32,154 bases of DNA from a virus. This document shows positions 1-32,154 of the stretch, piece by piece (the first letter of the stretch is position 1; each line of letters starts with the position of its first letter). The notes beneath the pieces were generated by a model. That model ran no database searches, was not told the DNA's origin, and was given only the letters and a program-made list of their open reading frames with translations. Made by a program: the position numbers and the translations under genes. The stretch spans positions 1-32,154 of IMG/VR virus record IMGVR_UViG_3300033064_007095; one strand, written 5' to 3'.

Positions 1-141
1 AACATCGCTGGCATAGCGAAATATAAGACTTTCGATTTTACCGGATGTTTTGTTTCGGATGATTTCGGCGAAAGCATTGCCTTTGACAATTTTTGAATAT
101 TCGATAATTTTCCAAAAATCGAAGGCATTCATCAAATCGTT
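1..141. repeat. Terminal direct repeat, left copy (circular closure)
   Basis: The first 141 bases are identical to the last 141 (32014-32154). The portal reading frame continues without a break through the join, so the repeat is one locus read twice at the ends of a circular or circularly permuted molecule. An overlap of exactly 141 equals a k-mer size commonly used by assemblers (inference), which fits an assembly overlap better than a true phage terminal repeat. Unit genome length is 32,013 bp. Confidence 0.95.
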
Positions 142-429
142 TGGTTTTTGAGAAATCAAGTAATTAACCGGATGATCTGTAAATTTTAGGATTTGCTCAC
201 CTTCTTTTTTCAGTACTGCTTTGGGCAGTTTGGCGATATCATTTGAAAGCTGATTGACACCATTGTAAAATGCCGAAAGCGAAAGCGAGGTGCGTTCGTT
301 TGCCAGGGTAGCTTTGCCGGCACCACTAAAATAAAACGGAAAACCGCTTACATCAAAAGAAGATTGCAAGCCATCGTCAGCTATAGATCGCGCGGTAAAC
401 ATGGAAGCAAAAGCCTGATTTAACGACAT
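1..429 (-). CDS. Phage portal protein, N-terminal part (continues across the circular join)
   Basis: HK97-type portal, the dodecameric ring at one capsid vertex through which DNA is packaged and to which the neck attaches. This piece encodes residues 1-143, starting MSLNQAFASMFTARS at 429. It runs off the left edge and resumes at 32013, ending at 31210, for a full protein of 410 residues, normal for the family. The family call rests on length and on gene order: prohead protease and HK97-fold capsid follow. The start is set by an A/T-rich leader and by a promoter module ending about 17 bp upstream. It opens the first late transcription unit. TerL lies upstream but is separated by four small genes and a terminator. 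Confidence 0.9.
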   Translation of the reverse strand, partial: MSLNQAFASMFTARSIADDGLQSSFDVSGFPFYFSGAGKATLANERTSLSLSAFYNGVNQLSNDIAKLPKAVLKKEGEQILKFTDHPVNYLISQKPNDLMNAFDFWKIIEYSKIVKGNAFAEIIRNKTSGKIESLIFRYASDV

Positions 430-445
430 AAAATTAATTTATGAC

Positions 446-496
446 GTAAAATTAGTGCTATCGTTTTGCGTGAATGGTTTGAAGTTTACACTATTT
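446..496 (-). promoter_or_regulatory. Late promoter module P1 (before portal)
   Basis: On the minus strand a 22-bp box (496 to 475, core GTGTAAACTTCAAACC) is followed by exactly 20 bp and then TAATTTTAC (454-446). The same box, spacing and TAWTTTTA element occur at 26028-26049/26007 and 26211-26232/26190. TAWTTTTA resembles the Bacteroidota -7 consensus TAnnTTTG. No clear -33 TTG is present, so the box may bind a phage activator. The box holds two 7-bp direct half-repeats, TGTAAAC and TTCAAAC. Predicted start of RNA is near 440, giving a leader of about 10 nt before the portal ATG at 429. Confidence 0.75.
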
Positions 497-501
497 GAAA
501 T

Positions 502-528
502 AAAAAATCCTGAATAAATCAGGATTTT
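502..528 (-). terminator. Intrinsic terminator between accessory genes and late promoter P1
   Basis: A perfect 10-bp stem (504-513 with 519-528, arms AAAATCCTGA/TCAGGATTTT) and 5-nt loop is followed on the minus strand by a T run (507-502). It starts 3 bp after the stop of the 49-residue gene and ends 6 bp before the P1 box. It would therefore close the TerL/accessory transcript and insulate the late promoter. It could also work weakly on the plus strand. Confidence 0.8.
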
Positions 529-531
529 GTT

Positions 532-681
532 TTAGGGTATAAAATACCATTGATTGTCGTTTTTATGAAAAACGTATTTGTATTTTTCGATTAAAACCGT
601 GATGGTTTCAGCTAGATATGTTTTGGGTTTGGGTAGTTGACGAATGGCTTTTGCGAGGTTATCGGCTTTTAGTTTTGACAT
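532..681 (-). CDS. Small basic hypothetical protein (49 aa)
   Basis: An ATG at 681 opens 49 codons (begins MSKLKADNLAKAIRQLPKPK, ends NDNQWYFIP) and stops at 532, 3 bp before the terminator. It is lysine-rich with an amphipathic N-terminal helix and no membrane segment. I do not recognise the family. It is the last of four small genes between TerL and portal. It is probably real: it uses the operon strand, fits exactly between upstream gene and terminator, and nothing else explains the interval. Confidence 0.6.
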   Translation of the reverse strand: MSKLKADNLAKAIRQLPKPKTYLAETITVLIEKYKYVFHKNDNQWYFIP

Positions 682-694
682 GGTGTTTTTTTTA

Positions 695-766
695 CCGCAG
701 ATTCGCAGATTTATTTTTGATTTTTTATGGCCACAGATTCACGGATTTTTATTTTCGATTTATTTT
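695..766. repeat. Two tandem 36-bp degenerate repeats
   Basis: Positions 695-730 and 731-766 are two diverged copies of one unit, each starting CC[G/A]CAGATTC[G/A]C[A/G]GATTT and ending in a T-rich tail. The second overlaps the stop codon of the upstream 88-residue gene. From memory, CCACAGATTCACGGATT-like units are scattered between genes in Flavobacterium chromosomes. Apart from these repeats the 83-bp gap holds nothing I can support. Confidence 0.6.
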
Positions 767-1031
767 AAATTTTTTTGATTTCTTGTTTTACTTCTAGAAA
801 ATAATTATACCTTCTTGTGCCGTATTCTGAATCATCGTAAAAATGTTCTAATAGTATTAGATTAATTGCTATGTATGCGCATTGTTTTGATGTAGATAAA
901 TCAACACAGCAAATAGTTTTGTTATTATAATTACATTTTTCATTATCACAATAACTATCGTGTTCACAATTTGTGCCTACTTTTAATAAAAATGCATTAA
1001 ATAGTTCTTTTGCTTTTTCTTTTGGTGTCAT
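765..1031 (-). CDS. Cysteine-rich small hypothetical protein (88 aa)
   Basis: Begins MTPKEKAKELFNAFLLKVG and ends YFLEVKQEIKKI. These flanks match a small protein recurring in Bacteroidota phages (MTPKEKAKEL…KQCA…VKQEI), of unknown function. The middle carries a run of cysteines (…NCEHDSYC…EKC…ICC…KQC), suggesting a metal site or disulfides. The frame stays open to an ATG at 1106, but that extension translates a duplicated piece of the neighbouring membrane-protein gene out of frame. The ATG at 1031 overlaps that remnant's stop (ATGA), so I take 1031 as the start. Confidence 0.65.
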   Translation of the reverse strand: MTPKEKAKELFNAFLLKVGTNCEHDSYCDNEKCNYNNKTICCVDLSTSKQCAYIAINLILLEHFYDDSEYGTRRYNYFLEVKQEIKKI

Positions 1032-1096
1032 TTTTGATTTTTTAAAAGTTTGACTTCGGATTTGATGTAAAAAAAGCCGATAATTAGTGTTTTTAA
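1028..1096 (-). pseudogene. Truncated duplicate of the 3' end of the 63-aa membrane-protein gene
   Basis: On the minus strand this stretch translates as LKTLIIGFFYIKSEVKLLKN followed by QK and a stop. It matches the C-terminus of the intact gene at 1188-1379 (…TTGFFYIKSEVQQLNKGKL). A 26-bp DNA block (1054-1079 and 1217-1242) is identical in both. The remnant has an in-frame TGA just upstream and no start, so it cannot be expressed alone. Its TGA overlaps the ATG of the following gene, the usual coupling of neighbours in this operon. The rest of the gap, 1097-1187, shows no gene. Confidence 0.65.
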
Positions 1097-1187
1097 GGAA
1101 CTTCACTGTTCTTATCGTTAAATACCGACTTTTTAATAAATGAATAGGATATTAAGCTTCGTCTATTAATAGCACATCAGCACCTAT

Positions 1188-1379
1188 TCATAATTTTCCT
1201 TTATTTAATTGTTGTACTTCGGATTTGATGTAAAAAAAGCCAGTGGTGAGTTGGACCAGGATCAATAAAACGATTAAGCCGTAGCGGACCGGGTTTTGCG
1301 CTATGAAATTAATATCCAATAAAGCAGAGGTGAGCAGTGCCAACAGGAATGTGGATAGTATTATGAGGATGATTTTCAT
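1188..1379 (-). CDS. Small two-segment membrane protein (63 aa)
   Basis: Begins MKIILIILSTFLLALLTSAL. There are two hydrophobic segments, about residues 2-21 and 32-50, joined by the short loop DINFIAQNPVRYG, with a charged C-terminal tail. The topology is that of a small inner-membrane protein. Function is not recognised. It overlaps the upstream 85-residue gene by 4 bp (ATGA), indicating translational coupling. Holin function is possible on topology, but the position beside TerL, far from the endolysin, argues against it. Confidence 0.65.
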   Translation of the reverse strand: MKIILIILSTFLLALLTSALLDINFIAQNPVRYGLIVLLILVQLTTGFFYIKSEVQQLNKGKL

Positions 1380-1633
1380 ATCAGGTTTCTTTTTCGGCGA
1401 TTAGAAAGTGCGTTTTTGAAGGTGTTGTAATCGGTATAGCGGTATTCGCCAAAGAGTTCGAAATACAAATCATTGACGTCATTGAATGCAGCGGTGTTTG
1501 TGCTGTGGTTTTTGCATTCAGTAAAATAATAATCGAAAAAACCTTTTGTACAGGCAAGCTGCCGCATTATTTTGTTTTCCTTTAATAATTGATCTAGATC
1601 TTTTTTTTGTGCTGTTGTAGGTTGTTGGTTCAT
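1376..1633 (-). CDS. Small hypothetical protein (85 aa)
   Basis: Starts MNQQPTTAQKKDLDQLLKEN and ends FKNALSNRRKRNLI. Charged, mostly helical, with an aromatic-rich centre (GFFDYYFTEC, LYFELFGEYRYTDY) and a strongly basic C-terminus that could contact nucleic acid. It contains two cysteines and no membrane segment. It is the first gene after TerL, 57 bp downstream, coupled by ATGA to the membrane protein. I do not recognise a family. Confidence 0.6.
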   Translation of the reverse strand: MNQQPTTAQKKDLDQLLKENKIMRQLACTKGFFDYYFTECKNHSTNTAAFNDVNDLYFELFGEYRYTDYNTFKNALSNRRKRNLI

Positions 1634-1690
1634 TAGTGTAGATTTTTTTTGGGACTAAAATGTTTTACATTGGGTTTATTTGATTGCTTA

Positions 1691-3439
1691 TTAAATATAA
1701 AATTCTTCAGTATTCATAGGTTTTGAATACTTTGACTGTTCTTCTTTTGGAGATAGCGATCCACCCAAAGCCATAATTGCGGCGATTATTCCATCGATGC
1801 GTTTGCCATTGGCGTGTGATTTTCCTTTTGAAATTCGGATATTTTCGTTGTGATCTTCGTGGGTGATGCAGCCCGAAAGCATCCATTCCATGACCGGATT
1901 GCCATCGTGCTGGATTTTGCCATCGTAGCACAATTTTTCAAAGGTTTTTGTTGGGTGCGAATAGTTCGTGATGGTTTGGCTGAACTCAGAAACTTCTAAG
2001 CCGGCATCCAGCAAATGATTCGATATGGATTCGGAATTCCAGCGGTCGACTTCTACCCGATTGATGTTGTAGAGTTTGTAATTTGCGATTACAATATCTT
2101 CGATGACATCATAATCGACCCGGTTGCCTGGTGTGGCAATCATAAAGCCGTGATCTACCCAATATCGGTATGGAACACCATCTTCTTTTGACCTTTTTGC
2201 GATAGTTTCTTCGGGGCAAAATAGAAATGGTTTGAGGAATCGATTTCCTTTTTCGTCCGGTTCCGATAAAACTACAAAAGCGGTGATGTCTGTAGTGGTC
2301 GATAAATCCAGGGCCGCATAAGAACCAAAGGTTTGAAACTTGGCGATGTCGACTTGTTTTTTAGTTATGCTTGGCTTGTTGCCAAAATTGATGTCGTTTG
2401 CTTTCCAAATTTCAGAAGGAATCCACACATTGGCACCATCAACCCACATGTTGAGCGACTTGGTTTTAAAATTTGGGATTTTGGATGGCTGGTTTGTCGC
2501 TTTTATGTATTCACGGCGCATAAAATCCATCAAGGTGGTGTTGTATTCCATGTTTGGATTGGCTTTTATCCAGTTCGATTCGTCTTCCCAATCGTCATTT
2601 TCGTCCATTTGATGGATCATTATCAGGGTGTGATCATCTTTATTGAGACCCAAAAGGATGTCTTTATAAGAATCTTCGGCAAGCTTGCACGCACTTTTTA
2701 GGTTAAAACCAGCAGTAGTGATGATGTACACCAAAGGATTGTCGCGCGCACCCATCGCTGATTCGAGGACTTCGCGAACGGAATCGTCTTTGTGCGCATG
2801 ATATTCATCGATCAAAGCCACCGAAGGATTTAGACCATCTAAGGTCTTACTATCACCACCCAAAAAGCGGAAAACGCCGGATGTGTGAGTAAAGCGAATT
2901 TCGCGCTGGGTGTTCCGGAAACCGAGCGTGCGCAACAGCAAAGATTTATCGACAAAAGCAAAGGCTTGTTCCCAAAGGGTTTTGGCTTGCGCTTCTTTGG
3001 TTGCGCCTACATAAATTTCGGGACCTTCTTCGCCATCTAATGCCTGGCAGTACAAACCTAAACCTGAAAGCTGAGTGGTTTTTCCGTTTTTTCGCGCCAC
3101 AGCTTCATAAATGAAATTGATTCGGCGCAGTTTTGTTTCCTGGTTGATCCAGGCGAAAATATTGTAAATCGTAAATTGTTGATATGGTGATAAGACGAAC
3201 GGCAGTTTTAATTTTGCCAAAGGCCCTTTGGTATGCGTTAAAAATTTTGGAAAAAAATCGATGGCGAACATTCCCTGTCGATGGTCCAATATGTAACCAT
3301 CAGCTTCGGCAGTTTCAATCCAGTTGAAGAAACGCTGCGCGGCTAGTTGGATCCATTTGCCGGTTACAATTTTACCGGACAAAACATCGCTTGCATAGGT
3401 AAAAGGAACGGAATCAAGCTGCTGTAGTGTAGGTTTCAT
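1691..3439 (-). CDS. terL: Terminase large subunit
   Basis: The ATPase and nuclease motor that packages DNA through the portal (Terminase_1-like, HK97 group). The 582 residues are a normal length. Visible motifs are Walker A AVARKNGKTT (113-122), Walker B VALIDEYH (207-214), and RNase H-fold nuclease acidic residues at D378 and D384 (AALDLSTTTD) with a late D in KRIDGIIAAI. It should work with the P27-type TerS at 4655-5104 and the HNH protein at 5204-5509. Unusually, three small genes and a divergent Xre gene separate it from TerS. Its promoter region contains a perfect 20-bp palindrome and a TACTTTTA -7 candidate, so it probably has its own regulation. Confidence 0.95.
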   Translation of the reverse strand: MKPTLQQLDSVPFTYASDVLSGKIVTGKWIQLAAQRFFNWIETAEADGYILDHRQGMFAIDFFPKFLTHTKGPLAKLKLPFVLSPYQQFTIYNIFAWINQETKLRRINFIYEAVARKNGKTTQLSGLGLYCQALDGEEGPEIYVGATKEAQAKTLWEQAFAFVDKSLLLRTLGFRNTQREIRFTHTSGVFRFLGGDSKTLDGLNPSVALIDEYHAHKDDSVREVLESAMGARDNPLVYIITTAGFNLKSACKLAEDSYKDILLGLNKDDHTLIMIHQMDENDDWEDESNWIKANPNMEYNTTLMDFMRREYIKATNQPSKIPNFKTKSLNMWVDGANVWIPSEIWKANDINFGNKPSITKKQVDIAKFQTFGSYAALDLSTTTDITAFVVLSEPDEKGNRFLKPFLFCPEETIAKRSKEDGVPYRYWVDHGFMIATPGNRVDYDVIEDIVIANYKLYNINRVEVDRWNSESISNHLLDAGLEVSEFSQTITNYSHPTKTFEKLCYDGKIQHDGNPVMEWMLSGCITHEDHNENIRISKGKSHANGKRIDGIIAAIMALGGSLSPKEEQSKYSKPMNTEEFYI

Positions 3440-3453
3440 GTGTTAATTTGTGC

Positions 3454-3486
3454 TAAAAGTAAGAAAATAACTCATATATGAGTTAT
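3454..3486. promoter_or_regulatory. Palindromic operator in the terL/xre divergent promoter region
   Basis: ATAACTCATATATGAGTTAT (3467-3486) is a perfect 20-bp palindrome in the 79-bp space between the divergent starts of TerL (3439) and the Xre regulator (3519). On the minus strand TACTTTTA (3461-3454) is a -7-like element for terL, so the palindrome would lie over the -33 region. The obvious ligand is the Xre protein, which would couple its own level to terL expression (inference). Confidence 0.65.
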
Positions 3487-3518
3487 ATTATGTTAAAATT
3501 TTACTACATTTTTATCGG

Positions 3519-3740
3519 ATGACAGATAATAATCAAAAACGTTTTATAAAATCAGTAGGCGAAAAATTACGAGCGCACCGATTGTCGAAAAAAATTTCTC
3601 AGGTTACTCTGTCTTATGACGCCGAAATACCCAAAAGCCAAATAGGCCGGATTGAGCGCGGCGAGATCAATACCACCATAGGAACTTTATATAAAATTTG
3701 TACTGCATTAGGAATTGAGTTTAAAGATTTGATTGAATAA
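3519..3740 (+). CDS. Xre/HTH_3-family transcriptional regulator (73 aa)
   Basis: A single-domain lambda-repressor-like DNA-binding protein. The five-helix HTH spans about residues 10-65 (GEKLRAHRLSKKISQVTLS, then the recognition region KSQIGRIERGEINTTIGTL) and ends GIEFKDLIE. It has no C-terminal peptidase or oligomerisation domain. It is one of only three rightward genes. It faces terL across a 79-bp region with a perfect palindrome, and converges with the 3805-4167 gene. It may time terL expression, or be a second lysogeny or late-gene regulator. I cannot choose from sequence. Confidence 0.85.
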   Translation: MTDNNQKRFIKSVGEKLRAHRLSKKISQVTLSYDAEIPKSQIGRIERGEINTTIGTLYKICTALGIEFKDLIE

Positions 3741-3804
3741 TTTTCCAATGTTACAACTTTGTTTTTTGACTTCTTTACGGTTTTCCTCATTGTGCAATTT
3801 TTGA

Positions 3805-4167
3805 CTATAGATTCATTTTTGATTCTACAATTACGCATTTGTTTACTAAATACAAATCGATAATTTTGTTGATGTATGATATCGTCATTGGAACTGTTTT
3901 TTGTATTTCAGGTCCTGAATTATTTTTTTGCGATAAAAACATTTCAATGATCTTGATATTTTCCGGTTGGAAATGGTTGGTTGTATCTTTGCGCGTTTTC
4001 CTGGTTGAAAAAACTTTAATTTTTTGGATTTGTTCTTCGGTCCAATAAAAAGTGGTGTTTTGCTTGACCGGTTTAAGCGACAAAAGTTCAGCGCGATTCA
4101 GTACTTTTAAATAATTATAACCAAGGCTGGCGGCCACGGATTTTGTTGAAAATAAGGTTTGGTTCAT
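3805..4167 (-). CDS. Putative DNA-binding protein, winged-helix/excisionase-like N-terminus (120 aa)
   Basis: The N-terminus (FSTKSVAASLGYNYLKVLNR, then TTFYWTEEQIQKIK) has the pattern of MerR/HTH_17-type helix-turn-helix proteins: a short recognition unit, a wing with a tyrosine/tryptophan, then a long helix. The C-terminal half (IIEMFLSQKNNSGPEIQKTV) could be a second HTH. It is coupled by a 4-bp overlap to the upstream 63-residue gene. It sits between TerS and TerL, so a regulatory or packaging role is possible. The 64 bp between its stop and the converging xre gene show no clear terminator. Confidence 0.6.
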   Translation of the reverse strand: MNQTLFSTKSVAASLGYNYLKVLNRAELLSLKPVKQNTTFYWTEEQIQKIKVFSTRKTRKDTTNHFQPENIKIIEMFLSQKNNSGPEIQKTVPMTISYINKIIDLYLVNKCVIVESKMNL

Positions 4168-4355
4168 GAGCTCATTTCTTCAAATATAAACTTCATAAAA
4201 AGCTCATTGATTTTCACGTCAAGAGGTTCTTTAATTATATTCTCGTTTCTTGTTTTCTGACTGCTTTTTTCTATTAAATAAGCAAGAAGAGTAAATTCAT
4301 TTTCTTCCAATTCTAAAACTATTCTGTCTTTACAATCGTGTGGATATATTATCAT
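4164..4355 (-). CDS. Small acidic hypothetical protein (63 aa)
   Basis: Starts MIIYPHDCKDRIVLELEENE. Acidic and helical, without a membrane segment or recognisable motif. The 4-bp overlap with the following HTH-like gene indicates co-translation, so the two may act together or this may be a cofactor or antagonist of that protein (inference). No family recognised. Confidence 0.55.
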   Translation of the reverse strand: MIIYPHDCKDRIVLELEENEFTLLAYLIEKSSQKTRNENIIKEPLDVKINELFMKFIFEEMSS

Positions 4356-4385
4356 TTTAATTGATTTATTGGTTTATAAATAACA

Positions 4386-4640
4386 CTAAGATTTCAAATC
4401 GTGATGGCATATATCGACAGCAATTTCTGTTGATATGCTTATTATATGATAAGTATCTTTTCCTTTCTTTTTTATGTATAAATGTGGATGAGTCAATCTT
4501 CCTGAACTTATTTCAATAGATTGATTATTTTTCAATTCTTTTACAAGTGTAAAACCTCCAAATCCTGTTTGATTAAATTCCACAGCATCATTCATATCCG
4601 TTCTTGTAAATCCTAATTCTATGTACTTTTTATAATCCAT
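4386..4640 (-). CDS. Hypothetical protein (84 aa)
   Basis: Starts MDYKKYIELGFTRTDMNDAV. It contains a glycine-rich turn (QTGFGGFTLVKEL) and two predicted beta strands (IEISSGRLTHPHLYIKKK, YHIISISTEI), suggesting a small alpha/beta fold. It is cytoplasmic with no catalytic motif visible. It lies 14 bp after TerS in the same operon. Similar small proteins recur in Bacteroidota genomes and phages, but I know of no function. Confidence 0.55.
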   Translation of the reverse strand: MDYKKYIELGFTRTDMNDAVEFNQTGFGGFTLVKELKNNQSIEISSGRLTHPHLYIKKKGKDTYHIISISTEIAVDICHHDLKS

Positions 4641-4654
4641 TTTTTTTGTTTTTA

Positions 4655-5104
4655 TTAGTTTATATTTGATTTTGAATTCATTAATTCAGCAAACAAAGAA
4701 GTTTGATTTGGATCACTGGTTTCTTTTAGGTCTTTTTCAGATTTTGGATCAAGGCCAAAAAGTTTGAAGCACTTCATCAAAGTATCTTCAGCATTATTTT
4801 TTAAAGTCAATTCAACAGAAATATTTTGCGCACCGGTTTTGTACGTTTGGATATAACCTTCGCCAAAGCTTCTTTTATTTTTGATTTTAATTGATCTAAT
4901 AGAAAATTCATATTGCGCAGCAGCTTCACTATAGATTTCTAAACCTGGTAAATAGATTTCCTTTAAACGGTCCAGCTTCGCCAAAAGATTTCCCATTGAT
5001 ACATAATATTTTTTTGCTTCATCAGTTAAGTAAACTGGCGGCTTTGGAGACTTTATTAACGTGTCCTTGCCTTTATTAATTGAAACTACATTCATTTTTT
5101 CCAT
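4655..5104 (-). CDS. terS: Terminase small subunit, P27 family
   Basis: Recognises the packaging site and loads DNA onto TerL. The N-terminal P27 signature is clear (SPKPPVYLTDEAKKYYVSMG, then a leucine-rich helix LAKLDRLKEIYLPGLEIYSE), followed by a basic strand pair (IRSIKIKNKRSFGEGYIQTY) and the typical C-terminal element MKCFKLFGLDPKSEKDLKE. The 149 residues fit the family. The start at 5104 gives MEKMN; the second Met is an alternative. Immediately upstream is a 99-bp gap with nested inverted repeats, then the HNH gene, the arrangement found around cos in HK97-type phages. Confidence 0.85.
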   Translation of the reverse strand: MEKMNVVSINKGKDTLIKSPKPPVYLTDEAKKYYVSMGNLLAKLDRLKEIYLPGLEIYSEAAAQYEFSIRSIKIKNKRSFGEGYIQTYKTGAQNISVELTLKNNAEDTLMKCFKLFGLDPKSEKDLKETSDPNQTSLFAELMNSKSNIN

Positions 5105-5127
5105 AATCTTAATATTAAAAATTTAAG

Positions 5128-5207
5128 CCCCCCTCATTTTTTAAATCCAAAAGTAAAATCTTGACTGAACAGCGATGTCGGTGGCGTTCAACTTCTCGTG
5201 ATTTTAC
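5128..5207. other. Candidate cos/packaging site: nested dyads and C6 tract between hnh and terS
   Basis: The gap between the HNH stop and terS holds an outer inverted repeat GTAAAATC (5153-5160)/GATTTTAC (5200-5207), an inner one TGAAC (5166-5170)/GTTCA (5186-5190) around a GC-richer centre, and a C6 run (5128-5133). No gene fits here. In phages with HNH plus P27/Terminase_1 packaging, cos commonly lies next to these genes, so this is the best candidate. An RNA hairpin regulating terS translation is the alternative. Confidence 0.35.
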
Positions 5208-5509
5208 CCCATACCCCTTGATTCGCGCGAGGATTTACTGTTGTGACATTTTTCGCATAAACTTTGCAAATTATTGATATCTAATGGACCGCCACCTTTG
5301 TTGATAGGGATGATATGATCTACTACTTTACCAGGTGTGACAATATCATTTGCTTCGCAGTAAACGCACAAAGGATTCTTAATCCTGAAAGCTTTGCGCA
5401 ACTTTCGCCAGGGCCAAGAATTATAGAAAGCGCTGTTGTCCTTCTCACGTTCAAATGATACTCTTTGTGGCACCCAGGAACGAACTACTTTATCAGGTTT
5501 CTTTGCCAT
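5204..5509 (-). CDS. HNH endonuclease, packaging-associated
   Basis: A small metal-dependent nuclease of 101 residues. The zinc-binding cysteine pairs are LCVYC (C48, C51) and LCEKC (C85, C88). The HNH core is VVDHIIPINKGGG (D64-H65) with INNLQSLC and CHNSK (H89, N90). Proteins of this size beside terS are required with TerL for cos cleavage in HK97-like phages (established for that group), and the position directly upstream of terS fits. It starts 2 bp after the DnaB helicase stop, so packaging genes continue the early operon. Confidence 0.9.
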   Translation of the reverse strand: MAKKPDKVVRSWVPQRVSFEREKDNSAFYNSWPWRKLRKAFRIKNPLCVYCEANDIVTPGKVVDHIIPINKGGGPLDINNLQSLCEKCHNSKSSRESRGMG

Positions 5510-5511
5510 AA

Positions 5512-7005
5512 TTAAAAAGCTATTCCATTATCATCAACATTAATATCGAAAGCTTCAGCAGCTTCAATCATCGGTATTTGCATTGGCTCACGATCAATAT
5601 ATTGTACCACATCACGATCATCATCAACATCACGGAATTTTGTTTTATCACCGATCCATTGCAACAACGTTGTGTTCGTTGATCCACCACGATATTTAGC
5701 GAATATAATTTCAGTATTTGCACCCTTATCAACTAACTGCAATAAATCAGGACTATAATCATCTCTATCCATTTCAAGCTTATAATATTCGGGCCGGAAT
5801 ATAAATTGCACGATGTCGGCATCTTGTTCAATCGCGCCCGAATCACGCAAATCAGATAGTGCCGGCCGCTTGTTTCCACCTCGTGTTTCAACAGCACGCG
5901 ACAATTGCGACAAAGCAATTACCGGAATATTCAGTTCTTTTGCCAATCGTTTTAATCGTCTTGAAATAGATGATATTTCGCTTTCACGGTTCCCTTTTAT
6001 TGATCTATCAGTCATTAGCTGAACATAATCAATCATCAAAACTTTTATATTATGCTTTCGCTTCCAAAGCTTTGCAGTTATCACAATATCATTGATATCA
6101 GTTTTACCACCATCTTCGATGTAAAAAGGATATTCATTCATTCGTTCCTGGTGAGTGCTGAAGGTGTTGAAATATTCAACATGTTCGAATCCGGTTTTTA
6201 ATAATTGCTTTAAATGAAAGTTTGTATCAATTGCAACAGCGCGTGCGGTTAATTGTTCAATAGACATTTCCAAAGAAATAAAACCAACACCATCACCTTT
6301 TTTGCAATTCTCGATCGCGCATTTCAATACATAAGAAGTTTTACCCATTCCAGGACGTGCTGCCACAATAACCAAATCTTGATTCCTATATCCACCGGTA
6401 TATTTGTTTAATCGTCTGAAGCCAGTATCAACACCCACCAATTGAACTTCATCTTTGTTCGTAGATAACAATTCAACTTCTTTTTTTAAGTTTTGCAAAG
6501 CTGCCGGAAAACTCATTGTGGACCGACCAGCATTCGTGAAATCCATTACTTTATCGAATTCTTTTTGCCAACGACTCATCAATTCAAAAATATCGGTTGC
6601 ATCGTTATAAGCCAAAGCAATAATTTGATTTGAAAATTGTATCGTTTTTCGCGCCATAAACTTTTGCAATAAAATATGGCAGTGGTGTTCGATGTGTGCA
6701 GATGATGCAATTCTTTGAGTTAATTGCATCAAATTAAAATCACCACCAGCAACATTCAAAGTATTTAATTTTCGAAGTTCTTGTGATACAGTCAATAAAT
6801 CGATAGCGATTCCAGAATTGAACAAGTTTTTTATGGCAATAAAAATATGGCGATTCGTTTCTTTATAAAATACTTCATCTGTTGTGATGATCGCCATAGC
6901 TTCTTCTAATCCGGTTGCATCAATTAATATTGCACCAATTACAGCTTCTTCTATATCTACAGATTGTGGTAATAGTATTTGATTATTTTGAATAGTGTTT
7001 TCCAT
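5512..7005 (-). CDS. dnaB: Replicative DNA helicase, DnaB-like
   Basis: Hexameric 5'-3' helicase that unwinds the fork and recruits primase. The 497 residues contain an N-terminal helical domain (to about 155: SVDIEEAVIGAILID, DLLTVSQEL), then the RecA-fold motor. Walker A is AARPGMGKTS (215-224) and Walker B is VLMIDYVQL (322-330). The DnaB signatures SQLSRAVETR (366-375) and SDLRDSGAIEQDAD (384-397) are intact. The upstream initiator gene stops 2 bp before this start and carries the likely origin. A phage with its own helicase and initiator needs only host primase and polymerase (inference). Confidence 0.95.
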   Translation of the reverse strand: MENTIQNNQILLPQSVDIEEAVIGAILIDATGLEEAMAIITTDEVFYKETNRHIFIAIKNLFNSGIAIDLLTVSQELRKLNTLNVAGGDFNLMQLTQRIASSAHIEHHCHILLQKFMARKTIQFSNQIIALAYNDATDIFELMSRWQKEFDKVMDFTNAGRSTMSFPAALQNLKKEVELLSTNKDEVQLVGVDTGFRRLNKYTGGYRNQDLVIVAARPGMGKTSYVLKCAIENCKKGDGVGFISLEMSIEQLTARAVAIDTNFHLKQLLKTGFEHVEYFNTFSTHQERMNEYPFYIEDGGKTDINDIVITAKLWKRKHNIKVLMIDYVQLMTDRSIKGNRESEISSISRRLKRLAKELNIPVIALSQLSRAVETRGGNKRPALSDLRDSGAIEQDADIVQFIFRPEYYKLEMDRDDYSPDLLQLVDKGANTEIIFAKYRGGSTNTTLLQWIGDKTKFRDVDDDRDVVQYIDREPMQIPMIEAAEAFDINVDDNGIAF

Positions 7006-7007
7006 AA

Positions 7008-7691
7008 TTAAAATCCTCCTATTTTTTGTTTGACAGCATTTAACTCAATTACTGGAACATCATACTTTAATTGATTCTTGATCCAATTTCGGGCATAAGT
7101 CACAAATCGACCTTCCAGCGTATTGTGTTTAAATGCCAAGCCTTCTTTTAAAACGGTTGCTTCAAACATTGCAGCGAAATCACTAAAATCATTAATTTTT
7201 GATTTATACTGCATCATTAACCGTTCAAATTCTGAAGGATAATTTATTTCGAAAAAAGCGAGTGCGGTTCCTCCCTCTTTTTTACTACTATCTTTTTTGC
7301 TAGAATCTTTATTACTATTATTTACCGATTCACCAATGATTGGGTTTTCCGATGTTGGATTTTCCAATGATTGGATTTCCAATGATTGGAAATCAGCTAT
7401 TGGCTCGAAATACAAATGATATTCAACTGTGAATCCATTACCAGTTTGATGTTTTTTTCGTAACAAATAACCAAACGATTCTAGTTCTTTTAAGCCTTCA
7501 GAAATACTCGATTTAGCTTCTTTACATTGGAAGGAAATCTTTTCAACAGAAAACTTCCAACTCTCCGGTTTTGATTGCATATAAGAAAATAATCCTTTTG
7601 CCTTCAATGAAATTTCCTTATCATTCAATAATGAATTTGGAACCATCCCAAAAGGCACCGGACATTTTTTTAAATTAAATACCGGCATCAC
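7008..7691 (-). CDS. Replication initiator with winged-helix domain (lambda O-like organisation)
   Basis: 227 residues. The N-terminal winged-helix region (about 1-95: VPNSLLNDKEISLKAKGLFS, SSISEGLKELESFGYLLRKK, a hydrophobic wing) resembles phage and plasmid initiators and helix-turn-helix replication proteins. It is followed by a linker (97-135) made of 5-residue repeats and then DSSKKDSSKKEGG, and a C-terminal domain (140-227: FERLMMQYKSK, RFVTYARNWIKNQLKYD) of DnaT/primosome type. The linker DNA contains 15-bp palindromic iterons (7333-7405), so protein and origin appear to share the same DNA, as in lambda O. The next gene is the helicase it would load. Family placement is inferred from architecture. 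Confidence 0.7.
   Translation of the reverse strand: MMPVFNLKKCPVPFGMVPNSLLNDKEISLKAKGLFSYMQSKPESWKFSVEKISFQCKEAKSSISEGLKELESFGYLLRKKHQTGNGFTVEYHLYFEPIADFQSLEIQSLENPTSENPIIGESVNNSNKDSSKKDSSKKEGGTALAFFEINYPSEFERLMMQYKSKINDFSDFAAMFEATVLKEGLAFKHNTLEGRFVTYARNWIKNQLKYDVPVIELNAVKQKIGGF
7333..7405. other. Iteron array, probable replication origin
   Basis: Five units at 7333, 7349, 7364, 7379 and 7394 (spacing 16, 15, 15, 15). The best copies read CCAATGATTGGATTT, an almost perfect dyad (CCAAT-G-ATTGG); the outer ones are degenerate. The array is in-frame and translates as 5-residue repeats (QSLEI, QSLEN, PTSEN, PIIGE). It is flanked on one side (7275-7330) by a very A/T-rich tract encoding the Ser/Lys linker, a plausible unwinding element. 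The layout matches oriLambda inside gene O. Confidence 0.65.
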
Positions 7692-8092
7692 TTTAAAGTT
7701 AAATATTTATAATTCGCCATTTGAACGTTGATGATCGCATTTGAAGCTTTCACCATGGCATCGGCTTTTTTATAGATTTCATCGCTGGCAGCACCATTTG
7801 CAATCTCATTGAATACCGCTTCCAAAGAATCCGTTAAACGATTCGATAATTTATTGGTTTGAATCACTTCGGCATTTAAAACAGGTGATTGTGCCACAAC
7901 AACATCAGCTTCAGCGGCGATAAATTCTACTTCATTATAAAACGATTGCAGCTCCGATGCTGTTTTCGAGAACGTCACCCGGTCCGTTTGAATAACGGCG
8001 ATATTATTAATGATTTTCGCCTTAACTACTTTGTACTTTTTACCTTCAAATGCAAAGCTTGCATCTGCAAAATCTTCGAGTATTTTTTTCAT
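7688..8092 (-). CDS. Conserved phage hypothetical protein upstream of the initiator (134 aa)
   Basis: Starts MKKILEDFADASFAFEGKKY. The first half is beta-rich (KYKVVKAKIINNIAVIQTDR) and the second is helical (LEAVFNEIANGAASDEIYKK, MVKASNAIINVQMANYKYL). No catalytic or metal motif is seen. A 4-bp overlap (ATGA) with the initiator gene argues for a replication-related role, perhaps an initiator accessory protein (inference). I do not recognise a named family. Confidence 0.6.
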   Translation of the reverse strand: MKKILEDFADASFAFEGKKYKVVKAKIINNIAVIQTDRVTFSKTASELQSFYNEVEFIAAEADVVVAQSPVLNAEVIQTNKLSNRLTDSLEAVFNEIANGAASDEIYKKADAMVKASNAIINVQMANYKYLTLK

Positions 8093-8115
8093 CTTTATTT
8101 GACTTTACCTTAAAA

Positions 8116-8934
8116 TTAGTATCTTAAATTCACCTTATTTCTACTTCTGTAGTTGTAAATTTCCTCAATAAGTAACCGCTGCTGTTCTCTATTAGCACAA
8201 TCAACTAATGCTTTAGGTTGTAGCCTAACTTTGTGCATAAACTCGCTATAATCAAAAATAGTATTAGTAAATAAACCTAACATAGTACCTACAAAAGTGG
8301 TTTTATTATATCCAGCATAATATGGCTTTATTAGTCTTAATTTTTCTGCCCATTCATTAGCTAAATCAAAATCTTTACCTCTCCAAGTTCCATCTACAAA
8401 AACTTCAGTTACATTGATTGAGTCACCACTTTTTGCAATTCTATTTTTTTGAGACGCATCAAGTCCTGAACTTCCTGTGATATTACTACACATTGCAATA
8501 CAATCTCCAAAAGTAAAATCCTCATGTTTTTCTGTAAAAAATCTAAGTTTTTTATATGAATCTAAGCCCATGTCAGCATAACCATCCATAAAATCCTTTT
8601 TAGTCCAGTTCTTTTGATTAAGATTTAAAGTATGAACTTCTTTTAATGAGTAGTTTTTCAATACAATATAGAAAATATGTGATTGTGCCTCTTTTGATGC
8701 TAGCAATCTATGCTGCCCATCAATGACTTCCATTCTTTCATTTACTAAAATAGGATTGCATAACATTCCATTTTCAATAATTGATCTTTTTAATCTTTTT
8801 ACGTGTTGCGGATTTGGAACTCTATTTCCTCCAATACTTTTAAAGATTGATAAATCATTTGTTTTGTAAACTTCGTTTACCGCTGCGTGAACTTGAGCAC
8901 TTATTGTCATTGGTTCTTTTTTAATTGTGTTCAT
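8116..8934 (-). CDS. ParB/Srx-fold domain protein (272 aa)
   Basis: The N-terminal ParBc/DGQHR-type domain is recognisable: NPQHVKRLKRSIIENGMLCN, then MEVIDGQHRLLASKE with the D72-G-Q-H-R76 core. The rest is helical and contains NWTKKDFMDGYADMGLDSYK, but no clear ParB HTH or dimerisation domain. No ParA is nearby, so plasmid-like partition is unlikely. Such stand-alone phage proteins are often annotated as ParB-like nucleases or regulators. It lies 2 bp after the HNH gene and 23 bp before the next gene, inside the early operon. Biochemical role unknown. Confidence 0.75.
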   Translation of the reverse strand: MNTIKKEPMTISAQVHAAVNEVYKTNDLSIFKSIGGNRVPNPQHVKRLKRSIIENGMLCNPILVNERMEVIDGQHRLLASKEAQSHIFYIVLKNYSLKEVHTLNLNQKNWTKKDFMDGYADMGLDSYKKLRFFTEKHEDFTFGDCIAMCSNITGSSGLDASQKNRIAKSGDSINVTEVFVDGTWRGKDFDLANEWAEKLRLIKPYYAGYNKTTFVGTMLGLFTNTIFDYSEFMHKVRLQPKALVDCANREQQRLLIEEIYNYRSRNKVNLRY

Positions 8935-8936
8935 AA

Positions 8937-9641
8937 TTATTTATTTAATTGGGAGTTAACTTTTAAATTAGTTCGTTTTAATTCTATGATTCCGGGCACT
9001 TCAGCAATTATTTTTTCAATCTCTGCTGGGTCTTTTATTCCAAAAAATTTCTTTATAATTGCCTTATCTGAACGGCCATTTCTCATCACATGCTCACGTT
9101 GGGTAATTAATTCAAGATCATTAATGATAAAGTTTTGCCGATCATCTGATTTAATGATCACCATCATTCCTTTCGGAATAGGTCCGTTGTGCTCTTGCCA
9201 TAGCACCCGGTGTTTAAATTCATAGTTCGCGTTATACTTACCATCATGTACTTTCACTTCGACATAACCATCTTTTGATATGCGTTCAGAACCGATTGGA
9301 AGCCGATTGTGCGGTGTATCACCCTTTTTGAAACAGCCTTTTTTCGCGTTCAAAATATTCTGAGCGCACATGTATTCTATTTGCTTTCGACCTTTATTAA
9401 ACGGAGTAAATCCTTTTTTAAATTCCGTTCCAACGCCAATTCTTGATCCTATCCCAATACGGCCACCCAAGCCTTTCGCATGAAATATTTCGCTTTTGTA
9501 GAGGCCATAAACTGAAGCTGCTGAATTGATAGCAATTATACTTCGACCAGGAAACAGGTGTAATAAATCCGAAGTGCGGTTATCAGGATAATATGTATTC
9601 AAATTTTCCAAATCCTCTACGGTCCAAAACTGTCGTGCCAT
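8937..9641 (-). CDS. HNH endonuclease, homing-type with N-terminal Myb-like DNA-binding region
   Basis: The N-terminus (QFWTVEDLENLNTYYPDNRT, RSIIAINSAASVYGL) resembles the SANT/Myb-like specificity domain found before HNH nucleases. Residues 55-110 are a glycine-rich basic linker (FKKGFTPFNKG, FKKGDTPHN) with NUMOD-like character. The HNH_3 core is YEFKHRVLWQEHNGPIPKGM (H144, H151) with NDLELITQREHVMRN (N174, H184). Free-standing phage genes of this kind are usually mobile endonucleases. It overlaps the upstream DnaA-domain-like gene by 59 bp, which would be expected if it was inserted into a compact operon. Some relatives have been kept as regulators or nucleases. Confidence 0.8.
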   Translation of the reverse strand: MARQFWTVEDLENLNTYYPDNRTSDLLHLFPGRSIIAINSAASVYGLYKSEIFHAKGLGGRIGIGSRIGVGTEFKKGFTPFNKGRKQIEYMCAQNILNAKKGCFKKGDTPHNRLPIGSERISKDGYVEVKVHDGKYNANYEFKHRVLWQEHNGPIPKGMMVIIKSDDRQNFIINDLELITQREHVMRNGRSDKAIIKKFFGIKDPAEIEKIIAEVPGIIELKRTNLKVNSQLNK

Positions 9642-9927
9642 AATCTAATGTTTTTAAAATTCTATTTATTTTTTCTTTGAAGCCAGGAACCACTTTCATC
9701 ATGTATTCGGTTTCAGCCACGACCGTGGGCACATATAAATAACTGATTTGGTATCGCTGACCAATAATTCTTTTATCAAATCCATAATGCATCAATATAA
9801 AAACAACCACTTTCTTTTGAAACGTATCCTTGACACTAACCAAATCGCAAATACGGCATTCAAATTCCTTACAAACGGCCAAATCAATGGCTTGCATTTT
9901 TATGAGATCGAAAGTGGATGTTTTCAT
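9583..9927 (-). CDS. Protein resembling DnaA domain IV (helix-turn-helix, 114 aa)
   Basis: The pattern IDLAVCKEFECRICDLVSVK, then KKVVVFILMHYGFDKRIIGQ, then RYQISYLYVPTVVAETEYM follows the C-terminal DNA-binding domain of DnaA: a basic helix, a helix-turn-helix after IG, and the TV pair. No AAA+ ATPase domain is present. Similar short proteins occur in flavobacterial phage early operons, where they may bind DnaA-box-like sites or interfere with host initiation (inference). The C-terminal 20 residues overlap the start of the HNH gene by 59 bp. The match is by eye and degenerate. Confidence 0.5.
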   Translation of the reverse strand: MKTSTFDLIKMQAIDLAVCKEFECRICDLVSVKDTFQKKVVVFILMHYGFDKRIIGQRYQISYLYVPTVVAETEYMMKVVPGFKEKINRILKTLDYGTTVLDRRGFGKFEYILS

Positions 9928-9931
9928 ATTG

Positions 9932-10060
9932 TCATTTTTTATTATTCGATTTCAAATCATTAAAAAAAACAGCATGAAAAAACTTAATCACATTCAGCAC
10001 AAAAACTAAGATCACACTGGTGAATAAAATCGCAAAAAGCGCATGAATTACATTTATCAT
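9932..10060 (-). CDS. Very small single-span membrane protein (42 aa)
   Basis: ATG at 10060, stop at 9932. It starts MINVIHALFAILFTSVILVF. There is one transmembrane stretch (about residues 4-25) followed by a short polar, lysine-rich tail (NDLKSNNKK). It sits 4 bp before the start of the DnaA-domain-like gene on the same strand. Size and position suit a small host-takeover or exclusion peptide, but no function is recognised. The upstream 77 bp (10061-10137) is T-rich and empty. Confidence 0.5.
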   Translation of the reverse strand: MINVIHALFAILFTSVILVFVLNVIKFFHAVFFNDLKSNNKK

Positions 10061-10137
10061 AATTTCTATTTTTTAAGTTTATTTTTTTTTTTTTACGATT
10101 TTGATTAATAAACATTTTATCAAAATCAATAGTATAT

Positions 10138-10293
10138 CTAAATCCATTTTTTGCACAGCTTGCATTGCTCTATCATGTCAAAAACTGCTTCAGGAAAGCA
10201 CAGCTTTTCACCTTCACACTTGATGATTTCGCCATCAATAACTAAAATGTCTTTGATCGCTGTAGTCGTTTCAATTAATGGATTATTCAACAT
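10138..10293 (-). CDS. Small cysteine-containing hypothetical protein (51 aa)
   Basis: ATG at 10293 (MLNNPLIETTTAIKDILVID), stop at 10138. The C-terminal half contains four cysteines, including a CxxC (MIEQCKLCKKWI) preceded by GEIIKCEGEKLCF, a plausible small zinc site. It overlaps the end of the upstream 103-residue gene by 11 bp, as close packing in this operon would predict. No family recognised. Confidence 0.55.
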   Translation of the reverse strand: MLNNPLIETTTAIKDILVIDGEIIKCEGEKLCFPEAVFDMIEQCKLCKKWI

Positions 10294-10594
10294 AACCAAG
10301 TCTTTTTATAGCAGCAGTCAATATCATGATCCTTTTATAACCTTTTGATTCCTGGTACCATTCGCCGGTTTTAATTTTGCCGTTCAAAATCCAATCATTT
10401 ACCCCTTTTGAAGTTTTAACCGGAAGCAATCTCATGCGCACAATTTCAGTCAAAGTCAAAGCTTTTTTGCGCATCATTCGATTCCGTTCTATTTGCTTAC
10501 CAGCTTCAAATTCTTTTACAGATACAATCATCAATCCTTTGGCAATCAAAGTTTCCATAAATTCATGGGCATCAATTAAGGTTCCTGGTTTCAT
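10283..10594 (-). CDS. Putative helix-turn-helix early protein (103 aa)
   Basis: Starts MKPGTLIDAHEFMETLIAKG. The C-terminal half LTLTEIVRMRLLPVKTSKGV then NDWILNGKIKTGEWYQESKG and ILTAAIKRLGY looks like an excisionase/MerR-type helix-turn-helix with wing, in which a short helix is followed by a site-recognition strand. The N-terminal part is a separate helix bundle. It is coupled by a 4-bp overlap to the upstream gene. It is one of the better candidates for the missing excisionase or a transcription activator, though the evidence is only pattern-level. Confidence 0.5.
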   Translation of the reverse strand: MKPGTLIDAHEFMETLIAKGLMIVSVKEFEAGKQIERNRMMRKKALTLTEIVRMRLLPVKTSKGVNDWILNGKIKTGEWYQESKGYKRIMILTAAIKRLGYVE

Positions 10595-10908
10595 TGGGCC
10601 GGTTTTAAAATGTTCGCAATTCGCTTTTCTAATTTTCGCACGGCATTTTCACCATTTATAGCATATTCATAAATGCAATTTTCGCGAATCAATACTTTTC
10701 GATTCTTTCTTTCGTGGCCAGCTTCATCAAAACTGATGGTGATTTCCATTTGAGCCTGGACCACATCGCCAGTTATTAAATCAGCTTCCCAAACCTGAAG
10801 ACCTTTCATCACGCGTTTTTTAAAAATAATACGGTTATTACTTACCGGTTTCTTTTTGGCAAACAAATTTTTAAACCAAAAAACAATTTCTTGAATAACT
10901 TTTTTCAT
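10591..10908 (-). CDS. Hypothetical early protein, basic (105 aa)
   Basis: Starts MKKVIQEIVFWFKNLFAKKK, an amphipathic, aromatic-rich N-terminal helix that might touch the membrane. A beta-rich segment follows (KGLQVWEADLITGDVVQAQM, EITISFDEAGHERKNRKVL), then a helical C-terminus (AVRKLEKRIANILKPAQ). No known family. It is coupled by ATGA to the next gene and lies 1 bp after the first gene of the early operon. Confidence 0.55.
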   Translation of the reverse strand: MKKVIQEIVFWFKNLFAKKKPVSNNRIIFKKRVMKGLQVWEADLITGDVVQAQMEITISFDEAGHERKNRKVLIRENCIYEYAINGENAVRKLEKRIANILKPAQ

Positions 10909-10909
10909 T

Positions 10910-11173
10910 TTATTCTGCTTTTAATTTTTCAAAAACGTCAATCAAAGAATCACTAATTGCTTCATCGACAATGCGAAAGTGCCAAAAATCCCAAAGCCGC
11001 GATTCAGATATTTCAGGATAATAATTCAGGACGATTGATTTTAATGCATCGAAGCTTTTAAAACCTTTATCAAAAAAACCGCGAAGCACGTTCGAAGATT
11101 TTTGCGCAGTTTCAATTCGTCTAAGCGTTTTAAAATCACGTTGTTTTAACAAAGTTTTTTCCTCTATTGGCAT
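10910..11173 (-). CDS. First gene of the leftward early operon, hypothetical (87 aa)
   Basis: Starts MPIEEKTLLKQRDFKTLRRI at 11173. It is helical and basic with a tryptophan/aromatic patch (ESRLWDFWHFRIVDEAISDS), suggesting a compact DNA- or protein-binding fold. The frame is open to an ATG at 11218, but the extra residues (IHNNTHNNYKY…) simply translate an A/T direct repeat in the promoter, so I chose 11173. Being first in the early operon and divergent from the repressor, it occupies the position of Cro or an anti-repressor, though it shows no obvious HTH. Confidence 0.6.
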   Translation of the reverse strand: MPIEEKTLLKQRDFKTLRRIETAQKSSNVLRGFFDKGFKSFDALKSIVLNYYPEISESRLWDFWHFRIVDEAISDSLIDVFEKLKAE

Positions 11174-11312
11174 AATTTTTATATATTTGTAATTATTATG
11201 TGTATTATTATGTATCAAATATATGTAATATTACTTTTAATAACCTAATAAAAAATGTAATATTTCTTATTTTTTATTAAAAAATATGTAGTTTAACCTT
11301 AAAAACCAACAG
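11174..11312. promoter_or_regulatory. Divergent lysis-lysogeny control region
   Basis: This region lies between the leftward early operon and the rightward repressor. The minus strand carries TATATTTG (11223-11216), an exact match to the Bacteroidota -7 TAnnTTTG. Directly upstream is GTAATATTAC (11225-11234), a 10-bp palindrome within the repeat ATGTAATATT (11223-11232), which recurs 32 bp away at 11255-11264, about three helical turns. A second direct repeat ATTATTATGT (11192-11201 and 11204-11213) covers the probable RNA start. For the repressor, TAGTTTAA (11289-11296) is a weak -7 candidate. The palindrome overlapping the early promoter is the probable operator. Confidence 0.55.
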
Positions 11313-11711
11313 ATGAACGCTTTAGAAATAAAAATGAAAAGGAAACAAATGGGTTTAAAACAAGCTGAATTGGCTCAAAAATTGGGTGTATCCGTAAAAA
11401 CGGTCTCTAATTATGAAAACGGAGAAGTAATACCTCTTTCAAAAAAAGCACTATTACGTGAAATTTTAAGTAATAATACTGTTGAAACAGGAACTATAAT
11501 AAGCGAAGATGAAGAAATAAACTACACAGGATTTGAACAAAAAATAAATCAGATCGAAGAAAGAATTCGTGAACATAAAAACATCTGCGCACTTCTAAGT
11601 GAAAATAGCGCAGAATTTGACCATCAAAATGAAATCATCCGGCTTTTAAAAATTCAAATCAATATCATTCAGAAGGCCCGAAAAGAAAAAGAAAACGATC
11701 CTATACTATGA
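11313..11711 (+). CDS. Phage repressor, Xre family, with coiled-coil C-terminus (132 aa)
   Basis: The N-terminal HTH (residues 1-58) is textbook: LEIKMKRKQMGLKQAELAQK, LGVSVKTVSNYENGEVIPLS. It is followed by a linker and a long charged helix (about 75-128: KINQIEERIREHKNICALLS, NEIIRLLKIQINIIQKARKE), probably a dimerising coiled coil. There is no LexA-type S24 peptidase domain, so induction by RecA-stimulated self-cleavage is not expected (inference). Position beside integrase and divergent from the early operon marks it as the CI-equivalent. The stop overlaps the next start by 4 bp. Confidence 0.85.
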   Translation: MNALEIKMKRKQMGLKQAELAQKLGVSVKTVSNYENGEVIPLSKKALLREILSNNTVETGTIISEDEEINYTGFEQKINQIEERIREHKNICALLSENSAEFDHQNEIIRLLKIQINIIQKARKEKENDPIL

Positions 11712-12256
11712 AGAAGATAATACTTTTATTTTTAGTTAGTGTTTCAGTTTTTTCACAGATAAAACATCCCGAAACAGATTTTTATTTAGAAAACGCTAAA
11801 GTGTATTGGCAGCATGTTTATGCAGTTCCTGGAAGCAATACAGATCAATTAATTAAATATTTCGAAAAAGAGGTACTAGTCAATTTTCAAAAAAACGATT
11901 TTCAAATCATTGATAATAATATAATTTTTAACGTTGTAGATGACAAAGTTGATTTCAGAAAATATGGCGGCACTACTATGGGATCAATACTATACATTCA
12001 AGATTATTTCAAATATGTAGTTGTAATTGATTTTAAAGACGAAAAATACAGAGTAACTATCAAAGACATATTTATCGATAATAAAATAAACGGTATCGCC
12101 CAATCATCCGGATATTTACAAGAATATATCACAAAGAAAAAGCAAACATTATTTACCACAAACAATCTAGCAAATACTGGTATGATTTATAATCATAAAT
12201 ATTTTTTAGAAAAATTTGAGCGAAATTTAACTACAGCTGTTAAAGATAACTGGTAA
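11708..12256 (+). CDS. Exported protein co-expressed with the repressor (182 aa)
   Basis: A signal peptide is clear (MKKIILLFLVSVSVFSQ; cleavage near residue 16-17, no lipobox). The mature part has alternating strands and helices: AKVYWQHVYAVPGSNTDQLI, YFEKEV, and later YFKYVVVIDFKDEKYRVTIK. The last resembles the core of DUF4468-like secreted Bacteroidota proteins, a distant match by eye. It is translated by ATGA overlap with the repressor gene, so it should be made in the lysogen. It ends back-to-back with the integrase stop. Likely roles are superinfection exclusion or lysogenic conversion (inference). Confidence 0.65.
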   Translation: MKKIILLFLVSVSVFSQIKHPETDFYLENAKVYWQHVYAVPGSNTDQLIKYFEKEVLVNFQKNDFQIIDNNIIFNVVDDKVDFRKYGGTTMGSILYIQDYFKYVVVIDFKDEKYRVTIKDIFIDNKINGIAQSSGYLQEYITKKKQTLFTTNNLANTGMIYNHKYFLEKFERNLTTAVKDNW

Positions 12257-13486
12257 TCACTTCACACATTTAAAGTAACTTATAATTTCAAATAAAGCAG
12301 TATCCCGGATTAGTTCGGGATATTTGTCTTTATAATAGTTATCGACATCATCACGTTCGTGGCCCATCAATTCGCGGATCACATCCGGTTCGATCATCAA
12401 TCCTTTAGCAATGTTGGCAAAAGTATGTCGCGCCACTTTTACCCCCATATAGCCACCATCAGGAAGCACTTCGATTTCATGCTTTTGCTGCACATAAATC
12501 AAACCGCGCTGGTAGGTACGGCGAAAGTTCTCATAAGATTCACGATCCTTTTCCCAAGGAAAAACCCATTCGCCAGCTGTGGTATATTTCTTTAATAATA
12601 TTAAAGCTTTAGGATGAATTTTCAAATCAATACGAATGCCAGTGTCGGTTTTGGTCCGTTCAAAAATCACCCGGCCACGCCGAATTTGCTTATTTCTTAA
12701 ATAATATAAATCCACTAAATCACAGCCGCCAAAATAGAATTGCAGTAAAAATAAATCCACATATTTTTGTTTAGCCGATTGCAGATCTAAATGTTCCAGC
12801 TGCCACAATAAATCTTTATTTAGGTACTTCTTTTTATTATCAAAAGATCGCTGTTTTAAGCCGTCAAAAACCTTTGCGAATGGCTTTTTATCTTCCAACT
12901 TATGCACAGCGATTCCTTTATTGTAAATACTTCTTAAAGTTCGAAGGTATAAATGCACCGTGCTTTTACTGTTTCCAATTCCGGTTTGATAATTTTTAAA
13001 TCGGATTAAAACATCATAGTCAAGATCAGCCAATCCCACATTTTTTCCAAATACCGAAAATTGCGAAATCACATTTTCATAAATTTTGTAATTACCTATT
13101 AATTTATTTTGCGCTTGAAGTTCATTTGCTTTACCCAAATTAGCAGCGATCACTTTCATATCCTGGACCAATTTATTGGCAACATCCAAAAACAGCACTT
13201 TTTCATTGTCATCAGCAAAAAGCAAATTATACGCTTTTTCCACATCGGTTTCGCCACTTAAAACAATTTGCCGGGCTCGCAATTTCAAATTCATGATAAT
13301 GGAAGCCAATAAATCAAAATCAGGATGTTTTTCAGAAACCATTTTCGCAGCTTCGTGAAAATAATTTTCTTTACAATAACAAATGTTTTTTCTTTTTCGC
13401 TTTCCAAGGTGCGAAATAATAATAGCCAAAGGATATGAATCGGCAATTTTTTTTTCAAGTGTCATTAAACGTATTTCTATTTTCAT
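12257..13486 (-). CDS. int: Tyrosine-family integrase
   Basis: Site-specific recombinase of 409 residues, usual for Bacteroidota phage and transposon integrases. An arm-binding N-terminus (1-110) and SAM-like core-binding domain (120-215, YENVISQFSVFGKNV…RTLRSIYNK) precede the catalytic domain. Visible residues are K279 (FERTKT), R353 and H354 in KVARHTFANIA, H376 (RELMGH) and nucleophile Y385 (VDNYY). Two departures are seen: the first catalytic Arg is not visible in QFYFGGCDLVDLYYL, where related integrases carry R before G, and the box II His is K350. IntDOT-group enzymes also lack canonical Arg I. The gene lies beside attP and ends flush with the converging gene. Confidence 0.93.
   Translation of the reverse strand: MKIEIRLMTLEKKIADSYPLAIIISHLGKRKRKNICYCKENYFHEAAKMVSEKHPDFDLLASIIMNLKLRARQIVLSGETDVEKAYNLLFADDNEKVLFLDVANKLVQDMKVIAANLGKANELQAQNKLIGNYKIYENVISQFSVFGKNVGLADLDYDVLIRFKNYQTGIGNSKSTVHLYLRTLRSIYNKGIAVHKLEDKKPFAKVFDGLKQRSFDNKKKYLNKDLLWQLEHLDLQSAKQKYVDLFLLQFYFGGCDLVDLYYLRNKQIRRGRVIFERTKTDTGIRIDLKIHPKALILLKKYTTAGEWVFPWEKDRESYENFRRTYQRGLIYVQQKHEIEVLPDGGYMGVKVARHTFANIAKGLMIEPDVIRELMGHERDDVDNYYKDKYPELIRDTALFEIISYFKCVK
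12301..12330 (+). terminator. Possible terminator for the rightward repressor operon, inside int
   Basis: TATCCCG (12301-12307) pairs with CGGGATA (12316-12322) around an 8-nt loop and is followed on the plus strand by TTTGTCTTTAT. It starts 45 bp after the stop of the exported-protein gene and lies inside the 3' end of int. It is the only hairpin near the converging stops. The stem is short and the U-run interrupted. Confidence 0.4.
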
Positions 13487-13579
13487 ATCCTATATCTTTT
13501 AAATTTCAATATGCAAAAAATATGCAAAACAGTGCAAAAAAGTGGCAAAATGTGGAACAAATATACAAATTAAAAATAT

Positions 13580-13615
13580 AAGGGCATAAAAAAACCCACT
13601 GAATTCAGTGGGTTT
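13580..13615 (-). terminator. Terminator downstream of the tRNA-Arg att core
   Basis: A perfect 24-bp palindrome (13592-13615; arms AAACCCACTGAA/TTCAGTGGGTTT) is followed on the minus strand by further T residues and ATGCCC. It lies 5 bp beyond the 3' end of the tRNA segment, in tRNA orientation. It probably serves as the host tRNA's terminator carried by the phage, and also blocks leftward late transcripts from entering int. Confidence 0.85.
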
Positions 13616-13620
13616 GGGTG

Positions 13621-13664
13621 TGAAGGCAGAAGGATTCGAACCTTCGACCGCCTGCTTAGAAGGC
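13621..13664 (-). other. attP core: 3' 44 nt of tRNA-Arg(UCU), not a full tRNA gene
   Basis: Read on the minus strand it fits tRNA positions 30-73 exactly. It gives the end of the anticodon stem, loop CTTCTAA (anticodon TCT), stem GCAGG, variable CGGTC, T-arm GAAGG-TTCGAAT-CCTTC, acceptor strand TGCCTTC and discriminator A. The 5' stem base pairs break down upstream of position 30 (TGTGC opposite GCAGG). Only the 3' part is therefore host-derived, and it would rebuild the host tRNA after integration. CCA is not encoded directly after it. Confidence 0.85.
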
Positions 13665-13746
13665 ACAAGGCTAAACCTTGTAATGTCAATAAAACCAATA
13701 CTTAACAAAGGTAGTGATATTTTTATATGCAATTTATATGCAAATC

Positions 13747-15069
13747 CTACATTTTAAAGATAAAAGGATGATCACTTTTTTGCCCATCTTTATAATAATT
13801 AAATACTACAAAACCACTAATGCTGTTTTTAAAATTGGTTTTTACCCAATTGGATGGTGGCGAAAAGGCCGGAAAGTTTTGGTATAAAAATCGGGTGCTG
13901 GTGGAACTATCAAAAATGTATTGATGCGAATCGCCTTTACCAAATTCAATTTTCATTCCTTTTTTATAGCCAATAAATTCGTCAATGTATTCATTTATTT
14001 TATTGACTTGTTTATCATCCAGCACCGGTTTAAATCCAAATTTAAGGTTTTTTCCATCCTTACCATGCGTTAAAATAAAATAATTATTTGGAGCTTCAAA
14101 GTAATGATCAATAAATTTTCGTTGATTAGTGATCATCACATTGTCCGGATACTTATATTCAATATACGTTTTAAAAGCCGAATTTACGATATATCCAAAA
14201 CTCCCAGCGTGATTGTCATCACATATATTTACACATTCGATTCTCGAATAGTACGGCAATAAACTTTCGATTAATTTTATTTTAAAACGAAGTCCTACAT
14301 CAAAAGCGGTTTGATTGTCCATATTTTGTGGCAAGGAATGACCACCACGAACGGTTTCAGCATTATAGCCATCCATAAAATCACCCAGTTCGTGGATCAA
14401 TAAACGGTTCGAATTCTGATGATTCACGGTCCAAGTGACCATGTCCTTTAAACGTTTATTTAATTCAGCTTCATTCCATTCGCCTGGATAAAGTGTGAAT
14501 CCATCCGGATTGACATTCATTCCAACATGCACATCAGCATATGCCAAACGATCAAATGCAGCTGAAAATTCAGTTTTGGCCGTAGCCTTCACTTTTATCG
14601 CCTTGATTTTATCTTTAAAAATGGAAGTGAAATCAATTTCAATCAATTCTTTATCCGGTTCAGATTCAAAGAAAGCAATGTTATAATATGGCGTGCCAGT
14701 GTGTGACACTAGTTTAAATGATTTTACTTTGTCGAAATCCAATTGGTAAAACTGGCAATATTTTTCAATATCCATAATCCCGCCGGATGGCGAAATGGCT
14801 GTAAATCCTTTGTGACCAAAATACTGATTGGTATCGGTGCTGGTTGTATTTTGCAAATCAGGATCATTGGTTTTCGGTTCCTGGTCCGTAATGATCAAAC
14901 GCGCTTTTTTTCGATTGATATAGCGCGCAAAATTTTCTGTTAATGCATAATTGAAATCGATATTATGCTTTTTAAAAATTTTCTTTGCTGCCAAAGTGCA
15001 ATTTGTAGCTGAATCAGCAGCGTAAATTTCTTTGATTTCTACATCATAAACGGACCATTTTGAAATCAT
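13747..15069 (-). CDS. Calcineurin-like metallophosphoesterase (440 aa)
   Basis: A two-metal phosphoesterase fold begins near residue 175. The motifs are ADVHVG (D179-x-H181), LGDFMDG (G229-D230…D233), CDDNHAG (N286-H287) and ILTHGKDG (H335), with GDSHQY near 373. The first ~170 residues are an extra domain containing a predicted helix-turn-helix-like start (AADSATNCTLAAKKIFKKHN). Phage members act on nucleic acids or nucleotides, but the substrate here is unknown. It is the last gene of the late operon before attP, a common position for late-acquired accessory genes. No terminator is visible between its stop and attP. Confidence 0.8.
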   Translation of the reverse strand: MISKWSVYDVEIKEIYAADSATNCTLAAKKIFKKHNIDFNYALTENFARYINRKKARLIITDQEPKTNDPDLQNTTSTDTNQYFGHKGFTAISPSGGIMDIEKYCQFYQLDFDKVKSFKLVSHTGTPYYNIAFFESEPDKELIEIDFTSIFKDKIKAIKVKATAKTEFSAAFDRLAYADVHVGMNVNPDGFTLYPGEWNEAELNKRLKDMVTWTVNHQNSNRLLIHELGDFMDGYNAETVRGGHSLPQNMDNQTAFDVGLRFKIKLIESLLPYYSRIECVNICDDNHAGSFGYIVNSAFKTYIEYKYPDNVMITNQRKFIDHYFEAPNNYFILTHGKDGKNLKFGFKPVLDDKQVNKINEYIDEFIGYKKGMKIEFGKGDSHQYIFDSSTSTRFLYQNFPAFSPPSNWVKTNFKNSISGFVVFNYYKDGQKSDHPFIFKM

Positions 15070-15097
15070 AACTACTATTTTTTACTTAAAAATCAAC

Positions 15098-15580
15098 TTA
15101 CAATACGGTATTTTTTTTAACGTACAAATACAATAAAAACAAAGCCAAAGAAAAAATCAAAACCACACCGCCCATGATATACAGGATAAAACTACTATCG
15201 AAATTTTCTGTTTTGGTGGATTCTTTATCTTTAATTGATTGTTTAAACTCGCGGTTTTCTTTTTTTATTTCTTCGATTGCGGAGGCAAAACAATCAATTG
15301 ATGCAATGGCACCATTAGAAGCATATACAGTTTTTATCGTGGTTCCCTGGCGATTTGTACGATAAATGGTCGTGTCTTTATAGATCACATTCGGAATTTC
15401 GTAGCGCACCGTATCGCCTTTGCGAAAGGTTTTGGTTTCAATATTTTCTTTGTAGTCAGTATCGACTTTTGTTTTAATCGCTTCTTTCTGAATATCACAA
15501 GAGCACAGCAGCAAAAGAAGTAGTATTGCAATCACAATATTTTTCCAGTAATCGTAAAACAAAGATTTTATAATTTCCAT
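15098..15580 (-). CDS. Candidate unimolecular spanin: lipoprotein with C-terminal membrane anchor (160 aa)
   Basis: Starts MEIIKSLFYDYWKNIVIAIL at 15580. Residues 14-28 form a signal ending LLLLLCSC (lipobox, acylated C28). A periplasmic stretch follows with helical region IEEIKKENREFKQSIKDKES, then a C-terminal transmembrane segment (about 130-153: YIMGGVVLIFSLALFLLYLY). An outer-membrane lipid anchor plus inner-membrane C-terminus in one protein is the topology of u-spanins such as T1 gp11, which fuse the two membranes at lysis. The frame extends to 15679, but those codons overlap the 54-residue gene, so 15580 is preferred. Confidence 0.65.
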   Translation of the reverse strand: MEIIKSLFYDYWKNIVIAILLLLLLCSCDIQKEAIKTKVDTDYKENIETKTFRKGDTVRYEIPNVIYKDTTIYRTNRQGTTIKTVYASNGAIASIDCFASAIEEIKKENREFKQSIKDKESTKTENFDSSFILYIMGGVVLIFSLALFLLYLYVKKNTVL

Positions 15581-15581
15581 A

Positions 15582-15746
15582 TTACAATATTTTATTATAG
15601 AAAGTCCTTGTTTCAAAGTTGAAATATGGGTTTTCCATTTCTTCCTTTCGTACTTCTTCAATAGCGATCTCGCCTTCATTTAAGATAGGATCTTCAATAG
15701 TTGCGTATAATTCTTTCCCTTCTGTATTTAATATTGTATGTATCAT
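15582..15746 (-). CDS. Small acidic hypothetical protein (54 aa)
   Basis: ATG at 15746 (MIHTILNTEGKELYATIEDP), stop TAA at 15582, one base before the spanin ATG. The middle is acidic (LNEGEIAIEEVRKEEME) and the end aromatic (PYFNFETRTFYNKIL). It fits exactly between the collagen-like gene, whose stop is at 15748, and the spanin candidate. That fit supports it being a real, co-translated gene. Function unknown. The lysis and tail-appendage neighbours suggest a late role. Confidence 0.6.
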   Translation of the reverse strand: MIHTILNTEGKELYATIEDPILNEGEIAIEEVRKEEMENPYFNFETRTFYNKIL

Positions 15747-15747
15747 A

Positions 15748-16581
15748 TTAATTTGTTACTTTAAATGCTCGTAAAGTGGTTGAATCTCCTAAACTTGATT
15801 GTTGTGCTGAAATAAATAAATAAATAATTGCCGATGTGTTAAAAGCGACATTAACTTCATCAGCACTTGCAACAGATTCGTCAGATTGGACACTAACTGT
15901 AGCAGATGCCAATCTAATTGTACCTGAATTAATAACTGGATTTCTAACCATAATATAAGCATCTGTTGCCGTAATTGCTAAATAAGAAGATAAGAGAGTT
16001 GAAGTTGCAAAGTTATTTGTAATATTAAATCTTAACCTAACAGTTGACTGCGAGGAATCTCCAGTTTTACTCATTCTTATTTTAAAATTTGGCATACAAC
16101 TACTTGGAAAAGCATTTGAAGGAATTTCAAATGTTGACAAAAGTGTTTCTGCTACCGTTCCTGTCACTGTCGAATTTGGAAAGGCATTTATTATAGTGTT
16201 TGTGCCAGAAGCGCCTTGAATGCCTTGGATTCCTTGGCTTCCAGTATCACCTTTTACTCCAGCTAAACCTTGTATTCCTTGGATTCCTTGGCTTCCGGTA
16301 TCTCCCTTAACTCCAGGCAAACCTTGGCTTCCAGTATCACCTTTTACTCCAGCTAAGCCTTGTATTCCTTGGATTCCTTGGCTTCCGGTATCTCCTTTTA
16401 CCCCAGGCAAACCTTGGCTTCCAGTATCACCTTTTACTCCAGCTAAACCTTGTATTCCTTGGATTCCGGTATCGCCTTTTTGACCCTGAACACCAAACTC
16501 CGCGATTTCAATCGTAACCGGTGATATGTTTTCGGTGATATCTATATTTACATCCTCAATAATTTCAGTGATTGTGATCAT
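15748..16581 (-). CDS. Collagen-like phage appendage protein (277 aa)
   Basis: The N-terminus (residues 1-30) should attach to the particle. Residues about 32-125 are an uninterrupted Gly-X-Y series (GQKGDTGIQGIQGLAGVKGD…) expected to form a collagen triple helix. The C-terminal 150 residues (STVTGTVAETLLSTFEIPSN, then strands ending TTLRAFKVTN) are a beta-rich trimeric head domain, the likely receptor or surface-binding tip. The repeats are coded by 90-bp tandem units. It overlaps the upstream structural gene by 4 bp and lies just after the endolysin gene. It probably decorates tail tip or fibre. Confidence 0.8.
   Translation of the reverse strand: MITITEIIEDVNIDITENISPVTIEIAEFGVQGQKGDTGIQGIQGLAGVKGDTGSQGLPGVKGDTGSQGIQGIQGLAGVKGDTGSQGLPGVKGDTGSQGIQGIQGLAGVKGDTGSQGIQGIQGASGTNTIINAFPNSTVTGTVAETLLSTFEIPSNAFPSSCMPNFKIRMSKTGDSSQSTVRLRFNITNNFATSTLLSSYLAITATDAYIMVRNPVINSGTIRLASATVSVQSDESVASADEVNVAFNTSAIIYLFISAQQSSLGDSTTLRAFKVTN
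16211..16480 (-). repeat. 90-bp tandem repeats encoding the collagen-like stalk
   Basis: Nearly three copies of a 90-bp (30-residue) unit, with identical blocks 90 bp apart at 16271, 16361 and, shortened, 16451. Each holds two 36-54-bp sub-blocks coding GVKGDTGSQG. Near identity at DNA level suggests recent expansion, and copy number can change by slippage or recombination. Short reads could also miscount it. Confidence 0.85.
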
Positions 16582-16901
16582 GTGGTTTGGTCTTGTGTGA
16601 TTAAAATAGATCCTTCAAAGTAGGTGGTGACATCGCCGGTGCTATCCGTGATTTGTAAATCGTAAACATAAACAGCCGGTTTAAAATCTAAAATTTTTTT
16701 GGACATAATAACCAAGCCAGCTGTTGCATCGGTCACGAGAAAGCTATCGTCCACCGTGCTCCACTCGAATGCTAGGCTAGAAGCTCCAGGCAACCTAAAC
16801 TGCATTTTGATGATGGCATCTGTAATATCGAAAGCGAAATCGATTTGTCGCGCTCTAAAGGTGTCGCCTTTTCGGTGGTTTGGGAAATTGTATGTGGTCA
16901 T
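16578..16901 (-). CDS. Tail fibre/baseplate-associated beta protein (107 aa)
   Basis: Starts MTTYNFPNHRKGDTFRARQI. Strand-rich, with the order F-x-F-D-I…IKMQFRLPGASSLAFEWSTV…FKPAVYVYDLQITDSTGDVT and a final TYFEGSILITQDQT. This pattern (kGDtf…yDLQ…GtwlItqDvT) is seen in small phage tail proteins with a BppU-N-like or Ig-like fold that precede fibre genes. It overlaps the collagen-like gene by 4 bp, so it is probably that protein's adaptor (inference). Confidence 0.65.
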   Translation of the reverse strand: MTTYNFPNHRKGDTFRARQIDFAFDITDAIIKMQFRLPGASSLAFEWSTVDDSFLVTDATAGLVIMSKKILDFKPAVYVYDLQITDSTGDVTTYFEGSILITQDQTT

Positions 16902-16905
16902 TGGA

Positions 16906-17463
16906 TTAATTATTTAGTATTGATTTCCATTTTAATAAGCATTCTTTTCGATCTGCCAAGCCATTACTTCCGCCGTTAATTTTAAGAGTAATGCTTGTGA
17001 TATTATCGGCATCAGCTAAAGCGTTTAATTTATTTTTATTCCAAAACCACAATGCCGAAATCATCGCATTTGCTTCATTTAACAACAGATCAGGATTTGC
17101 AAAACAATCTAATCGAGCATCTTTTGATAATAGTAAATAATTGTCTTTGCCAGTTATTTGAATAAAGCCACGACCTCGATATTTCCAGCCATCGCCGCTT
17201 TCATTATTGCCATTTCCCATCCGCATGGAATAAACAATATTGGCAATTTGAACCGGTTTGTTTGCGTATCTATTGGCCATTGTCGGTATAGGAAAGTATT
17301 TTTTAAAAGTTGTTCCTAAAGCTTTGGCACTATAATTGAAATTTTCGGCAATGGGTTTCAATCCGCTTTCGTGTTCGATTTGGGCCATAAAGTGCGCTAT
17401 ACGCAAATCAGTGTTCACATAATATGAATCAAAAAGTGTCTTATATTTTTCGTTCAAATTCAT
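16906..17463 (-). CDS. Endolysin, glycoside hydrolase family 19
   Basis: Peptidoglycan-cleaving lysis enzyme (chitinase-like GH19 fold), 185 residues with only the catalytic domain. The two catalytic acids are visible as AQIEHESG (E32) and AENFNYSA (E40). The family signature GWKYRGRGFIQITGKDNY is at 92-109, and ALWFWNKNKLNALAD follows at the usual distance. It has no signal peptide, so release to the periplasm needs a holin. The holin-like gene directly upstream overlaps its start by 1 bp. Confidence 0.92.
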   Translation of the reverse strand: MNLNEKYKTLFDSYYVNTDLRIAHFMAQIEHESGLKPIAENFNYSAKALGTTFKKYFPIPTMANRYANKPVQIANIVYSMRMGNGNNESGDGWKYRGRGFIQITGKDNYLLLSKDARLDCFANPDLLLNEANAMISALWFWNKNKLNALADADNITSITLKINGGSNGLADRKECLLKWKSILNN

Positions 17464-17816
17464 TACTTTATTGATTTTTTTAGTGTATCGAAAGCCAATT
17501 TTAAAGCGTCATGTTCTTTTTGCAGATCATTAAATTTCTTTTCCCAATTCTCTGAAGCTTGCGTTATAACTCCATTTCTAACATTCAATTCGAGAACTTC
17601 TTGGCGCAATCCTTGTACATCTAATAAAACTGCTTCGTACTGTTGTTTGTATTGAAGCGCGAACGTTTCATACATCCCTTGTATGGTCACTGTAGCATCT
17701 GCATTTTCTTTTTTTAGGCTAACGTTTGCCTTTTGTTTCCCGCCAAATATCCAAGCAATAGGAATTGATATTGAGGTCAATAGTAGCTGCCAGTTTTCAA
17801 GAAGGAATGGTATCAT
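17463..17816 (-). CDS. Holin-like single-span membrane protein with coiled coil (117 aa)
   Basis: The N-terminus MIPFLLENWQLLLTSISIPI then AWIFGGKQK is one membrane span. The rest is a long charged helix (VQGLRQEVLELNVRNGVITQ, FNDLQKEHDALKLAFDTLKK) predicted as a coiled coil. It overlaps the endolysin gene by 1 bp, the classical holin position. The topology would equally suit an inner-membrane spanin partner, but a one-gene spanin candidate exists downstream, so I favour holin or lysis regulator. No family is recognised with certainty. Confidence 0.6.
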   Translation of the reverse strand: MIPFLLENWQLLLTSISIPIAWIFGGKQKANVSLKKENADATVTIQGMYETFALQYKQQYEAVLLDVQGLRQEVLELNVRNGVITQASENWEKKFNDLQKEHDALKLAFDTLKKSIK

Positions 17817-17844
17817 TGAATTATAATTTTATTGTGTTATATGT

Positions 17845-20526
17845 TTATGCTGAAAAAAGCTCTTTAAAAACTTGAATTATTGGTTTACTTATAAGCTTAT
17901 ATCCATCATCATTAGGATGCAGACCATCCTTAGTTTTTATAGTTAGATTTTTTTCGGTAATACCTGAATAGTTATATAAATCAATTAATTTTAAAGCTTC
18001 TCGCTCGCACGCATATCTAATTGCATTACAATAATCTTCTAATTTATGACTAGCTGTATTAGTTGAAAAAGAAGTGTAATTGTCATTATTTCTTCTTAAA
18101 GGCGTTAGAAAAATAATTTCACAATTATTGTTTTTTGAATAAAGTGAATCAATAGTAAGTCTTAATGCTCCAAAAAATGTTGTTCCCCCAGTATTATTTA
18201 AATAATCTGATGTAGTTCCTAAAGGAATATTTAATTTAAAGTCATTGGTACCTACTAATAATGTATATATATCAAACGAACCTAAAGCTGTTAGTGTACT
18301 TAATATAGAGTTATTACTTCCTGATTGACTTAATGGGTAACCTGACCAGCCTCTATTTAAGAATGATGTAAATATGAACTTTTCTTTAACTAAAGTTTGA
18401 TAACCACGAGCCACATTTGTTGTGCTGGCATAAACAAGACCATCTTGCCAAGTGATACTGTCACCTATTGAAGTCCAACTTTTATTTGTAAGAATAGGTC
18501 CTCCAGGAGGGATATTTGCCGCTAAAGTATCAACTGCAGATTTTAGCGCTACAAGACCTGAAACTCCAGTTTGTTGTATAAGAGGAATTACTTTTTGTAA
18601 CTGTAGCGCTATACTCGTATGAGAAGATACTCTAATATTAGATACACCCGCTGGAATAGTAAACTCAACTCCAAAAGCGGTGTTTTCCTTAAAAAGAATA
18701 ACAGATACAAATACATTAGATGAGTTGTAACCAATGACAGCCGCAGCAGTAGCAACATTAGATATCTCTGTTGTTCCTACATATTTGTAAACATCACCAA
18801 CAACAACGCTTATAAATCCACTAGTCAACCAAGTCGACCCACCACTTGTAGTTCCATCATTTTTCAAATAATAGCTTATAGTATTCAATGCTGGACTTTC
18901 AAATCCGTTTCTAATTGGTGCAAGATTTGTATCTACCGTTGTTGCAATAGTAGATATTATGTTTTCAATAGCAGATATTTTAACTAATAAAGTTACTTTT
19001 CTAAGTTTTAAAACTGTATTATCATTTGAACAAACTCTTATTTTTTTAACTCCAACTGGAATAGTAAACTCAGTTCCATTTGTTGAATTGACTGATCCTA
19101 ATAAAACTGAGTTAAGTGTCACGTTATTTGAATCATAAGCAACTACGGCAACTGCAATATTACTAGTACTTGCATTTCCATAATAAATATATTTTTCTCC
19201 TGCAACTACGTTAAGAACTTGACTCATAGACCAAGTAGTGGCTACAACAAAAGTGCCGTCTGATTTTATATATCGGTCACTAATTGTCAATGATATTTCT
19301 TCATACCCATTTCTAATAATATCGTTATAATATTTAAGTAATGGTGTTAATGTTGGTATTGTATTTAATCCAATTTCTGTATTCGTTTCTTTTCTAATAG
19401 ATAAAGGTAGTGATGATAATAATGAACAAGCTTTTACAATAGCTACACCTGCAGGAACAGTAAATGAAACTCCGCTATCTGAATATATACCAGTTAAAAG
19501 AGCACTAATAAATACTCCATTTGAATCATAACCTCCAACGGAAATGGAAGTTCCGCTTATATCATAAGCATCACCATAATATGTAAACACATCTCCAGGA
19601 TTAACACTAATTGTTGCCATCCTCCACAAAGAGCTTGACGATGTGGCTCCAGTAGGTAATATTCTAAAATTTGTTATTAATTTTGCGTTTTCTTGATACC
19701 CAGTTTTAAGGACATCTAATCCGGCGTACCCACTTAATCTATCCTGCCATTTTGCAGAAGTTCCCGGAATATCTGTTACTAAAGTATTTTGACTAGCAAC
19801 CCAATCTTTACCTAGATAATTTGATTGGTCTCCTGATAAGTATGTTTTTGCCGTCCATGTTTCTGTTTTACTGGATTTTTCGCTTAAAATTTTACCTTGC
19901 GCGGCGCTTAATGGCTTTGTGGCATCTGTAGAAGTTAAAGAATTGACAACACTTGAAACATCTAATTTTGCGCTTAACATGTCCACCCATTTTGCGCTGG
20001 TACCGGGAACATCTGTAGCGATAATCGCTGCATTAGAGATCCAGTCTTTACCTAAATAATTGACCTGGTCACCTAATAAGTAGGTTTTAGCCGTCCAAGT
20101 TTCAATTTTAATGTTTTTTTCATTTAAAACTTTACCTTGCGCAGCGCTTAATGGCTTTGCGGTTTCGGTAGAATTTAAAGTATTAACAACATCCGAAATA
20201 TTTAATTTGCCTGAAATATCAATATTTGTCAAACTAACAGAATAAACAGTTCCAACTCTTTGAAGTGTTCCAATATTGTTCGCAGGAATAACCATTCCGC
20301 CCCAGTTAACGTAAGTGCCCGGACCAACACCTATCGCATGAATATTGCCTGTAGCCGGTACGGTTGATGAACTAGTCACGTCATTTATAATGGTACTGTA
20401 AACTAATTGCGCTTTAATTGCATTTTCTATATAACTAAAATTATTATTTAAAATCAATCCAGCTTCTCGAGCTGTTGTTCCTGTTTTATCATTTGGCGTG
20501 CTGCCTAAATTTAGTGTTTGTATCAT
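17845..20526 (-). CDS. Tail fibre with C-terminal SGNH/GDSL hydrolase domain (893 aa)
   Basis: Probable receptor-binding, glycan-deacylating fibre. The N-terminus (LNLGSTPNDKTGTTAREAGL) is a common fibre attachment motif. Residues ~100-270 contain two copies of a chaperone-like segment (ETWTAKTYL…DQ…NYLGKDW…GTSAKW). Residues ~275-640 contain three diverged copies of a beta domain (GDVFTYYGDAYDISGTSISV; GEKYIYYG; GDVYKYVG, each ending in PAGV or PVGV plus a serine-rich strand). The C-terminal SGNH domain has block I GDS (S690), RGWSG (~727), GTND (759-762) and DGLH (D867, H870), so the catalytic set is complete. Such domains remove O-acetyl groups from surface polysaccharide. Confidence 0.85.
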   Translation of the reverse strand: MIQTLNLGSTPNDKTGTTAREAGLILNNNFSYIENAIKAQLVYSTIINDVTSSSTVPATGNIHAIGVGPGTYVNWGGMVIPANNIGTLQRVGTVYSVSLTNIDISGKLNISDVVNTLNSTETAKPLSAAQGKVLNEKNIKIETWTAKTYLLGDQVNYLGKDWISNAAIIATDVPGTSAKWVDMLSAKLDVSSVVNSLTSTDATKPLSAAQGKILSEKSSKTETWTAKTYLSGDQSNYLGKDWVASQNTLVTDIPGTSAKWQDRLSGYAGLDVLKTGYQENAKLITNFRILPTGATSSSSLWRMATISVNPGDVFTYYGDAYDISGTSISVGGYDSNGVFISALLTGIYSDSGVSFTVPAGVAIVKACSLLSSLPLSIRKETNTEIGLNTIPTLTPLLKYYNDIIRNGYEEISLTISDRYIKSDGTFVVATTWSMSQVLNVVAGEKYIYYGNASTSNIAVAVVAYDSNNVTLNSVLLGSVNSTNGTEFTIPVGVKKIRVCSNDNTVLKLRKVTLLVKISAIENIISTIATTVDTNLAPIRNGFESPALNTISYYLKNDGTTSGGSTWLTSGFISVVVGDVYKYVGTTEISNVATAAAVIGYNSSNVFVSVILFKENTAFGVEFTIPAGVSNIRVSSHTSIALQLQKVIPLIQQTGVSGLVALKSAVDTLAANIPPGGPILTNKSWTSIGDSITWQDGLVYASTTNVARGYQTLVKEKFIFTSFLNRGWSGYPLSQSGSNNSILSTLTALGSFDIYTLLVGTNDFKLNIPLGTTSDYLNNTGGTTFFGALRLTIDSLYSKNNNCEIIFLTPLRRNNDNYTSFSTNTASHKLEDYCNAIRYACEREALKLIDLYNYSGITEKNLTIKTKDGLHPNDDGYKLISKPIIQVFKELFSA

Positions 20527-20536
20527 ACTAATTTAT

Positions 20537-20686
20537 TTATTTTTGATCAAATGTATTTTCTGTTGAATCAAATGTTACTTCTACGCTATCAAATGTGAAA
20601 TCAAATGCTGGAGGTGTTATTTTTGATGCTGTTATAGGCGGAAACTTACTGTTCCCTACGGCTATTCGTTTTATATCTGTTTGCAT
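20537..20686 (-). CDS. Small protein with TFDS heptad repeats (49 aa)
   Basis: Starts MQTDIKRIAVGNSKFPPITA at 20686. The C-terminus repeats a seven-residue unit: FTFDSVEV, TFDSTEN, TFDQK. An upstream ATG at 20722 would overlap the previous gene by 32 bp; the internal ATG leaves a 4-bp gap and is preferred. It lies between the baseplate protein and the fibre, so it may be a small adaptor or fibre-assembly protein (inference). Family not recognised. Confidence 0.55.
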   Translation of the reverse strand: MQTDIKRIAVGNSKFPPITASKITPPAFDFTFDSVEVTFDSTENTFDQK

Positions 20687-20690
20687 AATA

Positions 20691-23483
20691 TTACGTTGTT
20701 GCCATATACGATTCCTGTTCAAGCGGTAATCCTATAATATTTAGATTTCCATTAGTAACTAAAACCGTGTTTAATTTAATCTTACTTTTTACAAAACTAT
20801 AATCATTTACTCCACCGGTACCCACTGCACCTGTTGCATTTAAAGTGATATAAATAATATCTGAAGCAATATAATTTAAGGATAAAAGTATATTTTGCGA
20901 ATTTCCTAACCTGTTGGAGCTTTCTATAACTACCCCATTTTTTTCGATCACATATCCAGCAGATGAATAACTGCTAAATTTTGATCCCGCCATGTTTACT
21001 AATCCTTCAAACACACCATATAAAGCCACTGAATCTGTGGCCAAAATACTAGGCGAAAGCAGTAATTGGTATTTTTTACTTTTTTTACCTACCGCATTAA
21101 CAACCTGTGTTGTTGTTTCTGAAATTAAATTTAAAGTCACCGTATAATTTTTGATCCTAATTAAATTAATCGTGTCAGTTGCAGTTGCTCCTTTGCTGTC
21201 TGTAACTTTAATTTGGTACGTATAAAAATCTGAAGTAAGATTTGTTATTGTGGTCGATAGACTTGAATTTGTTGTAATGATATCACCTGCATTACCTACA
21301 ACTTTGCTCCATTTTTGCAAAAAGATATAGCCATCAGGATCATATGCAGTGGCTGTAAGCGATGCTGTAGTAACCCCTTCGGCAAGAAAAATATCATTCC
21401 CGGCTAAAACTATCGGCGGAATATTGTCATCTCCTAGTGTAGTTGAAGCAGCATCTTTATAATGTGATCGACCCAATGTTAAGGTCGATTTATTTTCGTC
21501 TAAATTCCAGGAGCAATTGAGCACGTAAAAATCTTTTTCGTACACGTATTTAAATAAAATAATATCATTGAATTTTACAGCATCCAGGGCCGTTAGATCT
21601 ATTTTTTCAACCGCCTGATTAAAAATCCTACGGTAAATATTAGCCACCACCTGGCTGTAGGAACTGTTTTCAATTTTATAAATAGCATCAGTCCATTGGA
21701 TCCAATGATTACGTGATGAAACAACATCATCAACAGCGTATTTTTTTACGACAAAATTTCCCGAAGTATAACGAATCGCGGTTTCAACCACCATTTGTTC
21801 GCCATTATTAAAATTGTAAAAAACATTTAGAACATTTACGGCAATAGTATTAAAATATACAGAATATTGATTTTCAGATACAAGATTTGCCCCTTCAAGC
21901 TGCACCACTGCATAATATTTACCCTTTAAAACAAAAGCGTATAAAATAGGCACCTGAATTTCGTTAAAAAACGTAGTTTGTTCTTTAAGTTTTTTCAAAC
22001 GAAATCCTTGTGAAACGCCGGATTTATCATCAGAAAAAGTTAATTCTACTTCTTTATCAATACTAAATTCACCCGAAATTAAATCGGTAATTTTTTCTTC
22101 TTCTTTAAATGAAATTACGGTCAAAGTTGCCGTATCGATCAGTATGCCTTCAATACGATTTACGCTGGTTATTCCGGTTGGTCCGTAAAAGCGAAGATCT
22201 AATAATCCTTCTATTAAAAAAATATGTTCTATTCCAATTTCAGCTTCGCCGGCATCATTAAAAATCAAATTTTCATTATCTGAAACGGTATTTTTAAAAT
22301 TAGAATAAATCACGGTATTATTAAAAATCACTTCATATTTGAAAGGATTTTTCCACAGCAACATGTCAATTGGATTATCGGTAATGAAAGCCGGCTTTTT
22401 TATTTTAAATTTGAATTCAAATTTTACTTTTTGATTGTTTGCAATAAATATTTTTTCGCGCAACGAAATGTATTGCGTATTATCTTGATTGTAATTAGTA
22501 CTTGATGGCGTTCCTAAAATGTAGCTTTTATTGTAAAAAGTACAATAATAATCGGGTGCCAAACATTTAGCATAAAAACCGCCGTTTGACATCCAGGAAC
22601 TCGCGTGGATTTCGCCTTTTACACCAGTAACAATTACCCAACCGGTGTTTTCTTCTTTACTGATTGTTTTAAGTAGTTCAGGTGCTACTTTCTTATGTTT
22701 AACAATAATTTCATTGTAAGGCGGTATGATCGTCACCGTAGGCGTTTGCAAAGCCATGATATTTTTCAATAAACGATTATAGGTCACATTTTCGATAAAA
22801 ACACCGGCTGGATCATACACTTTATAGTTCGCCTGACGAACGTTTCTTTGATTGATTCCTTCAATATTCCAGCGATTGTCCGCCTGATAACACACGCAAA
22901 GTGTGTCTTGCAAAAGCGTTTCTAAAATCGAATAGGCATCTTTTTTATTTTTGCTATCGATAAAATTTTCGGTGTTGATGTAGATCGTGTTCCAGTCTTT
23001 GTTCTCAAAGTTTTCGATGGCCGGATTGAAATATAAATTTAAGTTTAAGCCGGTAAGAATTAAGATTTGACTATAAATATCAATCAAGGATTTTTCGCGG
23101 ATGTAGTATTCATCAGGCAAATATTTTCCTTTCAAGCGGCCTAGTCCATCGCTAGCGGTAAAGGACACAAAGAAGCAGCCATTTTTGTATGGTTCAGAAT
23201 ACAGGTCCGGCAAAATATAACCTTGCCAAACAACAGCATCATCAACACTATTTTTTACCTGTACTTTATATTTACGCTCATCACCGGTAAAGAATCCAAT
23301 AAAGGCCGCATCATCAGCAGTGGTGGTTAACATGTCGAAATTGAATTCTGAAGTCACAATTGATAAAGTATCCTTTGCATCACCACCGTTCCAGTTCAGG
23401 ACGATTCCTGAAGCCGAAGCATTTTCGACCACGACTTGCGTCAATGGCGAAGTGGTGTTGATGATGTCTATATAGTAACTCAT
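20691..23483 (-). CDS. Large baseplate/distal tail hub protein with Ig-like domain (930 aa)
   Basis: It lies directly after the tape measure, where Dit/Tal-type hub proteins are found, and overlaps it by 1 bp. The N-terminal ~130 residues (MSYYIDIINTTSPLTQVVVE, VVWQGYILPDLYSEPYKNGC, FFVSFTASDGLGRLKGKYLP) look like a tail-associated hub domain. The middle is beta-rich (receptor or carrier modules). Around residues 690-780 is a PKD-like fold (PPIVLAGNDIFLAEG, TATAYDPDGYIFLQKWSKVV, ITVTD-like YQIKVTDSKGATATDTI). No peptidase or lysozyme motif is visible. Exact hub function is inferred from order. Confidence 0.7.
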   Translation of the reverse strand: MSYYIDIINTTSPLTQVVVENASASGIVLNWNGGDAKDTLSIVTSEFNFDMLTTTADDAAFIGFFTGDERKYKVQVKNSVDDAVVWQGYILPDLYSEPYKNGCFFVSFTASDGLGRLKGKYLPDEYYIREKSLIDIYSQILILTGLNLNLYFNPAIENFENKDWNTIYINTENFIDSKNKKDAYSILETLLQDTLCVCYQADNRWNIEGINQRNVRQANYKVYDPAGVFIENVTYNRLLKNIMALQTPTVTIIPPYNEIIVKHKKVAPELLKTISKEENTGWVIVTGVKGEIHASSWMSNGGFYAKCLAPDYYCTFYNKSYILGTPSSTNYNQDNTQYISLREKIFIANNQKVKFEFKFKIKKPAFITDNPIDMLLWKNPFKYEVIFNNTVIYSNFKNTVSDNENLIFNDAGEAEIGIEHIFLIEGLLDLRFYGPTGITSVNRIEGILIDTATLTVISFKEEEKITDLISGEFSIDKEVELTFSDDKSGVSQGFRLKKLKEQTTFFNEIQVPILYAFVLKGKYYAVVQLEGANLVSENQYSVYFNTIAVNVLNVFYNFNNGEQMVVETAIRYTSGNFVVKKYAVDDVVSSRNHWIQWTDAIYKIENSSYSQVVANIYRRIFNQAVEKIDLTALDAVKFNDIILFKYVYEKDFYVLNCSWNLDENKSTLTLGRSHYKDAASTTLGDDNIPPIVLAGNDIFLAEGVTTASLTATAYDPDGYIFLQKWSKVVGNAGDIITTNSSLSTTITNLTSDFYTYQIKVTDSKGATATDTINLIRIKNYTVTLNLISETTTQVVNAVGKKSKKYQLLLSPSILATDSVALYGVFEGLVNMAGSKFSSYSSAGYVIEKNGVVIESSNRLGNSQNILLSLNYIASDIIYITLNATGAVGTGGVNDYSFVKSKIKLNTVLVTNGNLNIIGLPLEQESYMATT

Positions 23484-25978
23484 TATCCTATGCGGTTTTT
23501 ACGAGCGTTGGCACGTTCGATGATTACTAATAAATCTGATCCTTGAATTTTTGTCGAGGAAACAAAACCGCTTTCGGTTGTATTCATGGAGCCATAAAGA
23601 TTGGCTTGTTGTTTTTGGTTCAGGATCAATTCGCCGGAATTTACCCGGGCTAATATTTTGTCACCATAAAAGGATGATCCACCTACAACACCACCGCTTT
23701 CAAAACGGCCAGCGTTTTCGAATTTGGAAGAAATCACGGTTGATAAAGCCACTAAAGCAATACCGGCCACAACAGCACCTATACCTGAAAACTTTAATTT
23801 ATCAAAAGCAATTCGAGCAATACCTATCGCAATTAATTGTTTTCCCAGGTCTTTCATGAAATTTGCCACTAAACCGAGCATACCCGAAAATAAAGAACCT
23901 AAGCTTTGCGTTCCGGCAATTACACCGCCAATGGCTTCACCAAAACCAACCGCTGCATTTTCAGCAAGCTGTTCGACAGCAGTACTAATTTCAGCAGATA
24001 AATCATAAAAAATAGTTTTAATTTCACCGGAAACCGACTTATATCCAGCGACTTTTGCTTGCATTTCTTCCAGCAGTTTGGTAAAACCGCCAGCACCAAA
24101 AAACAATGATGATGGATCGAATTTCAACGCTTTTGCAAAGTCTAATGCTTTAATTCTATCTTCAGCCAGTTTAACCTGGTCCGCAGTGGTGGCAACATTA
24201 TCAGCAAAATTTCTTAATTCAGCAATTTTTTCTTCATAAGATCCTTTACTTCCCTGAACTGAACTTGTATTGATAACAATTTCAATCGGCTTTATGTTTT
24301 CGTTTTTTAGCTTTTTGACTTCTTTGCCTATACCAGCAACAGATCCAGCCACCGCGCCGTTAAGAATGATTTCGTTTTCTTTTAATTTTCCGGTTTTAGC
24401 GTTGTATTCCTGTTTTGCGTTTAACAAGACATTATCTTGTTTTAATGCATCATTGTTGAATTTTGTCAGGTCCGCATTTTGAATTGCTAGTAAACGAGTT
24501 TGTGCACTAATTGCATTGCTTTTGCTAATTGTAACACGAGCCGTTCTTTCGCCAGCATTTGCCTCTTGCAATACAATTTCGTTTGATCCGTTTCGTAAAC
24601 GTAAAATTTCAGCTTCAGTGGCTGTAATATTTTCGCGAAGTTTTAATTCCTTTGCAATTCTATCATTTGCATTTTTTTGCAATTGGCCATCAATAGCAGC
24701 GGCACGCGATTTATTAAATATAGCATCGCGCAAATCATCATAAGATTTTTTTGCGGTGCCGTTTTTAATCGCTTCATCATCGATATTTTTAAAGTAGGCC
24801 GGATATAAAGCTTGCAATTGATCGACCGCCTTTTTACGTTCGTCAGTTGATAGTTTAACATTAGTAGCTGATTGATATAATTTATCTAAGGAAGCAACCT
24901 CACCAGTAGCCAGTTCATTTCCTTTTTTTAATGCATCATTTAACTGGGTTTGACCGCTAACAGCTTCTTTTGATTTTTGCGAAAATGCATAAATAGCCGT
25001 GCCTATAGCGATAATTGCCAGGGCAGCAGCTGCATATGGATTTGCTATAATTACCGTATTTAAAGCAGCAAACTTTGTGATCAAAGTAGGTATAAAAGTT
25101 AATAATCCACCTATCCCGGACAATAAAGGACCTATTGCAGCAGCAATGGCAGCGATAACAATAATGGTTGTTTTTGTGCCTTCGGATAAATTACCAAAAG
25201 AAGTGACCATTCCGTTTAAACTTTTAATCACCGAAGTAAATAATGGTAAAACGATAGAACCAAATTGTTGCGCTAATTGTTTTAATGATTCCTGGAATAT
25301 TCGCATTTGGTTTGCAGCACCGCCCTGGGTTCGTATAAAATCGCCCTGTGAATTTTTAGTAACTGATAAAATATAATTGTATCGCAATTGCACTTTTTCG
25401 GCCTGTGACATTTGCTCATAATTTTTTTTGATACCGGAATTTAATGCAAATTGCTTCAAGTTGACTTCGGTCATTACGATTCCCAACTTTTTTAAACTTT
25501 CTGTTTCACCGGTAAAAATCGCTGAAATGGCAGTGTTTGCAATGTCGATCGAAATATTTTTAAACGAAGCTAAATCACCGGCTAACCCTACTAAGGATGT
25601 TGACATTTTAGCCGCCTGCCCGTTGGTCAATCCCATTGAGGTTCCCATGTCACCATAGGCCGAAGCCATATTTAGTGCGGTACCTTCGGCGATACCAAAT
25701 GATTCTAAGGAAGTTTTTGCAAAATCTTTGACTTCAGCAGATGATCCTTTAAAAGAAACATCAACTTTGTTTAAGGACTCGTTGTAATCACTAGCGAATT
25801 TGATGGCAGCAGCACCAGCGGCAAGAATAGGCAGTGTCACGAAAGTAGACATTGTGCGTCCTATTGCCTGGAATTGTTTTCCAGCTTTTTCGACTTGGCG
25901 CAAAGCCGTTTGCATTTCAGTTGAAAAGCCTTTTAAATCAGCAGTAAATTTTACGTTAATACTCGCTAATGAAGCCAT
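23483..25978 (-). CDS. Tail tape measure protein
   Basis: Sets tail length and helps DNA cross the envelope. The 831 residues start MASLASINVKFTADLKGFST, characteristic of the PhageMin_Tail (TP901 core) family, with the core at about 95-300 (ASAYGDMGTSMGLTNGQAAK, KNSQGDFIRTQGGAANQMRI). Two hydrophobic stretches (about 272-300 and 315-330, TTIIVIAAIAAAIGPLLSGI) could insert into membrane. The C-terminal part carries a further hydrophobic helix (IGAVVAGIALVALSTVISS). A late-promoter module (P2) lies upstream, so it begins the second late unit. The chaperone G/GT gene is upstream as expected. Confidence 0.92.
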   Translation of the reverse strand: MASLASINVKFTADLKGFSTEMQTALRQVEKAGKQFQAIGRTMSTFVTLPILAAGAAAIKFASDYNESLNKVDVSFKGSSAEVKDFAKTSLESFGIAEGTALNMASAYGDMGTSMGLTNGQAAKMSTSLVGLAGDLASFKNISIDIANTAISAIFTGETESLKKLGIVMTEVNLKQFALNSGIKKNYEQMSQAEKVQLRYNYILSVTKNSQGDFIRTQGGAANQMRIFQESLKQLAQQFGSIVLPLFTSVIKSLNGMVTSFGNLSEGTKTTIIVIAAIAAAIGPLLSGIGGLLTFIPTLITKFAALNTVIIANPYAAAALAIIAIGTAIYAFSQKSKEAVSGQTQLNDALKKGNELATGEVASLDKLYQSATNVKLSTDERKKAVDQLQALYPAYFKNIDDEAIKNGTAKKSYDDLRDAIFNKSRAAAIDGQLQKNANDRIAKELKLRENITATEAEILRLRNGSNEIVLQEANAGERTARVTISKSNAISAQTRLLAIQNADLTKFNNDALKQDNVLLNAKQEYNAKTGKLKENEIILNGAVAGSVAGIGKEVKKLKNENIKPIEIVINTSSVQGSKGSYEEKIAELRNFADNVATTADQVKLAEDRIKALDFAKALKFDPSSLFFGAGGFTKLLEEMQAKVAGYKSVSGEIKTIFYDLSAEISTAVEQLAENAAVGFGEAIGGVIAGTQSLGSLFSGMLGLVANFMKDLGKQLIAIGIARIAFDKLKFSGIGAVVAGIALVALSTVISSKFENAGRFESGGVVGGSSFYGDKILARVNSGELILNQKQQANLYGSMNTTESGFVSSTKIQGSDLLVIIERANARKNRIG

Positions 25979-25998
25979 TGAAATGCGTTTAAGATTAT

Positions 25999-26049
25999 GT
26001 AAAAATACTTTTACGCTTGGCTTTAAATGGTTTGAAGTTTACACTATTT
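25999..26049 (-). promoter_or_regulatory. Late promoter module P2 (before tape measure)
   Basis: The 22-bp box (26049 to 26028) is identical to those at 475-496 and 26211-26232. It is followed by exactly 20 bp and TATTTTTAC (26007-25999). Beyond the -7 element it shares TAATCTTAAA with P3. Predicted RNA start is near 25993, 15 nt before the tape measure ATG (25978). It lies just after a strong terminator, so tape measure and distal genes depend on it. Confidence 0.75.
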
Positions 26050-26082
26050 GCAATTAATTATACAGTAGGGTAAATGATTTGC

Positions 26083-26118
26083 AAAAAAAAAATCCAGTGC
26101 GTGAGCACCGGATTTTTT
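26083..26118 (-). terminator. Strong intrinsic terminator between GT gene and P2
   Basis: AATCCAGTGC (26091-26100) pairs with GCACCGGATT (26105-26114) through one G-U pair and a 4-nt loop. The stem is extended by A/T pairs. On the minus strand eight or more T residues follow (26090-26083). It ends both the portal-to-GT operon and the short RNA predicted from P3. A T6 run on the other side may make it bidirectional. Confidence 0.9.
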
Positions 26119-26177
26119 CACCTAATTTAACAATAAAAAAACTATTTATAAAGAACTCCCCAGCACTTGTATTTTAA
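26083..26177 (-). ncRNA. Predicted small RNA from promoter P3
   Basis: Between the P3 -7 element (26190-26182) and the terminator there are about 95 nt with no ATG on the minus strand and no reading frame of note. The only GTG opens six codons. The 5' part contains AAGTGCTGGGGAGTTC and the 3' part the terminator hairpin. The 248-bp gap from 25979 to 26226 holds only P2, this unit and P3. Transcription is inferred from promoter similarity; the strand and end are well defined. Confidence 0.5.
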
Positions 26178-26181
26178 GATT

Positions 26182-26232
26182 ATAAAAATATAATAGTACG
26201 TATTTAGTTTTGGTTTGAAGTTTACACTATTT
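26182..26232 (-). promoter_or_regulatory. Late promoter module P3 (overlaps end of GT gene)
   Basis: The third copy of the 22-bp box (26232 to 26211) overlaps the GT stop codon (26229-26227). It is followed by exactly 20 bp and TATTTTTAT (26190-26182). Unlike P1 and P2 it is not followed by a gene but by the terminator about 70 bp later. It is either the promoter of a small RNA or a duplicate relic of P2. Confidence 0.65.
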
Positions 26233-26969
26233 CAAATTCCATTTTTCCGTTTTATATGTTGCTTTTTTGGCATCGACCTGATCGTAAAAAGCTTTTACTT
26301 TTTCGACTTCATCTAATAGTTCCTGGTGATCTTCATCGGTAAATTCGACCACATCATCAGTATCCCAGGGAAAAGAAAGCAGTTCGTTTTCTTTTAAATT
26401 TTTGACATCGGCGGCAAGTGTGGCCCACATTATTTTGCGGGTTTGCATCCAGCGATCCTTCATTAAAATCAATTCTTTGGCGTAATATCCTTTTTCGGTA
26501 TTGTGCCATTGGCGCGGCGTTAAGCTATAAAAATAATCGACAGTCAGGCCTAATTCACCCAATGCGAGTTCTTCGAGATCATCCCAACTGCGGTCCTTTA
26601 TTTCTTTGCCACTTTCTTTGTGGCCTGAGACTTTCCCGGCTCATTCTTGGGCAAAGAATTAGTGAATCCTATCAATACTTTTTCGATGACATCCATCATA
26701 GTAGGTGTGTCGCACAGAATCATTTCATCAATTTCATCGCGGGTGATGGTTTGGGTGTTTTCGTCATTGGCCTGGATAGCTGCCAAAATCAGATCGGTAA
26801 TCACATCCAATTGTTCGAAGGATAAATCGTCCGACAGTGTTTGCAGACAAACAAATCGTGCCATGGTCGCGTTTAAGGTCGCAGTGTTCCAAGCGGTGCC
26901 CAATAACCGAAAAACTTTCAAGCCAAATTTTAGCTTGAAAGTTTTGTTATTAATTGTGATGATTGCCAT
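26227..26969 (-). CDS. Tape-measure chaperone GT fusion, made by -1 frameshift (247 aa)
   Basis: The first 113 codons are gene G. At GGGAAAG (26637-26631), read G GGA AAG, a -1 slip continues as VSGHKESGKEIKDRSWDDLE and on through GLTVDYFYSLTPRQWHNTEK to the stop at 26227, for 134 further residues. The downstream frame is open from before the slip site and has no ATG start. Only a TTG at 26562 could start it, so it is best explained as the T half of a lambda gpGT equivalent. gpGT binds the tape measure and recruits tail tube subunits (established in lambda). Its place between tail tube and tape measure is canonical. Confidence 0.85.
26598..26969 (-). CDS. Tape-measure chaperone G (unshifted product, 123 aa)
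   Basis: Starts MAIITINNKTFKLKFGLKVF, helical centre LSFEQLDVITDLILAAIQAN, acidic stretch RDEIDEMILCDTPTMMDVIE, and a basic tail PGKSQATKKVAKK. It coats the tape measure before tail tube polymerises, by analogy with lambda gpG. The last ten codons lie beyond the slip site and overlap the T frame. It starts 1 bp inside the tail tube stop, giving tight coupling to the most abundant tail protein. Confidence 0.8.
   Translation of the reverse strand: MAIITINNKTFKLKFGLKVFRLLGTAWNTATLNATMARFVCLQTLSDDLSFEQLDVITDLILAAIQANDENTQTITRDEIDEMILCDTPTMMDVIEKVLIGFTNSLPKNEPGKSQATKKVAKK
26631..26637 (-). promoter_or_regulatory. Slippery heptamer GGGAAAG for -1 programmed frameshift
   Basis: It occupies codons 111-113 of gene G in register G GGA AAG, the same heptamer and phase used by phage lambda at the G-T junction. 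The -1 frame downstream is open to 26227, the zero frame stops 30 bp later at 26598. Confidence 0.85.
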
Positions 26970-27388
26970 TACGCAGCCGTAGTTTTAACTAAATCACCGT
27001 TTCCTTTGAAACTGAATGAACCAGTTACACTGTTACCAGTTTCAGCAGTGATATCAGATGATTCGATGAATACATTTCCGGTCAAAACGAAATCACCCAC
27101 TTCGCCAGTTGTTAATTCTACTTCGATTTCAGTTCCAGCCAATTGCAAAGCAATGATGTCTATGAAACCATCTTGTGTTGTAGATCCTGCCGGCTTGTTT
27201 GCCACAAGAGCATCAGCACTTAAAGACCATTCGTAATTGGAAGGCGTTGAAACGGTTCCGTTTGTATCCTTAGTTGCAATTGCTTCCAACTTTGTTGATA
27301 ACGACAACTTACAAGAAGTTGCGTGATAAAGTGTTTTTCCGTTGAATGAAAAACGAAGGTTTTTACCTTTGTAAATTGTTGATGCCAT
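26969..27388 (-). CDS. Major tail tube protein
   Basis: Forms the hexameric rings of the flexible tail tube. The 139 residues have the TP901-1-like pattern: MASTIYKGKNLRFSFNGKTL, CKLSLSTKLEAIATKDTNGT, then NYEWSLSADALV (the conserved W in strand), and C-terminal VFIESSDITAETGNSVTGSF followed by SFKGNGDL. The fold is the all-beta tail tube/Hcp type. The gene lies before the G/GT chaperones and after the tail terminator, the canonical order. Its stop overlaps the G start by 1 bp. Confidence 0.9.
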   Translation of the reverse strand: MASTIYKGKNLRFSFNGKTLYHATSCKLSLSTKLEAIATKDTNGTVSTPSNYEWSLSADALVANKPAGSTTQDGFIDIIALQLAGTEIEVELTTGEVGDFVLTGNVFIESSDITAETGNSVTGSFSFKGNGDLVKTTAA

Positions 27389-27399
27389 TTTTGTTTTGT

Positions 27400-27750
27400 T
27401 TATTGATTACTACTAAAATTTATTATTCCTACAAACGATTGATTTTCTTCGATAAAATCGACCGCTGAACTTTGCCATTGGTAATTTTCTTTGCTATCGA
27501 TCACCGCTTTCATTGCATCGGTGAATTGTGCGCATTTCTTATATTCCTTTGGTCCGTGCCAAAAAAACAATTGTATATCCGCTGCGGTACCATCAAACGA
27601 ATTCGCGTTTTGTTCTTGTATTTTATAAGTGGCAAAAGGAAATACGGTTTCCGTGAGTGCTACAATTGGCGAAAGCTTTGCGCCCATAACCGCTGTAAAT
27701 TCGGTTTGAGCCATTAAAAAAATATATAAGCTTTCAGAAATTTCGAACAT
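27400..27750 (-). CDS. Tail terminator/DUF3168-like protein (116 aa)
   Basis: Caps the tail tube and joins it to the head. It contains the pattern MFEISESLYIFLMAQTEFTA, VFPFATYKIQEQNANSFDGT, IQLFFWHGPKEYKKCAQFTD and IGIINFSSNQ-like end, matching the alpha/beta fold of gpU/DUF3168 proteins (N-terminal helix, three strands, helix, strand). It lies between the HK97 gp10-like protein (stop shared at 27750) and tail tube, where this protein is expected. Confidence 0.75.
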   Translation of the reverse strand: MFEISESLYIFLMAQTEFTAVMGAKLSPIVALTETVFPFATYKIQEQNANSFDGTAADIQLFFWHGPKEYKKCAQFTDAMKAVIDSKENYQWQSSAVDFIEENQSFVGIINFSSNQ

Positions 27751-28259
27751 TATATTGATAATTTATTGATTCGTCTTTGCATAAAATTTGCCATTCTTTT
27801 TTCGGCATCGGCGGTTATAGGTCCTTTTGTTGCATTGTAGGCATTGGATAGAAAAGGATTGCCAGCGGTGCGGCTTTTTGCGCCAGCAGCATTTGCGCCT
27901 TTTGTACGTTTGCGCTTATAGCCTTTTTTATAAATATTAATGCCATCATGAACAAAATGCGCGTACCATCCTTTGTTTGATCCTTTGGCCCTTGCACCAA
28001 CATACACTGTTGGATTACTACTTTTACCGGTAATAAATCCCAAAGATTTTTGTAAGTTTCCAGGTGATACCATGACACCACGAACTTTATGTATTTTCTT
28101 TGAAATTGGAACCAGTATTTTTGCTGTTGCTAAAGTAGGTTTTGCAATTTGTCGTAAAATCAAAAGCATTTCACGCTTTTTATCTTTGTCAGATCCTAAA
28201 AGAACAATCTTTCTTTTGAGTTCGTCAAATCCTTGGACCTGAATTCCTAAACCATCCAT
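27750..28259 (-). CDS. HK97 gp10-like tail completion protein (169 aa)
   Basis: Typical gp10 family start: GLGIQVQGFDELKRKIVLLG, then MLLILRQIAKPTLATAKILV, a basic glycine-rich loop (YKRKRTKGANAAGAKSRTAG), and NPFLSNAYNATKGPITADAE at the end (the family's NPFL…A pattern). It is part of the neck between connector and tail terminator and is needed for tail attachment. It shares one base with each neighbour's stop or start, so translation is tightly coupled. Confidence 0.88.
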   Translation of the reverse strand: MDGLGIQVQGFDELKRKIVLLGSDKDKKREMLLILRQIAKPTLATAKILVPISKKIHKVRGVMVSPGNLQKSLGFITGKSSNPTVYVGARAKGSNKGWYAHFVHDGINIYKKGYKRKRTKGANAAGAKSRTAGNPFLSNAYNATKGPITADAEKRMANFMQRRINKLSI

Positions 28260-28591
28260 TATTCGTAATCTTTGACTAAGATTTCTAAATACTTTTTTCG
28301 GCCAATTTCTTTGATGTGATACACATCATATTTCTTTGAATCGTCAATAATTACTAAAGCATTTGCTTTTGCTTTCACGGTTTCATTATATCGGATCATG
28401 TAAGTTCGATTTATTAAATGCCTTACTTTACCTTCGATATCTTCGTTTCCTGAAACGTCTTTCATTTGCGCATAGGGATTCGCCACAACACGATTGGTTG
28501 TTTCTTCTTCGCCAGTTGAATTTCGGGTTTTCACCAATTCAACGATTGAAATCAAGCGGTCCATTTGGCCAATGAAAGGTGTTTTTTCCAT
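28259..28591 (-). CDS. Head-tail joining (stopper) protein (110 aa)
   Basis: SPP1 gp16/H_T_join-type stopper that plugs the connector. The fold pattern is visible: IGQMDRLISIVELVKTRNST, then NPYAQMKDVSGNEDIEGKVR, INRTYMIRYNETVKAKANAL, IIDDSKKYDVYHIKEIGRKK and YLEILVKDYE at the end. This is the usual conserved order (Gx-D-R-I-x-i, W/Y-A-x-v, v-r-y, y-x-I-x-i-x-e-g). It lies directly after the connector gene and overlaps both neighbours by one base. Confidence 0.85.
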   Translation of the reverse strand: MEKTPFIGQMDRLISIVELVKTRNSTGEEETTNRVVANPYAQMKDVSGNEDIEGKVRHLINRTYMIRYNETVKAKANALVIIDDSKKYDVYHIKEIGRKKYLEILVKDYE

Positions 28592-29145
28592 TAATATTTT
28601 TTATACGGTCTAAGTAAAGACATCGCTGTTGTGCTATAAACTTCGGTACGATCCTCGCGTCGTTCGTACATGTCAGCCAGCTGCAACAAAATCGCCTGTT
28701 GTATGGGTTTTGGTGTTTTATCGACCATATGGCCCACAACTAAAGTGATGGTCACGGCATCAAATCGATCTGCGATTGCCGGTGCTTCTGTTGTAAATCG
28801 AAGCGAAAAAACTTTGTCGTTCAGCTTCGTCAGTTTATATAAAGTATCAGGCATGATCACTTCTTCAGTACCATCAGCCGGATAATATTTTACAGTCGTA
28901 ATTGTTTGTAAAGGGAAAGCTTCAAATTCTGTTGGTGAATCGAAGTAATCCATGGTGATCACCATATCCTTTTGCTGGATGTGCCCGCCAATAAAGTTTT
29001 CGGATGCGATTACAGCCGATTCTATATAGGATTCAATTAAATCATCTTCATCGATAAATGAACCTTCGATGCGCAATTGCTTTTTGGCTTTCGCCAAAGA
29101 AACAATGGTGTGATCAGCAGCAGTAAAATTGATATCGGTAATCAT
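28591..29145 (-). CDS. Head-tail connector protein (gp6/Phage_connect_1-like, 184 aa)
   Basis: Ring protein that binds beneath the portal. The N-terminus ADHTIVSLAKAKKQLRIEGS, FIDEDDLIESYIESAVIASE, NFIGG is the characteristic helical motif (vsL-e-aK-hLri..d.dD.li…i.aA…e…g). It is followed by a beta domain (VITMDYFDSPTEFEAFPLQT, ITTVKYYPADG) and a C-terminal helix (IQQAILLQLADMYERREDRT). Length is normal. Confidence 0.88.
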   Translation of the reverse strand: MITDINFTAADHTIVSLAKAKKQLRIEGSFIDEDDLIESYIESAVIASENFIGGHIQQKDMVITMDYFDSPTEFEAFPLQTITTVKYYPADGTEEVIMPDTLYKLTKLNDKVFSLRFTTEAPAIADRFDAVTITLVVGHMVDKTPKPIQQAILLQLADMYERREDRTEVYSTTAMSLLRPYKKY

Positions 29146-29152
29146 AGTTTTT

Positions 29153-29329
29153 TTATTTTATGAATTCACCAAAACCAGCATCAACGATTTCGTTGGCTTG
29201 TGTTTCAGGAAGTTCAAGAATTGCACCTTCGTTTTCCGGTAATAAAAATAATCCGGCTAACGATTTTAAAACCTTTATTTTAATAAATCCCGGCATTTCT
29301 GCCGGGATTGTATTTTTGACTTTTGCCAT
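29153..29329 (-). CDS. Small head-region protein (58 aa)
   Basis: ATG at 29329 (MAKVKNTIPAEMPGFIKIKV), stop at 29153. It contains KSLAGLFLLPENEGAILELP, ETQANEIVDAGFGEFIK, the pattern of short head-associated proteins found between capsid and connector genes in many phages (a G-x-hydrophobic element, then LPE..A..iv.aG.ae). Role unknown; possibly capsid or connector assembly. It lies 2 bp after the capsid stop and 7 bp before the connector start. Confidence 0.7.
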   Translation of the reverse strand: MAKVKNTIPAEMPGFIKIKVLKSLAGLFLLPENEGAILELPETQANEIVDAGFGEFIK

Positions 29330-29331
29330 TA

Positions 29332-30615
29332 TTATGCAGTCAAGAATTTAGACACAGCAAACGCTTTAGGATTTGCAATTTGCATATCAGCGTGCGTGTT
29401 TAACGTTAAACGGATACTGTCTGAAAGATCAGCAGAATATGGATTTACTTTGATGTTGATAGCACCCCATTGTCCGATCGTCATTTGAGAGAAATCGCCA
29501 TAGATCAATGGTTGGTTTGCACCTGAAGCTAAAGCCGGTACCAATGAAGTAGATACTGCATTTACACCATCTAATTGCCCATCTGCAAAAACGAATATTC
29601 CTGATCCAGCATCTTTTTTCACTTGCTTCAAGAATGCTTTCAATTTTGGATTCATCAAATATCCTAATGAATTAGCCGTTGCATCATTCGCTTCGATCAA
29701 AGCTTGCAATTCAAGACATAAAGCATAAGTTGCAGCTGCAGAAGCCACAGTTGTTGATTGTAATATACCTGTGTATGATAAGATACCAGTAGGAGCATCA
29801 GAACCACCACCGTTGATTGCAGCACCTTCAAGTAAGGTTGCAAAACCGTTTCTTAATCCTTTCATGATCATAGCTTCTACATCCACAGATGATTGTAACA
29901 ATAATCTGTTTGAAATATCAACAGCACCACCTGCACGCTTAGGCGTTAATGATGGACCTGCATAGGCTTTCTTTTGTGGTGTGATTGCAGCACCTTCGGC
30001 AAGGAATGACATTGCGAAGTCTGAAGCTACAATTAACGGAACATCACCACCAGTTAAGCCAGTGATAAAGTTAGCACCCAACGATTCTAAGAAAAGCGTA
30101 GGTCTTAAATTGTCAACTACTTGTGGAGCAGAATTCTGAACCAAAGCACCACCAAAGCCAGCTGAATCTTGTGAAACAGTTTGTTGTGTAGCTCTTAAAA
30201 AAGAAAGTGGCAAAGCGAATGAAGCTTCGATACCTGTAACACCTGCCGCGCGGTTTTCAGCAGTTCCCATTTCGTGAACTTCTTTTTCGATACCATCCAA
30301 GATTTGTCCTGGTGTAGCTAAACGAATAGCTCTTGTGATTGAAAATCTTTTTTCGATTTTCTTCACTTCTCTTTCTTCAGAAGTTGAAGCAGCAGCTCCA
30401 GCATTTGCAGCAGCGAAAGCCAATTCGTTTACTTCAAATTTTTCTGATCTTGTGATGTTAAGATCTAGTGCTTCGATTTCGGCTTGTAAGCCATCAAATG
30501 CTGTATTTTCAGCATCGTTTAATTCGCGGTTAGCAGTTTTAGCTGCATTTACCAGTGATCTTTGAGCGTCCAACTTTGTGGCACGCTCGATTTTTAAAGA
30601 ATCGGATTTTTTCAT
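29332..30615 (-). CDS. Major capsid protein, HK97 fold
   Basis: The shell subunit, 427 residues. The first ~100 are a charged coiled-coil delta/scaffold region (RATKLDAQRSLVNAAKTANR, TAFDGLQAEIEALDLNITRS) normally removed by the protease encoded just upstream. The shell domain follows, with DNLRPTLFLESLGANFITGL, then the P-domain and A-domain features: AEGAAITPQKKAYAGPSLTP (typical E-loop/strand), LQSSVDVEAMIMKGLRNGFA (spine helix), AAINGGGSDAPTGILSYTGI. Gene order of portal, protease and capsid is standard. It overlaps the protease by 4 bp. Confidence 0.95.
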   Translation of the reverse strand: MKKSDSLKIERATKLDAQRSLVNAAKTANRELNDAENTAFDGLQAEIEALDLNITRSEKFEVNELAFAAANAGAAASTSEEREVKKIEKRFSITRAIRLATPGQILDGIEKEVHEMGTAENRAAGVTGIEASFALPLSFLRATQQTVSQDSAGFGGALVQNSAPQVVDNLRPTLFLESLGANFITGLTGGDVPLIVASDFAMSFLAEGAAITPQKKAYAGPSLTPKRAGGAVDISNRLLLQSSVDVEAMIMKGLRNGFATLLEGAAINGGGSDAPTGILSYTGILQSTTVASAAATYALCLELQALIEANDATANSLGYLMNPKLKAFLKQVKKDAGSGIFVFADGQLDGVNAVSTSLVPALASGANQPLIYGDFSQMTIGQWGAINIKVNPYSADLSDSIRLTLNTHADMQIANPKAFAVSKFLTA

Positions 30616-31229
30616 TTGTTTAATGAATTTGAATTAATAATTAATTGAGCAGCACGCGTTGAACGTGTTATTGTGACCGGTGCTACCGGTATTTCTTTAA
30701 GGATTGTTTCGCGAATAGCCTGCATGCTTTCATCGTTACGTTTTAAAGCTTCGGGATTGGATCCCATAGAAACTATAGACCATTCGTAGAGTTCAGCAGC
30801 ATCAAAATATAATACTTCAGGATCTTCGCCGGCTTCTTTTACTCCAAAATGGCCGCGTGTAGGGCTTGCGCCCACCGATGCCATTCGCAGGGTTCCGTTT
30901 TTGACTTTTCGCCATACTTTTTCGGCCAAGGGATTATCTTCGGCGGCTTCGAATTGTACAGTTGCGATGAGTTGTTTATCTTCTAAACGAACGGTGGATG
31001 TTCCCAGGATCATATCCGGATTATCTGAAGAGGAACGGTGCTGAAAGCATACGATTGGGTTTGCGTTATAGCGCGCTAAATCCCAACCATCGGCACGGAA
31101 AACGGTGCCATAGGAATCGATTGCCTCGCTAGAAATAACGAATTCGGCTTCGCGGTTTTCTTTATTTTCGTCAGTCAAAGCGCGAACCAAAGCTTCGCGA
31201 ATCACCGGTTTATTTAGTACTATTTCCAT
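30612..31229 (-). CDS. Prohead maturation protease, HK97 family (205 aa)
   Basis: Herpesvirus-assemblin-like serine protease that trims the capsid delta domain. Catalytic candidates line up with HK97 gp4: H64 in VCFQHRSSS, S118 in LRMASVGASP, and E149 in LYEWSIVSMGSNPEA. The N-terminal AEFVISSEAIDSYGTVFRAD with GWDLARYNANP is the family signature. It overlaps the portal gene by 20 bp upstream and the capsid by 4 bp downstream. Confidence 0.93.
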   Translation of the reverse strand: MEIVLNKPVIREALVRALTDENKENREAEFVISSEAIDSYGTVFRADGWDLARYNANPIVCFQHRSSSDNPDMILGTSTVRLEDKQLIATVQFEAAEDNPLAEKVWRKVKNGTLRMASVGASPTRGHFGVKEAGEDPEVLYFDAAELYEWSIVSMGSNPEALKRNDESMQAIRETILKEIPVAPVTITRSTRAAQLIINSNSLNK

Positions 31230-32154
31230 TTTGTTGTTCTTTTAAAAGTTGGTTTGCCATCGACAAAGCCTGCATATTGACTGGCTGTAAGATTTCGCTA
31301 AGACCTTCGATTGGGTTCATATCTTCGAGCGCACGAACTTCGTTCCTGGTGTAAATTCCGGAATACACCATGGCGGTATAATAACCTTGTTTCATGGCAA
31401 GATCACCACGCAGTAAGGAATTAATATTGAATTTGGTGTAGACAAGACCAGCTTCTTTTGCTGCGAAAAGTTTGTTGTTTAATTCCTGTTCGTTAGCCAC
31501 CACAGATGGTAAAACCGAATCCTGAACGTGTTCAATAGACTGCTGATAAATGTTAGAGTAATTAGAATTACCTAATTCTTTCAATTTATGCGGTGCAATA
31601 TTTAACCATCGACAAACTTCGAGCACGCCGTTTTTATTGGTTTCGAGAAACTGCGCTTCAGCTGGCGTGATGGTTATGGATTTGTACTTTAGTCCAGCAT
31701 CAAGTAGTGGAACCTTAAATTTGTCCTTTGAAGCCATTTTTGACGAAAACGAATTTTCGATGGCCATCTTATTTTCCTTGTTTACTGGACTATCAGATTC
31801 GATTACACCATATCCAAGGCCGCGGTCCTGGTAAACTTCTTGTTGAAAGTTTTGGCTGTCAATAGAAATCCCGAGTTGCTTGGCGGCAAAGGTGATCACA
31901 CCTACACCGACAATGCCATCAAAAGAAAATCCTTTGAAATGCAACATATCGGCGGAAGCAATCCATCGGCCTTTGAATTTATAGTATAATTTTTCGTTGA
32001 GAATGTAAATAGAAACATCGCTGGCATAGCGAAATATAAGACTTTCGATTTTACCGGATGTTTTGTTTCGGATGATTTCGGCGAAAGCATTGCCTTTGAC
32101 AATTTTTGAATATTCGATAATTTTCCAAAAATCGAAGGCATTCATCAAATCGTT
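31210..32154 (-). CDS. Phage portal protein, C-terminal part
   Basis: This is the continuation of the gene whose N-terminus is at 1-429. It covers residues 97-410 of the 410-residue protein; 32014-32154 repeats residues 97-143. Portal-like features include the wing/stem segment FDFWKIIEYSKIVKGNAFAE, IIRNKTSGKIESLIFRYASD, DMLHFKGFSFDG, and the crown-proximal GVLEVCRWLNIAPHKLKELG, SNIYQQSIEHVQDSVLPSVV, then YSGIYTRNEVRALEDMNPIE near the end. These are the conserved phage_portal blocks, including the TRNE.R..e…p motif. Confidence 0.93.
   Translation of the reverse strand, partial: NDLMNAFDFWKIIEYSKIVKGNAFAEIIRNKTSGKIESLIFRYASDVSIYILNEKLYYKFKGRWIASADMLHFKGFSFDGIVGVGVITFAAKQLGISIDSQNFQQEVYQDRGLGYGVIESDSPVNKENKMAIENSFSSKMASKDKFKVPLLDAGLKYKSITITPAEAQFLETNKNGVLEVCRWLNIAPHKLKELGNSNYSNIYQQSIEHVQDSVLPSVVANEQELNNKLFAAKEAGLVYTKFNINSLLRGDLAMKQGYYTAMVYSGIYTRNEVRALEDMNPIEGLSEILQPVNMQALSMANQLLKEQQNGNSTK
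32014..32154. repeat. Terminal direct repeat, right copy (circular closure)
   Basis: Identical to 1-141 over all 141 bases. It marks the overlap where the circular sequence was opened, inside the portal gene. Confidence 0.95.

Follow-up and report, generated by a model that had tools for sequence, protein, structure and literature searches.

Our analysis indicates that positions 7275-7403 of a viral genome very probably constitute a cis-acting replication origin embedded in the very gene that encodes its initiator protein. The repeat array, its constraint at the DNA level, its reading in two frames, the domain layout of the protein and the linkage to dnaB were computed directly; binding, melting, helicase recruitment and origin activity are what we infer. 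In the mechanism proposed, the N-terminal winged helix of the initiator would bind the dyad units (CCAAnnnTTGGAAA) where the gene encodes the linker, and several bound copies would assemble on the array, straining and opening the A/T tract beside it. The four-helix domain at the C-terminus would then recruit the phage DnaB, encoded immediately downstream, without the help of a dedicated P-like loader, and the host would supply the remaining replication functions.

Because initiator and origin share one gene, hundreds of sequenced phages provide ready-made pairs of a DNA-reading helix and its target site. Thereby, the concerted evolution of replication specificity, the matter of which residue reads which base, and the way in which one coding sequence serves two demands at once become testable. 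Moreover, the arrangement offers small replicons for Flavobacterium genetics, and it points to a C-terminal domain that probably recruits DnaB.

Initiator gene and repeat array

The window, i.e., the whole stretch of DNA analyzed, is a viral record of 32,154 bases. As it carries an exact 141-bp direct terminal repeat (1-141 and 32014-32154), it is probably a complete phage genome of approximately 32,013 bp, circularly closed or terminally redundant. The phage is presumed to be flavobacterial, based on relatives in Flavobacterium sp. NRK1 and in phages of Cellulophaga and Leeuwenhoekiella; close relatives are few, as a family-wide genome search found them in 14 of 397 genomes. On the minus strand, an open reading frame with no function given (7688-8092) is followed by the initiator gene, dnaB, and the genes for an HNH protein and for the small and large terminase subunits (Table 1). 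The initiator ATG overlaps the TGA of the upstream open reading frame, a GTG at 7691 being a possible alternative start, and the protein matches replication initiation families of PHROGs with E-values down to 8e-15. The helicase gene begins 2 bp past the initiator stop, at 7005, just as the original prediction had stated, and no gene for a P-like loader lies between the two, the adjoining gene being dnaB itself. The replication gene cluster also encodes a ParB-like protein (8116-8934, minus strand; PHROG 12305, E 7e-30), and a protein with collagen-like Gly-X-Y repeats (GIQGIQGLAGVKGDTGSQGLPG) is encoded among the late genes (15748-16581, minus strand). No tRNA genes were found in the window, a scan for sigma-70-type promoters gave a result no better than shuffles, and GC skew does not switch at the array site, which speaks against an origin there.

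Table 1. Features of the initiator gene and of the helicase gene next to it (window coordinates).
Feature	Position	Strand	Remarks
Initiator gene	7008..7688	-	226 aa from ATG 7688; relatives align from that Met
DnaB-type replicative helicase, 497 aa	5512..7005	-	DnaB_C 1.4e-80; PHROG 19 1.4e-88
N-terminal winged-helix DNA-binding domain (HTH_36-like), residues 12-95	7404..7655	-	AlphaFold2 pLDDT mostly 70-92; Pfam HTH_36 E 3.6e-5
Iteron unit 1, CCAATAGCTGATTT (degenerate)	7390..7403	-	Frame 0, PIADF
Iteron unit 2, CCAATCATTGGAAAT	7375..7389	-	Frame 2, FQSLEI
Iteron unit 3, CCAATCATTGGAAAAT	7359..7374	-	Frame 2, IQSLEN
Iteron unit 4, CCAACATCGGAAAAC (10-bp core)	7344..7358	-	Frame 0, PTSEN
Iteron unit 5, CCAATCATTGGTGAA	7329..7343	-	Frame 0, PIIGE
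A/T-rich tract, candidate DNA unwinding element	7275..7325	-	21.6% GC; strongest synonymous constraint in the gene
C-terminal four-helix domain, candidate DnaB-recruiting, residues 141-205	7074..7268	-	pLDDT ~95 over the core; dnaB next in every member with enough flank

Five tandem units occupy 7329-7403 (minus strand) inside the initiator gene, at residues 96-119, which confirms the number and the linker location originally predicted for them. The dyad had been ascribed to all five; it is perfect (CCAATCATTGG) in three, and the remaining two are degenerate (CCAATAGCTGA and CCAACATCGG). The array is beyond chance. Of 300 dinucleotide-shuffled versions of the whole window, one held some 5+1+5 palindrome three times within 70 bp, and 5000 synonymous-codon shuffles of the initiator gene never produced three copies of the dyad. 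Elsewhere in the window, no further site with up to one mismatch to CCAATCATTGG was found.

Spacings between consecutive units are 14, 15, 16 and 15 bp, and the same DNA unit is therefore read in two frames, with units 2 and 3 one base out of step relative to the others (PIAD/QSLE/QSLE/PTSE/PIIG). As these spacings total 60 bp, frame is kept across the array as a whole. A period of 15 bp that preserves the reading frame, as first suggested, thus describes the 60-bp array in its entirety but not units 2 and 3, and the five-residue repeat said to be encoded by the units holds in part, no single repeat of that kind running through the linker.

Next after the array comes the sequence GTAAATAATAGTAATAAAGATTCTAGCAAAAAAGATAGTAGTAAAAAAGAG. 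An A/T-rich tract does border the repeats, as had been claimed, and codes for a disordered stretch of Asn, Lys and Ser (residues 122-138). At a 50-bp scale it falls within the least stable 1% of the window, where other stretches are weaker still, and at a 100-bp scale only within the least stable 16%, a point against its role in the proposed origin. It also holds runs of TAR triplets (TAATAGTAATAA and TAGTAGTAA) similar to the DnaA-trio found in bacterial origins, a likeness that could be a coincidence of Asn, Lys and Ser codons.

Constraint on the array as DNA

Synonymous differences were compared among five relatives with the same layout, using an amino-acid-matched control for the expected values. 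The N-terminal and C-terminal parts gave 0.387 and 0.384, respectively, whereas the iterons gave 0.127 against 0.371 expected (a third), and the A/T tract 0.035 against 0.319 expected (a ninth). Amino-acid change in the iterons and the A/T tract (0.21-0.24) was as common as in the N-terminal domain (0.20). Because synonymous changes are rare and amino-acid changes common, both the iterons and the A/T tract are selected as DNA. The same pattern was observed in a 16-member sister group with another N-terminal domain and other iterons (iterons 0.181, A/T tract 0.041, domains 0.42-0.49). The original prediction had placed an origin within the initiator gene and proposed comparing third-codon positions across relatives; the outcome of that comparison is strongly positive and lends support to the embedded origin. 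These phages are mosaic, and the low synonymous divergence might be ascribed, instead of to constraint, to a linker segment that recombined recently. We consider this highly improbable, as linker amino-acid changes are as frequent as those of the N-terminal domain, and the pattern recurs in the diverged second group.

Evidence also comes from the reading frames. In the window and in four relatives sharing its layout (L035, L037, L038 and L039), the DNA unit is kept while frame and peptide change; relatives that retain the peptide repeats and lose the DNA dyads would have counted against the original prediction, and the reverse is seen. In L008 and L009, DNA units of this kind recur at a strict 15-bp interval, in a single frame and with other peptides. 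Units in more than one phase are present in 37 of 48 distinct sister initiators. In some members of that branch (L003, L048, L056 and others) units are alternately 22 and 23 bp apart, and since a pair takes up 45 bp, or 15 codons, alternate units lie in alternate frames. A flexible, repetitive linker selected as peptide, with the DNA repeats as its by-product, would fit the predicted disorder of the linker, and also L008, where no unit is out of frame and the encoded peptide is neatly repetitive. It does not fit one DNA unit being read in two frames, in the window as in most sister initiators, nor synonymous sites that are constrained where amino acids vary, and its probability is very small. 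This explanation was rejected on the grounds that frame and peptide change and the DNA unit stays; conversely, most of the linker peptide would simply follow from the DNA sites.

An RNA structure in the mRNA, acting as an attenuator or in translational control, was evaluated as well. The stretch folds better than shuffles (z of -2.2 and -2.6), but tandem palindromes necessarily fold. Compensatory changes were found in 0 of 27 predicted pairs, the covariation term was unfavorable, and there was no Rfam match. RNA structure was rejected for want of compensatory changes and of an Rfam match, leaving it hardly any likelihood.

The repeats could also be sites for operon self-repression or handcuffing by the initiator or another dimeric regulator, with the true origin elsewhere. 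Dyads bind dimers, and the iterons of other replicons serve both jobs. However, the array sits in the middle of the gene and not at a promoter, and the A/T tract is constrained even more than the array, something that a mere operator would not need. In addition, no second origin or operator site cluster was found in the window, and in-gene repeats of homologues have been reported to act as ori (PMC8965321). We regard a purely regulatory array as unlikely, and an origin within the initiator gene as the better reading.

Initiator domains and related replication systems

In the AlphaFold2 model the winged helix spans residues 17-95, and residues 100-138, coinciding with the iterons and the A/T tract, are predicted to be disordered. 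The window protein scores 23.9 bits against Pfam HTH_36, just under the cut-off of 25, which is passed by relatives L035 (27.0) and L042 (27.5). No sequence relative of the window protein was found in the PDB, and its winged helix resembles many structures without significance, pSK41-type Rep-DNA structures among them. The C-terminal domain, of approximately 76 residues, is common to initiators with different N-terminal domains and reaches a pLDDT of 86.7 when predicted alone. It has no significant match in Pfam, PHROGs, PDB or BFVD, or by Foldseek, and neither the fold nor the sequence of DnaD/DnaB_2 was significant in the C-terminal part (Pfam, PDB, PHROG and Foldseek).

We counted the loci that encode this C-terminal family and have enough flank, and in 29 of 29 (26 distinct contigs) dnaB lies downstream on the same strand, within approximately 85 bases of the stop. 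By contrast, where the same N-terminal type is joined to a different C-terminus, no dnaB appears in the roughly 1 kb read. This linkage suggests that the C-terminal domain recruits DnaB. A bolder proposal is that this 76-residue four-helix bundle is a new helicase-recruiting domain that loads DnaB without a loader, and that in-gene origins and recognition helices form a readable specificity code changing in step; we put it forward tentatively, with its chances somewhat below even.

In-gene origins are already known from other phages, and the present one would work like lambda O/ori. By homology, the initiator belongs with the TP901-1-type (HTH_36) replisome organizers and not with lambda. Its nearest characterized relative is TP901-1 Rep (35% over residues 2-102, tblastn E 2e-8). 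TP901-1 Rep (ORF13) and Rep2009 of Tuc2009, from Lactococcus P335 phages, are reported to bind repeats lying within the respective gene, with these repeats functioning as ori (PMC8965321). The TP901-1 rep gene has CCAnnnnTGG units with a 15-bp period in the linker, followed by an A/T-rich, Asn-rich tract, a layout like that of the window. The C-terminal part and the half-site of these lactococcal proteins are different (CCAATCATTGG in the window), the relatives of the window protein are flavobacterial, and the 1 kb downstream of TP901-1 rep has no annotated dnaB, whereas here it follows immediately. Iterons of 15 bp were at first regarded as a departure from the 18-19 bp of lambda; this does not hold within the branch of the window, where 66 distinct relatives have a strong self-match and the best repeat lag is 15 bp for 53 of them and 16 bp for 11. 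Since repeats with a 15-bp period occupy the corresponding place in TP901-1 rep, a period of 15-16 bp is usual for the branch.

Lambda O binds iterons that lie midway along its own gene, as does an A/T-rich tract (PMC7466680), and the window shares this layout. The lambda O/ori arrangement first recognized here therefore stands as to layout but not as to kinship, the nearest relative being TP901-1 Rep, nor as to a P-like loader between initiator and helicase. The window protein has no Phage_rep_O Pfam match at E-values up to 0.1, its unit period is approximately 15 bp, and the phage encodes its own DnaB. PHROG families labeled O-like give weak matches (E 4e-6 and 0.002) that run from the portion of the winged helix with the recognition helix on into the linker.

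Two further systems are similar in layout. SPP1 oriL consists of direct repeats and an A/T-rich unwinding element inside gene 38, which encodes the origin-binding protein gp38, and the phage has a DnaB-type helicase, gp40 (PMC6316719). An origin within the gene of the origin-binding protein, probable in the window, and a phage-encoded helicase are common to both phages, but SPP1 differs in its separate loader, gp39, and its second origin, oriR. Plasmid initiators of the pSK41-family RepA_N type have Rep boxes inside rep, a dispensable linker and a modular N-terminal domain, and the chimeric pPR9 Rep carries HTH_36 (PMC5703833). Sites inside the gene and a modular N-terminal domain are shared with the window, and iterons converging on poly-A (PMC7145576) look like those of the sister branch. 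In Foldseek, the winged helix of the window protein matches the N-terminal domain of pSK41-type Rep (4PQL/4PT7/5KBJ) weakly (TM 0.50 of target, E 0.04-0.3). The window protein has no RepA_N (PF06970) Pfam match, and neither sequence nor fold searches relate its C-terminal domain to these initiators.

Relative to these systems, our analysis adds a flavobacterial set, units read in two frames, values for the synonymous constraint, a pattern of recognition down to single residues in the sister branch, and a C-terminal domain without known homologue. Among the open papers searched, none dealt with flavobacterial phage origins, which is weak evidence of absence.

Recognition helix and half-sites

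Three types of N-terminal domain are found on the one C-terminal family, each with its own linker repeats: CCAAnnnTTGG in the window type, 7-nt half-sites flanking an A-rich spacer of six bases in the sister group, and TTGGCTAAAAATAGCCAA-like dyads (read by eye) in L015. Exchange of modules with covariation of the origin has been described for the PLE RepA of Vibrio satellites (PMC8263062); there, the origin is intergenic, and covariation is given for a few types, without residue resolution.

In the window's own N-terminal branch, which was sampled widely, a covariation signal at 90% redundancy did not center on the recognition helix and was gone at 75% (n = 23). The sister group comprised 142 distinct sequences, 88 of them with at least two dyads in the linker. 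Positions 0, +3 and -1 of the recognition helix rank as the top three of its 54 variable N-terminal columns in association with the half-site. Initiators with lysine at -1 tend to have G in the third or fourth position of the half-site (Fisher p 1.5e-6 with 49 representatives, and 1.4e-4 with 39). Furthermore, of the disjoint closest pairs in which one member has a basic residue at -1 and the other does not, 16 had this G in the basic member only and 1 in the other member only (p 2.7e-4), these redundancy and closest-pair controls lessening, not removing, the effect of relatedness. In the sister branch, then, residues of the recognition helix appear to determine the bases that are recognized.

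One pair of sister initiators (L005:776-1453 and L006:3022-3699) comes from near-identical phage contigs, with 96.6% identity over 3.3 kb. Most differences between the two proteins fall in the helix region (DRI to DHK), and their genes differ in several half-sites (TATTGAC to TAGTGAC, with T replaced by G at position 3), so that the pair may represent a natural specificity switch.
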